Shown here piece after piece: positions 1 to 64,000 of a DNA stretch of 64,000 bases (position 1 is its first letter; every line of letters begins with the position of its first letter). Origin of the DNA: Chloroflexota bacterium (GTDB lineage Bacteria; Chloroflexota; Anaerolineae; Aggregatilineales; Phototrophicaceae); assembly GCA_011523615.1 (NCBI GenBank), contig WTGJ01000027.1, positions 645,333-709,332 on the forward strand, read 5' to 3'. The position numbers and the translations under genes were made by a program. The notes under the pieces are model-generated. The model searched no databases. It was not told the DNA's origin and saw nothing but the letters and a program-made list of their open reading frames with translations.

Positions 1-1
1 T

Positions 2-781
2 GTCAAAGACATTTTGCTCCTGGATGTAACCCCGCTCACGTTAAGCGTGGAGACACTGGGCGGTGTCGCGACTGCGATGATCGAACGCAATACCACCATT
101 CCCACGCACAAAACGCAGGTATATTCCACCGCTGCCGATAACCAAACCAGCGTCGAAATTCACATCGTCCAGGGTGAGCGGCCCATGGCGGCAAACAACA
201 AATCTCTGGGCAAGTTCATGCTGGATGGCATTCCACCCGCACCCAGGGGAATGCCACAAATCGAAGTGACCTTTGACATTGACGCCAATGGCATACTGAA
301 TGTAAGCGCCAAAGACTCAGCCACTGAACGCGAGCAAAGCATCACGATCACGGCCAGCAGTGGCTTGAGTGATGATGAAGTCGATCGCATGGTAAAAGAA
401 GCAGAGAAATTCGCGACTGAAGATGCAAAGAGCCGCGAAGCAGCTGAAATCAACAACCAGGCAGAGGCGGCCATATTCACCGCAGAGAAAACATTGCGCG
501 ATTTTGGCGATAAACTGCCAGATGAGGCTAAGGAAGAAACCCAGGAAAAGATCACCGCAGTGCGTACGGCACAAACCGCGGCAGACTTGGGCGCATTGAG
601 CCAGGCGACTGAGGCACTGGTAGACTACGTGCAATCACTGGGAGCACAGATGTACCAGCATGCCCCGGAAGAAGGAATGGATGGCAGTGGTGACGCAACT
701 GATTCCACCGCCAATGGCGAGAGCAATACCAAAGCTGAAGAAGAAGATGATGTCGTAGATGCGGAATTCACAGAAACTTGA
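2..781 (+). CDS. dnaK: Chaperone DnaK (Hsp70), C-terminal part
   Basis: ATP-driven chaperone that binds exposed hydrophobic peptides together with DnaJ and GrpE. The window opens inside the gene, so the ATPase domain is missing and about 259 residues are visible. They begin at the conserved [14 protein letters not shown] segment that joins the nucleotide-binding domain to the substrate-binding domain, run through the beta-sandwich ([32 protein letters not shown]) and the helical lid, and end in an acidic tail with DDVVDAEF, as usual for bacterial DnaK. dnaJ follows 73 bases later on the same strand. grpE is not between them. The reading frame starts at base 2 and is intact; the true start lies upstream of the window. 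Confidence 0.97.
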
Positions 782-854
782 TGGAGGCAGCATGAACTCC
801 AACGGCTGCGCCAGTTTGCCTTCATCAGAAGATTGAACCAGCAGAAAGCGCACC

Positions 855-2003
855 ATGGCTCGTGATTACTATGAGGTGCTCGGCGTAGCACGCTCAGCAT
901 CAAAAGAAGAGATCAAGAACGCCTTTCGCAAGCGAGCGCGGCGATATCACCCGGATGTGAATCCTTCGCCGGACGCGGAAGAACGTTTCAAAGAACTGAA
1001 TGAAGCTTTTGCCGTATTGAATGACGATCAAAAAAAAGCCCGTTATGACCACTTTGGCCATGCAGGTGTAGAAGGTTTCGCCAGGAACGCGAGAGCGGCT
1101 GGCTTCGGTGGTTTGGAAGACATACTAGATGACTTGTTCCAGAATTTCAGTGGCTTCAGCCGAACGCGCGCCGCCCATGGTCCTCGCCCTGGCAATGATC
1201 GCCGCCTGGACATTGCCATCGACTTTGAGGATGCGGTATCTGGAGTGGACATCCACCAGGATTTTGAACGATTGGAAATTTGTGATCATTGCGAAGGGAT
1301 TGGCGCAGCCAAAGGCACAAAAGCCATTCGCTGCACAGAATGCAACGGCTCCGGCGAGATCCGGCACGTGCAAAACACGTTCTTGGGTTCTATGGTGCGG
1401 GCCGTAACATGCAGTGTATGCCACGGCAGCGGTCAGTTGATCCCTAATCCCTGCAGATCTTGTCGAGGCCAGGGGCGTACCTTGACACAGGTGAGCAAGA
1501 CTTTTTCCATTCCTGGTGGTGTGTATGACGGGACCAAGATTCAGTTTCGCGGCGATGGAGACGTGGGTGAACCCGGCGCAGCGAGAGGCAATCTGTATCT
1601 CGTGGTTCGGGTCCGGAAGCACAAGTATTTCAAACGGGAAGATAGCGATATCATTCTCGACATACAGCTGAACGTCGCTCAGGCAGCGCTCGGTGATCAG
1701 ATCCTAGTGCCGGTCGTTGGTGGAGATGAAGTCGAGATATCCGTTCCAGCGGGGACGCAAACGGGCAAATCGTTTCGTATGCGCGGGCACGGTTTCCCAA
1801 GGCTGAGAACAGACGGAACCAGCAGCGGCCGGGGCGACCAAATCGTGTACGTTCAGGTACAAGTCCCCACGCAGTTAACCGAAGACCAACGAGAGCTCTT
1901 TCAACAATTGTCTCAATCGCTTGGCAAAAATGTGCAACCTCAACAGAACGGTCGCGGCTTTTTTGACCGGATGAAAGAGTTCATCACCGGGGAAAACAGC
2001 TGA
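855..2003 (+). CDS. dnaJ: Co-chaperone DnaJ (Hsp40)
   Basis: Delivers unfolded clients to DnaK and stimulates its ATPase. 382 residues, normal for a class A J-protein. The J domain covers about residues 1-70 and carries the HPD tripeptide (RYHPDVNPS). The following linker is less Gly/Phe-rich than usual. The zinc-binding region (about residues 140-205) shows all four repeats: [24 protein letters not shown] and CRSCRGQG. The two C-terminal substrate-binding beta domains follow. The ATG at 855 directly gives the canonical [11 protein letters not shown]. The gene sits downstream of dnaK, and the prmA GTG follows after 17 bases, suggesting one transcript. Confidence 0.97.
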
Positions 2004-2020
2004 ATTCGATCACCCTACCT

Positions 2021-2905
2021 GTGAAATCATGGCTGCGCATCCGCATCCATACCGATCCGGAAACATACGAAGGCATCGCCACGTTACTGTTGGAATGGGT
2101 AGGTAATGGGATGGTCGAGCACCGAGGGCAAGAATCTCCTGGCATCATTTTGGAAGCCTATCTACCCGAAGACGCGAACACAGCAAATCGCATCGAACAA
2201 ATCAAGCACCACCCTTTATTGCGCGCGATGCCCATGCAGCTGGATGTCATTGCCGAAGAACCATGGGCGGAGCTCTGGCAAAGAATGCACCCACCCAGCG
2301 TCATCGACGGGCGAGTCATCATCTACCGCCCGTGGGATCGCATCCCACCTCCTACTGAGGAAATGATTTCGCTGATCATCGAACCGGGTCTGGCGTTTGG
2401 GACGGGCCGACACGAAACCACGCAATTGTGCATCCAAGGATTATTGCGGCTGGTTCAGCCCGGTATGAACATTTTGGATATTGGTACCGGCTCTGGCATC
2501 CTCGCTTTCATCGCCGCACGACTCGGAGCAGCATTTGTCCTCGCTCTGGATCATGATCCAAAAGCAGCCCAGGTGGCCGGCGAAAACCGAGCGTTGAACC
2601 AACTGAATGACAAGGTCCAAATATTTTGTGGCAGCCTCGCCACGGTGAAGCGCCATTCCACGAAATTCGATTGCATCGTTGCCAATATCAATGCTGGCGT
2701 ACTCCGAGAATTGTTGGAGGCAAACCTGGCTTCGCACTTGCGAAGCGGTGGCCGATTGCTCGTCAGTGGAATCCTGGCCACCGAAGAAGGAGAAATGACC
2801 GAACGAATGGCAGCACGTGGCTTCAGCCCCGTTTCGTCTACGATCCAGGGGGAATGGTGTTACATCGAGGCGCTCGCGACGAAGGATGCGGGAACGGATG
2901 AATAA
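2021..2905 (+). CDS. prmA: Ribosomal protein L11 methyltransferase
   Basis: SAM-dependent enzyme that trimethylates ribosomal protein L11. 294 residues, typical for PrmA. It has an N-terminal L11-recognition domain (about 1-110), a linker with the family motif EPGLAFGTGRHETT, and a Rossmann methyltransferase domain with the SAM loop ILDIGTGSGILAF, the acidic end of beta 2 (LALDHDP) and the active-site-like VANINAGVL. A GTG start at 2021 gives the right N-terminus. The 3' end overlaps the menG start by 8 bases. A dnaJ-prmA neighbourhood is common in bacteria, which supports the call. Confidence 0.93.
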   Translation: MKSWLRIRIHTDPETYEGIATLLLEWVGNGMVEHRGQESPGIILEAYLPEDANTANRIEQIKHHPLLRAMPMQLDVIAEEPWAELWQRMHPPSVIDGRVIIYRPWDRIPPPTEEMISLIIEPGLAFGTGRHETTQLCIQGLLRLVQPGMNILDIGTGSGILAFIAARLGAAFVLALDHDPKAAQVAGENRALNQLNDKVQIFCGSLATVKRHSTKFDCIVANINAGVLRELLEANLASHLRSGGRLLVSGILATEEGEMTERMAARGFSPVSSTIQGEWCYIEALATKDAGTDE

Positions 2906-3599
2906 GGACCCCAACACCATCAAAGAAATGTTCGGCTTGATCGCACCGCGATACAACTTGTTGAACCGCCTCATGACAGCCGGTTTGGATCGGCACTGGC
3001 GAAAAGAATTGGTGCAAAAGGGTGACATACAGCCGGCGGCCAAAATCCTGGATCTGGCCACCGGAACAGGTGACATCGCATTTGTCGTACACCGGAAACA
3101 TCCGGACGCGGAAATTGTGGCAGTGGATTTTGCAATGCCCATGCTGTACATCGGAAAAAGAAAAACGTCACGCTCCATCATCCATTGGTGTGCCGCAGAT
3201 GCAGCAAAATTGCCTTTTCCAGAGGCCACTTTTCACGTCGTCACTTCGGGTTTCCTGTTTCGCAATCTGCATGATCTGCGCCAGAGCGTTCGCGAACAAA
3301 TCCGGGTATTGAAGTGTGGCGGCAGGTTGCTCGCGCTGGACAGCACTCCACCGCCGCCTTCCTTATTGCGACCTTTCATCCGCTTCTACCTGCGCCATGG
3401 GATCCCTTGGCTGGGGCGGGTTTTTGCCGGGAAACACGGAGCGAGCGCATATCGGTACTTACCCGAGAGCACACTGCGCTTTCGCACCGCGGACGAGTTA
3501 CTGAACCTCCTGGCGGAAGAAGGTTTGATTCACCTAGGTAAAAAAAGTTTCTTGTTCGGAACGATTGTATTGATCTGGGGTGATAAAGAACAGTACTAG
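2898..3599 (+). CDS. menG: Demethylmenaquinone methyltransferase (UbiE/MenG family)
   Basis: Probably the last step of menaquinone synthesis, C-methylation of demethylmenaquinone with SAM. 233 residues from the ATG at 2898, which overlaps the prmA stop. The frame stays open upstream to a GTG at 2817, but the N-terminus MNKDPNTIKEMFGLIAPRY starting at 2898 is the family's. Motifs seen: SAM loop ILDLATGTGDIAF, then AADAAKLPFPEATF, then FRNLHD (FGIRN in most UbiE), and a C-terminal AYRYLPES segment. A menaquinone role fits the complex I genes and the quinone-linked Fe-S protein in this window. A UbiE-like enzyme with another substrate is possible because the FGIRN motif reads FLFRN. Confidence 0.82.
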   Translation: MNKDPNTIKEMFGLIAPRYNLLNRLMTAGLDRHWRKELVQKGDIQPAAKILDLATGTGDIAFVVHRKHPDAEIVAVDFAMPMLYIGKRKTSRSIIHWCAADAAKLPFPEATFHVVTSGFLFRNLHDLRQSVREQIRVLKCGGRLLALDSTPPPPSLLRPFIRFYLRHGIPWLGRVFAGKHGASAYRYLPESTLRFRTADELLNLLAEEGLIHLGKKSFLFGTIVLIWGDKEQY

Positions 3600-3611
3600 A
3601 CGAAGGAAATC

Positions 3612-3848
3612 TTAACCTCTCATGGTATCTCGATGCCGATAAATGATCCGCCCGCGTGAGGGATCATACATGCTCATCTCGACACGAACCCGATCCCCAA
3701 GCAGGATCCGAATGTAAAATTTCCTCATTTTGCCGGAAAGATAGGATAACACTCGGTGGCCATTTTCCAATTCAACCATGAACTGGGCGTTGGGTAAGGC
3801 TTCCACCACCTTACCTTCTACCTCGATCTTGTCTTCTTGCTTGGCCAT
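3612..3848 (-). CDS. infA: Translation initiation factor IF-1
   Basis: Binds the A site of the 30S subunit during initiation. 78 residues in a single OB fold. Diagnostic stretches are [38 protein letters not shown] and [18 protein letters not shown]. It is a few residues longer than the usual 72 because of a short basic tail (RHRDTMRG). It lies 11 bases downstream of rpsU and is probably co-transcribed from the strong promoter at 4109-4137. It converges on menG with a 12-base gap and no clear hairpin. Confidence 0.96.
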
Positions 3849-3859
3849 GGATCCGCTCG

Positions 3860-4066
3860 CTAGCGCATCATGCTTAATTTGCGTTGACGACGGCGCGCTC
3901 TACGGATGGATTTCTTCTTCTCAATTCGACTGAGTTCACTCTTAGAAATGTGCCATCGCTTACGCCGTACGACGCTCAATATCCCACTGTTGGTCACGCG
4001 CTTTCTGAAACGTCTCAGCAATGCTTCCTGAGATTCACCGGGTTTTAGTTCTACCGTTACAGCCAT
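3860..4066 (-). CDS. rpsU: 30S ribosomal protein S21
   Basis: Small basic protein of the 30S platform near the anti-Shine-Dalgarno region. 68 residues. The N-terminal [20 protein letters not shown] is characteristic, followed by the Arg/Lys-rich helix (RRARRRQRK). The start ATG at 4066 is preceded by GAGAAAGGA, an SD-like sequence close to the start. It is first of the rpsU-infA pair under the promoter at 4109-4137. Confidence 0.95.
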
Positions 4067-4108
4067 ACACGTCCTTTCTCTATCTCGTTCTGTTCGTAAA
4101 GTGAACCG

Positions 4109-4137
4109 AGTATATTTTTTCTTGACTTGATTGTCAA
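4109..4137 (-). promoter_or_regulatory. Near-consensus sigma70-type promoter of rpsU-infA
   Basis: On the minus strand TTGACA (4137-4132) is followed after exactly 17 bases by TATACT (4114-4109). The -35 box is perfect and the -10 box matches five of six. Predicted initiation near 4102 leaves a leader of about 35 bases before the rpsU ATG. The spacer ends in an A-run. It is the best promoter in the window and fits a ribosomal-protein operon. Confidence 0.8.
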
Positions 4138-4182
4138 CTCAGGCACGATGAATCTCGACAGCAGGAACGAAATCTGAGCCGT

Positions 4183-5322
4183 TCAATCGGAATCTCCTTC
4201 GGTACGGGGAGTTTCCAGTTCTGTTCCCCACCGTTGAGTGAAACCGACCCGTCGTTTATCTGGTTCCAGGTGGCTGATGCGCATATTCAAGCGATCGCCC
4301 TTCTTGACGTAGGAAAACGGTTCTTTCAGTGAACCATCACCCATCTCGCTCAAGTGCAGCAAGCCTTCCAAACCATCATCCAAAGCGGCAAATGCGCCGA
4401 ATTCGACCACGTTGGTTACCACGCCATCCACTTGTTGTCCTTCATGATATTTGGTGCCGGCGTTTTCCCAGGGGTCGCTCAACAATCGCTTTCGACTCAA
4501 TGCGATTCGGTTGGATTCATAGTTCAATTCCAGGACATACACATCAATTTCCTGACCGATGCTGAGTAAATCGCGTGGATGGTCGACGCGGTGCCAAGCC
4601 AGCTCACTGACATGGATCAAGCCATCTGCACCACCCAGGTTGACAAACGCACCAAAGTCTCTCAATCCGGTGACCGTTCCCTTAACGACATCACCTTCTT
4701 GCAGCTCCGCCAGTAGACGACGCTTCTGTTGCGCGCGCCATTCACGCTGCGCTTCACGCTCACTGAAAATCAACCGGCGCCGATCCTGATCGACTTCAAT
4801 GACTTTTACGCCGATGGATTTGTCCTTCATCTCGCGCCACACATCCGTGCGATCTGCTCCGTAGGATACAGAAACCAGGTGAGAGCCGGGGATGAAGCCC
4901 TCCAGGCGATTCCACTTGACCAAGACGCCGCCACGATTGTGACCGATGATCACCACACTCACCGCTTCTTCAGACTGCAATAATTCCCGCGCTTTCTCCC
5001 AATCGTAACGCTGCAGACCCATATTGATGGAGACGATGAGGTTATCATCCTGGCCGCGTTGGCTCAAAATATAGACGGGGACTTCATCGCCAACATTCAA
5101 ACTATTTCGGAATTCATCATCCAGACGTTCCAAATCCTGGGAAGGTACGATGCCATCGTGTTTGGCATTCAGATCCACGATGATCTCTTTGGCTTCGATG
5201 TGGCTGATGATGGCCGTCCGAATTTCCCCGCGTTTGGGTGGGGAAAAATCGTAATCGCTGGTTGATTCAAGCAAGGTCTCAAAACTCAGGTGCTCTTCAC
5301 TCATCGTTTCGTTCACGGTCAT
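4183..5322 (-). CDS. rpsA: S1 RNA-binding domain protein, ribosomal protein S1 type
   Basis: Probably the ribosomal S1 homologue that helps mRNA binding on the 30S subunit. 379 residues with four S1/OB repeats at about 28-105, 118-190, 205-275 and 292-365. Repeat 3 (GTVTGLRDFGAFVNLGGADG, then LIHVSEL) and repeat 4 (VTNVVEFGAFAALDDGLEG, then LLHLSEM) are the most canonical. E. coli S1 has six repeats, and shorter four-repeat forms are common in other phyla. Its neighbours are rpsU-infA downstream and a candidate promoter upstream at 5383-5411. Confidence 0.9.
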   Translation of the reverse strand: MTVNETMSEEHLSFETLLESTSDYDFSPPKRGEIRTAIISHIEAKEIIVDLNAKHDGIVPSQDLERLDDEFRNSLNVGDEVPVYILSQRGQDDNLIVSINMGLQRYDWEKARELLQSEEAVSVVIIGHNRGGVLVKWNRLEGFIPGSHLVSVSYGADRTDVWREMKDKSIGVKVIEVDQDRRRLIFSEREAQREWRAQQKRRLLAELQEGDVVKGTVTGLRDFGAFVNLGGADGLIHVSELAWHRVDHPRDLLSIGQEIDVYVLELNYESNRIALSRKRLLSDPWENAGTKYHEGQQVDGVVTNVVEFGAFAALDDGLEGLLHLSEMGDGSLKEPFSYVKKGDRLNMRISHLEPDKRRVGFTQRWGTELETPRTEGDSD

Positions 5323-5382
5323 ACGCTATAGTTTTCTCCTCTTTTCCCGATGGGCGCCGGTTCCGTCAACCCATCCTTACGT

Positions 5383-5411
5383 ATCATAATGAAATTTGAG
5401 CGATGTTTCCA
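5383..5411 (-). promoter_or_regulatory. Candidate promoter of rpsA
   Basis: Minus strand: TGGAAA (5411-5406), 17 bases, TATGAT (5388-5383). The -10 box matches five of six consensus bases and the -35 box four of six. It would start transcription near 5376, about 50 bases before the rpsA ATG. The -35 box lies between the phosphoribosyltransferase stop and rpsA. Confidence 0.4.
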
Positions 5412-5429
5412 GATGACTTGGCGTCTGGT

Positions 5430-5951
5430 TCATGGAAACAAACCCAATCGGCTGAGATCTGGGTTGCGCTCCCAAGGATATACGATGTAAGCGTCGGTTC
5501 GAGCGCCGTAGAAATCCGGTTGCGCTTGTGAATACAACGAACGGAACGGATTGAAGTGAAAGACACATGTGTATGCTTCTGCCCCTGCACTTTCTACTCG
5601 TGCACGAACCGCCGTACTGGTACGCCCGCTGCCCCATACATCATCCACGATGAGCGTTCTCCTTCCCGCGAGCAAGCTCTGGTCAGGAAACTGCAAGAAA
5701 TGCGGCCAGGCAAGCAGGCCGGCTGCTTCCGTTTGTGGAAAATCCACTGCAGCGGTGAGCAAATGTTGGATATCGATCGCTTCCGCCAACATCCCACCCG
5801 GTACGATCCCCCCGCGGGTGATCATGACCATCGCCTCAAAGTCACCCACTTCATTCAACTGAGGCAGGAGACGATCGACCAATTGATCTACATCATTCCA
5901 GCTTAGAAATTCTGCACGGCCGGGTTGCCACTGGGTTCTTTCTTCACTCAT
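5430..5951 (-). CDS. Phosphoribosyltransferase-domain protein
   Basis: Type I PRTase fold, 173 residues. The PRPP-binding signature is TLIVDDVWGSGRTST (about residues 98-112), and the PPi loop is MITRGG near residue 45. The general organisation (N-terminal SWNDVDQLVDRL, then MVMITRGGIVPGGMLAEAI) resembles xanthine/hypoxanthine-guanine PRTases of purine salvage. The substrate cannot be set from sequence alone. The Trp in the PRPP loop (DDVWGSG) is unusual, since most relatives have a small or acidic residue there. It follows rocA by 29 bases. Confidence 0.8.
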   Translation of the reverse strand: MSEERTQWQPGRAEFLSWNDVDQLVDRLLPQLNEVGDFEAMVMITRGGIVPGGMLAEAIDIQHLLTAAVDFPQTEAAGLLAWPHFLQFPDQSLLAGRRTLIVDDVWGSGRTSTAVRARVESAGAEAYTCVFHFNPFRSLYSQAQPDFYGARTDAYIVYPWERNPDLSRLGLFP

Positions 5952-5980
5952 TCGTAAAATCGTAGTGATACTACCCTATG

Positions 5981-7546
5981 TCAAGCAGGCAATCGCTCCG
6001 CAATGCTCTTCGCTTGCGTAAAGAGCAGCAAGTAATCGGGACCGCCCGCTTTACTATCCGTGCCACTCATGTTAAACCCACCAAACGGTTGCAAGCCAAC
6101 CAGCGCACCCGTGCATTTTCGGTTGAAATAAAGATTGCCGACATGAAACTCTCTTCGAGCACGCTTCAATCTTGCCGGATCTTGACTGTACAGTGCGCCA
6201 GTCAAGCCATATTCTGTGCTGTTGACGATCGCGAGGCCTTCATCAAAATCTTTGGTTGGTACCAGAGCCAACACGGGCCCGAAAATCTCTTCCTGGGCAA
6301 TGCGGGCATTGCCATCGACCCGACCAAAGATCGTCGGTTCAACGAAATAACCCTCTTCATCGGCATCGGCGGCATTCCCTCCCAGCAACAATTCACCTTC
6401 GCTGCGGCCGATTTCCAGATACCCACTGATCTTGCGCAATGCATCTCGATCAACCACTGGGCCGACCGTAATTTCATTCCCTTTCTCGGGCGCACCCATC
6501 AACAAGACCTGGGATTTCTCCAGAACGAGTCGCTGTACCTCGTCATACACTTGCTCGACGATGATTGCGCGGGAACATGCCGAGCATTTTTGCCCCTGGA
6601 AACCGAAAGCGCTCGTCACGATGCCTTCCGCAGCCGCCGCCAAATCTGCCGTTTCATCTACGAGAATCGCGTCTTTCCCACCCATCTCCAAAATGGCCCG
6701 TTTCAACCAGCGTTGGCCCTCTTCTACATTGGCAGTCTTGGCGTAAATTTCTGTTCCCACTTCTCGTGAACCGGTAAAGACCACGAATCTCGTTTCCGGG
6801 TGCTCCACCATCCTCGCCCCAACCACTTCACCAGGGCCGGTGATGTAATTCAACACGCCGGCGGGTAGACCCTGTTGCCAAAAGAGTTCACAGATTTTGT
6901 ACGCGATCCAAGGGCTTTGCTCTGCAGGTTTGATCACGACGGTATTCCCTGCTACCAGCGCGGCAGCCGTCATGCCGCAGGCGATGGCATTCGGGAAATT
7001 CCAGGGTGGGATCACCGCCCCAACTCCCAAGGGGATGTAATACAGGCTGTTGTTTTCTCCTTCATATTCAACCAGCTGATCACTGCTATCGGCGATTCTC
7101 AACATCTGACGAGCGTAGTATTCCAGGAAGTCAATGGCTTCTGCCGTGTCACCATCTGCCTCCGCCCAATTTTTTCCGACTTCCAAAACCATCGTGGCGC
7201 TGAATTCATGCTTGCGGCGGCGCATTTCAGCGGCTGCTTGAAACAAGTACTCTGCGCGTTCAGCAACCGGCGTATATTGCCACTCCTCAAACGCAGTCGA
7301 TGCGGCATCAATCGCCCGGTCAGCTACCGATGCATCTCCATCCGAAAAATGCCCCACAATTTCTTGTGGATCCGCCGGATTTACGGAGGGAAAATGCTGA
7401 TCGGAATGCTCTTCTTCTCCTTGGATCACATGCGGAAACGTCCCACCGCATTGAGCTTGAACTTTCTCCAATGCAGCACGGAATGCCGAGACATTTTCAG
7501 CAAGACTGAAATCGGTAAACGGTTCATTTCTGAATGGTTCGTGCAT
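5981..7546 (-). CDS. rocA: L-glutamate gamma-semialdehyde (P5C) dehydrogenase
   Basis: NAD-dependent aldehyde dehydrogenase oxidising glutamate semialdehyde to glutamate, the second step of proline and arginine catabolism. 521 residues, as in stand-alone RocA/PruA proteins. Visible are the cofactor/active-site stretches PWNFPNAIACGMTAAALVAG, the general-base region LEMGGKDAILVD, the nucleophile in FGFQGQKCSACSRAI, and the C-terminal FGGFNMSGTDSKAGG. The start at 7546 has GGAGAG five bases upstream. No proline dehydrogenase lies next to it. A TATAAT (minus strand, 7584-7579) lies upstream but lacks a convincing -35 box. Confidence 0.9.
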   Translation of the reverse strand: MHEPFRNEPFTDFSLAENVSAFRAALEKVQAQCGGTFPHVIQGEEEHSDQHFPSVNPADPQEIVGHFSDGDASVADRAIDAASTAFEEWQYTPVAERAEYLFQAAAEMRRRKHEFSATMVLEVGKNWAEADGDTAEAIDFLEYYARQMLRIADSSDQLVEYEGENNSLYYIPLGVGAVIPPWNFPNAIACGMTAAALVAGNTVVIKPAEQSPWIAYKICELFWQQGLPAGVLNYITGPGEVVGARMVEHPETRFVVFTGSREVGTEIYAKTANVEEGQRWLKRAILEMGGKDAILVDETADLAAAAEGIVTSAFGFQGQKCSACSRAIIVEQVYDEVQRLVLEKSQVLLMGAPEKGNEITVGPVVDRDALRKISGYLEIGRSEGELLLGGNAADADEEGYFVEPTIFGRVDGNARIAQEEIFGPVLALVPTKDFDEGLAIVNSTEYGLTGALYSQDPARLKRARREFHVGNLYFNRKCTGALVGLQPFGGFNMSGTDSKAGGPDYLLLFTQAKSIAERLPA

Positions 7547-7593
7547 GATTCTCTCCGCTTTATTTTACCCCTTGCCAGATTATAGACGCGATA

Positions 7594-9792
7594 TCAACGC
7601 CGATCTCTACGATTCCCCCCGCTTCGACCACCCCGTTGACCACGATTGAATTCACGCCGCCTTCCGCCACCACCGACGCCTCGATCACGCTCCCGGGCTT
7701 CTTCCACCGTCCATCCTTCCAGAACTGCCTGGCGGCTCAGGCGGACTTTTCCTTCTGGCGAAACGTCGATCACCATCACCATGATTTCGTCATCCAGTGC
7801 GACTTCACTTTCCACGGTTTCCACGCGATAATCAGCCAGTTGGGAGATGTGCACCAGCCCATCTTTACCGGGTAAGAACTCGACAAAAGCACCATATGGC
7901 TCAATCCGCCTGACTCGGCCCGTGTAAATTCGGCCCAATTCCGCATCTTCTGTGAGCAAAGAGATTTCATCTTCTGCTTCCTGCACAGAAGGTCCGTTCA
8001 TTCCCGCAATGAAGATCGTGCCGTCCTCCTGGATGTCGACCTTGACCCCCAGCCGGTCCTGAATACCGCGAACCGTTTTGCCACCCGGGCCGATGACCGC
8101 ACCGATCTTTTCCGAGCTGACTTTGATCGTCGTCATACGAGGAGCATGATCACTGAGCTGTTGGCGCGGGGCAGCGATGACAGCTTGCATCACTTCGAGG
8201 ATCTCCAATCGAGCGGTGCGCGCTTGTTCCAACGCTTTGGCGATCGTTTCTTCCGTGATCCCGCTGATCTTGATATCCATCTGCAAGGCCGTGATGCCTT
8301 TTTCGGTTCCGGCAACTTTAAAATCCATATCACCGAGATGATCTTCCATGCCTTGAATGTCCGTGAGGATCACCGCTGCCTCCCCTTCTTGAATGAGGCC
8401 CATCGCAATCCCTGCCACGGGTCGGATGATCGGAACACCGGCATCCATCAACGCCAGTGTACTTCCACAAACGCTGGCCATGGATGTGCTGCCATTTGAA
8501 CTCAACACTTCGCTGACCAGGCGAATGGTATAAGGAAATTCATCTTCTGTGGGCAGTACGGAGCGCAACGCAGTTTCCGCTAAGGCGCCGTGCCCGATTT
8601 CTCGGCGTTTGGTACCGCGCAAAGGCCAGGTTTCACCCGTGCTGTAAGGAGGGAAATTGTAATGATGGAGGTAACGCTTGCTGTCTTCGGGATGCAAGCC
8701 ATCCAGGATCTGGGATTCCCTTGGTGTTCCGAGCGTGGCTACGGTCAATACTTGCGTCTCCCCACGCTCAAACAAACCAGAACCATGCACACGAGGAAAC
8801 AAACTGGTCTCTGCATACAAACGCCGCAATTGCTCTGGCTCACGGCCATCGGGCCGGAGTCGATGTTGAACGATACGTTCTCTCACTGCTCGGTTGAACG
8901 CTTGTTGGATGCCCGCATCAATTTCAGCGACGTTGACTTCTTTTTCCGCAAAGCGCTCTCTTTGACTTTCGGTGATTTGGCGAATGGCTTCCCGCTGTTC
9001 TTCCTTAAGCGAACTTCTTTCGACAATTTCCTTTACTTCATCCTGAACTTCTTCCGTTACCTTCAGGATGAAGTCTTTGTCTTCAGAGGAGAGGGCAGGT
9101 GGGCTTTTCGGTTTGCCGAGCTGAGCCTTCATCTCCTCCTGCAAGGCAACGATGGGTTGAATGGTCTCATGTGCCAAGGACATCGCCCGGATCATCGTAC
9201 TTTCATTTACTTCATGCGCTCCGCACTCCACCATGTTGATCGCTGCGGCGGTTCCCGAAACGCGCAAATCCAGCAAGCTGTCTTCCATATCAGAAATGAT
9301 GGGGTTGACGATCAATTCATCGTCAATCAAACCAATGCGCACCCCTGCCACCGGACCATCCCAGGGGATGTCAGAAATCGTCAGGGCTGCACTCGCCGCG
9401 ATGATGCCCAAGATATCGGGGTAGTTTTCTTGATCATGCGAGAAGGCCGTCAAAATGATCTGCACATCATTGCGCATGTCTTTGGGAAAGAGCGGGCGTA
9501 AGGTTCGATCCACCACTCGTGAAGTCAAGATGGCTGCTTCCGCCGGTCTGCCTTCACGGCGAAAGAAGCTGCCTGGGATTCGGCCGGCGGCGTACAATTT
9601 CTCTTCATAATCCACACTGAGCGGGAAGAAATCGGTATCTCTGGGCGCTTTGCTCATGGTAGCGCTGGCGAAAATCACCGTATCGCCCATACGCGCGGTA
9701 ACGGCTCCCCCAGCCAGGCCAGCAAAACGTCCTGTTTCCAATTCGAGCGTTTTTCCAGCAACTTCCGTTCTAAAGTTTTGACGGTTGGTCAT
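7594..9792 (-). CDS. pnp: Polyribonucleotide nucleotidyltransferase (PNPase)
   Basis: Phosphorolytic 3'-5' exoribonuclease of mRNA turnover. 732 residues from the ATG at 9792, which has AAAGGA seven bases upstream. An in-frame ATG at 9813 has no such site. Two RNase PH domains are separated by an alpha-helical linker. The second carries the active-site region MASVCGSTLALMDAG. A KH domain (IGAVIGPGGKTVRGIQ) and an S1 domain (YTGRVRRIEPYGAFVEF) follow. The last 35 or so residues form a Gly/Arg-rich tail (GVGGGGRRREF, RGQRGGRSGGNRRDRR) that probably adds RNA contacts. It follows rpsO, the classic rpsO-pnp order. Confidence 0.97.
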   Translation of the reverse strand: MTNRQNFRTEVAGKTLELETGRFAGLAGGAVTARMGDTVIFASATMSKAPRDTDFFPLSVDYEEKLYAAGRIPGSFFRREGRPAEAAILTSRVVDRTLRPLFPKDMRNDVQIILTAFSHDQENYPDILGIIAASAALTISDIPWDGPVAGVRIGLIDDELIVNPIISDMEDSLLDLRVSGTAAAINMVECGAHEVNESTMIRAMSLAHETIQPIVALQEEMKAQLGKPKSPPALSSEDKDFILKVTEEVQDEVKEIVERSSLKEEQREAIRQITESQRERFAEKEVNVAEIDAGIQQAFNRAVRERIVQHRLRPDGREPEQLRRLYAETSLFPRVHGSGLFERGETQVLTVATLGTPRESQILDGLHPEDSKRYLHHYNFPPYSTGETWPLRGTKRREIGHGALAETALRSVLPTEDEFPYTIRLVSEVLSSNGSTSMASVCGSTLALMDAGVPIIRPVAGIAMGLIQEGEAAVILTDIQGMEDHLGDMDFKVAGTEKGITALQMDIKISGITEETIAKALEQARTARLEILEVMQAVIAAPRQQLSDHAPRMTTIKVSSEKIGAVIGPGGKTVRGIQDRLGVKVDIQEDGTIFIAGMNGPSVQEAEDEISLLTEDAELGRIYTGRVRRIEPYGAFVEFLPGKDGLVHISQLADYRVETVESEVALDDEIMVMVIDVSPEGKVRLSRQAVLEGWTVEEARERDRGVGGGGRRREFNRGQRGGRSGGNRRDRR

Positions 9793-9914
9793 ACAATCCT
9801 TTCCATCTGTCATGCAATCTTACAGCGAACCACCCCTCGAACACCGAGAGGATGCCTGCATTACGATCCATCAATTGGGTGAAACGAATGAGGGGAATGA
9901 ACGGGTGCAAATCG

Positions 9915-10184
9915 TTATCGTCTCAGGCCCAGGCGGGCGATCAACTCCTGATAGCCACTGGGGTCTTTCGAGCGCAAGTAGCGTTGGAAACGCCGCCGTT
10001 GCCCAACCATTTTCAACAACCCACGACGGGAGTGTTCATCTTTTTTGTGGGTTTGTAAATGCTCGGTCAGCAATCTGATGCGAGCGGTCAAGATGGCGAT
10101 CTGAACTTGTGCTGAACCTGTATCACTCGGGTGGATACCATATTGCTGAATGATCGTTTCTTTTTCACTCTGATCCAAAGACAT
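9915..10184 (-). CDS. rpsO: 30S ribosomal protein S15
   Basis: Primary 16S rRNA-binding protein of the 30S platform. 89 residues, exactly the family length. Diagnostic segments are [33 protein letters not shown] and [15 protein letters not shown]. The start ATG at 10184 follows GAGAAGGGA about nine bases upstream. The 121-base leader between proS and rpsO holds an inverted repeat and a weak promoter, described separately. Confidence 0.97.
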
Positions 10185-10236
10185 GCACCGCTATCCCTTC
10201 TCCAGTCACCACAAAGGCAGGATAGTTTGCCTGAGG

Positions 10237-10275
10237 GTCATATCATGATTCTCCAACAGCGTTAAATGTAACGCT
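10237..10275 (-). promoter_or_regulatory. rpsO leader: weak promoter with inverted repeat over the -35
   Basis: A perfect 7-bp inverted repeat AGCGTTA-aatg-TAACGCT lies at 10258-10275. On the minus strand its right arm contains TTAACG (10265-10260), followed after 17 bases by TATGAC (10242-10237), a weak promoter at the right place for rpsO. The repeat lacks a T-tract on the minus strand, so it is not a convincing proS terminator. It could be an operator or an RNA hairpin. A smaller repeat (AGGCA...TGCCT) lies just downstream in the leader. Autoregulation by S15 is known in other bacteria but is not shown here. Confidence 0.35.
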
Positions 10276-10305
10276 ATTTTGGGCAAGTGTCTATGGTGAA
10301 ATGAA

Positions 10306-11751
10306 TCAATATGCTTTCGCAAACAAAGCAATTTGAGCCGGAGTCGCACCGGTGAAGAAACAGGGTTCAGCGGATTCTGGCTGCTCCATCGGAAAACAAC
10401 GGATGGTCGCGCTGGTTTCTTGTTGAATGCGCAATTCATCTGCTCCGCTGCCAGCCCACCAAGCGCGGGCCCAGCCTGCGTTGCCCTCGATCACCTGCCG
10501 CAACTCTTCATAATTTTTCACATCATGCACATGATCATCCTGGAACTGTTTCGCTTCGGCAAACAAGTTGCGTTGAATTTGCACCAAGAGATCTTCTACT
10601 GTACTTTGACAAGCCTCAATGGCAACGATTTGCTTGCCCGCTTTACCCGAAACATCCCTGCGAGACAGGGTAACATTGCCACCGGCCAAATCCCGCGGTC
10701 CCAGCTCAATGCGCAATGGTACACCGCGCAACTCCCAATCATTGAATTTGTAACCTGGTGTCAATCCTTCACGGTCATCCAGGTGAGGACGGATTCCACG
10801 TTCACTCAATCCCTGGCTGATGGCCTGCAGCTTCTCCATGACTTGACTGCGTTGCTCTTCGTTTCGATGAATCGGGATCAAGACCACCTGGATGGGTGCC
10901 AAACGGGGCGGCAACCGCAAGCCTTGATCATTGCCATGTGCCATGATGATAGCGCCCACCATGCGTGTGCTCATGCCCCAGGAAGTGGTCCAGCAAAATT
11001 CTTGCTTGTTTTCGGGCGTCAGGTACTTCATATCAAAAGCGCGAGCAAAATTCTGCCCGAGGTTATGGCTGGTGCCGGATTGCAGAGCGCGCCCATCCCT
11101 CATCATTGCTTCGATCGTATAGGTATGGACGGCACCGGCAAAGCGTTCTTTTTCGCTCTTCAAGCCACTGAACACAGGGATGGCGGCATCTTCCTGAGCC
11201 AAATCTTCGTAGATTTGCAGCATTTGCCGGGTTTCCGCTTCCGCTTCCTCGCGTGTCGCGTGCGCGGTATGGCCTTCTTGCCACAAGAATTCACTGGTCC
11301 GCAAGAAAGCCCGTGGCCGCAATTCCCAGCGCACGACATTGGACCATTGATTGATCAACAAAGGCAAGTCGCGATACGATTGAATCCAATTGGCAAAGGC
11401 CTCGCCGATGATCGTTTCCGAAGTCGGTCGAACCACATAGGGTTCTTCCAATTCCTTACCTCCTCCATGGGTGACGACTGCAAGTTCAGGGCTGAAACCT
11501 TCAATGTGTTCCGATTCGCGTTGAATGTAACTCTGCGGGATGAAGAGCGGGAAGTATGCATTCTGATGGCCAGTCGCTTTGAACTTTTGATCCAATGAAT
11601 TTTTGATCGCTTCCCACAGCTCAAACCCGTAGGGACGGATGATGATGCAGCCACGCACGGGAGATTGGGAGGCCAACTCCGCACGATACACCACTTCGTT
11701 GTACCAACGGGCAAAATCTTCCGCCTGTGGAGTCAGACGCTGATCCGACAT
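10306..11751 (-). CDS. proS: Prolyl-tRNA synthetase, archaeal/eukaryal type
   Basis: Charges tRNA-Pro. 481 residues. It is the short ProRS type without the insertion editing domain, recognised by YFPLFIPQSYIQRESEHIEGF, VVRPTSETIIGEAFANW, the class II motif 2 region VVRWELRPRAFLRTSEFLWQEGHTAH (shown by key blocks WELRP and FLRTSEF), and the C-terminal FAKAY ending in Tyr. The C-terminal zinc-binding domain is degenerate: of the four expected cysteines only C464 clearly remains, plus C452 of ATIRC. The start ATG at 11751 has GGAG five bases upstream. Confidence 0.95.
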   Translation of the reverse strand: MSDQRLTPQAEDFARWYNEVVYRAELASQSPVRGCIIIRPYGFELWEAIKNSLDQKFKATGHQNAYFPLFIPQSYIQRESEHIEGFSPELAVVTHGGGKELEEPYVVRPTSETIIGEAFANWIQSYRDLPLLINQWSNVVRWELRPRAFLRTSEFLWQEGHTAHATREEAEAETRQMLQIYEDLAQEDAAIPVFSGLKSEKERFAGAVHTYTIEAMMRDGRALQSGTSHNLGQNFARAFDMKYLTPENKQEFCWTTSWGMSTRMVGAIIMAHGNDQGLRLPPRLAPIQVVLIPIHRNEEQRSQVMEKLQAISQGLSERGIRPHLDDREGLTPGYKFNDWELRGVPLRIELGPRDLAGGNVTLSRRDVSGKAGKQIVAIEACQSTVEDLLVQIQRNLFAEAKQFQDDHVHDVKNYEELRQVIEGNAGWARAWWAGSGADELRIQQETSATIRCFPMEQPESAEPCFFTGATPAQIALFAKAY

Positions 11752-11782
11752 GTTCGCTCCAGATATCTATGATGTGAAGCTC

Positions 11783-11788
11783 ATTATA
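11783..11788 (-). promoter_or_regulatory. -10 box upstream of proS
   Basis: A perfect TATAAT on the minus strand lies about 35 bases before the proS start, in the 62-base gap after the sugar transferase gene. No good -35 box is found 16-18 bases upstream. Confidence 0.4.
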
Positions 11789-11813
11789 CAAAAGTGTACC
11801 AGCGAGTGGATTG

Positions 11814-13304
11814 CTAATACGCGCTTGGGCTGCCGCCCCTGACAATTTGGAAAAGCGTTCTCAGAATGATTTTAAAGTCCAACCAAAGGGACCAATGTTC
11901 CACATACCACAAATCGAAACGCGTCCGCTCTGAGATGGATGTATCGCCACGCAATCCGTTGACCTGAGCCCAACCGGTCATCCCCGCTTTTTCTTGGTGC
12001 CGATCCATGTAACGGGGGATGCGTTGGCGAAATTCCCTGACGTAATATGGCTGCTCAGGTCGAGGTCCCACCAGACTCATCTGCCCCAGGAGCACGTTGA
12101 TCAATTGTGGCATTTCATCCCAGCTGGTTCGCCGCATCAATCTACCCAAGCGAGTGATGCGGGGATCATTCTTGACCGTCCAGCCCGGCCCACTGACATC
12201 GGCATCTTCACGCATCGAACGGAATTTGATCATCGAAAAGGGTTTTCCATCCATACCCATTCGTTGTTGAATGTGAAACACAGGACCATTTCTCTGGAAC
12301 TTGATGAGCAGGCTGGTGAACATCATCAAGGGAGAGAAAAGGATCATCCCGAAGATGGCACCGACGATATCCATCCCCCGTTTCAAACTGAGGCGCCAGC
12401 CTCGCAACACGATATCCTGTACGGACACCATGCGTTTGCCACCCACATCATCCAGAATCATCTCGCCCGTCATCAACGAAAACAACTCGGGAAATACTTT
12501 AATGTCCACCCTGCCCCGCCGGCAATAACCGATGACCTTGGCCAGTTGACCCAGTTCTTCCGTCGGCAGGGCGATGACGACATGTTCGATTTGGTGGCGA
12601 TCGATGATCTCGGGGAGCTGTTCATAATGGCCGATGATTGGGATATTCGCAAACTTCCCCTTCGGCAACAACTTGCTGGCGTTGCTCACCACCCCGACTA
12701 CCTGAAAACCCAGCGAAGGGGAATGATCGATGAAGTTGATCAGCTCGTGCGAACTGGTGCCTGTACCTATGATCAACAAGTTATCCAACAATCGTCCTTT
12801 CCTTCGCCAACGCAACACCAACAAACGGTGCGATACTCTGCCGAAAGCCAGGATGACGAAGCTGATGATCCAAATGTAGAAAAACATCCCTCGTGGGTAG
12901 TCCACCTCGAATGCAGAATTCTTATAGATGAATTCTTGCAAAGCACTGGTGACCAAAGTGCCCACCGTTAAGGTGCCCACCAAAGAGCGAATCATATCCA
13001 AAATGCTGCTGACCCGCCGCTGGTGATACAGTTGAGTGACGTAAAAAAAGGTGATGTTCACGACCAAATGGACGATCAGTACGGGGATGTATTCTGCCAA
13101 AGCTGGCGGATCCCGCGGAACCGGAAAGAAGGGCAACACCATGCGCGCGTAGTAGCCCAGAACGAATGCGACAGTTAACGCGATCAAATCCAGGAAAGGC
13201 AATGTGCGATGAGCAACGAACTGCGCCACCCAACTGGTGGGGCGGTTCAGCGGTTCGGTGATTGGAGTATAGTTTTGGTTTTCTTCCACCCTGGTGCCAA
13301 CCAA
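11814..13304 (-). CDS. Polyprenyl glycosylphosphotransferase (exopolysaccharide initiating sugar transferase)
   Basis: Transfers a sugar-1-phosphate to undecaprenyl phosphate, the first step of exopolysaccharide or wall glycan assembly. The N-terminal half has four to five membrane segments and a CoA-binding-like Rossmann domain (NLLIIGTGTSSHELINF). The C-terminal catalytic domain has KRGMDIVGAIFGMILFSPL, KFRSMREDAD, LMRRTSWDEMPQLINVL and SLVGPRPEQP. The frame is open up to 13526, but that overlaps the upstream glycosyltransferase. A TTG at 13304 with AGGGAGG nine bases upstream gives 496 residues. A GTG at 13289 or 13229 is also possible. The start overlaps the GT2 gene by 58 bases. It resembles the WcaJ/CpsE group. 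Confidence 0.88.
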   Translation of the reverse strand: MVGTRVEENQNYTPITEPLNRPTSWVAQFVAHRTLPFLDLIALTVAFVLGYYARMVLPFFPVPRDPPALAEYIPVLIVHLVVNITFFYVTQLYHQRRVSSILDMIRSLVGTLTVGTLVTSALQEFIYKNSAFEVDYPRGMFFYIWIISFVILAFGRVSHRLLVLRWRRKGRLLDNLLIIGTGTSSHELINFIDHSPSLGFQVVGVVSNASKLLPKGKFANIPIIGHYEQLPEIIDRHQIEHVVIALPTEELGQLAKVIGYCRRGRVDIKVFPELFSLMTGEMILDDVGGKRMVSVQDIVLRGWRLSLKRGMDIVGAIFGMILFSPLMMFTSLLIKFQRNGPVFHIQQRMGMDGKPFSMIKFRSMREDADVSGPGWTVKNDPRITRLGRLMRRTSWDEMPQLINVLLGQMSLVGPRPEQPYYVREFRQRIPRYMDRHQEKAGMTGWAQVNGLRGDTSISERTRFDLWYVEHWSLWLDFKIILRTLFQIVRGGSPSAY

Positions 13305-14164
13305 AGCCCTATTCCTCCCTGCAAGAGTATGCCGAACATGATCAGGAAATGCAACCATGTAGCAGTCTGTTTTCGATAGTGTTTCAGATAAAACAAGTGC
13401 ATCGCGATGTAAAATTCTTGTCGCGCTCGTTGACTTTGACTGCTGGAAGCTCGTTTCACATGTTGGACGACTACGGCGGGGTTGTATCGAATCTGCCAGC
13501 CTGCTTGTTTGATGCGAAACGCCCAATCCAAATCCTCACCATACATGAAGAAGCGTTCATCCAGCAAACCCACCGATTCGATGACTTCCGAACGAACAAG
13601 CATGAATGCACCTACCACCGAATCCACCTCGATATCCTGGTCGGGGTCGATGTAAGTCATGTTGTATTGACCCAGGCGACGGCTCTTGGGAAACCATTTG
13701 GCCAGCCGGGTGAAATGCCAAAATGACACGCTGGGCGAGGGAAAGCTGCGGCGGCAAGCCAAATCCAGGCTACCATCGGGGAGGATCAATTTGGGGCCAG
13801 CGGCACCCACTTCCGGCCGCTCAGTGAGATACGCCACCATCTCGCTCAATGCCTGCGGGGGCAATTCCGTATCTGGGTTGAGCAGCAGAACATAACGAGA
13901 TCTTGGCAGCGAAGCGCCATCGAAGCCGAGAGACTTCAACCCCCAATTATTCGCCGTCGAATATCCCAGGTTTTTCTCGCTCCGGATCAATTCCACTTCA
14001 GGGAAATCGCTTTGCACCAGATCAGCGCTGCCATCTTGCGATGCGTTATCCACTACGATGACATGAAACTTGAAGTTGCTTTGTTGTGAAAATACGGATG
14101 CCAGGCATCGCTTCAGCAGATCGGCAACGTTCCAACTGACGATCACGATGCCAAGATCAAACAT
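13247..14164 (-). CDS. Glycosyltransferase family 2
   Basis: GT-A fold transferase using a nucleotide-sugar, similar to rhamnosyl- or galactofuranosyl-type GT2 enzymes. 305 residues from ATG 14164 (a TTG nine bases upstream is an alternative). Visible are IVIVSWNVADLLKRCL, the donor-binding VVDNASQDGS, the DxD-like region LLLNPDTEL, the acceptor-side acidic motif MYGEDLDWAFRIKQAG, and a C-terminal hydrophobic helix (FLIMFGILLQGGIGLWLA) suggesting membrane attachment. It sits between murE and an initiating sugar transferase, so a role in cell-surface polysaccharide is likely. The sugar is unknown. Confidence 0.85.
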   Translation of the reverse strand: MFDLGIVIVSWNVADLLKRCLASVFSQQSNFKFHVIVVDNASQDGSADLVQSDFPEVELIRSEKNLGYSTANNWGLKSLGFDGASLPRSRYVLLLNPDTELPPQALSEMVAYLTERPEVGAAGPKLILPDGSLDLACRRSFPSPSVSFWHFTRLAKWFPKSRRLGQYNMTYIDPDQDIEVDSVVGAFMLVRSEVIESVGLLDERFFMYGEDLDWAFRIKQAGWQIRYNPAVVVQHVKRASSSQSQRARQEFYIAMHLFYLKHYRKQTATWLHFLIMFGILLQGGIGLWLAPGWKKTKTILQSPNR

Positions 14165-14185
14165 GAGGGTCAATCGTTCGGTCCA

Positions 14186-15706
14186 TTAATTAGCGGTGGG
14201 TAGATTCTGGATCGAAATCCCTCTGATCGCTGAGCGCAATGCCATTCGATCATCCCAAGGATACTCGGTCGTACCGAAACACATGCTTTGCTCATGCCCT
14301 TTGCCACAGGCAATCACCATGTCATCCGTGCGCGCCCACTGGCAAGCATGCAACAAGGCCAACCCTCGATCGGGAATGCGAACGAAATCTACTCCTTCGA
14401 CCCCACCCTGTTCCTGGCAAGCAGACGCCATATCTCGCAAAATATCTTGCAGAGACTCCGTACGCGGGTCTTCAGCGGTCAACACAGCATAATCAGACAG
14501 CTCGCTGGCAATCCGGGCCATCATCTTGCGCTTGGCCACATCTCGCAAACCGGCACTGCCGAAAACCACACACAATCTTTCTTCCCCGGTTAACTTGCGT
14601 TTTGCAGAGTTCAAAGCTTCTTTCAAAGCCGCTGGAGTATGGGCAAAATCGACATAGGCCCGATATTCTTGCCCTTCCTCGATGGCCTCCATGCGCCCCG
14701 GCAGAGAGCGCAGTTCCGCAATCCCCCGGATGACCAACTGCCCATCACCCTCCATGAACGGGTCGGCTGCTGCAACGGCCGCAGCCACATTCGCGGCGTT
14801 GTAGCGGCCCGCCAAAGGGGAATGGATTTCCACCGTCGTTTCTGGAGTTTTCAATTGAACCTCAATCCCTGAACTGGTTTCATGGCTCCGTTGTACCCGG
14901 TAATGGGCGGATTCAGCTGAACCAAAAGTGTGAAATGGCTCGATGCGAAAAAGTTGACTCGCTTCATCATCCGCATTCAATACCCTGCATCCATGGGGAG
15001 ATTTCAAATAGGTGAAGATTCTGCCTTTGGCTCGCCGATAGTCTTCCCAGCTACCGTGGTAATCCAAGTGTTCGTGTTGAATGTTGGTGATGACCGCAGC
15101 AGCCAGCTCCACTCCCTGCAACCTGCCCTGTGCCAGACCGTGGCTCGTCATTTCCAGCACGGCATGCGTCAATCCGTTGGCAACCATGCGAGCCAGATAA
15201 GCTTGCAGCTGTGGCGCGGGGGGAGATGTTACATGAAGGCCCGTTTCTTCTCCCTGCTCACCACAAAAGGCCATCAGCGTACTCACGAGCCCAACTTTAC
15301 GCGGATATTTCTGCTTCAATATTTGGTACAACATGTGGCTGGTGGTGGTCTTGCCATCGGTGCCGGTTACGCCGAAGAGCGTGAGCTGGCGAGCCGGTAC
15401 ACCATGATACGCTGCAGACAGCAAACCAATTTGCTGCTGCAAATTGCTCAATCGGATGTACGGGACTGGAATGGCAGGAATCTCCTTTTCACCGAAGATC
15501 GCGCTGGCTCCACGTTCCAGCGCCAGGTGTATGAAATCATGGCCGTCAAATTGTGCACCCTGCCGTGCGATGAACGCGCCGCCTGCTTGCAATTGATCGA
15601 TGTCTTCCACGATGGTCGCCTGCAGGGTGCGACCCAGATCGCCTTGAATATCCACAATCTGTGTTGGGTCTACTGCTTGCAATAACTCTGTCAGACTCTG
15701 CGGCAT
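14186..15706 (-). CDS. murE: MurE-like UDP-MurNAc-tripeptide ligase
   Basis: ATP-dependent Mur ligase that adds the third amino acid to UDP-MurNAc-Ala-Glu. 506 residues with the three Mur domains. ATP loop GVTGTDGKTTTSHML (about 112-126), HEHLDYHGSWEDYRRAKGRIF with the carbamylated-Lys position, and C-terminal domain signature VVFGSAGLRDVAKRKMM where most MurE have a GGDRD-type motif. The residue pair that usually reads DNPR (diaminopimelate) or DNPA (lysine) reads EDPR (412-415). The third residue may therefore not be diaminopimelate; ornithine or lysine are options. The gene is far from the main dcw cluster, next to the atp operon, with CAGG seven bases before ATG 15706. Confidence 0.85.
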   Translation of the reverse strand: MPQSLTELLQAVDPTQIVDIQGDLGRTLQATIVEDIDQLQAGGAFIARQGAQFDGHDFIHLALERGASAIFGEKEIPAIPVPYIRLSNLQQQIGLLSAAYHGVPARQLTLFGVTGTDGKTTTSHMLYQILKQKYPRKVGLVSTLMAFCGEQGEETGLHVTSPPAPQLQAYLARMVANGLTHAVLEMTSHGLAQGRLQGVELAAAVITNIQHEHLDYHGSWEDYRRAKGRIFTYLKSPHGCRVLNADDEASQLFRIEPFHTFGSAESAHYRVQRSHETSSGIEVQLKTPETTVEIHSPLAGRYNAANVAAAVAAADPFMEGDGQLVIRGIAELRSLPGRMEAIEEGQEYRAYVDFAHTPAALKEALNSAKRKLTGEERLCVVFGSAGLRDVAKRKMMARIASELSDYAVLTAEDPRTESLQDILRDMASACQEQGGVEGVDFVRIPDRGLALLHACQWARTDDMVIACGKGHEQSMCFGTTEYPWDDRMALRSAIRGISIQNLPTAN

Positions 15707-15726
15707 GGCTGTACCTGTTTAAGACA

Positions 15727-15749
15727 AACACGCCGCCATGCGACGTGTT
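15727..15749 (-). terminator. Hairpin after the atp genes, probable terminator
   Basis: AACACG-c-CGC-CAT-GCG-a-CGTGTT: six pairs, one mismatch and three more pairs around a 3-base loop. On the minus strand it is followed by TGTCTT, a weak T-rich tract. It lies between the atpF-H stop (15777) and the murE start (15706), so it would separate the atp transcript from murE, or act as an attenuator. Confidence 0.5.
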
Positions 15750-15776
15750 GGGCTACTGTATAAACTCAACGGCGCG

Positions 15777-16481
15777 TTATGAAAAACGACCGGAGAGTTC
15801 TTCCAGGTTGTTGCGGATGCTGCCATCTACCACACGATCTTGAGAACGAATGATCAAGCCACCCAGGATCGACGGATCCACCTTGAATTCAATGGCTTCC
15901 GCACCTGTTTCCTGCTGCACTCTTTCTTGCTCTTGATTCGTGAGCGGCATGGCACTGATCACGTCGATCGCTCCACCGCTCATCGCGCGCGCATCCGCCG
16001 GAACTTTGCTGAAGAAATCTTCGATCAGCGCATGTTGGCGTTGCTCATCCAGACTTTCGCCGATCAACCTCTGTGCGACGGCGATGGCAATGGCTGATAC
16101 TTGGCCGCGCATTTCAGAGAGTTGTGCATTCCGTTCTGCCTCGGCGCTGATCCTCGATTCTTCGCGGATGGAAACTGCCGATTCCCGCGCTTCTGCTTCG
16201 ATGCTCTGAACCAATTGTTCGCCCTGTGAACGCGCGCCATCCAACAATTGCTGTACTTCAGCCTGAGCGTTTTGCAAAATGGTTTCCGCTTCCGCTTCGG
16301 CCTCTTCCCGCGCTTTAGCAGCGACCGCCGCATCTTCCAATCCACGGGCAATTCTCTCCTTGCGTGCATTGAGCATGTTCACCAAAGGATCGAAGGCAAA
16401 GCGCGTCAGTAGAGTGTAGATCACGACGAAGGCAATGACTTGTATCAAAAAATAGCCTGCATTGATGCCAATGGCTTCCAT
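15777..16481 (-). CDS. atpF: ATP synthase b subunit fused to delta C-terminal domain
   Basis: Peripheral stalk subunit of FoF1-ATPase. 234 residues. N-terminal membrane helix at about 8-28 (YFLIQVIAFVVIYTLLTRFAF), then a long Ala/Glu-rich coiled coil to about 158, which is a standard b subunit (IAVAQRLIGESLDEQRQHALI). Residues about 171-234 match the C-terminal half of subunit delta: DVISAMPLTNQEQ, VDPSILGGLIIRSQDRVVDG, SIRNNLEEL. The six-helix N-terminal domain of delta, which binds the alpha subunits, is absent. Mycobacteria have a b-delta fusion but with the full delta. No separate atpH is present. Upstream are atpE and atpB; F1 genes do not follow. Confidence 0.88.
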   Translation of the reverse strand: MEAIGINAGYFLIQVIAFVVIYTLLTRFAFDPLVNMLNARKERIARGLEDAAVAAKAREEAEAEAETILQNAQAEVQQLLDGARSQGEQLVQSIEAEARESAVSIREESRISAEAERNAQLSEMRGQVSAIAIAVAQRLIGESLDEQRQHALIEDFFSKVPADARAMSGGAIDVISAMPLTNQEQERVQQETGAEAIEFKVDPSILGGLIIRSQDRVVDGSIRNNLEELSGRFS

Positions 16482-16513
16482 TGCAGAATCCTTTCTCGTT
16501 CCTCAGCGGCAGA

Positions 16514-16750
16514 TTACAGAACGAACAAAATGATCAAGGAAACGACCAGTGCATAAATCGCGATCGCTTCCGCAAAGGCGACGCCCAGGATCATGTTCGT
16601 TTGTATAGTGGTGGTATGATCCGGATTGCGACCCATGGCTTGGACTGCGCCACCCACGGAAAGGCCTACGCCAATCCCCCCGCCGAGCGCGCCGATCATC
16701 GCCAGACCTGCCCCCACTGCTCTACCTGCCAAAACGACTGCTTCTTCCAT
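16514..16750 (-). CDS. atpE: ATP synthase c subunit
   Basis: Proteolipid of the rotor ring. 78 residues with two membrane helices: the Gly-rich helix 1 (GALGGGIGVGLSVGGAV), the polar loop with GRNP, and helix 2 with the ion-binding carboxylate (GVAFAEAIAIYALV). The glutamate stands without the Gln and Ser/Thr partners that mark sodium-binding rings, so proton use is likely. The ATG at 16750 has GGAGGAG ten bases upstream. The frame stays open to 16801, but that 17-residue extension is not family-like. Confidence 0.95.
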   Translation of the reverse strand: MEEAVVLAGRAVGAGLAMIGALGGGIGVGLSVGGAVQAMGRNPDHTTTIQTNMILGVAFAEAIAIYALVVSLIILFVL

Positions 16751-16797
16751 GAGACTTCTTCTCCTCCGAGAAATATGGTGAACGAATTCTTGTCGAT

Positions 16798-18246
16798 TCA
16801 ATGACTGGCATGTTCTTCATGATGGTGGCTGTCCGTCGCCAGATTCATGAAGATTGCGGTCAACATCCCAAAAATCAACGCCTGGATGATGCCGACGAAA
16901 AACTTCAAAATGAAGAATGGCCAGGGAATGATCGTGAATAAGTAACTCATCACGAACAACATGACTGCGCCCGCAAACATATTCCCCAGGAGCCGGAAAG
17001 CGAAAGATAGGATGCGGGCGATCTCACCGATGAATTCCAGCAAACCGACTGCCAGATCAATCCCACCCAAGGGTGACGTGAACAAAGTCCGGAAATTGAA
17101 GAATTTCGTCAAGTAACCGATGCCCAGTGCCTGAAAACCGATCCACTGGATCAAAACAACAGCGATTAACGCCAAGGACAACGTAAAGTTGATATCCGTC
17201 GTCGGCACGCGGATGTACGGTAAGACAACCCAGGGTACTTCCTCTGAATGCTCGTCGCCAGGAACGATGTGGTGTGGATCTGTGGAAAGATATTCACTGC
17301 GCGGCGCAAAAGTGGCGAAATATTCAGCCACCGTTTGCTCACCGATCCATACATCGCCTTCATCCGTGAACTCAAGCGCAGCATAACTGGGCCAGGTTTG
17401 CGTGATGCCGGTGTAACAGCTTTCGGCACGGGCAGTTTTTGCAGCCAAATGCTCTGCATGAGCTGCTTCATAAGAAGCGGCTCGCACCGCGTTGTCCGAA
17501 GGATCGATAGCTACACTTTGCCCGGCCTTCACCTGCAATTCGGCGGTTCGTTGTTCCAATTGGGCCGTTTGGATTGCAGCCAGAAACGCCGCTTGATCGG
17601 TAGCAACTTCAACGCCGGGATGAATCCATTCACAACTGCCGTGGACCATCCAAAACCCCAGGAAGCCCCGATAGATTTCAAATCCATCGGTGACTTTGTA
17701 TTTCGTATGGCCTTGCTCATCGACGACTTCAACGCCGGTTTCGGCATCCAAAACCGGTTTGTAATGAGGATGGATGAAACCGATGCTTTCGACACCCGGC
17801 ACCAATGAAAACCAGTTGCCGATCAAAACCAGTACGAAAATCGTGATGAAGACGCGGAAGATTGGCTTCAAGTATTGCGGTTTCACGATGCCGCCGACGA
17901 AGCTATACAGCCCATCGATGATCGCTTCCAGCATATTGTAGATGCCGCCTCGTGGAGCTTCCGCATCCGATTGGGGCATCCGCCAGCGCAAGTACAGGAT
18001 CAGCAGGATGATCAACAACCACACCAGGATGGAACCCATCAGCGTATTGGTCATTGGCGAACCCAAAAAGAGATCATCCGCAATCTCGATTTGACCGAAC
18101 AATTGCCAATGCGAGGGGTAGACTTCTCCGGGCAGCTGAATCACCGGTATCACAGGACGAACCAGCAAAGTAACCGCCACACCGGCGAGCAGCATCAACA
18201 ATGCCACCCAGCGCCTCTTACCGCTCCAACTAATCACTGGGCGCAA
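16798..18246 (-). CDS. atpB: ATP synthase a subunit with large extracytoplasmic insertion
   Basis: Proton-channel subunit a of Fo. 482 residues, roughly twice the usual 240-280. The core is clear: PMTNTLMGSILVWLL (TM1), FVLVLIGNWFSLVPG (TM2), VPTTDINFTLSLAL, and the essential arginine in SFAFRLLGNMFAGAVML (R418). About 190 residues (roughly 155-343) are inserted between TM2 and the PTTDINFTL helix, on the side expected to face outward. The insert is hydrophilic, Ala/Glu/His-rich and has two cysteines (C205, C277). The C-terminus is His-rich (SHHHEEHASH). It overlaps the upstream atpZ/I-like gene by 17 bases. Confidence 0.93.
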   Translation of the reverse strand: MRPVISWSGKRRWVALLMLLAGVAVTLLVRPVIPVIQLPGEVYPSHWQLFGQIEIADDLFLGSPMTNTLMGSILVWLLIILLILYLRWRMPQSDAEAPRGGIYNMLEAIIDGLYSFVGGIVKPQYLKPIFRVFITIFVLVLIGNWFSLVPGVESIGFIHPHYKPVLDAETGVEVVDEQGHTKYKVTDGFEIYRGFLGFWMVHGSCEWIHPGVEVATDQAAFLAAIQTAQLEQRTAELQVKAGQSVAIDPSDNAVRAASYEAAHAEHLAAKTARAESCYTGITQTWPSYAALEFTDEGDVWIGEQTVAEYFATFAPRSEYLSTDPHHIVPGDEHSEEVPWVVLPYIRVPTTDINFTLSLALIAVVLIQWIGFQALGIGYLTKFFNFRTLFTSPLGGIDLAVGLLEFIGEIARILSFAFRLLGNMFAGAVMLFVMSYLFTIIPWPFFILKFFVGIIQALIFGMLTAIFMNLATDSHHHEEHASH

Positions 18247-18508
18247 CCTCCTCTATCTGTCGATCATTCATGTTCGTGCCCATTTTTCTCCGCAAGTAAA
18301 AATACATGGCAAACAGATTAAGTGGAACACTCAATAAGAGCGAAATCATCAAAAAGATAGTTCGCGTCCCCGCCCATTGATCCAACAAGACTCCCAGTAT
18401 GAAGGCTCCACCAATGATGCTGAGCAGTACAATTCCGACTTGCCAGACTACGCTCCAGGCAAAGCGATGGACACTTCGCGGCGCATCTGGCGCAGTCTTC
18501 GACGACAT
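18230..18508 (-). CDS. AtpZ/AtpI-like FoF1 accessory membrane protein
   Basis: 92 residues with two membrane helices (about 19-41 and 49-71: VVWQVGIVLLSIIGGAFILG and IFLMISLLLSVPLNLFAMYF). A two-helix protein at the head of an atp operon corresponds to AtpI/AtpZ (AtpQ/AtpR-type) factors that help c-ring assembly or Mg/Ca supply. The C-terminal 17 bases overlap atpB, indicating translational coupling. An extended -10-like TGtTAGAAT lies just upstream (minus strand, about 18523-18515), too close to the ATG to be certain. Confidence 0.75.
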   Translation of the reverse strand: MSSKTAPDAPRSVHRFAWSVVWQVGIVLLSIIGGAFILGVLLDQWAGTRTIFLMISLLLSVPLNLFAMYFYLRRKMGTNMNDRQIEEVAPSD

Positions 18509-18565
18509 GTAGGCATTCTAACATGAGGAATCGGTGCCATCCATAGCAATTATGATTCCGAGGGA

Positions 18566-20077
18566 TCAAAGGGCGGCTGAAAGAGCGCTGATGAAAGAGG
18601 AAGCGCCCAAACGCGTCCAGTCATAGATCACTTCCACAGCAATCGTGCCCAGCAGCAAGATTGCGACACAGCTCACCCCCAACAACCAACTCACTGGCTG
18701 GGGTAAAGCGATCAACACTTCATCATCGGCACTGCGGTCGACATACATCACTTTGACCACGACGAGGTAATAATAAAGGGCGACGATGGCATTGATCACG
18801 CCCAATAGGGCCAACCAGGTATATCCCGCATCCACCGCCGCAGTGAACAGGAAGAACTTGCCGAAGAATCCGGCTGTAGGCGGAATCCCGGCCAAAGAGA
18901 GCAAGCCAATCGTCATGGCCAGCGCGAGCTTGGGAGAGCGCCGGCTTAAGCCCGCAAATGCACGGATGTCATCGCTACCGCTCACCGCCGCAAAACGCAG
19001 AACCACCGCGAAAACCAACAAATTGGTGAAGGTGTACATGAATAGATAAAAACTCACGGAAGCGACTGCGCTTTCACCACTCTGCGCCATCGCCGTAACA
19101 CCCATGAGTGCATAACCCGCCTGCGCGATGCTGGAGTATGCGATCAATCGTTTCATGTTCCGTTGTACCAAAGCGACGACATTGCCGAAAGTCATGGTGA
19201 TGGCGGCAGCCGCGGCGGATAGGTTCACCCAAAACAGCTGTATTTCTTGCCCCTCAATGAGGATGCCTTCAGGGAATACTGCCGCTAAAAATCTCAGCAA
19301 CAGGGCAAAACTGGCTGCTTTGCTGGCAACACTCACGAAAGCAGTGACAGGCGTGGGGGCGCCTTCGTACACGTCTGGGGTCCAGAAATGAAAGGGGACG
19401 GCGCTGATCTTGAAACCAAACCCCACCAGGATCATGATCATGCAGACCAAGATCGAAATCTGGTTCAAGCCGTCGTTAGCGCTCAGTGCTGCCGCAATTC
19501 CGATGAAACTGGTATCACCGGTAAAGCCGAAGAGCAGGCTCAAACCGAAGAGCATGATGGCAGAGGTGAAGGCACCGTAGAGAAAATATTTCATGCCACC
19601 TTCAATGGAACGAGCCTCGTTTCGGTGGAAGGCAGCCAGGATGTAGAGGGGGATGCTGGTGGTCTCCAGTGCGATGAATAACATGATGACATCTGCGGTC
19701 GCACTGAGCAAGCAGCCACCCAGCGTGGCAATCACAATGATGAAATGAAACTCACCCTGTTTCGAGAGCCGCGTTGAATCGATCGCCATCCAGGAAGTGA
19801 GCGAACCAGCCAGCAAAATCATGACCTTGAACACTTGGGACAGATGGTCATGACGTACCATTCCCCCCCAGGCGGTTGCCCCGCCGACGGGTGGAGACCA
19901 GATCAACGGCGTTAAGGCGAGCAGCGCCATTCCGACCATGCTGGTATAGGCAATCCAAACCCGCCGCTCTTTCGGCAGATATACCTCAAGAAATAGCAAG
20001 ATCAATGCCAGTAGCGTGAGCCCGATTTCAGGAGCGATGGTAGCTAGGCTGGGCCAAAGCGAGAAAGACATACTCAA
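18566..20077 (-). CDS. nuoN: NADH-quinone oxidoreductase subunit N
   Basis: Antiporter-like proton-pumping subunit of complex I. 503 residues and about 14 membrane helices. Family landmarks are LFIALETTSIPLYILAAF (the helix-5 glutamate), KISAVPFHFWTPDVYEGAPTPVTAF, the transporter-domain stretch RLIAYSSIAQAGYALMG and LAGIPPTAGFFGKFFLF. It is the last gene of the nuo cluster. Its start overlaps the end of the first nuoM by four bases (20074-20077). Confidence 0.95.
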   Translation of the reverse strand: MSMSFSLWPSLATIAPEIGLTLLALILLFLEVYLPKERRVWIAYTSMVGMALLALTPLIWSPPVGGATAWGGMVRHDHLSQVFKVMILLAGSLTSWMAIDSTRLSKQGEFHFIIVIATLGGCLLSATADVIMLFIALETTSIPLYILAAFHRNEARSIEGGMKYFLYGAFTSAIMLFGLSLLFGFTGDTSFIGIAAALSANDGLNQISILVCMIMILVGFGFKISAVPFHFWTPDVYEGAPTPVTAFVSVASKAASFALLLRFLAAVFPEGILIEGQEIQLFWVNLSAAAAAITMTFGNVVALVQRNMKRLIAYSSIAQAGYALMGVTAMAQSGESAVASVSFYLFMYTFTNLLVFAVVLRFAAVSGSDDIRAFAGLSRRSPKLALAMTIGLLSLAGIPPTAGFFGKFFLFTAAVDAGYTWLALLGVINAIVALYYYLVVVKVMYVDRSADDEVLIALPQPVSWLLGVSCVAILLLGTIAVEVIYDWTRLGASSFISALSAAL

Positions 20078-21792
20078 ACGCCACCAGCCAGGATCGAAAT
20101 GACGGGAAGCACGCCGGTTTCAATCATCGGCGCCATGATTGCTGGATACATGCCCAACACGATCAAAGGAATCCCCAACAGCAGCAATACCGCTCGATCC
20201 ACCACGGAGATATCGCCGACATCATGAAAACGTGCCTGGTTGAATTCGCCAAAGAATACCTGGCCCGTTACCCGCAAGACATAAGCAGCCGTGATCACGA
20301 TGCCAAGTGCAGCCATTATGACGATGATGGCGTAATAATTGTGTATGGTCACGCCGCCCAGTTGGAATGAAATGACATCAGAAGCCTGCCACATGCCCTG
20401 AAAGATGGGGAACTCAGCGATGAAGCCACTGAGGCCGGGCATTCCCATGCTGGTCAGACCGCCCACGATGAAAGCCACCGCTACCCAAGGCATCTTCCGG
20501 ACGAATCCGCCCAGACTCGGAATGTCTCTCGTATGTGCTCGGTCGTACACCATCCCCACGCAACCGAAGAACAGGGCGGTCATTGCACCATGGCTGAACA
20601 TTTGCAAGCCCGCGCCACTCATCCCGGTCACGTTCATCGTGGCAAAACCCATGCTCACCAGGCCCATATGGCTCACCGATGAAAAACCGATGACGTACTT
20701 GAAATCACGCTGACGAAAGGCAATCAAGGCGCCGTAGACCACGTTGATGATGGTGAGCAATACGATCCAGGGCAGGTGCGTTTGAGCGCCGGAAGGGAGC
20801 AATTGCACGCCAGAGCGCAACGCCGCGTAAGCCCCCAGTTTCATCAGGACACCCGCATGAATCATGGAAACGGCTGTTGGCGCGGCGACGTGCCCATCTG
20901 GAGACCAGTTGTGGAAGGGGAAGACGCCAGCCAAAACGGCAAAGCCAAGGAAGATCAAGGGGAACCAGAGCCGGGCAAAGGAGAGGGTTTCATAGCCGAG
21001 ATAGCCGAATTGGCGGAAGGCGCCACCTTCCGCGGCCAGGGTAAGTTGAACCATATCGAAACTGAAGCCGTCCGCTGTGGCCGGCAGCAATCCCGCTTCG
21101 ATGGCATCTTGCAGGAGCAATGCACCCGCCTCGCTGCGATAAAATTCATCGGCGACGATCACCATCGCGATGACCCCGATCAACGCAATCACTGAACCAA
21201 CCAGGATGTAGAGCGTCAATTTCATGGATGCATATTCGCGCAGCTTCACCCATCCCCAGGTCGCGATCAAAATGTACATCGGGAAGATCGCCAATTCATA
21301 AAAGAAGAAAAGCAGGAACATATCGACCGCAACGAAGACGCCGTAGACCCCAGCCACCAGGAACATGAAGAATGCCATGAATTCGCGCGTCCGTTCATCG
21401 ATGTTCCAGGAAATCAGCACTCCTGCGACGGCGACCATGCCGGTCAGGAGTACCATCGGTGCGCTCAAACCATCAATGGCTACGTGATAACTGATTCCCA
21501 AAGTGCTCAGCCAGGAATATCGCTCTTCAAAAGCCAGGCCATCCGCGAACATCTGCGTGGCGGTAAAAGGAGACTCGGCATCCATGCTGCTTTGCGCCGC
21601 AGCGATCTGATCTACCTGGGCGTTGTAACTGAAATACAAGAAAGCCGACAAAACCAACGCGATGACAGCCGCGCTGATCGCTACCCCGCGGATCAGGTCT
21701 TTCTTTTCACCATCGATCCATAAGATGATGACGCCGGCAAACAGTGGCGTGAAAATGATGGCGGAAATCAACGGGATATCCAACAGTGTCAT
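20074..21792 (-). CDS. nuoM: NADH-quinone oxidoreductase subunit M (copy nearer nuoN)
   Basis: Antiporter-like subunit of complex I. 572 residues from ATG 21792, which is preceded by GGGAGCGG. Landmarks: LFFFYELAIFPMYILIATWGW with the helix-5 glutamate, FPFHNWSPDGHVAAPTAVSMIHAG and VIGFSSVSHMGLVSMG. Longer than the second copy because of a roughly 40-residue polar N-terminal loop (about residues 57-95) before the first conserved block, YHVAIDGLSAPMVLLTG. Together with the neighbouring nuoM it gives two M subunits in one operon. Confidence 0.94.
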   Translation of the reverse strand: MTLLDIPLISAIIFTPLFAGVIILWIDGEKKDLIRGVAISAAVIALVLSAFLYFSYNAQVDQIAAAQSSMDAESPFTATQMFADGLAFEERYSWLSTLGISYHVAIDGLSAPMVLLTGMVAVAGVLISWNIDERTREFMAFFMFLVAGVYGVFVAVDMFLLFFFYELAIFPMYILIATWGWVKLREYASMKLTLYILVGSVIALIGVIAMVIVADEFYRSEAGALLLQDAIEAGLLPATADGFSFDMVQLTLAAEGGAFRQFGYLGYETLSFARLWFPLIFLGFAVLAGVFPFHNWSPDGHVAAPTAVSMIHAGVLMKLGAYAALRSGVQLLPSGAQTHLPWIVLLTIINVVYGALIAFRQRDFKYVIGFSSVSHMGLVSMGFATMNVTGMSGAGLQMFSHGAMTALFFGCVGMVYDRAHTRDIPSLGGFVRKMPWVAVAFIVGGLTSMGMPGLSGFIAEFPIFQGMWQASDVISFQLGGVTIHNYYAIIVIMAALGIVITAAYVLRVTGQVFFGEFNQARFHDVGDISVVDRAVLLLLGIPLIVLGMYPAIMAPMIETGVLPVISILAGGV

Positions 21793-21826
21793 GAATTCCG
21801 CTCCCAATCCAGCATCGATCCTTTGC

Positions 21827-23440
21827 TCAGCCTCCCAAATACTGGATGATCGAACTGTTGATGGTGGGCAACAACCAGTTCGGCCACAATCCAGTGAACA
21901 GCATCAAGATCAAAAGCGGCGCAATCGCCAACGCTTCTCGCCATTCGATCTCCAATTGGGTATCCCGCCAGCGCAGATTGAAGGGGCCATGCAAAACGGC
22001 ACGAATGCCCTTCAAGATATAAGCACCGGTGAACAATAGCCCCACCATCGCGAGCACCGTGAGCCAGGTGTAGACCGGCCAGGCCCCTCGCACGATCAAG
22101 AATTCACTGACGAAGCCATTCAAACCTGGCAAACCCAAACTGGCCATGCTGGTGAAAATGAAGATCCCACCGTATATGGGCGCTTTCACCCAGAAACCGC
22201 CATATTCTCGCAAATCCCGGGTATGTGTTTTGTGATAGATGGCACCGGCCAACAAGAACATGCCCGCCGAACTCAAGCCATGATTGAACATTTGCAATAC
22301 CGTACCATTCGCTGCGTGAATCGCATGTTCGAGCTGGGCCGCGCTTCCCTCCTGCCAGGCCTGGCTATACACCAACGCGAGCACAGCCAAACCGATGGCG
22401 ACAAAGCCCATATGATTCACGGAACTATAAGCGACCAGGCGTTTGATGTCGTTTTGTGCCCAGGCGGCAAACGCTCCCAGGACAATCCCCAGGACGGCCA
22501 AGAACGCAAATATGCCGGCGTAATTCGTCACAAAGCCCAGCAGATTCACTTCGCTGATCCAAACATCCGGAAACAGCGGGATCACCAAGCGGATGAAACC
22601 GAATGCGCCGAGCTTCAGCATCACGCCCGCCAGCAACATCGAGCCAGCGGTTGGCGCCTCCCCATGGGCATCGGGCAACCAGGTATGAAAGGGCCAAACA
22701 GGGATTTTGATGCAGAAAGCCAAGAAGAAACCGATGAACGTGAGTGCTTTCACCGTGCTATGGCTGATCCCCAAAAAGACACCGCCATCGCCAGTAAAAC
22801 TGGGCCAGATCTGTACCAGCTTTTGTATCTCGTAGGTTCCGCCGGTCAAACCAATGAGTTGCGTGGCGAGGAGCATGCCCAGGGTACCGCCAACCGAATA
22901 AATCATGAACTTGGTTGCCGCATATTTTCGATTCGGCCCGCCCCATTGGTCGATGATGAAATACATGGGGACCAAGCTGAGCTCGTAAAACAAGAAGAAA
23001 ATCATCAAGTCCATCGCGATAAAAACGCCCATCAAGCCCGTTTGGAAAAACAGGATCAAGGCCAAATGCATCGAGGCGCGGTCTTCCACTTCCCAACTGA
23101 TGAGGATGGCCAGCGGGGTTAAGATTCCCGTCAACAGGACCATCGTTACGCTGATGCCATCCACCCCCAAATGCCAGGATGCATTGAGCAGCCGAAACCA
23201 TTCCGCCTTCACCACCAATTGAAAACTGGGGCCATCCGCCTGGTAAGCGAGGAACACATCCAGGGCAAGCCAGGTGAGCAGGAGCGAGAATCCCAGAGCA
23301 AGCCAACGCGAGATGATGCGAACTTGCACCTCACTCAACCGCAGCAGTTGAGGCAAAAACCCAACGATGAAGGCAAAGAGTGCCGGCAAGATGATCAATG
23401 AATTCAGCGGATCCAAGCCCAGGAAAGATGCCATTGCCAT
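21827..23440 (-). CDS. nuoM: NADH-quinone oxidoreductase subunit M (copy nearer nuoL)
   Basis: Second NuoM paralogue, 537 residues, about 14 membrane helices. Landmarks: WHLGVDGISVTMVLLTG, FFLFYELSLVPMYFIIDQWGG, WPFHTWLPDAHGEAPTAGSM, RLVAYSSVNHMGFVAIG and LGLPGLNGFVSEFLI. The two copies differ clearly in sequence, so the duplication is old and not an assembly repeat. The gap to nuoL is three bases, with GGAGCTGATCG before the ATG at 23440. Confidence 0.95.
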   Translation of the reverse strand: MAMASFLGLDPLNSLIILPALFAFIVGFLPQLLRLSEVQVRIISRWLALGFSLLLTWLALDVFLAYQADGPSFQLVVKAEWFRLLNASWHLGVDGISVTMVLLTGILTPLAILISWEVEDRASMHLALILFFQTGLMGVFIAMDLMIFFLFYELSLVPMYFIIDQWGGPNRKYAATKFMIYSVGGTLGMLLATQLIGLTGGTYEIQKLVQIWPSFTGDGGVFLGISHSTVKALTFIGFFLAFCIKIPVWPFHTWLPDAHGEAPTAGSMLLAGVMLKLGAFGFIRLVIPLFPDVWISEVNLLGFVTNYAGIFAFLAVLGIVLGAFAAWAQNDIKRLVAYSSVNHMGFVAIGLAVLALVYSQAWQEGSAAQLEHAIHAANGTVLQMFNHGLSSAGMFLLAGAIYHKTHTRDLREYGGFWVKAPIYGGIFIFTSMASLGLPGLNGFVSEFLIVRGAWPVYTWLTVLAMVGLLFTGAYILKGIRAVLHGPFNLRWRDTQLEIEWREALAIAPLLILMLFTGLWPNWLLPTINSSIIQYLGG

Positions 23441-23443
23441 CGA

Positions 23444-25738
23444 TCAGCTCCCTGAAGCCATAGTAACCGCTACCACAGCGCCGACGAGAATGGCAGCGGC
23501 GACCACAAACAAGAGGTATTGCTGAACCCGTCCGGTTTGGATCCGACGCAGCCAACGGCCCGAATGCGCGATACCCTCTGGGATGCCATCACCCACCCCA
23601 TCGATCAACCAGGTGTTGAGCACTTTCATCAAGTCGCCCAGCCAAACGAAGACCCTCGCGATCCCATGCAAGATGCCATCGATCAAGGTTCGGTCGAGGA
23701 ATCGATCGGTGACCACATGAGCGACCCAATGGGCCGGTCGCAAGAACAGCCATCGATACCATTCATCGATGTAGTACTTGTTCTTGAGCAAAGTGTGCAA
23801 TTGCAGGCCCAGGATACCAATCAGCGGGTCCTCCTGTTGGGCAGCCAGCGGCTTGCGCCAATAGAGAAGCCACCCCAAGCCAATCCCACCCAGGGCTATG
23901 CCAAACGAAAAGAGCACCGGTATGGTGTCGAATTTTAATTTCTCGGGCACTTCTAAGAGAGTGGCACCCACGAAGCGAAAGAAGGGATTGTATTCTGCCG
24001 AAAAAATGCTGCCCAACAGCGGAAAATCTGGGTGCACGCCCACATAGCCCGCCAGGATGGCGAAGAAGGCCAGGATGATCAGCGGCAAAGTCATCGTGAA
24101 ACTCACCAGACCCTGGCCCAAATTGGCGTGACGTGCTTCTTCCGTCCGTGCTTCACCCATGAAGGTCAACCCGAGTTGGCGCATGGTATAAAACGCGGTC
24201 AGGAAAGCGGCCAATACCAACATCACGAAGACAAAAATATGCCCCGCATACCCATGACTCAAGCCATACCAGGCATCGGCCAAGATTTCATCTTTGGACC
24301 AAAAACCAGCGGTGATGAGGGGAAATCCGGCCAGCGATAAACCGCCGATGAGGAAGGTGACGAAAGTGACCGGCATGGTTTTTCTCAAACCACCCATATT
24401 CAACATATCCTGCGGATCAAAAGCGTGTCCCTGTTCTGCTTCATGCTCTTCTTCCGAGTGATCATGGGAATGTACGTGGTGTGCGCCATGTTCCATGCCA
24501 TGGATCACCGCACCGGAAGCCATGAAGAGCAAGGCCTTGAAAAAAGCATGCATGATCAAATGGAACGCAGCTGAGATGTATGCCCCGATGCCCAGGGCCG
24601 CCGCCATGAAGCCCAGCTGTGATATCGTCGAATAAGCCAAGACGCGCTTGACATCATTCTGGGCCACGGCGATCGTCGCCGCAAACAATGCCGTGAATCC
24701 GCCCACGACGACCAAGAATACCAATGGCAATGGGTAATGGCCGTGATGTGCATCCCCACCCGCTGATAACAGGGGGAACAGCCGTATGATGGCATAAATT
24801 CCGGCCGATACCATCGCTGCGGCGTGGATCATGGCACTGACTGGCGTCGGGCCCTCCATCGCATCCGGCAACCAGGTATGCAAAGGAAACTGTGCAGATT
24901 TGCCCACCGTACCGATGATGAGGAACACGCCGATCAATCCGGCAGCGCTGACGCCCCAACTGCCGAAGATGATGGCGGGTGTGCTTTCCAACAGTTGGAG
25001 GACGCTCGCATCATAGAGTATGGAACGAAAGCTCAGCGTCCCCGTGATGGCATAGAGATAAACGATCCCCAGCAGCATCACCACATCGGCGACGCGCGTG
25101 GTCATGAAAGCTTTGATGGCCGCTTCATAAGCACTCTTCTTTTCGTACCAAAAACCGATCAGCATGTAGGAACAAAGGCCCATCACTTCCCAGCCCACAA
25201 AGAGCAGCAAGAGATTGTCGGCAACGACCAAGGTCAGCATGGCGGCGGCAAACAGTGAAATCAGGGCAAAAAACCGCGCCTGTCTGGGATCGTGCGCCAT
25301 GTAACCCACGCTGTAAATGAAAATCATCAGCACTGCGATGGGCACCATGATGAGCATGACGGCAGTGAGTGGATCCACCAACACCCCCATCATGAACGGT
25401 TCAGTGCCGCTATCCATCCAGGCAATTTGGTCGGCGAAGACGTGAATGCCGAATTGATCTTGATCCAGGGCTTGCAAGACAACGGACCCGGCCAATATCA
25501 AGGAAATGACCGCCGCAATGAGCCCAATCCACACGCTCACCACTCGGCTCCAGTGCTTCACCACCGGAACTTGCGTGCCCTCATAATCCGGGTGATGGCC
25601 GCCATATCCAGCACTCGTGGCCGACACCAGCTTTGCTTTGTTGCTCAAGAGAACGATCACAAAAAAAGCGAGTAGTGGTGCCACGGGAATGAACCACGGC
25701 AGCAGATTGGGATCGGCGAGGATTTCAGCGATCGTCAT
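23444..25738 (-). CDS. nuoL: NADH-quinone oxidoreductase subunit L, extended
   Basis: Distal proton-pumping subunit of complex I carrying the long lateral helix. 764 residues, against 610-660 in most bacteria. Landmarks: LLFVGWEVMGLCSYMLIGFW, FPLHTWLPDAMEGPTPVSAM, RVLAYSTISQLGFM. Two insertions are visible: a His/Glu-rich loop at about 414-439 (containing HGAHHVHSHDHSEEEHEAEQ), and an extra segment in the C-terminal lateral-helix region, where LIDG occurs at 685 and again at 711. A lateral helix lengthened by about 26 residues is expected in a complex with two M subunits. Confidence 0.95.
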   Translation of the reverse strand: MTIAEILADPNLLPWFIPVAPLLAFFVIVLLSNKAKLVSATSAGYGGHHPDYEGTQVPVVKHWSRVVSVWIGLIAAVISLILAGSVVLQALDQDQFGIHVFADQIAWMDSGTEPFMMGVLVDPLTAVMLIMVPIAVLMIFIYSVGYMAHDPRQARFFALISLFAAAMLTLVVADNLLLLFVGWEVMGLCSYMLIGFWYEKKSAYEAAIKAFMTTRVADVVMLLGIVYLYAITGTLSFRSILYDASVLQLLESTPAIIFGSWGVSAAGLIGVFLIIGTVGKSAQFPLHTWLPDAMEGPTPVSAMIHAAAMVSAGIYAIIRLFPLLSAGGDAHHGHYPLPLVFLVVVGGFTALFAATIAVAQNDVKRVLAYSTISQLGFMAAALGIGAYISAAFHLIMHAFFKALLFMASGAVIHGMEHGAHHVHSHDHSEEEHEAEQGHAFDPQDMLNMGGLRKTMPVTFVTFLIGGLSLAGFPLITAGFWSKDEILADAWYGLSHGYAGHIFVFVMLVLAAFLTAFYTMRQLGLTFMGEARTEEARHANLGQGLVSFTMTLPLIILAFFAILAGYVGVHPDFPLLGSIFSAEYNPFFRFVGATLLEVPEKLKFDTIPVLFSFGIALGGIGLGWLLYWRKPLAAQQEDPLIGILGLQLHTLLKNKYYIDEWYRWLFLRPAHWVAHVVTDRFLDRTLIDGILHGIARVFVWLGDLMKVLNTWLIDGVGDGIPEGIAHSGRWLRRIQTGRVQQYLLFVVAAAILVGAVVAVTMASGS

Positions 25739-25746
25739 GAATCAAC

Positions 25747-26055
25747 CTAACCCCTCAACGCATCCACTTCTTCGACCACGATGGAGCGGTAATGACGGTA
25801 TACCGCGATGATGATCGCTAAGCCCACGGCAGCTTCTGCCGCAGCCACCACGATGACGAATGCGGCAAAGACCTGACCAGCCATATCCAACGGGGTGTGG
25901 TAACGCCAAAATGCGACCAAATTGATGTTGGCTGAATTCAGCATCAACTCGACACTCATCAAGATGACAATGGCGTTGCGCCGCGTGAGCACACCGAAAG
26001 TGCCGATGGCGAACAAAGCGCTGGCCACCACCAGGTAGCACCACAAGGGCATCAT
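25747..26055 (-). CDS. nuoK: NADH-quinone oxidoreductase subunit K
   Basis: Small Mrp-like membrane subunit of complex I. 102 residues with three helices. Characteristic are RRNAIVILMSVELMLNSANINLVAF (key part MSVELMLN with the conserved Glu) and VVAAAEAAVGLAIIIAVYR with the second conserved Glu. The start overlaps the nuoJ stop by four bases (ATGA type). Confidence 0.96.
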   Translation of the reverse strand: MMPLWCYLVVASALFAIGTFGVLTRRNAIVILMSVELMLNSANINLVAFWRYHTPLDMAGQVFAAFVIVVAAAEAAVGLAIIIAVYRHYRSIVVEEVDALRG

Positions 26056-26582
26056 TCGTCGGCGTTCCTTGCTTCCCGCGCGAGGACGATGGCCCCGATC
26101 ATCGCCGCCGTCAACAGAACCGCTGCCACTTCGAAGGGCAACACGAAGCCATCGCCACTGACCAAGGCAATCCCTAAATCTGTCGTACTGCCCGGTGGTG
26201 CATCGGGTACGGCGGACAGATCACCCCAGATGGGCTCGATCACGGTGAACAATAAGACGATGAATAGCAGCAGGGAGGCGCTGGCGCCGAGCCACCAGAG
26301 GGAAGAGAACCTGCGTTGCAGTTGGGTCATCCCCCGCGTGAGCATGACCGCGAAAGTGATCAATATGCCGATGGCGCCGATATAGACCAAGACCTGAACA
26401 GCGGCCAGGAATGGCGCATGGAGCAATACAAAATAACCGGCGACACCAAACAAGCTCACGATGAGCCAAATGGAGCCACGGACCAGGTTGCGATTGTTCA
26501 CCACACCGATCGCCCCGCCCAAAGTCAGGATGGTGCTCAAGAGGAAAAAGAAGGTATGCGGGGTGATTTCGATGCCAGCCAT
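26052..26582 (-). CDS. nuoJ: NADH-quinone oxidoreductase subunit J
   Basis: Membrane subunit of complex I, 176 residues, five helices. Seen are GAIGVVNNRNLVRGSIWLIVSL, the conserved FLAAVQVLVYIGAIGILITFAVML helix with the pi-bulge region, and the C-terminal VLLTAAMIGAIVLAREA. The ATG at 26582 is three bases after the nuoH stop. Confidence 0.96.
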   Translation of the reverse strand: MAGIEITPHTFFFLLSTILTLGGAIGVVNNRNLVRGSIWLIVSLFGVAGYFVLLHAPFLAAVQVLVYIGAIGILITFAVMLTRGMTQLQRRFSSLWWLGASASLLLFIVLLFTVIEPIWGDLSAVPDAPPGSTTDLGIALVSGDGFVLPFEVAAVLLTAAMIGAIVLAREARNADE

Positions 26583-26585
26583 GAT

Positions 26586-27785
26586 TCAGTTGCCTGCCGC
26601 AGCCATGAGTCTTTGTCTTTTTCCGCGAAACCGTATGATGCTCAAGACGACCGCGACTTGCAATGCATTTCCGGCCAGCATGATGATCGTCATCGGCAGG
26701 GTATCCACGAAGCCGGGAGAGTTCGCCAAATCGACCGCAAAACCCAATTCCTGAATGATTTTGAGCAAGAGTGCCGTGACCAGCAAATTGACGATGGAGA
26801 GGGGCACCAACCATTGCCAGTTAAAATGCATCATCTGATCGATCCTCAAACGAGGAATCGTGAAGCGAACCAGGTCGGAAGCAAAGAATAGAATCAGGGA
26901 CTTGATGAAAAAGTAAAAGATGCCCAGCCAGGGCCAGCGATCCACAAAGGGGCCGTTCCAGCCGCCAAAAAAGAGGACGGCCAGCAATACGCCCTGGGTG
27001 AGCCAGTGCGCATATTCTCCGGCCATGAACATGCCAAACTTCATGCCGGAATACTCTACGTTGTAGCCCGCAGTCAACTCAGATTCAGCTTCGATCAAGT
27101 CGAAGGGCGGGCGCCCCACCTCTGCCTGACTGGCTAAGAAAAATGTCAGGGCCGCGATGGGCGACAAAGCCACAAACCACATATTGGCTTGTGCCTCCAC
27201 GATTTCCACCAGGCTGCCCGTCCCGAGAAACAGCACCGGCACCAGCAAGGCCATCACCATGGGGATCTCGTAGCTGACCAACGCGGCTACCGCGCGGAAT
27301 CCGCCCAACAAGGCATATTTGTTGTTGCTTGCCCAACCGCCCATGACCACCGCTAAGGTTCCCAGAGAGGCGACGGCGATGATATAAAGCACGCCGGTTT
27401 CCAAATCCACCCCTACCACATTGGGTGCCATCGGGATCACGGCCCAAACCAGAATCACGGAAGCCACCGAAAGAACCGGTGCCACGTTGTAAATCAGGCG
27501 ATCGGCATTCGCCGGAGTGATGTCTTCTTTGGTCAACAACTTGCCCAAATCGGCAAAACTCTGCAGCAAACCGAAAGGGCCCACTCGATTCGGGCCCAGG
27601 CGATCCTGTACCCGACTGCCAAATTTGCGATCGCCCCAGATCAGGCCGATGATCACCAGCAGAGGGACCGTCGCGATGATCACGACACCGAGAATCGTGG
27701 CGATGAATAAAGAAAGTTCGCTACCGAAACCCAGCGTGTCACGCAGCAATGACTCAAGCGCGGTTACGATATCACGCCGTTCCAA
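26586..27785 (-). CDS. nuoH: NADH-quinone oxidoreductase subunit H
   Basis: Heel subunit of complex I at the quinone-site entrance. 399 residues, eight or nine helices. Diagnostic stretches are GDRKFGSRVQDRLGPNRVGP, GWASNNKYALLGGFRAVA, QAEVGRPPFDLIEAESELTAGYNVEYSG (key part RPPFDLIEAESEL with the acidic cluster) and RLRIDQMMHFNWQWLVPLS. It is slightly longer than usual because of an N-terminal extension and a C-terminal extra helix pair. The gap to nuoA is about 40 bases. Confidence 0.96.
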   Translation of the reverse strand: MERRDIVTALESLLRDTLGFGSELSLFIATILGVVIIATVPLLVIIGLIWGDRKFGSRVQDRLGPNRVGPFGLLQSFADLGKLLTKEDITPANADRLIYNVAPVLSVASVILVWAVIPMAPNVVGVDLETGVLYIIAVASLGTLAVVMGGWASNNKYALLGGFRAVAALVSYEIPMVMALLVPVLFLGTGSLVEIVEAQANMWFVALSPIAALTFFLASQAEVGRPPFDLIEAESELTAGYNVEYSGMKFGMFMAGEYAHWLTQGVLLAVLFFGGWNGPFVDRWPWLGIFYFFIKSLILFFASDLVRFTIPRLRIDQMMHFNWQWLVPLSIVNLLVTALLLKIIQELGFAVDLANSPGFVDTLPMTIIMLAGNALQVAVVLSIIRFRGKRQRLMAAAGN

Positions 27786-27823
27786 TTAAATTCTCCTCAG
27801 GTTTCTCGGTGAGACGGCGAAGA

Positions 27824-28198
27824 TCAGACCCACTCCAGTGCATCCTTCCGCCAGGCATAAATCAAGGCGTCCAGCAGCAGAAAGATGAACAAGAAGCCTG
27901 CACCAAACGCGAACAGGTCCAACTGTTGGTAAGCCATGGCCCAGGGGAACAACAAAACCATCTCCACATCAAAGATCAAGAATATCAATCCGTAAATATA
28001 ATATTGAACGCGAAACTGAACCCAGGTGTCGCCCACCGTCTCCAAGCCACATTCATAGGTTTGTGTTTTGATGGCATTCGGCTTTTTCGGACCGAGCAAA
28101 CGGGCAACAATTATGGGCAAAGCAGGTAATATGGGGGATAGCACGAAAAAAGCACCGATGAATGCCCAACTATTGATCGATTCCATCCCCATCCCCAT
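27824..28198 (-). CDS. nuoA: NADH-quinone oxidoreductase subunit A
   Basis: Membrane subunit of complex I, about 124 residues with three helices. The quinone-site loop is recognised by KTQTYECGLETVGDTW with the conserved Cys, then RVQYYIYGLIFLIFDVEMVLLFPWA. The frame is open to 28378, but the family N-terminus starts at one of three closely spaced ATG codons (28198, 28192, 28186). It is the first gene of the cluster; nuoB, C, D and I do not lie upstream, where a divergent fem-like gene begins. Confidence 0.93.
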   Translation of the reverse strand: MGMGMESINSWAFIGAFFVLSPILPALPIIVARLLGPKKPNAIKTQTYECGLETVGDTWVQFRVQYYIYGLIFLIFDVEMVLLFPWAMAYQQLDLFAFGAGFLFIFLLLDALIYAWRKDALEWV

Positions 28199-28242
28199 TT
28201 CGCATTCAAGCAAACCAATGCGCATTCGGTTCAAACGCGGCG

Positions 28243-28271
28243 AGTATAGCAACGGCTGGCAGGTTGTGCAA
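28243..28271 (-). promoter_or_regulatory. Candidate promoter of the nuo cluster
   Basis: Minus strand: TTGCAC (28271-28266), 17 bases, TATACT (28248-28243). The -10 box is good, the -35 box only half matches. Transcription would start about 40 bases before nuoA. The site lies in the short divergent region shared with the first fem-like gene. Confidence 0.5.
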
Positions 28272-29332
28272 TGTTGCATACGCCAGAATCGGCGGACGCT
28301 TCGGACATGAGTGACATCAGCCAGCATGTCGATGACGCGACCTGGGATGAATTCATTCAAAGCTATGCCCACGCCCACATCCTACAAACTTCCGCATGGG
28401 CGCGACTGAAATCAAAATATGGCTGGCATTGGGAGCGGGTTACTCTGGCGGACGAAGCAGGAAACCTGGTCGCCGGCAGCCAAATCCTGTTCCGCAAATT
28501 CCCTTTTCTCCCCTACACCATCGCTTACCTGGCGATGGGGCCATATGGTGAGGCAGGCTCCATGAAAGAACTTTGGCGGGCCATACATCGCTGTGCCCGC
28601 AAACGCCGAGCCATCTACCTGAAATGGGAACCCGATGGGTGTTCTGAGAGAGGCCATTTCCGCACGCATGGTTTCATCCCCAGCCAAGAAACCATACAAC
28701 CGCCGCGGACCATCCATCTCAACATCGAGGAGGAACCAGCTCTCATCCTTACGCGAATGAACCAAAGTACCCGCCGAAAAATTCGGCGCAGCCAGCGCGA
28801 GCTCACTTTTCGGGAAGCGGCTGCCTCAGATATCCCCCGCTTTTATCCGTTGCTGAAGCAAACGGCTGAGCGAAATCGCTTCGGGATCCATCCTGAATCC
28901 TATTACGAAGCGGCCGCTCGTTCGTTCTTGCCGGCTCAAGTGGCGCTGATCCTCGCCGAGCGAGATGGAGAGGCTATGGCGGGCGTGATGACTTTTGCCC
29001 TCGGGCGACGGGCCTGGTATTTCTATGGCGCTTCTTCTGCTTCTGCGCGGAAATATGCCGCTGGCTATGGTGCGCAATGGGCCGCCATCTTATGGGCAAG
29101 GGCAAGAGGCTGCACCGTCTATGACTTGTGGGGCATACCCGACGAAGAACCGGCGACGCTGGAAGCAGAGTTCAAGGGTCGGAGCGATGGCCTCTGGGGA
29201 GTCTATGGTTTCAAGCGAGGCTGGGGAGGGACCATCTCACGCAGTACTGGCGCCTGGGACTATGTGTATCATCCGCGCGCCTATCATGCGTTCCGCTGGG
29301 CGCTCAAAATGCGGCGAAGGATCCTCTCTTGA
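28271..29332 (+). CDS. FemAB-like peptidoglycan-bridge aminoacyltransferase, copy 1
   Basis: Fem/MurM-type enzymes add amino acids from aminoacyl-tRNA to the peptidoglycan stem peptide. 353 residues with two GNAT-like halves. Seen are ILQTSAWARLKSKYGW, LPYTIAYLAMGPYGE, the hinge-like NQSTRRKIRRSQR, LKQTAERNRFGIH, RAWYFYGASSASARK and YDLWGIPDEEP, then the C-terminal YGFKRGWGG. These are the family blocks. The ATG at 28271 is used; ATG 28307 is an alternative. A close paralogue overlaps its stop codon. Substrate and bridge composition cannot be read from the sequence. Confidence 0.87.
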   Translation: MLHTPESADASDMSDISQHVDDATWDEFIQSYAHAHILQTSAWARLKSKYGWHWERVTLADEAGNLVAGSQILFRKFPFLPYTIAYLAMGPYGEAGSMKELWRAIHRCARKRRAIYLKWEPDGCSERGHFRTHGFIPSQETIQPPRTIHLNIEEEPALILTRMNQSTRRKIRRSQRELTFREAAASDIPRFYPLLKQTAERNRFGIHPESYYEAAARSFLPAQVALILAERDGEAMAGVMTFALGRRAWYFYGASSASARKYAAGYGAQWAAILWARARGCTVYDLWGIPDEEPATLEAEFKGRSDGLWGVYGFKRGWGGTISRSTGAWDYVYHPRAYHAFRWALKMRRRILS

Positions 29333-30381
29333 GTGTGCAGATCGAGCGGATCACGGAAAAAACAAAATGGCAGCAGCTCTGGTCTGACATGCCCGATCCA
29401 CACATCTTGCAGAGTTGGGAGTGGGGCGAAATCAAACGGTCGACCGCGGGCTGGCATCCCTGGCGCTATGCCTTCTATCAAGATGAGAGATTGCTTGCCA
29501 TCGCCTCCATCGGCTCGCAGAAACTCGGCCCATTTTGCGTCATGTACGCACCCCGCGGCCCATTGTTCACGCATCTTGGCCTGGGTTCACCGGCGGTTCT
29601 TTCGGCGCTGCAGGCTTTGGCGCATCAACACAGAGCCATCTGGTTGAAGATCGATCCCGATATTGCCTGTGCTGCCAGGCCGGTACAGGGCAACGAATGG
29701 AATGACCGGGAAGCAGGGCAGCAATTCAAGAGCGACCTGATCGACGCCGGTTGGCAGCATTCGCCCCAACAGGTGCAATTCTCCAACACACAAAGAATCG
29801 CCCTTTCCGCGCCGGAAGAAACCATCCTGGCGCAAATGAGCGCGAATGCTCGGCGGAAAATCCGCATCGCGCAACGAAAGGGGATCCAGATCAGAAGCGG
29901 GAACGCCGATGATATTCCTGAAATGTTTCAGATGTATGCGGAAACCGCGCAGCGGAATGACTTCCGGATTCGTTCGTTTGCCTATTACCGCACCGCCTGG
30001 CATGAGATGTTCAAAGCGGGGCGCGCACATTTCCTGATCGCCACTTACCAAAATGAAGCCATAGCGCACTGCATTTTATTTCATGGAGGCAACGCTTGCT
30101 GGTTTTTTTACGGCGCTTCGCGAGATAAAGAGCGCAACCGTATGCCCAATCATTTGCTGCAATGGGAGAGCCTGCGTTGGGCGAAGGGCATGGGGTATCA
30201 ATGCTATGATTTCTGGGGCGCCCCAACCCAATTCCATGAAAGTGACCCTCTCTGGAAGGTATATCAATACAAGCGCGGCTTTCGCGGTTGCCTGATCCAG
30301 GGTTTGGGGGCTTGGGATCATGCACCCTACCCCAAACTGTACCGTTTGTACCAAACCGTAGAGAAGATTCGAAGTGGATAG
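29329..30381 (+). CDS. FemAB-like peptidoglycan-bridge aminoacyltransferase, copy 2
   Basis: Paralogue of the preceding gene, about 350 residues. Same blocks: HILQSWEWGEIKRST, SANARRKIRIAQRKG, YAETAQRNDFRIR, ACWFFYGASRDKERN, YDFWGAPTQFHESDP and YQYKRGFRG. The frame is open back to 29128, but this part overlaps copy 1. TTG 29329, sharing TTGA with the stop of copy 1 and having GAAGG about eight bases upstream, is the likely start; GTG 29335 is possible. Two adjacent Fem genes suggest stepwise addition of two bridge residues. Confidence 0.87.
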   Translation: MSVQIERITEKTKWQQLWSDMPDPHILQSWEWGEIKRSTAGWHPWRYAFYQDERLLAIASIGSQKLGPFCVMYAPRGPLFTHLGLGSPAVLSALQALAHQHRAIWLKIDPDIACAARPVQGNEWNDREAGQQFKSDLIDAGWQHSPQQVQFSNTQRIALSAPEETILAQMSANARRKIRIAQRKGIQIRSGNADDIPEMFQMYAETAQRNDFRIRSFAYYRTAWHEMFKAGRAHFLIATYQNEAIAHCILFHGGNACWFFYGASRDKERNRMPNHLLQWESLRWAKGMGYQCYDFWGAPTQFHESDPLWKVYQYKRGFRGCLIQGLGAWDHAPYPKLYRLYQTVEKIRSG

Positions 30382-30390
30382 GAAGAGATC

Positions 30391-31755
30391 ATGAATCTCC
30401 ATGAGTTGGATGCCTTCGTTCTACCCAAACTGGCAGAGTTCCAAACCGCAGGAGCGAGCATTGCGTTAATCCAAGAAGATCGGATGGTGGATGCGAAAGG
30501 CTATGGTTTTCGCGATGTCGAGGCAGTTCTGCCTTATACGGCGCATACCAACGGCCCCATCGCATCAGTAACCAAATCTTTCACCGCTTTGGCCATTTTG
30601 ATGCTCGCGGAAAACGGTGCCCTCAGTGTAGATGACACGGTGAACCATCATTTGCCTGAGTTCGATATTCAACCGGAAGCAGAGCCGATCCGCATCCGTC
30701 ATTTGCTCTCGCACTCATCCGGCATCCCCTCGTTGACCAGCTCCGAAATGGAATGGGCTGCGCTCACCGGCGCCACGAAGACCAGGTATCCCTTAGCCAA
30801 CCATGATTCCTTACTCGCTTACGGTAGCGATGCCCAGCAATGGCTGATCGCCGCACCGGGCGAACAGATGAGATACTGCAACTATGGCTTTCATTTGCTG
30901 GGAGCGATCATCGAACGGCGTGCCAACATGCCATATGAAGATTTCATCACAGACCACATCCTCAAACCCCTGAAGATGAAGCATAGCTATTTCACCAAAA
31001 CACGTTATGAAGCGGATGAAGATGCGACTTCAGCGTACATCATCTCCCAGGGCGCCAGGAAAAAAATCCCCATGCCCTTTCGCGCGGTTACAGCTGCGGG
31101 TGGGTTGTTCAGCAATGGCCATGACCTGGCTCGATACCTGCGGATGTTCCTGAATGAAGGACAGTTGGATGAGCGTCGCATCTTGAGCCCAGCGGGCGTT
31201 CAGTCGATGACCCGTCCTCACATCACTTTGCCCAAAGAGGGTCGTTGGCACCAATCTTCGTATGGCTTCGGTTTGATGCGCAGCGATGATTTTTACGGCC
31301 AGGTGATGATGGAACACGGCGGTGGATTGCCATTTGCCACTTCGTACATCGCCTGGATCCCGGCAACCGGCATGGGTGTCGCGGTCTTGTTGAATGGCGT
31401 TGGTTATCCGACCTGGCGCATCGCTCAAGTAGCACTGGCTCTGCTGCTCCAGGAAGATTGGCGTGAGCTCCCTTTCCTGAGGCGGGAACGCCGGCTGGCT
31501 GCCTTGGTCGGAAGCTATTCATCGTATCGAGCGGGATTGCAATGCACGGTCCGGCTCACAGGCGATCAATTGTTTATGGAACAAAGCAATGCCCACCAAC
31601 AAACCTCCGTGCCCCTGTTGGAAGAACAATACAGCGAAACCGAATGTCAGTTTGTTGCGCCGATGATGGGTGAAAGACTGTCACTGATGTTCAAGAAGCA
31701 CCCATCCCATATCGATTTGCACATGGATCGTTATGTATTCCGCAAGAAGATTTAA
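30391..31755 (+). CDS. Serine hydrolase, beta-lactamase / class C PBP-like
   Basis: 454 residues. Serine nucleophile motif SVTK at 59-62, second motif YCN at 162-164 and HGGG near 310 in the KTG position, the pattern of class C beta-lactamase-fold esterases and D-aminopeptidases. IASVTKSFTALAILMLAENG and IRIRHLLSHSSGIPSL are typical. No signal peptide is seen, so it is probably cytoplasmic. The last 100 or so residues form an extra beta-rich domain. It follows the fem pair by nine bases, so a wall-peptide role is possible but unproven. It ends tail-to-tail with the YdcF-like gene. Confidence 0.85.
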   Translation: MNLHELDAFVLPKLAEFQTAGASIALIQEDRMVDAKGYGFRDVEAVLPYTAHTNGPIASVTKSFTALAILMLAENGALSVDDTVNHHLPEFDIQPEAEPIRIRHLLSHSSGIPSLTSSEMEWAALTGATKTRYPLANHDSLLAYGSDAQQWLIAAPGEQMRYCNYGFHLLGAIIERRANMPYEDFITDHILKPLKMKHSYFTKTRYEADEDATSAYIISQGARKKIPMPFRAVTAAGGLFSNGHDLARYLRMFLNEGQLDERRILSPAGVQSMTRPHITLPKEGRWHQSSYGFGLMRSDDFYGQVMMEHGGGLPFATSYIAWIPATGMGVAVLLNGVGYPTWRIAQVALALLLQEDWRELPFLRRERRLAALVGSYSSYRAGLQCTVRLTGDQLFMEQSNAHQQTSVPLLEEQYSETECQFVAPMMGERLSLMFKKHPSHIDLHMDRYVFRKKI

Positions 31756-32321
31756 AACAGGGGAAAATCAGTCCAGGGCAAGCCGAAAGCATCGCTGAGT
31801 CTGTGCCAGTTCATCGCCCAGCTTTCACGCAACAGAGCGCGCAGGTATTCTACTGGCGTCAGATAACCGCCGGGTGCCGGTGAAGTGCCCACCTCCACTC
31901 CCCGTGAACGAAACAGCCATCGTGCCCGCCATAAGTGATAACTGCTGCTGACAACCAGTGCGGCATCCTGAGAATGACGGTGCATCCATTGCGTAGAATG
32001 AATCGCATTCTCTTGCGTGCTGTGGCTCTTTTCCTCCCGTGCAATAGCTGGATCAGGAACGCCCGCTGCCATCAGCAACTGCGCACACACCGCGGCTTCG
32101 CTGGGGTGATCAGGACGGGTGAATCCGCCACTGCATAAGAGCTGTTCGGCATAACCCTCGTGGTAAAGAGATGCCGCATGTGTGGCCCGCGCCTTCATCG
32201 ATTTCGATGGTCGTCCATCGGCATCGAACCCGGCGCCCAGCACGATGATCAGATCGGAAACTTCTGCATGATCCAGGCGACCGAAACGATCGATTCGATG
32301 CAGCAACGTCAGCTGATCCAC
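31752..32321 (-). CDS. YdcF/ElyC/SanA-like DUF218 protein
   Basis: 189 residues from a GTG at 32321. DUF218 blocks are DLIIVLGAGFDADGRPS, AEQLLCSGGF, REEKSHSTQENAIHS and ALVVSSSYHLWRARWLF. Relatives (ElyC, SanA) are membrane-anchored and affect envelope integrity. The frame continues 26 codons upstream of the GTG to the nrdJ stop and encodes a hydrophobic stretch (YILGLFAVLFSVDQLTLL) resembling the N-terminal anchor of the family, but without ATG, GTG or TTG. The true start is therefore uncertain. Confidence 0.8.
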   Translation of the reverse strand: MDQLTLLHRIDRFGRLDHAEVSDLIIVLGAGFDADGRPSKSMKARATHAASLYHEGYAEQLLCSGGFTRPDHPSEAAVCAQLLMAAGVPDPAIAREEKSHSTQENAIHSTQWMHRHSQDAALVVSSSYHLWRARWLFRSRGVEVGTSPAPGGYLTPVEYLRALLRESWAMNWHRLSDAFGLPWTDFPLF

Positions 32322-32399
32322 TGAGAATAGGACGGCGAACAGCCCAAGGATGTATTGGTATCTGAATGCTTTTCGAGACTTACGATGTGAAGCGCAGAT

Positions 32400-34934
32400 T
32401 CAACACTCACTGAACCCGCAATTGACACAATTCCGGCAGCCTGCCTGGCGGATGAGCGCTGCAGAGCCGCATTCAGGGCACAGATCCGCGCCATTCAACA
32501 TATGCTGATTGCCGTCCGGTTCCATGGCGACTGTGTTCGTCGGGTAAGCGGCCGCTGGGTTTGCATCGCTCAAGGAGAGTTGCTCCACGTCCTCTTCTGA
32601 CAAATACGTATCCCGCAGCACCCCGGCGATCGCATCAGGCAAAGAAGTGACCCTTTCATGGCCCAAGCCCACCGAACGTTGCCCACCGATGCCTTCCAGC
32701 TCATCGATGATCAGTTTCACCATTTGGCGCCGGTTGGCGGGTGCAGTGGTGCGCAACATCAAAGATAGCAATCGACCCAATCCTTCCGCATCGGCCTGCA
32801 GATCACTGCCGGCTTTCCCGATCGTGACGAAGACCTCGAATGGATTCTCGTTTTCATCTTTGTTTAGGGTGAGATAAGCGGTGCCAAAAGGCGTCTTGCG
32901 GCTGATGGTGGTCCCTTGCAACTGTTCCGGGCGGGGATAGACGCGATGCGGGGTAGAGACTTGCTCTACATCCAATCCTTCGTCTTCTTCTTGCAACATC
33001 AGGACTTGTTCATCCCGGCTGCCATCGCGATAGATGGTACCGCCCTTGCAACCCAGCTGATACATCAATTGGTACAGCTCAGAAACTTGTTCCACCGAAT
33101 AGTCCGAAGGAACGTTACAAGTCTTGGAAATGGCCGCGTCGACCCAACGCTGGATGGCTGCTTGCACCCGTATGTGCTCTTCTGGTGAGAGATCCATCGC
33201 CGTTACGAAGTAATCGGGGAGTTGTTCGGCTTCCGGATTGCGCTCGAAGTACTCTTTCACCAATGGGACTTGTTCCTCATGCATCCCCAAGCGGCTCTTG
33301 CGGAAATACTGCCACGAGAAGAAAGGTTCGATGCCAGTGCTGGTATTCACCATGGTTCCCGTCGTCCCCGTCGGTGCCTGGGTCAGGATGGTTACATTGC
33401 GAATGCCATCCTGCCGAACACGTTCCTGGATCGATGCCGGCATTTGCCTCATGAAGCCACTTTGCAGATACAGCTCGGCAGACAACTCCGGGAATGCTCC
33501 TTTTTCAACCGCCAAGTCACATGATGCTTCGTAGGATTCCACGGCGATGAATTCAAACAATTGGTCGAGAAAGGCTACGGATTCCTCACTGCCATAGCGT
33601 ATTCCTTTTCGAATCATCAGCTCAGCAACGCCCATCGTGCCCAGGCCTAGGCGCCTCTCTCTGGTCTGGATTTGACGATTTTCCTCAAAGAAATACGGCG
33701 TTGCGTCGATCACGTTGTCGAGAAAGCGCGTGGCATAGCGTACGGTCTGGCCCAATTCTTGCCAGGCCACATCGTCCTTCGTTTCGTCGTAAAATCGGGC
33801 GAGGTTGATCGCACCCAAATTGCAAACAGAGAACGCTCCGAGTGGTTGTTCGCCGCAGGGATTCGTAGAGATCAATGGGTTGAAATACCAACTATTCGCC
33901 ATTTTGTTGGAGCGTTCGTTGAACCACACGCCGGGTTCCGCGCTCGCCCAGGCGCTGCTGATGATGGCATTCCACAACTCTCTGGCCTTGACGGTGCGCT
34001 TCACAATCACGGGATTACCCGCCTCGCGCCACTTGGTCAAATCGCCATCCCATGTCTCATCGAACTGAGGGTGATCCGTATCCGGAAACAGCAAAGGCCA
34101 TTCACCATCTTCCTGGACGGCTTTCATCAATTCGTCCGAAACCGCGACGCTGATATTCGCGTTGGTGATGCGCCCAGAAATCCGTTTGCTATTGATGAAC
34201 TCGAAGACATCCGGGTGCCAGTCATTCAAAATCAACATCAACGCACCGCGGCGAGAGCCACCCTGCTCGATCAGCCCCGTAACGAAGCTATACAAGCCCC
34301 CCCAGGAAACGCTGCCGCTCGATCGACCGTTGACCCCTCTCACGTAGGCCTGACTCGGTCGCAAAGAGGACAAATTGATGCCCACGCCGCCGCCACGAGA
34401 CATGATCTCTGTCATCTGCGACAGGGTGCGCATGATGCCTTCTCTTGAATCACGCGGGGAAGGGATGACGTAACAATTGTAATACGTCAGATTTTGATCC
34501 GAGCCCGCTGCGGTGAGGATCCTGCCTCCGGGTACGAACTTCCAGCCATTCAAGAGCCACAAAAACTTTTCGCGCCATTCCTCTTTGAGTGCTGGCGTTT
34601 TTTCCACCTGCGCGATGCCACGCGCCACTCGCTCCAGCATCTGCAACGGTTGCGTCTCCAAGGGCTTATCGATGTGTGATAAATCTCGCCAAACGATCTC
34701 ATCATTGGCCAGCCGAACTTCAACTTCTCCATCCACGATCGATTCGACAACGCCGATCTCCCTTTGCCCCGTCCCGGGTTCGGTCATCACGATGACGGTA
34801 TCGCCACTTTGCAAGCTGGCGCGGGTCATGTCTTTCAGCGCATAGCGATCGAGGAAAATCAACTGTCCCAAATCGTGCAATGTGCTTTGAGAGACGGAAG
34901 CTATTGATTCCTTGGTTCTTTCCCGAGCTGTCAC
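32400..34934 (-). CDS. nrdJ: Class II (B12-dependent) ribonucleoside-diphosphate reductase
   Basis: Reduces ribonucleotides using adenosylcobalamin, without oxygen. About 844 residues. Active-site elements are YYNCYVIPSPRDS, RGGGVGINLSSLRP, NPCGEQPLGAFSVCNLGAINL (key block NPCGEQPL) and TILTQAPTGTTGTMV. The C-terminal zinc-ribbon-like tail has CPECG...CRNCVNCG and ends in Cys. Residues about 40-95 of the N-terminus form an extra beta-rich module before the catalytic domain. GTG 34934 with GAGGGA ten bases upstream is preferred; GTG 34964 is possible. It lies directly downstream of ftsZ on the same strand. Confidence 0.95.
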   Translation of the reverse strand: MTARERTKESIASVSQSTLHDLGQLIFLDRYALKDMTRASLQSGDTVIVMTEPGTGQREIGVVESIVDGEVEVRLANDEIVWRDLSHIDKPLETQPLQMLERVARGIAQVEKTPALKEEWREKFLWLLNGWKFVPGGRILTAAGSDQNLTYYNCYVIPSPRDSREGIMRTLSQMTEIMSRGGGVGINLSSLRPSQAYVRGVNGRSSGSVSWGGLYSFVTGLIEQGGSRRGALMLILNDWHPDVFEFINSKRISGRITNANISVAVSDELMKAVQEDGEWPLLFPDTDHPQFDETWDGDLTKWREAGNPVIVKRTVKARELWNAIISSAWASAEPGVWFNERSNKMANSWYFNPLISTNPCGEQPLGAFSVCNLGAINLARFYDETKDDVAWQELGQTVRYATRFLDNVIDATPYFFEENRQIQTRERRLGLGTMGVAELMIRKGIRYGSEESVAFLDQLFEFIAVESYEASCDLAVEKGAFPELSAELYLQSGFMRQMPASIQERVRQDGIRNVTILTQAPTGTTGTMVNTSTGIEPFFSWQYFRKSRLGMHEEQVPLVKEYFERNPEAEQLPDYFVTAMDLSPEEHIRVQAAIQRWVDAAISKTCNVPSDYSVEQVSELYQLMYQLGCKGGTIYRDGSRDEQVLMLQEEDEGLDVEQVSTPHRVYPRPEQLQGTTISRKTPFGTAYLTLNKDENENPFEVFVTIGKAGSDLQADAEGLGRLLSLMLRTTAPANRRQMVKLIIDELEGIGGQRSVGLGHERVTSLPDAIAGVLRDTYLSEEDVEQLSLSDANPAAAYPTNTVAMEPDGNQHMLNGADLCPECGSAALIRQAGCRNCVNCGFSEC

Positions 34935-35079
34935 GATATCTGCTTCCCTCTTCAGTCCATGCACTGAACAACTACAAAATCAAACGAATTATACAACCCA
35001 AAACTTCCCGAATCTAAATGGTTCATTAACCTTTGGCAGGTCATGCATAAGCGGCCTCACATCCTTCTGTTTCATTGAA

Positions 35080-36303
35080 TTATCGGCGTCTGCGATTCCG
35101 TAAGAATGCGGGCAATTCTATATTTTTATCCTCGATATTGGTGTGGCTGGTGGGCGCCAAATCTGCTTCGGCCGATGTATTGGGGGGTTCTGCGGCTCTG
35201 CGTTGCGCCGGGCCAGCTGCTTCCGAACCACCCGCGGGGGTGGCCGTTTGGCCGCTGATGCGACCGGTTTGTGCCTGCACCGGTTGATGGATGCGTTGGG
35301 GTTGGGGACGATCCCTGTGGGTGGGGAAAATGGCCTGGCTGCCGCGGTTGGTATCAAAACCGGTGGCGATCACCGTGATCCTGACCAGGTCACCCAAACT
35401 GTCGTCCGGTACGGCACCCATGATCATATTCGCATCAGGATGAGCGCTATCACGGACGACCTGCGCGGCGAGATCCACTTCAAACAAAGTGAGGTTGCCA
35501 CCCGTGATGTTGAACAAAATTCCTCTGGCACCATCAATGGTCACATCCAACAAGCGGCTGCTGATCGCTTCTTCGGCCGCCTTTCTGGCACGATCTTCAC
35601 CTTCCGCCGTACCCACCGCCATCAAAGCCGCCCCACCTTCTGCCATGATGGTGCGCACATCGGCGAAGTCCAAATTGACCAAGCCCGGTACGGTGATCAG
35701 TTCGGAGATGCCCTGGATGCCATGCCGCAGCACATCATCCGCTCGACTGAATGCCTGTTGCAAACTCTCTCTTTTTTCCGCGATCTCCAACAAGCGATCA
35801 TTGGGGATCACGATCAAAGTATCGACTTGATTCTTCAGCGCCTCTATCCCGGCGTCGGCCGTCTGCAATCGCGATGGCCCTTCAAAACGAAAGGGGCGTG
35901 TGACGACGCCAATGGTGAGGATGCCCAGATCTTTGGATATCTGCGCCACGATTGGCGAGGCGCCGGTCCCCGTTCCTCCACCCATTCCGGCCGTGATGAA
36001 AGCCATATCTGCGCCACGGAGCGCTTCGTACAGTTGGTCCTGGCTTTCTTCGGCTGCTTTTTTGCCGATTTCAGGATTGCCCCCCGCCCCCAGACCGCGA
36101 GTGAGTTTCTCCCCGATTTGGATCCGGTTCTCAGCGGAGGTCATTTCTAATACTTGCAGATCGGTGTTGATGGCGATGAATTCAACACCGCCGAGGCCTT
36201 CGTCAATCATTCGATTGACGGCATTTCCTCCAGCACCACCCACTCCCAAGACTTTGATTTGTGCGTAGTTCTGTCCCATGACTTGCGTTTCGTTAGAATC
36301 CAT
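35080..36303 (-). CDS. ftsZ: Cell division protein FtsZ
   Basis: Tubulin-like GTPase forming the division ring. 407 residues from ATG 36303 (the frame is open to GTG 36342). GTP-binding loops [16 protein letters not shown] and the tubulin signature [12 protein letters not shown], synergy loop [14 protein letters not shown] 100-residue low-complexity linker leads to the C-terminal peptide [12 protein letters not shown], which in other bacteria binds FtsA. Spacing to ftsA is 78 bases on the same strand. A TATGAT lies in that gap, but without a matched -35. Confidence 0.97.
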
Positions 36304-36381
36304 ATGCCCCTCAAAGAGAAAGCCCAAACGAACATGCTTCACGATAAATGCTAATCATAATAAAACTCAGTTGCAAGCAAA

Positions 36382-37632
36382 TTACAAATTTTGCTCAGAA
36401 TCAGGCAAAAGTTTTCTCAACATCCCTTGGATCATCATCCCAAATCTGGGCAATATCGAAACATCGCCATTGGGACTGTGGATCGTTTCTTGCTCGATGC
36501 TTAATTCTAAACCCATTCTTAACAATCCAATGGAGGTACTGAATTCGGGCCCCTGAACGACCTCAGCTGCGCCGAGTAAATCTCTCGGACTGGCGGTACG
36601 TACCGGCATCTCCAACATCTGGGAAACGACATCGCGGAAGCCCGCCAGCTTCGATCCGCCACCGGTGAGGATCACCCCTGCGCGGAGCATGCGCTTCAAA
36701 CCGGAACGGTTGAGTTCCCGTTTTACGCACTCGATGATTTCCCTCACCCGCGCTTCGCTCACCATGGCCAGGTCTGCGCGGCGGACTTCTTGCGGCTCGC
36801 TTTCTCCCACAGACTGGATCACGAAAGTATCGGCAGGATCGATCGCCTCTTCCAACGCATGGCCATGTCGCAATTTTACTTGCTCCGCGACTGCGAAGGG
36901 CGTGCGCAAAAAGTAAGAGATATCTTGCGTGACGAAGGCACTGCCCATCGGGATCACGGCCGTATGCCACACCGCACCATCGATGAAGAGAGCCAGATCC
37001 GTGGTGCCGGCACCAAAATCAATCACCAGGGCGCCGATGGTCGCTTCTTCTTCACTGAGTACACTGCTGGCGGAGGCCAAACCACTCAACAAAAATCGAT
37101 CGACATGGACGTTGGCGCCACTCAGCGCCTCGCGCAAATTGGCGATTGCCGAACTTTGCGCGGTGACGATGTGCGCCTCCAATTCCAGTCTGAAGCCATG
37201 CATCCCCAAAGGACTTTTTAAGTGTTCCCGGCCATCCAAAGAATAACTTCTGGGCAAGACGTGGATGATTTCCGCATTGTGAGGGATCGCAATCGCTTTG
37301 GCATTCTCCAAGACTCTTTCCAGATCCAGTGGGTTGATGCTCCTTTGGCCGCTGATGCCAATCGCACCTTCGCTGCTTAAAGAGCTGGTAAAACCATCAC
37401 TGAGGTTGACATAGGCGCGATTGATCTCGTAACCGCTCATCCGCTCGGCGGCAAGGATGGTTTCAGATAGCGCCAATTTGAGTTGCGTTAAATCTGTGAT
37501 CTCGCCGCGGCGGATGCCCACGCTTTGAGCAACACCAGAACCGATGATGAAGGTTTCATTCTGGCGAACTTCCCCAATGACGACGGCGATTTTATGTGAG
37601 CCAATGTCCACACCGACGACGATATCTTTCAT
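36382..37632 (-). CDS. ftsA: Cell division protein FtsA
   Basis: Actin-like membrane tether for FtsZ. 416 residues. N-terminal phosphate loop VVGVDIGSHKIAVVIGE, 1C domain in the middle, second phosphate motif VIDFGAGTTDLALF, and adenosine motif GVILTGGGSKLAGF. The C-terminal end GMMIQGMLRKLLPDS is the amphipathic membrane-targeting helix. It lies between ftsQ (one base away) and ftsZ. The presence of FtsA with its helix argues for a normal Z-ring. Confidence 0.96.
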   Translation of the reverse strand: MKDIVVGVDIGSHKIAVVIGEVRQNETFIIGSGVAQSVGIRRGEITDLTQLKLALSETILAAERMSGYEINRAYVNLSDGFTSSLSSEGAIGISGQRSINPLDLERVLENAKAIAIPHNAEIIHVLPRSYSLDGREHLKSPLGMHGFRLELEAHIVTAQSSAIANLREALSGANVHVDRFLLSGLASASSVLSEEEATIGALVIDFGAGTTDLALFIDGAVWHTAVIPMGSAFVTQDISYFLRTPFAVAEQVKLRHGHALEEAIDPADTFVIQSVGESEPQEVRRADLAMVSEARVREIIECVKRELNRSGLKRMLRAGVILTGGGSKLAGFRDVVSQMLEMPVRTASPRDLLGAAEVVQGPEFSTSIGLLRMGLELSIEQETIHSPNGDVSILPRFGMMIQGMLRKLLPDSEQNL

Positions 37633-37633
37633 A

Positions 37634-38509
37634 TCATTCTCCCGCAGCGCTGCGGTAATGATACGTCATGGGTTGGGCGACGTTGATTTCAGCAATGGTT
37701 ACGCCTTCTTCCCTGGCCAAGGAATGCATCTCAGCGGCGACGGCAGCCCTGTACTCAAAATCGCCACCCCTGCCGTACCAGACCACCGTTTCTTCATCCA
37801 GCCAGTGGCCCAAGCCGCGAAAAGGATTCGGGTCAAACAGAACGGGTGCATCAACTTGGTCCGGTACAGATTGCAACAATGCTAGGACATCGTCGACGAG
37901 CGAGGCGACGAATGCCTCGTCATGATCCCGTTGCTTTTGCACCGCTGCGCTGGAAACGACCAGAGGCAAACTCAGCTGTTTCAAATACACCGGCATGATT
38001 TCTCCATGCTGCGTGACCCAGACGGAATGCTCACCCGCTTGCCAAACGAACAAAGGCTGTTTTTCTATGATGTGGATTTGCACCGTCCCCAATGGCCAAC
38101 CCACTTGTACCTCAGCCTCTTCGATCCCGGGTTGGCGCAACAGGCTCTCCCGGATTTCAGCTGGGTTCAGCCAGAATACATTCTTTCGCGCAACGCCGGT
38201 CATTCCGATCATTTCTTCATGGGTGTAATAGGACACTCCAGCCAAAGAAATCGCATTCACATAAAAGGCGGGCGAAATCACAAATTGTAGGATGAGCAAG
38301 GCGATGCAAAGGATGATCGCTCCACTGAACCAGCGCTGCCTCCCCCGCATAATTCTTCGGCCCGATTGCCGATGTTTTTCTCGAAATTGACGGGCGCGGA
38401 CACGTTTGCGCAGTGCACTCGCGGTTTTCTCATTGCTGATGACATCCATGGCAACCATAAACACAGCATAATCTGAATCGGTGAGACCGCAATGAGCGTC
38501 ACCATTCAC
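37634..38509 (-). CDS. ftsQ: Cell division protein FtsQ/DivIB
   Basis: Divisome scaffold linking FtsL/FtsB and FtsI/FtsW. 291 residues: basic cytoplasmic N-terminus, one membrane helix (about 67-88, IILCIALLILQFVISPAFYV), then a POTRA domain (ISLAGVSYYTHEEMIGMTGV, LLRQPGIEEAEVQVGWPLGTV) and a beta domain with VWVTQHGEIMPV. The position between murB and ftsA is canonical. GTG 38509 overlaps the murB stop by 11 bases; ATG 38458 and 38449 are alternatives without better ribosome sites. Confidence 0.9.
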   Translation of the reverse strand: MNGDAHCGLTDSDYAVFMVAMDVISNEKTASALRKRVRARQFREKHRQSGRRIMRGRQRWFSGAIILCIALLILQFVISPAFYVNAISLAGVSYYTHEEMIGMTGVARKNVFWLNPAEIRESLLRQPGIEEAEVQVGWPLGTVQIHIIEKQPLFVWQAGEHSVWVTQHGEIMPVYLKQLSLPLVVSSAAVQKQRDHDEAFVASLVDDVLALLQSVPDQVDAPVLFDPNPFRGLGHWLDEETVVWYGRGGDFEYRAAVAAEMHSLAREEGVTIAEINVAQPMTYHYRSAAGE

Positions 38510-39431
38510 CGATGTGTTCTATTTCCAGTTGGAGTTGAATGCCGCAGCGTTCCCACACCTTACTTTGCACCCTTTGAATCAACTCATCGTAATCCGCAGC
38601 ATCCGCAGCGCTCACCTCCGTACCGCGGTTGATGAAAAAGTTGGCATGCTTATGGGATACCTCCACTTTCCCTACCCGATATCCCTTCAACCCCGCTGCT
38701 TCAATGATCCGGCCCGCATGATCCCCTGCTGGATTCTTGAAGATGCTGCCCAGACTCGCACCCGCCGGTTGCGTTTGCTTCCGCAGCGTTTTCAATTGCT
38801 GCATCCGTTGCTCAATTTGTTGGGGATCTCCTCGTGGCATAGTCAGCTCAGCAAACAGAATCAAGAAGTCTTTCTCGGGCGCCGCCTTCCAACGTGAGTT
38901 GCGGTAGGCGTATTCCATTTCATGCGCTGGAATGTTGCATCTTCCCTGCCCCTTGATGAGGATTTCCGCTTTTGTCAAACTGGAGGAGATATCACCCCCA
39001 TGAGCGCCGGCGTTGTTGACCACGGCCCCGCCTATGGTGCCAGGAACCGTCGCAAGCCACTCCAAACCGGCAATCCCTCTCCGTTGAGCAAAGCGCGCCA
39101 AAGAACCCAGTGAGACGCCGGAACTGACTTGGATCACGGCGAGATCGTCATGGAGCTCCGTGCACCGTACGGAATGGTTCTCGTTGATGACCACCAGCCC
39201 ACGGACGCCACGGGGCGCGATCAGCACGTTGGCACCCTTACCCAGGACGCGCACCGACCACCCACGCTGCCATGCTTCTTGCACCACGGCGATCATTTCT
39301 TCTTCACCATTGCGAGCGTGATACAGCCAATCGGCCTCCCCCCCCAAACGGGCAGCCGTAAATCGAGCCAGGGAAGCATTTCTCGCAACTAGCTGTTCCA
39401 AACGATCAGTTTGCAATTTCTTCCCAATCAT
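38499..39431 (-). CDS. murB: UDP-N-acetylenolpyruvoylglucosamine reductase
   Basis: FAD enzyme making UDP-MurNAc. 310 residues, the short MurB type. FAD-binding VLGKGANVLIAPRG and VPGTIGGAVVNNAGAHGG, then MEYAYRNSRW, the active-site region PAGASLGSIFKNPAGDHAGR and AAGLKGYRVG, and SHKHANFFINRG. Its 5' end overlaps murC by 26 bases, and its 3' end overlaps ftsQ by 11 bases, consistent with a tightly coupled operon. Confidence 0.96.
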   Translation of the reverse strand: MIGKKLQTDRLEQLVARNASLARFTAARLGGEADWLYHARNGEEEMIAVVQEAWQRGWSVRVLGKGANVLIAPRGVRGLVVINENHSVRCTELHDDLAVIQVSSGVSLGSLARFAQRRGIAGLEWLATVPGTIGGAVVNNAGAHGGDISSSLTKAEILIKGQGRCNIPAHEMEYAYRNSRWKAAPEKDFLILFAELTMPRGDPQQIEQRMQQLKTLRKQTQPAGASLGSIFKNPAGDHAGRIIEAAGLKGYRVGKVEVSHKHANFFINRGTEVSAADAADYDELIQRVQSKVWERCGIQLQLEIEHIGEW

Positions 39432-40791
39432 TCAATAAAGACTCGCCGATGGAAGCCGCATCCCCCGCACTCAGGATGAGCACGCAAGCAGGAATTTGCA
39501 GCCTGGCAATGATCTGAGCCAGAGCAGCGCTGGCATCTGGAGCGAAATGTACCCGCGGATGTAGGATCGCAGCGGTCAGTGCGGCGCCATGGATGCCAGC
39601 GATCGGTTTTTCCCTTGCGGCAAAGATTTCAGTGACGATCACTTTATCCGCTCCTTGAAATGCGCGTGTGAACCCATCCCACAAAGCTGCGACGCGACTG
39701 AATGTGTGCGGTTGCCAAACCACGACCAGTTGTCGCTCCGGAAACTTCTGTCTGGCTGCCGCGATCGTAGCGCGAATGGCAGTGGGATGGTGTGCATAAT
39801 CGTCGACGACTGCCAAACCCGCTCGCTCACTCCGAACGTTCATCCTGCGTTCGACTCCGGGAAAGTCCTGGAGCGCTGCCGCAGCTTTCTCCCAGGGGAT
39901 GCCATACTCTGCCGCAGCCAAGAGGGCAGCGGCCGCATTCCACAAATTGTGTTCACCGACCAGCGCCAGCGCCAACTCGGCTGCCGCCACCCCCTGGTGC
40001 ATACAAATTGCTGTGCAGCCAAGTGGAGATTTCCGTATTTGCGTGAGCTGCAGATCTGCGGAAGCGGCACCACCATAGCTGGCAAGGCGTAGATCAGCAT
40101 TCAATGCCGCCACAGTCTGACTTAGGAGCGGATCGTCTGCACAGTGAATCAGGCGACCGCCCGGCAATATGCGCAAAGAAAACTGGCTGAACGCTTGAAC
40201 CAGTGCATCCAGATCGGGGAAAAAATCGGGGTGATCCAGCTCAAGGTTCGTGATGAGTGCTGTTTCGGGGCACAAACCCAGAAACATATGGTCGTATTCA
40301 TCGGCTTCTACGACGAAGAGATCATCTGTACCAACACTCGCGTTTTCACCACTGGCCAACCGGCTGCCCAGGATGAATCCGGGAGAAAGACCGCTCTTGC
40401 GCAAGATGTGGACGAGCATGGCCGTGGTCGTCGTTTTGCCATGAGTGCCGGCGATGGCGATGGTCGGACGGGGACCGATTACCGTTTGCATGATATCGGC
40501 TCGTCGATATGTGGGGATGCCTTTTCGCCGGGCGGCGTCCACCTCCCCCATGCCTTCTTCATCGATGGCAGAGGTGTAGATCACGGCAGCAGCATTTTCG
40601 ATCTGCTGTGCATCATGGCCCAGCTGGATCGCCACGCCATCCTTCGCCAACGCTTCGGTCATTGGGTTGGCTTGCTTGTCAGAGCCGCTCACACTATGAC
40701 CACGTTCCCATAGAACACGCGCGATGGCCGATAACCCCGAGCCACCGATGCCGACCAAGTGGATGTGCATCGATGGCGGCCAATCTTCCAT
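39406..40791 (-). CDS. murC: UDP-N-acetylmuramate-L-alanine ligase
   Basis: Adds L-Ala to UDP-MurNAc. 461 residues. N-terminal HIHLVGIGGSGLSAIARVL, ATP loop IAIAGTHGKTTTTAMLVHIL, VVEADEYDHMFLGL and LVVVDDYAHHPTAI. ATG 40791 with GAAGG a few bases upstream is chosen; an in-frame GTG at 40812 overlaps the upstream stop (GTGA) and is also plausible. It follows the second of two CvpA-like membrane genes. Confidence 0.96.
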   Translation of the reverse strand: MEDWPPSMHIHLVGIGGSGLSAIARVLWERGHSVSGSDKQANPMTEALAKDGVAIQLGHDAQQIENAAAVIYTSAIDEEGMGEVDAARRKGIPTYRRADIMQTVIGPRPTIAIAGTHGKTTTTAMLVHILRKSGLSPGFILGSRLASGENASVGTDDLFVVEADEYDHMFLGLCPETALITNLELDHPDFFPDLDALVQAFSQFSLRILPGGRLIHCADDPLLSQTVAALNADLRLASYGGAASADLQLTQIRKSPLGCTAICMHQGVAAAELALALVGEHNLWNAAAALLAAAEYGIPWEKAAAALQDFPGVERRMNVRSERAGLAVVDDYAHHPTAIRATIAAARQKFPERQLVVVWQPHTFSRVAALWDGFTRAFQGADKVIVTEIFAAREKPIAGIHGAALTAAILHPRVHFAPDASAALAQIIARLQIPACVLILSAGDAASIGESLLNDWEEIAN

Positions 40792-40808
40792 ACAACCTTC
40801 GAATCGAT

Positions 40809-41345
40809 TCACAATCGGATCCAGGCATAGGATATGGTGGCGACGATGCCGAACAGCAAGACCTCAAAGGGGCCTCCGGTCCAGCCGAGCAATGGAAGCT
40901 GCAAGAATGCCGCGGCCGAAGCGGTATCCGGGCCGGGGGCCGTGATCAGTGGTGCAAAAGGATACAGGTGAATATCCAATAGATACCAGAGTGCTGTGAA
41001 GAATAGATAACCATTCATCCCTCCCAATAGCCCACCCCACAGCAATGTGAGGAGCCGTTTCCGCCACCCGTTGGAGAGATTCGCGGATTGCGCAGCGGCG
41101 GAACGAATGAGCAAGTGAGCCATGAAATATACCAGCGCCAGGATCATCGCTTCTAAGGCAAACAAATGACTCATGGACATGAATCGCAAGATGACATGCC
41201 GAAACCAGCCATCCAGTTGGAGAATGGAAAACACGACCGAAACGAGCAATCCCAAAGTCCATAACTCTTTTTTCCAGCCGCGGCGCATTCCCAGTACCGT
41301 GAAAAAAACGACCCCGATCCAAAGCATCGCCGTCATTGGGATCAT
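40809..41345 (-). CDS. CvpA-like membrane protein B within the dcw cluster
   Basis: 178 residues with about four membrane helices: starts WIGVVFFTVLGMRRGWKKELW, a G-RRG turn that also opens CvpA proteins, then helices near 29-45, 63-83 and 101-125. The block at 102-130 (WGGLLGGMNGYLFFTALWY and HLYPF) is shared with the neighbouring gene, showing that the two are paralogues. A weak resemblance to the CvpA (colicin V production) family is my inference. No known dcw gene is this. Function unknown; genomic position suggests a role in lipid II supply or septal synthesis. Confidence 0.75.
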   Translation of the reverse strand: MIPMTAMLWIGVVFFTVLGMRRGWKKELWTLGLLVSVVFSILQLDGWFRHVILRFMSMSHLFALEAMILALVYFMAHLLIRSAAAQSANLSNGWRKRLLTLLWGGLLGGMNGYLFFTALWYLLDIHLYPFAPLITAPGPDTASAAAFLQLPLLGWTGGPFEVLLFGIVATISYAWIRL

Positions 41346-41352
41346 GACATGC

Positions 41353-41898
41353 TCAGATCACGATCAAGACGATCAGGAACGCGCCGACAACCATCAATGT
41401 GAATACATCGCCGCTGCCGGTTGGGCCACCCACCAACAGGTAGTGCGGTAACCACTGCGTCCATTCTGGATTCACATTGATTGCACCCTCTGCCCAAAGC
41501 GGGTAATCATTCATATGAATGTAGTACCAAACCGAACCGCTGATCAGGTAGCCATTCACCGCGCCGATCAAGCCGCCCAGAATCCCTTCTTGAAACTGAC
41601 TGCGCTGGTTCAGCCTCTCCCCGGTCACCCGAGCCCACAATCGAGAACCGATGACGGCTCGAGTATGGTAGGCTGCCGAAACGATGCCGGTGAACAGCAA
41701 CACTTGAACCAGCAAATGCAGCCCGGCGCTGCCACCAGACAGCAGTTCGTTGCGGATGAGCGCATCGAACTGATGCAAGGCAAACATAGCGAGCAATATC
41801 CCAGCGGATGAGATCAGTTCCAGGCTGAAACCCCTGCGGGAACCAATGTACACGAACACAAAGATAGCCAATAGGATGAGGATCCTGAGATCTATCAT
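41353..41898 (-). CDS. CvpA-like membrane protein A within the dcw cluster
   Basis: 181 residues, about four to five membrane helices. N-terminal ILLAIFVFVYIGSRRGFSLEL has the G-RRG turn; the block at 106-134 (ILGGLIGAVNGYLISGSVWY and DYPL) matches its neighbour. Its ATG at 41898 lies one base after the murG stop, and the paralogue follows after seven bases, so the pair is embedded in the murG-murC part of the operon. I do not recognise an experimentally defined homologue. Confidence 0.75.
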   Translation of the reverse strand: MIDLRILILLAIFVFVYIGSRRGFSLELISSAGILLAMFALHQFDALIRNELLSGGSAGLHLLVQVLLFTGIVSAAYHTRAVIGSRLWARVTGERLNQRSQFQEGILGGLIGAVNGYLISGSVWYYIHMNDYPLWAEGAINVNPEWTQWLPHYLLVGGPTGSGDVFTLMVVGAFLIVLIVI

Positions 41899-41899
41899 G

Positions 41900-42994
41900 T
41901 CATTCGGCTACTTTCAAGAGTTCTTTCGCCAACAACTCTGCTCCATTTTGCGCCTTCATTTTCCCAAAATTACCGCGCATCTGCTTCAACTTGGAGCCAT
42001 CGTCGCGGCTTAAATCACGCACGGTCGGCAGCAACGATTGGAATAATTCTTCTTCGCGGATCAAGGTAGCCACACCTCGGTCCGCAAGATATTGTGCATT
42101 GACTTGTTGATAGCGCCATGGATTCGCCAGTGGAACCAGGATGCTGGGTGTGGCGTACACCGCACTTTCGGCCAATACACTGGCGCCCGCCCGCGACAGG
42201 ATCAGGTCGGCCGCAGCCATCGCGACGCCAATGTCATCCAGATACGGGAATGCGTGATAATGTTCCTGTGGAACATCAGCCCTCTCCCTTTTGAAATCTT
42301 GCCAATTGTTCTGACCCGTTGCATGGATGATTTGCCAACCATCTTCGAGCAATGCTGATGAAATGGAAAGGAGGACCTGGTTCAGGATTCGCGCACCCAA
42401 GCTACCGCCAAAAACCAGCAAGGTTGGTTTGTTTTCATTCAGCTGGAATCTCCGTATGCCATCTTTCCTTCCATGACCTAGGAAACTCTTGCGCAACGGG
42501 TAACCGACCACGGTGCACTTGCCTGCTGAAAAATACTGCTTCGATTCTTCGGTGTGGAGCGCCACTCGGTCGACGAACGGCGCTAAAGTTTTGATGGCCA
42601 GACCCGGTTCGATATCCGGCAGGTACATCACGCGAGGGATGCGCAACAACCAGGCAGCCAAAGCCACGGGAAATCCCGTCCACCCGCCGGTGAGGAACAG
42701 CACGCGCGGTCGGTCCAGCAACAACAGAATTATGGATTGCAGAAAACCCAAGGCCAACGAGATCATGCTCCGCAACTTGCGCAACAGGCTCAAGCCGTGG
42801 ATCGGGCCGGCCAGGATCTCAGAATATCGGTACCGGGGCAGCTGGAAAGCTTCGATGTATTGCCGTTCTGGGCCGCCGAATACACCGACAAAATGAAGCT
42901 CAAGCTCTGGATTACGGTCGGTAAGCGCTTCTGCGGTGGCCAAAGCGGGGTATAGATGACCGCCAGTTCCGCCGGCTGCGATCATGATGCGCAA
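41900..42994 (-). CDS. murG: UDP-GlcNAc:lipid I N-acetylglucosaminyltransferase
   Basis: Makes lipid II on the inner membrane face. 364 residues, GT-B fold. N-terminal G-loop MIAAGGTGGHLYPALATAEA, second-domain G-loop LVFGGSLGARILNQ, and donor-site RAGASVLAESAVYATPSILVPL (key part AGASVLAE). The usual HEQN motif before the second Gly-rich block reads PDIEPG (126-131), so the acceptor side diverges from enterobacterial MurG. The ATG at 42994 overlaps the 3' end of ftsW by 83 bases. Confidence 0.93.
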   Translation of the reverse strand: MRIMIAAGGTGGHLYPALATAEALTDRNPELELHFVGVFGGPERQYIEAFQLPRYRYSEILAGPIHGLSLLRKLRSMISLALGFLQSIILLLLDRPRVLFLTGGWTGFPVALAAWLLRIPRVMYLPDIEPGLAIKTLAPFVDRVALHTEESKQYFSAGKCTVVGYPLRKSFLGHGRKDGIRRFQLNENKPTLLVFGGSLGARILNQVLLSISSALLEDGWQIIHATGQNNWQDFKRERADVPQEHYHAFPYLDDIGVAMAAADLILSRAGASVLAESAVYATPSILVPLANPWRYQQVNAQYLADRGVATLIREEELFQSLLPTVRDLSRDDGSKLKQMRGNFGKMKAQNGAELLAKELLKVAE

Positions 42995-44243
42995 AATCGA
43001 TACTCCGTCCTCTTCGGGTCGCTTCCACTACATTCACGCGATTCACGCTGAGCAACAAGCCCACACTGGATAGCATGGTCACCAACGAGGAGCCACCATA
43101 ACTGATGAAGGGCAAGGGTACTCCCGAAGCGGGCAGCAGAGAAGCCATCACGGCGATGTTCACCATCGCCTGCGTGATGACCATGGTAGTGATGCCGATA
43201 GCGAGCAAACTCCCCAGCGAATCTTTCGCCCGTAAAGCGATCAGGTACCCACGATACGCGAACACGATATAGAGACCGATGACAGCCATACCGCCCACCA
43301 CGCCCAATTCCTCCACCAAAATGGCGAAAATGTAGTCTGTATGCGGTGCGGGCAAGCGACCGGCGAACTTTTGCAAACTGTTTCCGATCCCCAACCCCAG
43401 CATGCCCCCGTTGCGAAAGGCAATCCTCGCCTGCCGCGAGTGATAATCGGCTGCACTGAGACTATCCAACCCGCGTACAAAATGATCCACTCTTTCACCC
43501 ACATACGAAAGCGCATCGCTACCCGAAACCAGGATCAATGCCAGAATGATCAGGCCGAGTACCAACATCAAAAACAACTGTTTCATCGTCGCGCCGGACA
43601 AAAAAAACATCGCAAACGAAACGCTGATGATGATGGCCACTGTGGTCAAGTCCGGCTGCAGGAAGATCAGGCCGGCGATGATGCCGACGATCGCCAGATA
43701 TGGCAGCAAGCCCAGGGTGATGCTGCGAATGCGGCCATGATTGGTGCTCAGCCACGTTGCGAGATACACGACGGTGACGAGCTGGGCGACTTCACCGGGT
43801 TGAATCGACCCGCCGATGAGCGATCGTCTCGCGTTGATCAAGGTGTCGTCGCCATAAAACAGCACCATGACCAACAAAGCGATGGTCAGGATCAAAGCGG
43901 GAATGATCCATTTTTTCCATATGCGATAATCCATGAAGGTGAAGGCGAACAAAATCATTGATCCGATGGCGGCATTGCGCAATTGTTGCTTGAGGATCGA
44001 GCCCACCGAACCGAATAGCTGATAGCTCCAATCCAGCGTAGCACTGTAGACCATCATCAAGCCAATGATGAGCAAGGTTGCGGTAACGACCAACAAGGGG
44101 ATATCCATTGCCATGAGCAACTGACGAAGGAGTGAATTGGATCGGACGCGGGGGATGCCCAATCGCAACTGGTTCTGGGTATTCCCTTGCTGGATGACGC
44201 TCTCTTCAGGCATGTGGATGTATGAATCTGGGTTCAAGATCAT
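42912..44243 (-). CDS. ftsW: SEDS glycosyltransferase FtsW
   Basis: Polymerises lipid II at the septum. 443 residues, about ten membrane helices. Family blocks: FLQPDLTTVAIIISVSF, RNGGMLGLGIGNSLQKF, then PAPHTDYIFAILVEELG containing the proposed catalytic Asp (D303 of HTD), and LPFISYGGSSLV. The active site looks intact, unlike that of the ftsI-slot protein. The C-terminus is a 35-residue Arg-rich tail that extends into murG in another frame (83-base overlap), which is unusually long. It follows murD by four bases. Confidence 0.94.
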   Translation of the reverse strand: MILNPDSYIHMPEESVIQQGNTQNQLRLGIPRVRSNSLLRQLLMAMDIPLLVVTATLLIIGLMMVYSATLDWSYQLFGSVGSILKQQLRNAAIGSMILFAFTFMDYRIWKKWIIPALILTIALLVMVLFYGDDTLINARRSLIGGSIQPGEVAQLVTVVYLATWLSTNHGRIRSITLGLLPYLAIVGIIAGLIFLQPDLTTVAIIISVSFAMFFLSGATMKQLFLMLVLGLIILALILVSGSDALSYVGERVDHFVRGLDSLSAADYHSRQARIAFRNGGMLGLGIGNSLQKFAGRLPAPHTDYIFAILVEELGVVGGMAVIGLYIVFAYRGYLIALRAKDSLGSLLAIGITTMVITQAMVNIAVMASLLPASGVPLPFISYGGSSLVTMLSSVGLLLSVNRVNVVEATRRGRSIDFAHHDRSRRNWRSSIPRFGHRRSAYRP

Positions 44244-44247
44244 TTCA

Positions 44248-45618
44248 TTATAAGGACATCACCAATTCGTGAAAGTGCTGCCCTCTGGCTTCAAAATTGC
44301 GGTAGGCATCGTAACTAGTCCCCCCGGGCGAGAGCAAAACCACGTCGCCCGCTTGCGCCAATTGCTTCGCGCATCGCGTCGCCTCGGCCAAACCGGAGAG
44401 GCGATACAAGGGAGGAACATCCTTTGCCAGTCGCCGCCATTCTCGTTGAATCATGGGGGCAGCCTCCCCAAACAGGATGACGGACCTTACCTGGGTGGTG
44501 ATTCGTTCCAACAATGGCCGCCAAGGCAAATCTTTATCCTGACCACCCAACAATAAAATCAATGGTTCGTCGTAGCTGGCGATCGCCGCGATCACCCGTT
44601 CCGGTGATGTGGCGATGCTATCGTTGACATAACTGACGCCATCGAGGTTGCGGATGGGCTGCAGGCGATAGGCGACCGGTTGAAACGAACGGATGGCTTG
44701 CACCATCGCAGCCAATTCCACGCCCGCGATCCGCGCGACGGCGCAAGCAGCCAAGGCGTTGGCCCAGTTGTGTTTCCCGCGTAGGGGGATCTCTTCGCGG
44801 TGCAGCAAGGGGATGCGTTCCTGGTCTTCAAACAAGCACAATTGCTCCTCGAATAAGTACGCCCCGTTTCGATCGATCGGTTGCATCCCAAACCAGCGGA
44901 GTTGCCCTCGCGCTCTCGAGGCCAGCTTCCTACAGTGCGCATCATCTGCTGAGAGTACCACCCAGTCATCCGCTCGCTGCCATTTCATGATGTGGTGCTT
45001 CGCTTCGATGTAGGCTTCCATGCTTCCGTGGCGGTCCAGATGGTTGGGCGTCAGATTCAGTATGGTGGCGATGCCCGGGCTCGATCGCATCCATTCCAAT
45101 TGAAAGCTCGATAATTCCATGACCACGTGGTCATGCGGTTGCATGCGTGGCAAATCATCCAGCAATACCCGTCCGATGTTGCCACCGACCCACACGCGGT
45201 TGCCTGCTGCCCGCAACATCTCTCCGATCAGGGAAGTGGTCGTAGTTTTCCCGGCACTGCCGGTGATGCCGATCACTTTCGCCGGGCAATGCTCGATGAA
45301 GATTTGCGCATCATTGGTGATCGGCAGTGAGCGAGCCAACGCAGCTTGGATGTAAGGGTGTTCATTGGGGACGCCACCGGAGATGCAAAGGGCATCCCAA
45401 TCTTGCGGCAATTTCAATTGTGGATCATCAAACTGAAAACGAACACTCGGATGATCGTCGGCCGAAAAATCAATTGCGTCCGCACTGCGTCGATCGCTGA
45501 CGGTGATTTTCGCAGCTCTGCCCTGCCACCATCGGGCCAGGGATTGACCGCCGCGGCCAAAGCCGATGATCCCGATGTGTGCAGCTCGGAACTTTTCAAT
45601 ACTCTCGTTTCGTTTCAT
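44248..45618 (-). CDS. murD: UDP-N-acetylmuramoyl-L-alanine-D-glutamate ligase
   Basis: Adds D-Glu to UDP-MurNAc-Ala. 456 residues from ATG 45618, which overlaps the mraY stop as ATGA. The frame is open further (to 45699), but that part lies inside mraY. Rossmann start IGIIGFGRGGQSLARW, ATP loop VIGITGSAGKTTTTSLIGEM, NLTPNHLDRHGSMEAYIEAKHHI (key block NHLDRHGSMEAYIEAK) and LLLGGQDKDLPW, and the C-terminal LLSPGGTSYDAYRNFEARG where canonical MurD has SPACASFD. Confidence 0.95.
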   Translation of the reverse strand: MKRNESIEKFRAAHIGIIGFGRGGQSLARWWQGRAAKITVSDRRSADAIDFSADDHPSVRFQFDDPQLKLPQDWDALCISGGVPNEHPYIQAALARSLPITNDAQIFIEHCPAKVIGITGSAGKTTTTSLIGEMLRAAGNRVWVGGNIGRVLLDDLPRMQPHDHVVMELSSFQLEWMRSSPGIATILNLTPNHLDRHGSMEAYIEAKHHIMKWQRADDWVVLSADDAHCRKLASRARGQLRWFGMQPIDRNGAYLFEEQLCLFEDQERIPLLHREEIPLRGKHNWANALAACAVARIAGVELAAMVQAIRSFQPVAYRLQPIRNLDGVSYVNDSIATSPERVIAAIASYDEPLILLLGGQDKDLPWRPLLERITTQVRSVILFGEAAPMIQREWRRLAKDVPPLYRLSGLAEATRCAKQLAQAGDVVLLSPGGTSYDAYRNFEARGQHFHELVMSL

Positions 45619-46649
45619 AACAAAGCGAGTGAGACGCCGATCAAAGCGCTGAGAATCCCCACGAGCCAAAACCGTTGGACAATCTGTGTTTCGCTCCATC
45701 CGCCCAATTCGAAATGATTGTGGAGCGGAGCTTGCCGGAACAAACGGCGCTCATTTTGTGAACCCCAGAATCGTCGTGTGAATTGCGCGGAAGCAATTTG
45801 CAAGATCACACTGACCGTCTCAGCTACCGGTACGATGGCGATGATCGGCAGGAGCAACCATCTTCCCGTCATCACCGCTACCGTGCCCAACACGGCCCCT
45901 AGGGCGAGCGAACCCGTATCACCCATGAACAGCTGAGCCGGATGGGCGTTGTACCATAAAAATGCGAAACAAGCGCCGACCAGGATGAAGCAAAGTTGAG
46001 TCAAGAAGATTTGTTGCTGGAGATAGGCGATGACGCCAAACGCGCCGAATGCGGTCGCTGTAATGATACCTGCCAGGCCATCCAGACCGTCGGTAAAATT
46101 AACGGCGTTGGAAGTCGCGACGATGATGAATACCACGATGGGGATGAACAGCCAGGGACTGACGGGAAGGCTCACATGAATCAAGGGGAAATTGATTTCG
46201 TTGGCGAAGTCAAAACCCCCATCGTATTGCGATATCAATACCGCAGTGATCAACGCCAAAATGAATTGGCCAATGAATTTCAATCTTTTGTTCAATCCCT
46301 GCCCGACTTCTGCAGTAGATTGCCGGATGCCAGCTCGGTCGTCGATGTAGCCCAAGAAGGCATATCCGCCCATGACAAAGAGTGGGAGCATCACACTTGC
46401 ACCGTGGCCACTGCTGACAATGCGCACCATATTGATGGTCAACGTAAGGGATATGGTCGTGAACACGATCATCAATCCACCCATCGTCGGGGTGCCGATT
46501 TTGCGCTGATGGGCCGGGCTCAATTCCACCTGAATCAACTTGCCGACTTTCAATATCTTCAGGACTTCGATGAACGGGCCACCCCAGATCACTCCGAGTA
46601 AGAAAGCAATCGCACCCACCGACAATGAAAAAGGTAAGCCAGAATCCAT
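45615..46649 (-). CDS. mraY: Phospho-N-acetylmuramoyl-pentapeptide transferase
   Basis: Makes lipid I from UDP-MurNAc-pentapeptide and undecaprenyl phosphate. 344 residues, ten membrane helices. Motifs: QRKIGTPTMGGLMIV, FLGYIDDRAG with the DD pair, ATSNAVNFTDGLDGLAG, LFMGDTGSLALGA and PLHNHFELGGWSETQIVQRFW (His cluster). It lies between the ftsI-slot gene (11-base gap) and murD. murE and murF, which normally separate ftsI and mraY, are missing here. Confidence 0.97.
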   Translation of the reverse strand: MDSGLPFSLSVGAIAFLLGVIWGGPFIEVLKILKVGKLIQVELSPAHQRKIGTPTMGGLMIVFTTISLTLTINMVRIVSSGHGASVMLPLFVMGGYAFLGYIDDRAGIRQSTAEVGQGLNKRLKFIGQFILALITAVLISQYDGGFDFANEINFPLIHVSLPVSPWLFIPIVVFIIVATSNAVNFTDGLDGLAGIITATAFGAFGVIAYLQQQIFLTQLCFILVGACFAFLWYNAHPAQLFMGDTGSLALGAVLGTVAVMTGRWLLLPIIAIVPVAETVSVILQIASAQFTRRFWGSQNERRLFRQAPLHNHFELGGWSETQIVQRFWLVGILSALIGVSLALL

Positions 46650-46659
46650 CGGTTACGGT

Positions 46660-48456
46660 TCAGTCAGCATCTGGTTCAGACCGCGCCATTCGATCACTCA
46701 GATCCCATGAGGTTCGATCCGCTTCGGGCAGAATTTCCAGCTGGATCACCAATTTTTCCATCAAATTTTGTGTGATGGGCCAGAGTACGGTCGGAGCCGA
46801 TTCACCACTCGTGGGCTGTTCCAACTTGATCAACAACACAAATTCAGGCTCATCGACGGGGAAAATACCCACAAATGTCATGTTGTATTCTTCCGCGGCG
46901 TATCCCGTGAGATCTGGTATCGCAGCTCGAGCAAAGTAACCGGCCAGCTCGTAGTCATGCAATCCGGCAAGGGTGGCCGTATCATTCACGATGTTTTGCT
47001 GCAGCAATTCCAGCAGATGGGCCGCATTCTCTGCGGAAAGCACTCTTTTGCCATACGTAACCAGTGTAGGCTCAATGCTCCGCGCACCTTCCACCGATGA
47101 GTGATCCCAGACTTGGGAAACCAGATGGGGTTGCATCATCACCCCTTCATTGGCGATGGCGGCATACATCGAAACCAACTGCATTGGTGTGACTTCCAGC
47201 AAATGACCATAGGAGTTGCGCAGGAGGTGCTCATCGCTCCATTCCGTATGTCCTGGTAAACGCAATTCCCCCGCCGCTTCCCCGGCCAAATCGATGCCGG
47301 TCGTATCCCCCAAACCAAACCTACCCAACGCTTCGTAAAATGCGGTCGCGCCCATTTCTATGGCCACTTCGGCCGCCCCAATCTGCGTCCCGTGAACCAG
47401 GATCTCTTTGATGCCCACTTCGCCATAGGCAGCCAAATCGGCATTGACCACCCGTTGACCACTGAAGATCAACTCCCCACGATCCAGGAATCGCCATTCT
47501 GGTGAGACGCTCTTGTTTTCCAGGGCACCTGCAAGGGTGATCGGAATCATGATAGCCCCCGGCTCATAGGCTGCACCGATGGCGTTGTTCTTCAATACAT
47601 TCGCATCTTCGATGGCAAAAAAACGATTCGGGTCATATCCCGGCAAATTGGCCATGGCCAACACTTCACCCGTTTCGACGCCCATGAGGATGATGCTCCC
47701 AGAGATCGCTTGCGTGGTTTCCAATGCCTGATCCAGGCTATCTTCCACAAAAAACTGGATTTCGCGATCCAGGGTCAACGTCAAATCATGGCCCTGATCC
47801 TCGTGGTGTAGGTCGGGCGGGACGTCATACAGATTCGCACCAAGCGATACATCGCGGGTTTTCCCAGAAAGTAAGTTGTGGTAATACCCCTCTATGCCAA
47901 AACCACTGGGTTGGTTCACATCGTAATTGATGAAACCGATCACCTGGGCTGCCAATCGGTTCTGAGGATAAGTGCGTCGGTTCAACATGGAGATATCGAT
48001 TCCCAATATGGCCAACTCATCCAAGGCCTGGCATCGCTCACCGGGAAGCGGCTCCAGCACGCTCACCAAAGACTGCCACAACACATCGCTCGCTGCGATT
48101 TCATAGAGTTCTTTGACACTGCGCTCCACTAATGGAGAGAGCTGCCGGGCCGCTGAAAGGGGATCACGGATCAAAGGCGGATTGATGGCGACGGTACAGG
48201 CCATTTGATTGACCGCCAATTCAGCGCCGTTGCGATCGTAAATGGTGCCACGCGCACCTTGAAACTGGATCGTTCCTTCGTATAACGCCGCTCTCTGAGC
48301 ATCGACATAAGCGGCATCCGGTGCGGACAAAGCGCCAATGGCCAGGGAAGTCAGCCTCATCATCAGGACCAGACTGAGCAATAACAATGCCAACAAGACA
48401 AAGGGAAGCCTGAGGCGAAGCGTTTCCAATAAATTGTCTTCGTTCGCGTTTTCCAT
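46660..48456 (-). CDS. Class B PBP-like protein in the ftsI position, transpeptidase motifs lost
   Basis: 598 residues with one N-terminal membrane helix (about 17-40), a PBP dimerisation/pedestal domain (GARGTIYDRNGAELAVN, AAQVIGFINYDVNQPSGFGIEGYY shown by VIGFINYD and GIEGYY), and a transpeptidase-fold domain. All three catalytic motifs are absent: SxxK reads YEPGAIMI (Ala301, Ile304), SxN reads HGTQIGAA (Gly356-Thr-Gln358), and KTG reads GYFARAA (Tyr507-Phe-Ala). Neighbouring non-catalytic blocks (GYDPNRFF, LGRFGLGDTTGIDLAGE, NSYGHLLEVTPMQLVSMYA, FVGIFPVDEP) remain, and the frame is intact, so this is a pseudo-enzyme and not a decayed gene. It probably serves as a structural or allosteric partner of FtsW. 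Cross-linking must come from elsewhere. Confidence 0.88.
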   Translation of the reverse strand: MENANEDNLLETLRLRLPFVLLALLLLSLVLMMRLTSLAIGALSAPDAAYVDAQRAALYEGTIQFQGARGTIYDRNGAELAVNQMACTVAINPPLIRDPLSAARQLSPLVERSVKELYEIAASDVLWQSLVSVLEPLPGERCQALDELAILGIDISMLNRRTYPQNRLAAQVIGFINYDVNQPSGFGIEGYYHNLLSGKTRDVSLGANLYDVPPDLHHEDQGHDLTLTLDREIQFFVEDSLDQALETTQAISGSIILMGVETGEVLAMANLPGYDPNRFFAIEDANVLKNNAIGAAYEPGAIMIPITLAGALENKSVSPEWRFLDRGELIFSGQRVVNADLAAYGEVGIKEILVHGTQIGAAEVAIEMGATAFYEALGRFGLGDTTGIDLAGEAAGELRLPGHTEWSDEHLLRNSYGHLLEVTPMQLVSMYAAIANEGVMMQPHLVSQVWDHSSVEGARSIEPTLVTYGKRVLSAENAAHLLELLQQNIVNDTATLAGLHDYELAGYFARAAIPDLTGYAAEEYNMTFVGIFPVDEPEFVLLIKLEQPTSGESAPTVLWPITQNLMEKLVIQLEILPEADRTSWDLSDRMARSEPDAD

Positions 48457-48483
48457 GCGGTTTCCCTGAGCCCGAGCCTCCGC

Positions 48484-48957
48484 TTAAGGCTGGGCAAACT
48501 CCTGCCATTGGCGCTGGAATCCTGCCCACCAGGAGCTGTCTTGCATCTCTCGCGGGTCGGATGAGATGATCAAAAGGGCCTCCTCTTCTCCTGTTTTGCT
48601 TGCTGTTTCTGTGGTGTGGTGAGAGACTTGCGGGACTTGGAGGTAACGAATCTCTTCTCGGCTTGCATGCTGAAAACCCAGCGCTTCCGCTCGTTGCTGG
48701 AGTTCAGCCAGATTCTCTCTGGCCGTAATCTCTGCGCGCAATAGATTCACTTCTCGATACAACGAATCACGATACGACAACAACTCATCCAGGGCATGTC
48801 GTTTGTGGGCTACAGAGGAAATCTGCAAGACATAGATGATGCCAGCCAGCAGGACCAGCGCACCCGACAACCACAAAATGATTCTGGTCTGCTCACGAGG
48901 GTTCCATCCCGAAGAGCGAAAGACGTGTTGAATCCAGCTTTGCGGTAGTGGCGTCAC
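48484..48957 (-). CDS. ftsL: FtsL-like divisome protein
   Basis: 157 residues from a GTG that overlaps the rsmH stop by one base. Single membrane helix (about 25-46, IILWLSGALVLLAGIIYVLQ) followed by a short heptad coiled coil (LDELLSYRDSLYREVNLLRAEITARENL), the architecture of FtsL/DivIC. The conserved feature is position (rsmH-ftsL-ftsI), because sequence conservation of FtsL is poor. After the coiled coil comes a polar tail of about 60 residues with two Trp-rich spots (SSWWAGFQRQW), longer than in most FtsL. It probably associates with FtsQ and the FtsI-like protein. Confidence 0.82.
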   Translation of the reverse strand: MTPLPQSWIQHVFRSSGWNPREQTRIILWLSGALVLLAGIIYVLQISSVAHKRHALDELLSYRDSLYREVNLLRAEITARENLAELQQRAEALGFQHASREEIRYLQVPQVSHHTTETASKTGEEEALLIISSDPREMQDSSWWAGFQRQWQEFAQP

Positions 48958-49907
48958 TATAATGCCTCCACGACTCGCAACCTGGCGCTTCGACTCCGCG
49001 GATTGCGTGCGATTTCGCGAGACTGGGCCCGAATGGGTTTCCTCGTCACCCGCTTCACCGTAGCGACATGACCACAATCACAAAGCAACTTCTCGGGTGG
49101 ACAGATGCAATTTCGACTCGCTTCTTGAAAGAATCTCTTGACGACTCGATCTTCGACGCTATGAAAACTGATCACTGCCAAACGGCCCCCCGTTCGCAAA
49201 AGACGGATGGCTTGTGGCAGCGCTTTTTTCAGGATGCCCAGCTCGTCATTGACGAACATTCGGATCGCTTGAAACGTGCGCGTAGCCGGGTGAATCTTCG
49301 CGCGCCGACTTCCAGCGCCCTTCACGCGCTCCACCAGCTCACTCAATTGCTTCGTAGTGTGTATCGGGCGTTCCGCCCCAATCGCCCGGGCGATGGCCCT
49401 GCTCTGCGGCTCTTCACCATAAGCCAACAGCACCTGGACAATTTCGGATTCCCGCGCAGCATTCAACCAATCGGCGGCGGTATCGCCACTCGCGCAATCG
49501 TATCTCATATCCAAAGGGCCATCCAATTGGAAGGAAAAACCGCGGACAGGCGTGGCGACTTGCACAGAGGAAAAGCCCAAATCCAACAAGATGCCGTCCA
49601 CTTCATGCCAGCCAAGCTCAGCCGCCGCCGCGACCATATCCAGATAACTGCGGTGCTTCAGTTGAAAACGAGGTGCGTATTTCTGCAATCGATCGGTTGC
49701 ATGAGGGAGAGCCGCCGCGTCGCGGTCCAGCCCCAAGAGTTGATGCGTGCAATGTTCGAGCAATGCCTCGCTATGCCCCCCCATACCCACCGTCCCGTCA
49801 ATCACGTGCTCCAAGACGCCCGACCGATCACTTCCAAAAACCCGAATTACCTCTTCCAGTAAAACTGGTTCGTGGATCGGGAATTCAGCCTGATTCCTGT
49901 GGATCAC
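48957..49907 (-). CDS. rsmH: 16S rRNA (cytosine1402-N4)-methyltransferase
   Basis: SAM-dependent N4-methylation of C1402 in 16S rRNA. 316 residues from a GTG at 49907; the frame is open to 50018. Blocks: HEPVLLEEVIRVF, VIDGTVGMGGHSEALLE (SAM loop), LLDLGFSSVQVATPVRGFSF (key part DLGFSSVQ), GAGSRRAKIHPATRTFQAIRMFVNDEL (key block HPATRTFQAIR) and AVISFHSVEDRVVKRFF. It is the first gene of the dcw cluster; mraZ is absent, and uvrC is divergent. Confidence 0.94.
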   Translation of the reverse strand: MIHRNQAEFPIHEPVLLEEVIRVFGSDRSGVLEHVIDGTVGMGGHSEALLEHCTHQLLGLDRDAAALPHATDRLQKYAPRFQLKHRSYLDMVAAAAELGWHEVDGILLDLGFSSVQVATPVRGFSFQLDGPLDMRYDCASGDTAADWLNAARESEIVQVLLAYGEEPQSRAIARAIGAERPIHTTKQLSELVERVKGAGSRRAKIHPATRTFQAIRMFVNDELGILKKALPQAIRLLRTGGRLAVISFHSVEDRVVKRFFQEASRNCICPPEKLLCDCGHVATVKRVTRKPIRAQSREIARNPRSRSARLRVVEAL

Positions 49908-49959
49908 AGTATGAATTATGATACACCAAACACCCACCGGCGCTGGGCAGAATGCTGAA

Positions 49960-49990
49960 ATGACATCGAACCAGCAGGATGGCCTATAAT
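49960..49990 (+). promoter_or_regulatory. Promoter of uvrC
   Basis: Plus strand: ATGACA (49960-49965), 19 bases, TATAAT (49985-49990). The -10 box is perfect, and the -35 box matches five of six, although the spacing is long. Initiation near 49997 gives a leader of about 28 bases. Confidence 0.55.
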
Positions 49991-50024
49991 CATCAAGAAC
50001 AGACACTTTTCCAACCATCCTGAT

Positions 50025-51917
50025 ATGACATTCAAACCGTTAGCCCACCTTCGTAGGATTTTAGAAAACCTCCCCACCAAGCCGGGGGTGTATCTCTTCA
50101 AAGACGAAAATGGTGAAATTTTGTATGTCGGTAAGGCAAAGAAACTGCGCGACCGGGTGCGCAGCTATTTCGGCAATGCCAGGGACCTCGACCAAAAAAC
50201 GCGTCGTTTGCGAGCCAGGGTGACCGACATCCAATTCATCGTGGTTGAAAATGAAGTCAAAGCCTTGATCCTCGAAGAGACTTTGATCAAGCGGCATCAG
50301 CCAACGTTCAACGTCCTGCTCAAAGATGACAAGCGCTATCCGTACATCCGAGTGAACTGGCAAGATGCTTACCCAACAGTCGAAACGACCCGGCGCATCG
50401 TCCGTGATGGCAGCCGTTATTTTGGCCCCTACACCGCGATGTGGCAGGTGCAAAATACTTTGCGCGTGCTGCGGCGTGCGTTTCCCTACTTAACTTGTGA
50501 TCGGGAAATCACCGGCCGCGATCCGCGTGCGTGCCTGTTTCATGACATCCAGCTCTGCAGTGCGCCGTGCATCGGGGCGATCGACCGCGCAGGCTATCGC
50601 CGACTCATCAGCGAACTGATGGACGTACTGGGCGGTCGCTCTGAACCCGTCATCCGTCGTTTGCGGGAAGAAATGGCAACGGCTACTGCAGCATTGCAGT
50701 TTGAACGGGCGGCCACCATCCGCGACCAATTGAATGCCATTGAGTTCATCACAAAGAGCCATGTGGCGGTCAGTCCGCGGATGGTCAATCAAGACGTCAT
50801 CGCTCTGGCCAGAGACAAGAACGATGCCGTGGTGCAGATTTTGTTCATCCGCAACGGAAAACTGATCGGCAGCGATGCCCGGCAATTGGATCACACGGCG
50901 GGTGAAACCGATGCCACTGTGCTGCATAACTTCATCACCCAATTCTATGGCGGATCGCAACACGTCAACGAAATTCCGCGCGAGTTGGTTTTGCCCAATG
51001 AGATCGAAGAAGCGCGCATTTTGGAACGCTGGCTCTCGGACAAACGGAACGGGGAGAGAATCACCCTTTCTGTGCCACAGAGCGGGAAAAAACGCAATTT
51101 GATCCATTTGGCTCAGGAAAATGCTGGCGAGGCGATGAAAGTTTTCCGCGCCCAATGGGAAGCGGATGCCACCAAGCAAGAAGATGCCATCTCATCCTTA
51201 CAGGCCGCTTTGGCTTTACCCAAGCCCCCCATGCGGATCGAATGCTTTGATGTCAGCACCACTCAAGGTACGGCCATTGTCGCCAGTCGGGTGGTCTTTG
51301 CCAAAGGCATTGCCCGAAAAAGCGAATACCGCCGGTTCAACATTCGTACGGTATCTCATCCCGGCGCCGATGATTACCAATCCATGCGCGAAGCCCTGAC
51401 GCGCCGCTTCACACGCTACCTCCATGCCCAGAACAATTCGGGAAGAGAAACGATCGTCCGCAGCATCAGTGACGAAACGTGGAAAATTTTGCCGGATTTG
51501 TTGCTGCTCGATGGCGGCCAAGGTCAACTGAACATCGGCCGGGCAGTGTTGGCAGAATTCGGCCTGGCGGAGCTAGTACCCGTCGTCGCCTTGTCGAAAC
51601 AAGAAGAGCTGATCCATCGGCCCCAATCCGCAGAACCGCTGCGTCTGGGTCCGCGAAACCAGGGCTTGCACCTGTTGCAACGCATCCGTGATGAAGCGCA
51701 CCGCTTCGCCATATCCAGCCACCGAAGACGGCGCAGCAAGCTGGGAATGGAGAGTAGATTGGAACAAATCCCGGGGATTGGCCCGCGGCGGCGGCAAGCT
51801 TTGCTGAAGCAATTTGGCTATTCCAACGAAGCGATCAAACAAGCCAGCATCCGTGAGCTGATCACCGTACCCGGCATCAGTGAACGTCTGGCCTTCATCG
51901 TCAAGGAAAAGCTATAG
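50025..51917 (+). CDS. uvrC: Excinuclease ABC subunit C
   Basis: Makes the two incisions of nucleotide excision repair with UvrA/UvrB. 630 residues. GIY-YIG nuclease domain at about 15-95 (KPGVYLFKDENGEILYVGKAK), Cys-rich region CLFHDIQLCSAPC, UVR motif near 200-235, RNase H-like domain with IECFDVSTTQGT and LLLDGGQGQLN, and C-terminal helix-hairpin-helix pair (QIPGIGPRRRQALLKQFG, ITVPGISERLA). The start at ATG 50025 lacks a clear ribosome site. The 3' end overlaps the convergent glycerate kinase gene by 17 bases. Confidence 0.97.
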   Translation: MTFKPLAHLRRILENLPTKPGVYLFKDENGEILYVGKAKKLRDRVRSYFGNARDLDQKTRRLRARVTDIQFIVVENEVKALILEETLIKRHQPTFNVLLKDDKRYPYIRVNWQDAYPTVETTRRIVRDGSRYFGPYTAMWQVQNTLRVLRRAFPYLTCDREITGRDPRACLFHDIQLCSAPCIGAIDRAGYRRLISELMDVLGGRSEPVIRRLREEMATATAALQFERAATIRDQLNAIEFITKSHVAVSPRMVNQDVIALARDKNDAVVQILFIRNGKLIGSDARQLDHTAGETDATVLHNFITQFYGGSQHVNEIPRELVLPNEIEEARILERWLSDKRNGERITLSVPQSGKKRNLIHLAQENAGEAMKVFRAQWEADATKQEDAISSLQAALALPKPPMRIECFDVSTTQGTAIVASRVVFAKGIARKSEYRRFNIRTVSHPGADDYQSMREALTRRFTRYLHAQNNSGRETIVRSISDETWKILPDLLLLDGGQGQLNIGRAVLAEFGLAELVPVVALSKQEELIHRPQSAEPLRLGPRNQGLHLLQRIRDEAHRFAISSHRRRRSKLGMESRLEQIPGIGPRRRQALLKQFGYSNEAIKQASIRELITVPGISERLAFIVKEKL

Positions 51918-53052
51918 TCCCATCTTCCAGCGCTTCACCCAGCCGATGAGCGGCGTGTTCCAACAACTGGGGAGCCTGTGCGAAGGCTTCGCGCAGCGGC
52001 AGCGAGCGTGGTGTGATGCGGATGATCGCATCGAAACCCATTTCTTTGCCCTGGTCTGCTGACCAATCACTGTCACCCACCAGAGCCACCGTCGGGACCT
52101 GCGCCTGGCGAGCCAGTCTGGCGACCCCCAGGGGCGCCTTTCCCGCCAGGGTTTGTCGATCCAGGGAGCCCTCCCCGGTGATGAGCAGATCGGCATCTTC
52201 AAGCCGGCGGACGAAGTCATGATGATCCAGCAGCAGCGAAATCCCCGAAACCATCTGCCCACCCAATACGGCAATTAAGCCGCCAGCCAGAGCGCCAGCA
52301 GCACCGGAACCAGGCAGTTCCGTAACGCGCCGACCTGTTTCCATTTCGATCAAAGCGAAGAAATGCTGCAATCCCTCCTCCAGCTGCTTCACTTGTTGGG
52401 GCGTCGCTCCTTTTTGTGGAGCGAAGACGGCCGCCGCTCCTCGCTTACCCAGAACCGGATTATCGACGTCGGTGGCGATGACCAGTTGGGTTTTTCGCCA
52501 GGTTCTGCTGAGCGCTGAGCGATCGACGGCAGCAATCTCCTGCAAACGACCACCAACGAGCATCGGCAAGCTGCTTCCGTCTGCGGCCATGAATTGCACC
52601 TTCAGTGCCTGCAATGCACCCAGCCCACCATCGACGGTGGCACTACCACCCACTCCCAGGATGATCTTCTGGCAGCCGAGGGCTGATGCAGCGGCCAGCA
52701 GCTGCCCGGTGCCGTAGCTGGTCGTTTGCAGCGGATTTCTCTCTGTCGGTTTCAGCAGCGTGAAACCAGAAGCGCGCGCCATTTCAACGATCGCCGTATC
52801 ACCATCTGGCAGAACGCCGAATTCCGCCACCCTTTCCCTTTGCAATGGGTCCAAGACGGCGACCGAATGGATTTGACCACCGTCGGACATGAACGCATCC
52901 AGCGTACCATCGCCGCCATCCGCAATGGGCAGGAGCACAGGTTCTGCATTCAGTGCGGAGTGGATCAACCCGTTTGCGATGCATTCGGCAGCCTGCCTGG
53001 CACTCAGGCTGCCTTTGAATGCGTTGGGCGCAACCAAGATCTTCATGTCCAT
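51901..53052 (-). CDS. Glycerate kinase (GarK/GlxK family)
   Basis: Phosphorylates D-glycerate, in glyoxylate or serine-linked metabolism. 383 residues, as in family glycerate kinase type 1. Blocks: MKILVAPNAFKGSLSARQAAECI, VLLPIADGGDGTLDAF, ILGVGGSATVDGGLGALQALKV, ELPGSGAAGALAGGLIAVLGG and LLITGEGSLDRQTLAGKAPLGVARLA (key part GEGSLDRQT). It is divergent from the aldolase gene at 53150, which might act in the same sugar-acid catabolism. Whether the product is 2- or 3-phosphoglycerate cannot be told. Confidence 0.93.
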   Translation of the reverse strand: MDMKILVAPNAFKGSLSARQAAECIANGLIHSALNAEPVLLPIADGGDGTLDAFMSDGGQIHSVAVLDPLQRERVAEFGVLPDGDTAIVEMARASGFTLLKPTERNPLQTTSYGTGQLLAAASALGCQKIILGVGGSATVDGGLGALQALKVQFMAADGSSLPMLVGGRLQEIAAVDRSALSRTWRKTQLVIATDVDNPVLGKRGAAAVFAPQKGATPQQVKQLEEGLQHFFALIEMETGRRVTELPGSGAAGALAGGLIAVLGGQMVSGISLLLDHHDFVRRLEDADLLITGEGSLDRQTLAGKAPLGVARLARQAQVPTVALVGDSDWSADQGKEMGFDAIIRITPRSLPLREAFAQAPQLLEHAAHRLGEALEDGTIAFP

Positions 53053-53149
53053 AGTGTGCCTGTTTTCTCTCTCAGCGACAATCTACACCCCTGCATCAAT
53101 GCAACTTCATTCGTTACAATCAGGGGATGATGGAAAATGCGAGGCGGCG

Positions 53150-53800
53150 ATGAAAGAGCAAGAAGCGTTCGAACGGATCGCGAGCAGTCGATTGATCGCA
53201 GGTATGAGAGGGCAATTCGGGCCGGACCTTGCATTGGCAGTCTGTGAAGTCCTCATCCAGGAAGGCATCACCAATTTCGAATTCACCTTGAATTCGGAGA
53301 AGCCAGTGGAAGCGATGACGCGCGTAAAACAGGAATTTAGCGCATCCGCCTGCGTCGGCATGGGCACCGTATTATCCGTTTCGGCAGCGCAAGAAGTCTT
53401 GGATGCAGGCGCCGATTTCGTCGTTTCCCCTGCATTCCAGGCCCATGTGGTTCAGCATGTCATGGCGCGAGACGTCCTGGTGGCTCCGGGCGTCATCACG
53501 CCTTCGGAATGCTTAGCCGCCAGCGAATTGGGCGTACGGATGCTCAAGATATTCCCGATCGGATCGCTGGGAATCGGTTATTTCAAAGCCCTGCGCGGCC
53601 CATTGGACGAGATTGCCTTCTTGTGCAATGGCGGCATCAACGCCGAAAACACGCGCGAATTCCTGGCTGCGGGCGCCGTAGCCTGCGGTCTGGCGGGCTG
53701 GCTCACTGGCTCCGGCGACATGCCCCTAACCACCATCCGCGAAAGAGCACGACAGCTGCGCAACATCGTGGCTGAGCTGGAAGCCAAACGAAGCAATTGA
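53150..53800 (+). CDS. KDPG/KHG-type aldolase
   Basis: 216 residues, class I aldolase of the Eda family splitting 2-keto-3-deoxy-6-phosphogluconate or related 2-keto-4-hydroxy acids to pyruvate. Blocks: IAGMRGQFGPDLALAVCEVL, ITNFEFTLNSEKPVEAM, GMGTVLSVSAAQEVLDAGADFVVSP and the Schiff-base lysine in MLKIFPIGSLGIGYFKALRGPL (key part KIFPIG). The frame is open from 52889, but this part lies inside the glycerate kinase gene. The ATG at 53150 is preceded by GAGGCGG. A TACAAT box lies about 30 bases upstream (53115-53120). Exact substrate unknown. Confidence 0.88.
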   Translation: MKEQEAFERIASSRLIAGMRGQFGPDLALAVCEVLIQEGITNFEFTLNSEKPVEAMTRVKQEFSASACVGMGTVLSVSAAQEVLDAGADFVVSPAFQAHVVQHVMARDVLVAPGVITPSECLAASELGVRMLKIFPIGSLGIGYFKALRGPLDEIAFLCNGGINAENTREFLAAGAVACGLAGWLTGSGDMPLTTIRERARQLRNIVAELEAKRSN

Positions 53801-53805
53801 CTTTG

Positions 53806-54729
53806 ATGACCCCGTGTACACCGGCTCTATGCATCCACAACCCACATGCCGGTAGCGGATCATCCGCTGCGAATCGCCGCTGGCTGAGCGCAAACCTGGC
53901 AGAGCATTTCGGCGCCGTTCAATGGGCATCGACGACTGACCTCACTGAAGTCGGACCCATTTTGAAGCGAGCGCTTCCTCGCGGTCTGAAGACGGTGCTG
54001 GCTTTGGGTGGGGACGGCACCACTCATCACATCGTCAACGCATTGATGAAACTCAAGCAAGAAATGTTTCCTCAGGATATGCCTGCATTTGGTGTTTTGC
54101 CTTTTGGTACCGGTTGCGATTGGTCGCGCGGGGTGAATCAACCATTGGGGATGAAACGCGCCCTATCCTGGTTGACGCAGGCGGAGCTCCGCAAGGTCGA
54201 CATTGGCGAAGTGAAAACCGATCAATCCCGCAGCTTTTTTTTGAACATCGCATCCTGTGGTTTTTCTGGGGAAGTTGCAGGGAAAATCCAGCAGTTACCG
54301 CAAAAACAACCCTGGAGTTATTTCAAGATCACGTTGCAGTCTGTATTCGGCCATTCGCCAGCCCAGCTTCGCATTGATGTCGATGGTCATCTCTGGTTCG
54401 AAGGAAAGGCGGCTATGGTCGCCTGTTGCAATGGTTCACACTTCGGCCGTGGGATGCGAATCGCCCCGAACGCACACCGTGATGATGGCTGGCTGGAAGT
54501 GATTCTCGTTCCGCGGCTGGATCTACTGAACCTGGTTCGCTTGCTGCCCAGTGCCTATTTCAGGAGCTCCTTCGGTCGCGGTGCGCTGCATCAAACGCGA
54601 GGCAAACAGATCCGCATCACTTCTGATCCCCCCCTGCATTATGAAACCGATGGAGAAGCGGGGAGCTGTCACTTCATGGAAGTTTCGTTGCATCCCCGTT
54701 CATTGCGCACTTTCCTGCCGCCGGATTAA
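53806..54729 (+). CDS. Diacylglycerol kinase-like lipid kinase
   Basis: About 307 residues. N-terminal DAGK catalytic domain with LCIHNPHAGSGSS, the GGDGT nucleotide motif (VLALGGDGTTHHIVNAL) and LPFGTGCDWSRGV (usually GTxND; here GTGCDW), then a C-terminal beta-sandwich (GFSGEVAGKI, VACCNGSHFGRGMRIAPNA, DDGWLEVI). It may phosphorylate diacylglycerol or another lipid (bacterial YegS/DgkB group). ATG 53806 is used; TTG 53797 overlaps the aldolase stop. It ends tail-to-tail with fadA. Confidence 0.85.
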   Translation: MTPCTPALCIHNPHAGSGSSAANRRWLSANLAEHFGAVQWASTTDLTEVGPILKRALPRGLKTVLALGGDGTTHHIVNALMKLKQEMFPQDMPAFGVLPFGTGCDWSRGVNQPLGMKRALSWLTQAELRKVDIGEVKTDQSRSFFLNIASCGFSGEVAGKIQQLPQKQPWSYFKITLQSVFGHSPAQLRIDVDGHLWFEGKAAMVACCNGSHFGRGMRIAPNAHRDDGWLEVILVPRLDLLNLVRLLPSAYFRSSFGRGALHQTRGKQIRITSDPPLHYETDGEAGSCHFMEVSLHPRSLRTFLPPD

Positions 54730-55910
54730 TTCAGATTCTCGAAGATGCCAGCGGCGCCCATTCCGCCGCCAATGCACATCGTCACCATCCCATATCGTGC
54801 GCTTCGCCGCCGCATTTCATGGATGATCTGAACCGTCAGCTTGGCACCCGTACAGCCCAGGGGATGCCCCAAAGCGATCGCGCCACCATTCACATTCACT
54901 TTGGCGGGATCCAGCTCCAAATTGCGGATCACGGCCAGCGCCTGGGCGGCGAAGGCTTCATTCAACTCGATGAGAGCCAAGTCATTCTGGTGCAATCCCA
55001 CTCGATTCAGTAATTTGGGTACGGCGCGGATGGGACCGACGCCCATGATTTCCGGTCTCACCCCCGCGACTTGATAGCCGACAAATCGTGCCAGCGGTTG
55101 CAGTTGGCGGGAGGCGGCTTTTTTCGCTTCCATGATCACTACCGCGGCCGCGCCATCACTCAAGGGGCTGGAATTGCCAGCCGTAACGCGACCCTGTTTG
55201 TGGAAGACGGGCTTCAATTGAGACAATCCTTCTCGAGTCGTTCCTCGCCGCAAGTGCTCATCTTCGGTCAACCGCAACGTCAAGCGTTTCGGGCGGAGAT
55301 CTTCACCGACGTGAGTTTCTTCCCATTCGAATGGGACAATCTCTTCTCGAAAGTAACCCGCATCCGTCGCCGCCGCTGCTTTTTGGTGGCTCGCACAGGC
55401 AAATTCATCCATATCTTCCCGAGTGACCTCAAATTCATCAGCCACCTGCTCTGCCGTTGCCCCCATGCTGATGTACACCGCCGGCAAATCTCTGGCCAGG
55501 GTCGGATTGGGCGACATACGAAAGCCACTCATGGGCACCAGGGACATCGTTTCTGCCCCTCCGGCGATGATCACATCGGCGCCATCGGCGATGATCCGTT
55601 CACTGGCGGTGGCGATGGTCTGCAAACCGCTGGAACAGAAGCGATTCACCGTCATCCCCGGCACATCCACCGGCAATCCAGCCAACAAGGCGATGTTCCG
55701 AGCGGTGTTCAAGCCCTGTACCCCTTCTGGCATGGCGCAACCGATGATGACATCATCGATTTCGGCCGGATCCAATTTCTCTTCGGTTTTCCGGATCAAA
55801 TCGCGGATGACCGTGGCCGCCATATCATCGGAACGGGCGTTGGCGGTTGAGCCGCGATTCGCTTTTCCAACCGCTGTTCGTGCTGCCGCCACGATCACTG
55901 CTTCGCGCAT
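54726..55910 (-). CDS. fadA: Acetyl-CoA C-acyltransferase (thiolase)
   Basis: Thiolytic cleavage of 3-ketoacyl-CoA in beta-oxidation. 394 residues. Nucleophile Cys in NRFCSSGLQTIATASE, GGAIALGHPLGCTGA with the catalytic His, and the second Cys in TMCIGGGMGAAGIFE. ATG 55910 (or the adjacent 55913) follows AGGAGAGGGA. It lies just downstream of the fused hydratase/dehydrogenase gene, giving a fadN-fadA pair as in Firmicutes (fadNAE order). Confidence 0.95.
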   Translation of the reverse strand: MREAVIVAAARTAVGKANRGSTANARSDDMAATVIRDLIRKTEEKLDPAEIDDVIIGCAMPEGVQGLNTARNIALLAGLPVDVPGMTVNRFCSSGLQTIATASERIIADGADVIIAGGAETMSLVPMSGFRMSPNPTLARDLPAVYISMGATAEQVADEFEVTREDMDEFACASHQKAAAATDAGYFREEIVPFEWEETHVGEDLRPKRLTLRLTEDEHLRRGTTREGLSQLKPVFHKQGRVTAGNSSPLSDGAAAVVIMEAKKAASRQLQPLARFVGYQVAGVRPEIMGVGPIRAVPKLLNRVGLHQNDLALIELNEAFAAQALAVIRNLELDPAKVNVNGGAIALGHPLGCTGAKLTVQIIHEMRRRSARYGMVTMCIGGGMGAAGIFENLN

Positions 55911-55950
55911 CATTCCCTCTCCTTCACCGATGACCGACCGCAATCCATGC

Positions 55951-58341
55951 TCAATTCCTGAGCGGTTGGTTGGTTTTCAACATGTGCAGGATCCGCTCAC
56001 GAGTCTTCTCTTCACCCATCAATCTCAGGAAGGCTTCTCGTTCCAGGGTATAAAAATATTCTGGTGCAAGCCAGCCAGGTTGGGCCAAATCGCCTCCGCA
56101 AAGGACATAGGCCAGCTGAGCGGCGATGTGAGCATCATATTCGCTGGCAAAACCGCTCCTACGGATGTGATCGATCGCGATCAACAATGTGGAATGTGCA
56201 TCGCGCCCAGCCGCCCAAACTTCGCGAAATGAATGGGGCTGAAAACCTTCACAAAACGACAAGGCTTTGCGTTTCGCTCTCTGGATGAGATGAGCCTGGT
56301 TCACGACGATGAGGTCGCGATCGGATAGAAAGCCCAGCTCACGAGCCTCGAGCGCGCTGCCACTCACTTTGGCTCGCGCAATGGTCTCGAAAATCTGCTC
56401 CAAATGAGGCATGGGGTCCGCTTTGGCATTCATCATCACTGGGTTGAGCAGACGCCGCAGCATTTGCACGCAACCGCCCCCGGATGGGATCAAACCCACA
56501 CTCATTTCCACCAAACCGGTGTAGAGTTCCATGGCAGCCACGATCGCCGTGCCGCCCATCATGATTTCCGCGCCGCCGCCCAAGGTATGCTGAAATGGTG
56601 CCACGATGACGGGTTTGTGAAAATGGCGCATCGTTTCCACCAATTGTTGCGCGCTGGCGATGCCCTTCTCCAATTCACTCCATTGGCCGGCAGCCACCAT
56701 TTCCAAACCCAGCTGCAGCTGAAAACCTACGCTGAATCGCTGCCCTTGATTGCCGATCACGAGGGCGTCGTATCGCGCACTGTCGAGCAATTCCAAAGCG
56801 CGCCAGGATTGCTCCAGCGTCGCCGGAACAATGGCGTTTTCTTTGCTGGTGAATTCCAGCAACAACACTCGATCGCCCAGATCATGTATCGCAGCGCCAT
56901 CGTTCTGCGCAATGGGTGCTGTTTGGGCGCGGTATTCTGTCAGCTTCAATGCTTTGGGGTCCTTGGGGATGGGAAGGTATCGCCCGGCATCTTGTGCATA
57001 AAAGCCATTGGGAAAACCATTGGGATCTCGGCGATAAAAATTCTCTATGCCATCAGCCAACATTTGCTTGACCCAATCCGCTACGGGATAGCCTGCCGCT
57101 TCGAAAGGAACCACGGTTTCACGAACCCCCAGGGCATCCCACATCTCAAAGGGGCCCAGCTCGTGACCGAATCCCCAGCGGATGGCTTGATCGACGGGAA
57201 GGATCTGGTCGGCAATTTCGGGCACTCGTTGCGATGCATAAGAGAGATAAAACGCAAAGAGGTGCCAAAGATAACGGCCCGCCGGATCTTCCACCGCGAT
57301 CAAACGCCGCAAACGTTCGCCAAGGGGATGGATCTTTCTCAGCGCTTCCACCCGATCCATGCGCACGTTCTTTGGCGGCCGGTGCTCCAGCGAAGCCCAA
57401 TCAAGCGCCCAAAACTCGCGTTTACCATTCACTCTGCGCATGTGATAGAAACCGCGGCCGGTTTTGCGACCCAACCACTGACGCTCGACCATTGCTTCGG
57501 ACAATTCCTCTGCCTTGGTATGGAGCAGCACATCACGCGCCGGATCATCCGCAATGGCAGGGTATAGGTTGCGCGCGACGAAAACGTGTACGTCAAAGCC
57601 CACCAGATCCAGCAGATGGAAACTGGCGGTCTTGGGTCGCCCGATCAAAGGACCCGTGAGGTAATCCACTTCTTCGATGGTCAAGCCTTGATCCAGCATC
57701 AAGTTCATCCCCTGCTGACCGACCATGGACATGAAGCGGTTGCCGATGAAATTGGGGCGATCTTTGCAAATCACGACCCCTTTACCCAAGATATCGCGAC
57801 CGAAATCAGCAACGGTGCGGATGACGGCTTCGTCCGTCTGGCCATGCGGAATCACTTCCAACAAGTGGAGATAGCGGGCGGGATTGAAAAAATGCGTGCC
57901 GATGAAACGACGAGCGATCGGTTCCGGCATCACACGGGCAATTTCATGGATGGGCAAACCGGAAGTGTTCGTCGTCAGGATGGCCTTTTCCCCGACGAAG
58001 GGAATGATCGAGCGAAACACCTGGTGCTTGATCTCCAAGTCCTCAATCACGACTTCGATGATCAAATCCACATCCCGCAATAGCTGGCGGTCATCTTCCA
58101 AATTTCCGATGGTGAGCTGGCCCAATACGCTCTCACTGAAGAGTTGTGGTGGACGAGCTTTCCTCAGTCGTTCCAGATTGGCGTGCACCAGCGCATTGCG
58201 CTCTGCAGGAGGATCGCCAGGTTGAGTTTCAGCTGTGGCAACATCCAGCAAGACAGTGGGCAAACCCACGCCTGCGATCAGGCTGGCAATCCCGCCACCC
58301 ATCGTCCCGGAACCGATCACAGCGGCTTTGCGTATCTGCAC
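55951..58341 (-). CDS. fadN: 3-hydroxyacyl-CoA dehydrogenase / enoyl-CoA hydratase fusion
   Basis: 796 residues, dehydrogenase first and crotonase last, the FadN order rather than the FadB order. NAD loop AAVIGSGTMGGGIASL, RRFIGTHFFNPARYLHLLEV with the catalytic His-Glu region, DRPNFIGNRFM, a second 3HCDH C-domain near 380-450, and a crotonase domain from about 480. It keeps both hydratase glutamates: HTLGGGAEIMMGG and TGLVEMSVGLIPSGGG. It makes 3-ketoacyl-CoA for the adjacent FadA. No acyl-CoA dehydrogenase gene lies in the window. Confidence 0.94.
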   Translation of the reverse strand: MQIRKAAVIGSGTMGGGIASLIAGVGLPTVLLDVATAETQPGDPPAERNALVHANLERLRKARPPQLFSESVLGQLTIGNLEDDRQLLRDVDLIIEVVIEDLEIKHQVFRSIIPFVGEKAILTTNTSGLPIHEIARVMPEPIARRFIGTHFFNPARYLHLLEVIPHGQTDEAVIRTVADFGRDILGKGVVICKDRPNFIGNRFMSMVGQQGMNLMLDQGLTIEEVDYLTGPLIGRPKTASFHLLDLVGFDVHVFVARNLYPAIADDPARDVLLHTKAEELSEAMVERQWLGRKTGRGFYHMRRVNGKREFWALDWASLEHRPPKNVRMDRVEALRKIHPLGERLRRLIAVEDPAGRYLWHLFAFYLSYASQRVPEIADQILPVDQAIRWGFGHELGPFEMWDALGVRETVVPFEAAGYPVADWVKQMLADGIENFYRRDPNGFPNGFYAQDAGRYLPIPKDPKALKLTEYRAQTAPIAQNDGAAIHDLGDRVLLLEFTSKENAIVPATLEQSWRALELLDSARYDALVIGNQGQRFSVGFQLQLGLEMVAAGQWSELEKGIASAQQLVETMRHFHKPVIVAPFQHTLGGGAEIMMGGTAIVAAMELYTGLVEMSVGLIPSGGGCVQMLRRLLNPVMMNAKADPMPHLEQIFETIARAKVSGSALEARELGFLSDRDLIVVNQAHLIQRAKRKALSFCEGFQPHSFREVWAAGRDAHSTLLIAIDHIRRSGFASEYDAHIAAQLAYVLCGGDLAQPGWLAPEYFYTLEREAFLRLMGEEKTRERILHMLKTNQPLRN

Positions 58342-58407
58342 GGCCTCATCCTCAACGAATCGCTTTATCTTATCCCCTCACCTTTTGCCTGACCAGAGGA
58401 AGCTCTT

Positions 58408-58416
58408 TGCTACAAT
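58408..58416 (+). promoter_or_regulatory. Extended -10 promoter element of the HAD gene
   Basis: TGcTACAAT at 58408-58416 is an extended -10 box 30 bases before the TTG start. No good -35 box is seen, as is usual for extended -10 promoters. Confidence 0.4.
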
Positions 58417-58445
58417 CCAGGAAAACGAAGCAGGAGCGTAGTGAA

Positions 58446-59126
58446 TTGAACCCAATTCAAGCGATCATCTATGACCTCGATGGAACGCTGGTCGATTCAG
58501 AACCGCTTTGGTATGCGGCGGAATCGGAGTTGATCGCGGCTCGAGGCGATGTGTATCGGGATGAGGTGCGGGCTGCATTGGTCGGTTTGCGGCTCGATGG
58601 CTGCATCGCCATCATTCGCGAAGCATACTCGCTCACCGAAACCGTGTCCGAACTGCGCGAAGAACTTTTGCAGCGCATGATGAATCACGTGCAGCAATCG
58701 CTGACCACACGGGATGGGGCGGAAGCTGTGTTGGCCGCCGTTCACGCACTACCTTTGGCCACTGCCATCGCATCCAGTTCACCGCTTTCCTTCATTGAAG
58801 GAGTCATCCAAAATCGCGGTTGGGATGAGGACTATTTCCCCCGTGGCAGGCACTGTCTTTTCAGCGCGGATGACGTCGCGGAAGGCAAGCCGGCACCCGA
58901 CGTGTACCTCGCTGCCGCCCGCTCACTCCAGGTCGACCCTCACCGATGTGTGGCGATCGAAGACAGCACGACCGGCGCCCACGCGGCGGTGGCGGCGGGC
59001 ATGATCTGCTTCGCCGTTTGGGATCCCTTTCACAGCAGCGCGGCGGATTTCGCCGATATCACGCCTCACTGTTTTGCCAATTTGAAGGATTGCATTCCCG
59101 AGATTCGCAGATTGACTCAGCGTTAA
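58446..59126 (+). CDS. HAD-family hydrolase (beta-phosphoglucomutase-like)
   Basis: 226 residues. HAD motif 1 [16 protein letters not shown] with both aspartates, cap domain of the beta-PGM type, motif 2 ([16 protein letters not shown]), and motifs 3/4 around [25 protein letters not shown] and [18 protein letters not shown] (key parts GKPAPD and EDSTTG). A phosphatase or phosphomutase for a sugar phosphate is likely; the substrate is unknown. TTG 58446 with AGGAG nine bases upstream is the start. The frame extends back to 58146, but that overlaps fadN. Confidence 0.87.
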
Positions 59127-60526
59127 ATATGGATCGCATGGCCCATCAGACCATGTGCCGCTTCCATGAGGGCTTCACTGAGGGTGGGGTGGGCGTGTAC
59201 GTTGCGCGCGATCTCTGCCGGCGTCAATTCCCAGCGCTGGGCCAAAGTTAATTCGGGCAACAACTCCGTCACCTCCGGGCCGATCATGTGCCCTCCGAGC
59301 AATTCGCCATGACGAGCATCACACAACAACTTGATGAAGCCACCGCTCTCGCCCAAACCCAGCGCCTTCCCATTGGCCTGGAAGGGAAAACTGACGGCCT
59401 TGACATCATATCCCTGCGCTCGAGCTTCCGTTTCCGTGTAACCGAAACTGGCGATCTGTGGTTGGCAATACGTCGCCCTGGGCATCATCCGGTAATCCAA
59501 GGCAGGTACGTCTTCGCCAGCAATATGCTCCGCAGCGATCAAAGCCATCGCCTGCGCCACGTGTGCCAAAGCCAGTTTCATCGTGACATCGCCGATGGCA
59601 TAAATGTGTGGGATGCTGGTTTGCATGGCTTCGTTGATGACGATGGCCCCTCGCAGTTTCTCGTCCTTTTCGATGCCCAGCTCCTCAACGCCAAACCCAC
59701 CTACATTCGGTAAGACACCCAAAGCCTGCAACACCTGATCCGCTGCCAAAGTGAAAGTTTCCGGTTGAGAATCGGTGAGTACCACTTGCACCGAATCAGC
59801 TGTTTCCATCACTTCATCCACTCGAGTCCCCACCAACACCTGGATGCCCATTCTCTTGAATTGACGGAACAATTCCGCAGAGACCTCTTCATCTTCGGCG
59901 GGGACCAGGCGATCCATATACTCGACCAGGGTCACGTCGACCCCGTAGTTGTGGAGGATGTACGCGAATTCCACGCCGATCGCGCTGCCACCGGCAATGA
60001 TGATTTTTTCTGGCAAGGAATCTGCCATGATCTGCGCTTCATAAGTCACCACGCGGTCGCTGATGCGTGTGTTGGGCAATACTGCTGGCCGAGAACCAGT
60101 GGCGATGATGGCATGACGAAATGTCAATTCTCGCTCCGAACCGTCGTTCAGCGAAACCTGGATCGTATGGGAATCTTTGAATGCAGCCCATCCTTCCAGG
60201 CGATCGATTTCATTCTTGCGCAATAAAAACTGCACCCCCTTGACCAGGCGGTTGGAGACGCGCCGGCTTCGTTTGAATGCCACGCCGTAGTCCAGCTCGA
60301 CCTCTCCCCGGATGCCGAACTCTTTCGCCCGCTGCGTCACCAGATGAGCGATCTCTGCATTGCGCAGCAAAGCTTTGGAAGGGATGCAACCCACGTTCAA
60401 GCACACCCCACCCCACATGCTTTTTTCTACGATGGCCGTTTTCAACCCCAACTGGCGAGCTCGAATCGCTGCCACGTATCCACCGGGCCCGGCGCCGATC
60501 ACTACCACATCATAGGTTTCGCTCAT
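59123..60526 (-). CDS. lpdA: Dihydrolipoamide dehydrogenase
   Basis: FAD disulfide oxidoreductase of 2-oxoacid dehydrogenase and glycine cleavage complexes. 467 residues. FAD loop [21 protein letters not shown], redox disulfide [16 protein letters not shown] site [25 protein letters not shown] and the C-terminal [17 protein letters not shown] with the active-site His-Glu. ATG 60526 follows AGGTGACC; GTG 60532 is an alternative. It lies 14 bases behind the Fe-S oxidoreductase gene, and no E1/E2 genes are visible. Confidence 0.96.
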
Positions 60527-60539
60527 GGTCACCTCATGT

Positions 60540-62564
60540 TCACTGGACGGGCAATCGTTCCGCTACAATTTCAGCCACATCTTTCACAGCCGGCCCAGCT
60601 GGATTGGCTTGATTGGCGTCTTTCAGCATCCGCAAACAAAACGGGCAACCCACTGCCAGGGTATCTGCGCCGGTCGATTGCGCTTCCTGATACCGTGCCA
60701 GATTCACGGCCGATTCACCGCGCTCCTCTTCTTTCCAAAATTGAGCGCCCCCCGCACCGCAGCAAAAAGATGATTTCCGATTTCTCGCCATCTCTACCAG
60801 ATTCACGCCGGTATGGCGCAGTGCCGCCCTGGGTTCATCCATAATTCCATTCTGCCGACCCAAGTAACAAGGGTCATGAAACGTGACATTGGCCATGGAC
60901 TGCCCGCTGTCCCCTGGCGGAAGCCGTTCTTGATCGATCAATTCCGCGATCAACTGCGTGTAATGGATGACCTCATACTCTCCCCCAAAGTCCGCGTATT
61001 CGTTGCTCAGGTTGTGCAGGCAATGGGGGCAAGTGACCACGATCCGCCGCTTGGGCAAGAGATTCAGTTGATCCACGTTTGCGCGTGCCAGCTCTTCATA
61101 CAGATATTCGTTGCCGGCTCTCCGAGCGACATCGCCGGTGCATCGCTCCTCTTCGCCGAGCACCGCGAAATTGACATTGGCCGACTGCATGATCTTGACC
61201 AGAGCACGGGCAGATTTCTGTGCGCTTTCTTCATACTTCACGGCACAACCCGTCCAAAACAAAATTTCGAAATCCGGGTTTTCCTGCACGGTGGGTACAG
61301 CCAAGCCCTGCGACCAGGTTGAAGCTGCCTCAGCGATTTGCCAGGGGTTCGCTTGCCGCTCCATACCGTTGAAGGCATTTTGCAGCTCATTCGGAAACTG
61401 ACCATCCATCAAGACCTGACTGCGGCGGATGGCCAGGATATCAAACATCGGTTCGTTGCCCACTGGACAGATATCCACACAGGCGCCACACGCGGTACAG
61501 GCCCATAAAGCGGATTCGCTCAATACTGAACCCAATAGCGTAGGCGCAGAGGGTTGGCCATTGGCCAATCGATCGAATTCGTCTTTGATCAAGTAGCGTT
61601 TGTTGATCTCCATGGCACTGGGCGATAACTCTTTGCCCGTTGCATAAGCAGGGCAGACATCTTGACAGCGGTTGCACATGATGCAAGCAAAAGCATCGAC
61701 GATGGCGCTCGGTTCGAGGTTTTCCAATCGCGTGGCACCAAATTGTTCCCTTCGCTCATCGGCAAAATCCAGCGCCGACAATGCACCAGGGGATTTCCGC
61801 GGCGGTTGCGTCAAGTAATTGAACGGTGCCATGAAGAGATGGGCATGTTTGGAATGGGGAAAATAGGGCAGAAATAGGAGGATTCCCCCCACGGCCAACC
61901 AAAAAAAGAAATGGCGCAGCAGGATCAGCGGTTCTGTCTCCATCCCCTGAAACAATAGGGCGATCGCAGAAGCGAATGGCATGTAGGGATCGACGTTCGT
62001 TTGGGCCACATGCACCGCCTCACCGAACAGACGCCCACCTACATGCAACAGAATGAACGCCGCAACGACCAGCGAATCTCGCTGGATTTCACCCGCTTTG
62101 ACCCGCGGATGTACGAGGACATTTTCTTGGAAGTGCAATTCTTTCCGTTGCGGCAGCAAAAAACGACGCAGGACAAAGTAGCTCGCACTGACGAGAACTA
62201 CGGCGCTCAACCCATCAGCCAAGAGGCGAAACACGTCATAGAAAAAACCGAGACCCCACAAAAATTCACCCCATTCCAGGGAGTAGGCGAGCAGGATATC
62301 GACCAGGTTCACCAGAAAATAGAAACTGAAACCCCAAACCAATAGCAGATGGATGACGCTGGTGAGGGGACGGCTGCGCAGCGTGGTCCTTTGTGTCAGT
62401 AAGATGCCGACAGCGTGCAGCGTCCGCCGCCCAATTTCCTGCCAATGAAGATGCCCATCCCCCCGCTGGATGATGAGAAACATCTTGCGGAAAGCGGTGG
62501 CTGCCGCAGCGATGGATAGAAACGCCAGGCCCAAGAAAAGGACACGCTCCACCAGAGTTAACAT
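60540..62564 (-). CDS. Membrane-bound Fe-S oxidoreductase, HdrD-like with cytochrome b-like N-terminus
   Basis: 674 residues. About five N-terminal membrane helices (3-25, 70-95, 118-135, 165-185, 212-234) with several His suited to heme ligation. Two 4Fe-4S motifs follow: [12 protein letters not shown] (about 294-305) and [12 protein letters not shown] (356-367), then two CCG domains ([42 protein letters not shown]). This arrangement matches the ETF:menaquinone oxidoreductase (EMO)-like proteins associated with beta-oxidation. Nearby fadN/fadA support electron transfer from acyl-CoA dehydrogenase/ETF to menaquinone; ETF genes are not in the window. Confidence 0.85.
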
Positions 62565-62592
62565 GAAGTACCCTTCGCCCAGCGACGGCAGT

Positions 62593-62601
62593 AGTGTAGC
62601 A
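62593..62601 (-). promoter_or_regulatory. Extended -10 element upstream of the Fe-S oxidoreductase
   Basis: Minus strand TGcTACACT, about 30 bases before the ATG at 62564. Five of six -10 bases match and the TG extension is present. The -35 is weak. Confidence 0.4.
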
Positions 62602-62647
62602 CAAGCTGCGGCCTGCCTTCCGCGATCAAGAGGCCACCGACCCCCAT

Positions 62648-62655
62648 GCTATAAT
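62648..62655 (+). promoter_or_regulatory. Extended -10 element of the DinB-like gene
   Basis: TGcTATAAT with a perfect -10 box ends at 62655, about 30 bases before the ATG at 62687. No recognisable -35. Confidence 0.6.
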
Positions 62656-62686
62656 GTGCTTGCCAACCGAGAATCAGGAGTGCGCT

Positions 62687-63271
62687 ATGCCTGTGGATTT
62701 TACCCTGGTGACAGAAGGCAACATCAAAATGCAAGATTTCGCCAAACAGTTCAAGCGGGCGGATTTGCGCCGCGCATCGGATGAATCGCTGGATGCGATC
62801 CGCAATTTCGTCGCCGGTCTGAACGACGAACAGGTCACATTTCTACCTTCCGATCCTGACGCTCATGATCCCTATGCCGTAGAGGGCGAAGAGCACATCG
62901 GCTGGTCGCTCGCTCATCTGGTGGCGCACGTGACGGCAAGCAGCGAAGAAGGTGCGGCATTCAGTTCTTTGCTCGCCCGGGGGGTTCCCGCAGAAGAAAG
63001 ACCGCGTTATGAAACTCCCTGGCGTGAGATCACCTCGGTCGACCAATGCCTGCAACGCATTGAAGAGAGCAGGAGAATCCGCAATGCCTACCTCGAAACC
63101 TGGCCCGATGTTCCTTTGCTGAAGACGAACCGTGAAATGTCAGAACGATTTCGAGAACGCTTTGGTGACATGAATGCAGTCGCCGCATTCTTGTTCGGCC
63201 TGATGCATGAAATCGGTCATTACGATCAGTTTCGAGAGGTGCGAAGCCAGGCGCTGACCGCCAATCGCTGA
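62687..63271 (+). CDS. DinB-superfamily protein
   Basis: 194 residues, predicted four-helix bundle. His residues that could form the DinB metal site are in GWSLAHLVAHVTAS and LMHEIGHYDQFREV. Families of this kind include thiol-dependent transferases and hydrolases, and many are uncharacterised. The ATG at 62687 has AGGAG six bases upstream; the frame runs on to 62654 without support. Function not assignable further. Confidence 0.72.
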   Translation: MPVDFTLVTEGNIKMQDFAKQFKRADLRRASDESLDAIRNFVAGLNDEQVTFLPSDPDAHDPYAVEGEEHIGWSLAHLVAHVTASSEEGAAFSSLLARGVPAEERPRYETPWREITSVDQCLQRIEESRRIRNAYLETWPDVPLLKTNREMSERFRERFGDMNAVAAFLFGLMHEIGHYDQFREVRSQALTANR

Positions 63272-63284
63272 TTGATCTCCCCCG

Positions 63285-64000
63285 ATGTCATTCCAACGAC
63301 CCAGTCTGCCGCGAGGCATGCGCGACCATCTGCCGGCAGAAATGCGGCGGCGAGAGCATGTTTTTGGCGTCATCACCCATCATTTCCAGCGTTATGGTTT
63401 TGAGCCATTGGCGACCCCGACCCTGGAAAAGCGTGAAACCCTATTGGGCAAATATGGCGAGGATGCCCAGCCGCTCATCTACCACGCACGCCACGAAATG
63501 GGGAAAGAGGAACTGTCGCTTCGCTATGACTTGACGGTCCCTTTGGCTCGCGTGGTAGCCATGCATGGTCACGAACTGCCGCTGCCCTTCAAGCGATATC
63601 AGCTGGCACCGGTTTGGCGGGCGGAGCGACCGCAGCGGGGTCGTTATCGCGAATTTTACCAATGCGATGCGGATATCGTCGGCAGTTCATCGATGGCCGC
63701 GGATGCGGAATTGATCGCTTTGCTTTGCGATGTGCTGGCATCTCTTGGGTTCGGGGCCAACGGTCCCAGTGTTACCATTCGCATCAACAACCGAAAATTG
63801 TTGCGCGGGATTGGCGAATACGCTGGAGTTGATGCCGCCCACCTGGCTGACCTGTATCGCAGCCTCGATAAATTCGAGCGCATCGGCGTGAGCGGGGTGA
63901 AACAAGAATTATCCGACCGGGGACTGTCCGCTGGGATCGTCCAACGTTTGGTGCAATTGCTCCTGCACAGTGGAGGAAACCGCCAATCTTTGGCTGCATT
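63285..64000 (+). CDS. hisS: Histidyl-tRNA synthetase, 5' part
   Basis: Class II synthetase, truncated by the window end after 238 codons without a stop. Visible: LPRGMRDHLPAEM, SLRYDLTVPLARVVA (residues about 78-92) and class II motif 2 RAERPQRGRYREFYQCDAD. The HisRS-typical block reads RYDLTVPLAR as in eukaryotic/archaeal enzymes, where most bacterial HisRS read RPEGT. The HisZ regulatory subunit is unlikely because the motif 2 Arg and GRYREF are intact. The start ATG at 63285 lies 14 bases after the DinB-like gene. Confidence 0.9.
   Translation, partial: MSFQRPSLPRGMRDHLPAEMRRREHVFGVITHHFQRYGFEPLATPTLEKRETLLGKYGEDAQPLIYHARHEMGKEELSLRYDLTVPLARVVAMHGHELPLPFKRYQLAPVWRAERPQRGRYREFYQCDADIVGSSSMAADAELIALLCDVLASLGFGANGPSVTIRINNRKLLRGIGEYAGVDAAHLADLYRSLDKFERIGVSGVKQELSDRGLSAGIVQRLVQLLLHSGGNRQSLAA

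Follow-up and report, generated by a model that had tools for sequence, protein, structure and literature searches.

FtsI is regarded as the defining transpeptidase of the division septum and as a main target of beta-lactams. To our knowledge, its core function, whether catalysis or the activation of FtsW, has so far been probed mainly with engineered mutants. The locus described here, in a 64,000-nucleotide stretch of a Chloroflexota genome (the window), raises the same question in nature: what does FtsI do in a lineage in which its catalytic residues are missing?

An FtsI homologue without catalytic motifs

The ftsI-slot gene of the window (46660–48456, minus strand) starts with ATG and encodes 598 residues in a frame without internal stops. 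It lies on the same strand as the rest of a conventional dcw cluster (rsmH-ftsL-ftsI-mraY-murD-ftsW-murG-murC-murB-ftsQ), which begins with rsmH (mraW; 48957–50018) and ftsL (48484–49077), the latter assigned by its position and by weak similarity to the gene in the same slot of relatives, with no Pfam match. Directly downstream of ftsI is mraY (45615–46649), followed by murD (44248–45699), ftsW (42912–44243), murG (41900–42994), murC (39406–40812), murB (38499–39431) and ftsQ, which has a POTRA domain (37634–38509). The product of ftsW, a SEDS glycosyltransferase (PF01098, 260 bits) and the presumed partner of FtsI, keeps the catalytic aspartate motif H301-T-D303 (43335–43343, minus strand), so that the window FtsI has the cognate FtsW expected for a SEDS activator. 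This gene order and the intact HTD motif had been read from the sequence in a preliminary description of the locus, and both readings hold.

The same description had claimed a full-length PBP2/FtsI-like protein, which Pfam searches (Transpeptidase, 149.7 bits; PBP_dimer, 43 bits) and structure prediction bear out. The AlphaFold2 model, built with an alignment of relatives as input, has a mean pLDDT of 88 across the entire protein, and C. difficile SpoVD is the closest solved relative both by sequence (7rcz, the top PDB match) and by fold (Foldseek, TM 0.86 by target length; P. aeruginosa PBP3 was also matched). Membrane helix, PBP_dimer pedestal and transpeptidase fold are all present, the gene is flanked by ftsL and mraY, and it is orthologous to the live FtsI of relatives, which identifies the protein as FtsI by descent.

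The three motifs of a penicillin-acylating D,D-transpeptidase (SxxK, SxN and K[TS]G) are nonetheless all missing. Their positions, set by alignment to SpoVD and FtsI, are occupied by A301-I-M-I304 (47545–47556; codons GCT ATC ATG ATT), G356-T-Q358 (47383–47391; GGG ACG CAG) and Y507-F-A509 (46930–46938; TAC TTT GCT), all on the minus strand and at the residues originally proposed. Rescue by displaced motifs was ruled out, as a search for SxxK, SxN, K[TS]G and KxG returned no occurrence elsewhere in the 598 residues. By its lost catalytic residues we infer that the window FtsI is a natural pseudoenzyme, predicted to lack transpeptidase activity in vivo.

Inactive FtsI in related genomes

Intact motifs in all close relatives, according to the preliminary description, would have pointed to a sequencing error or recent decay; instead, two further genera of the window's family (f1) and a second family of the same class (f40) carry inactive versions. 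We searched 98 f1 genomes and recovered a confident FtsI orthologue in 92. Nearly all genera have live FtsI among the recovered sequences, including the genus nearest to the window (SVMK/SLN/KSG). The SxxK lysine is missing in 33 of the 34 species of genus g17, in all three species of g19 and in the window's own genus, g1. All other sampled f1 genera have it, save one low-coverage contig, where an apparent loss in G085 (SIFN; coverage 1.5) is probably an error. The sole g17 exception, G091 (UBA6055), has a live FtsI and is the first branch of the genus. Inactive g17 proteins read SxxQ, SxxL or TxxQ at the first motif, often SLD or SLH (ESR in one case) at the second and KPG, KAG or MPG at the third, while those of g19 read SLMQ, SLN or TLN, and TAG.

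Genomes across the class were scanned for absence of the live [YF]EPGSxxK motif and their genes were then read, which added G203 (ATFM/SRI/ISS) and G153 (ATQM/SRI/FSS) of family f40. In both of these, an FtsW homologue shares strand and contig with the inactive ftsI. Reading of the remaining f40 members added G459 (SVFT/SYN/KFG), which brought the predicted inactive FtsI proteins to 40 species overall. Of the genomes outside f1 that lacked the scan motif and were checked, most had a variant flank and not an inactive FtsI. Across the phylum, SxxQ-type FtsI gave one match in 400 genomes, the level of a reversed-pattern control, in a scan to which losses of the AIMI or ATFM type are invisible. 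As loss of the lysine has happened repeatedly and is fixed in entire clades, motif loss goes well beyond chance, and sequencing error or the decay of a single genome can be ruled out. A search of open-licence papers returned no description of a naturally inactive FtsI, a scope that leaves novelty unproven.

Every g17 and g19 protein retains Ser or Thr at position 301, and Gln304 is conserved in nearly all of them. Catalysis might therefore persist in these genera through a rearranged active site with the glutamine serving as base in place of the lysine. We regard this as very unlikely, because the serine has gone altogether from the window protein and from two of the f40 proteins, and because no inactive species has an unaltered KTG motif and many have a changed SxN as well. 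Some residual activity is formally conceivable in most g17 species, in g19 and in one f40 species, where Ser or Thr is kept at 301.

The genome is smaller in each of the three inactive f1 lineages than in the live relatives closest to them (2.6 vs 4.1–4.7 Mb, about 3.0 vs 6.3–6.8 Mb and a median of 4.2 vs 8.5 Mb), in a set of three comparisons only. FtsI matches were lacking in G006, G076, G080, G072, G017 and G020, most of them fragmented assemblies; for G006, G076 and G080, f1 genomes of 89–91% completeness without an FtsI orthologue, either assembly gaps or complete gene loss are possible. The FtsI of G391 (locus L264) looks live (SIYK/SLN/NTG) with NTG replacing KTG, possibly an early stage of the same process.

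Independent origins of the loss

In an FtsI tree built with the motif columns removed, the inactive f1 proteins fell in three places: g19 beside live g9, g17 beside the live G091, and the window protein beside live g5. A single clade of all inactive f1 proteins was rejected (p = 4e-5), as was a clade of g17 and g19 (AU test, p = 4e-95). Because the window branch is long, FtsI alone does not exclude a grouping of the window protein with g19 (p = 0.19) or g17 (p = 0.23). Six proteins of the Mur operon, however, rejected the grouping of the window with g17 (p = 4e-80) and with g19 (p = 0.019, the weakest rejection among the origin tests). Within f40, one origin and two were not distinguishable (p = 0.148). 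A single origin of inactivity is thus rejected by both the FtsI and the Mur-operon phylogenies, and the trees indicate at least four separate losses of predicted FtsI catalysis in the class, possibly five.

Maintenance of the inactive protein

Where it could be tested, the inactive FtsI is, judged from its substitution pattern, under strong purifying selection. The median pairwise dN/dS over 126 pairs was 0.084 in g17, and g19 gave 0.096, compared with 0.104–0.129 in live groups. Relative to the Mur enzymes, the terminal branches of the inactive g17 proteins did not exceed those of live FtsI in length. The inactive proteins have also retained their place in the operon, together with an FtsW whose HTD motif is intact. 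Genus g1 is represented by one genome, and selection on the window copy was judged by its open frame and conserved columns. Of the columns conserved in live FtsI, the window protein keeps 85% in the pedestal and the rest of the transpeptidase domain, and 56% near the motifs.

A dispensable FtsI drifting towards loss, of which the window copy would be the most advanced stage, could account for the loss of all three motifs and for the length of the window branch in the FtsI tree (2.31 changes per column, about twice the rate of the Mur proteins). It could likewise accommodate the acceleration of neighbouring division proteins: measured against the Mur proteins, FtsI, FtsL and FtsQ of the window lineage are sped up about two- to threefold and FtsW about 1.3-fold. 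Such decay is difficult to reconcile, however, with an open frame of 598 codons whose codon-position GC resembles that of the neighbouring genes, with a high-confidence predicted fold and well-kept columns outside the motifs, and with the retention of the protein by 33 g17 species at the low dN/dS given above, and we consider it unlikely. The joint acceleration of FtsI, FtsL and FtsQ suggests a remodelled divisome and not the decay of a single gene. FtsL and FtsQ are the fastest dcw proteins of the window lineage relative to the Mur proteins, ahead of FtsI.

Candidate septal cross-linkers

The preliminary description had suggested that another PBP or an L,D-transpeptidase does the septal cross-linking and had called for a genome search for class B PBPs and YkuD proteins. 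Besides FtsI, the window genome (94% complete) encodes five PF00905 proteins, all with intact motifs: two lipoprotein-like MecA_N PBPs with a lipobox-like sequence, a PBP2 beside RodA and two class A PBPs. There are also three YkuD proteins and only two SEDS proteins, RodA and FtsW, and no second FtsI paralogue was present among the PF00905 proteins found in this 94% complete genome.

Active MecA_N class B PBPs accompany the inactive FtsI in the window genome and in its family. Two of them were found in nearly all tested f1 genomes, whether FtsI is live or inactive, and the back-up therefore predates the losses, which it may have permitted. In the five inactive relatives whose lipoprotein PBPs were read, these keep an SxN-type motif and KTG, and SxxK was directly matched in several; other active PBPs are kept in every genome examined. 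B. subtilis PBP3 and S. aureus PBP2A, which in experiments stand in for a division PBP deprived of its catalysis, also belong to the MecA_N type (PMC5656894, PMC9426605). For f1, the proposal can thus be narrowed, with the two MecA_N-type lipoprotein PBPs of class B as the leading candidates for the septal cross-linker. No such narrowing holds for f40: the inactive f40 genomes have PBP2 and class A PBPs only, with no MecA_N PBP in G153 or G459 and only a 212-residue orphan in G203. A MecA_N back-up is not, therefore, a general requirement. In G203 and G153, the strand that carries the inactive ftsI also has, about 14–16 kb upstream of it, a gene for a YkuD L,D-transpeptidase of 264–265 residues (G203:C162:11937, G153:C8:84533).

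Low affinity is a known property of MecA_N PBPs (PMC5656894), and a division protein that cannot be acylated would be immune to poisoning by beta-lactams. The transpeptidase domain might accordingly have been selected for a new binding role, either as a sensor of stem peptides or as a beta-lactam-proof division partner, and the conservation of Ser301 and Gln304 in g17 is in keeping with this. The residues of the pocket are mostly gone from the window protein and two f40 proteins, however, which makes a selected pocket quite unlikely as the general explanation.

A proposed non-catalytic partner of FtsW

The explanation that we favour, with a probability of about three in four, is that a natural pseudo-FtsI is kept as the structural partner and activator of FtsW while cross-links are supplied in trans. 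Its membrane helix and pedestal would hold the protein in the divisome, where it would connect FtsQLB to FtsW, recruit FtsW and activate it allosterically; septal cross-links would come from the other intact transpeptidases, and the activator function would maintain FtsI once those enzymes had taken over catalysis. The proposed activator role, already put forward in the preliminary description, fits the retained pedestal, slot and FtsW as well as the behaviour of engineered, catalytically dead PBP2B, SpoVD and PBP1 (PMC5656894, PMC12713402, PMC9426605).

In E. coli, where FtsI shares slot and architecture with the window protein but is catalytic, the pedestal activates FtsW through contact with the ECL4 loop independently of transpeptidation (PMC8078798). 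B. subtilis can do without catalysis by PBP2B only as long as it has active PBP3, which is a MecA_N PBP, so that the S309A mutant offers a divisome class B PBP without catalysis beside a MecA_N transpeptidase (PMC5656894). That loss, however, is an engineered point mutation in a laboratory strain, whereas the losses described here are natural, recurrent and fixed in clades. In S. aureus, transpeptidation by PBP1 is dispensable given mecA (PBP2A) although the PBP1 protein itself is essential (PMC9426605); this division PBP without a needed transpeptidase activity (PBP1*) is again engineered and, unlike the window protein, depends on an acquired resistance gene. In C. difficile, an inactive SpoVD (S311A) can still sustain a division event by way of SpoVE, the SEDS protein with which it works, and PBP3 partly stands in for it (PMC12713402). 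An inactive class B PBP is thus paired with a SEDS protein, as here; SpoVD differs in acting at sporulation septa and in carrying an engineered residue, wild-type SpoVD being catalytic, unlike the window protein.

The graded series of motifs among lineages suggests an order of decay, in which the lysine would be lost and KTG altered while Ser or Thr is kept (g17, g19), before all motif residues (g1) or nearly all (two f40 proteins) disappear. It seems rather likely that the class has at least four times independently converted FtsI into a non-catalytic activator, permanently splitting septal polymerization by FtsW and pseudo-FtsI from cross-linking. That FtsI has stayed intact and selected without its catalytic residues in several separate lineages suggests that its essential job in them is to switch on its partner enzyme and not to cross-link the wall. 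A natural, recurrent and long-kept inactive FtsI would thus offer an evolutionary answer on the core function: if the explanation is right, activation and not catalysis is the function of FtsI that selection must preserve. The set of inactive proteins also provides ready-made separation-of-function variants, in graded stages of decay, for studies of SEDS activation.

Two further features of the window's cluster were observed. Between murG and murC lie two genes for small membrane proteins (40809–41345 and 41353–41898), one of which matches Colicin_V (CvpA-like, PF02674) and the other no Pfam family; in several relatives neither was found at this place. Around the catalytic aspartate (residues 289–315), the window FtsW has the sequence GRLPAPHTDYIFAILVEELG and, upstream, an insertion of one residue; the compared relatives have HTDSIFAVIGEE or nearly so. 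This is possibly a compensatory change accompanying the inactive FtsI.
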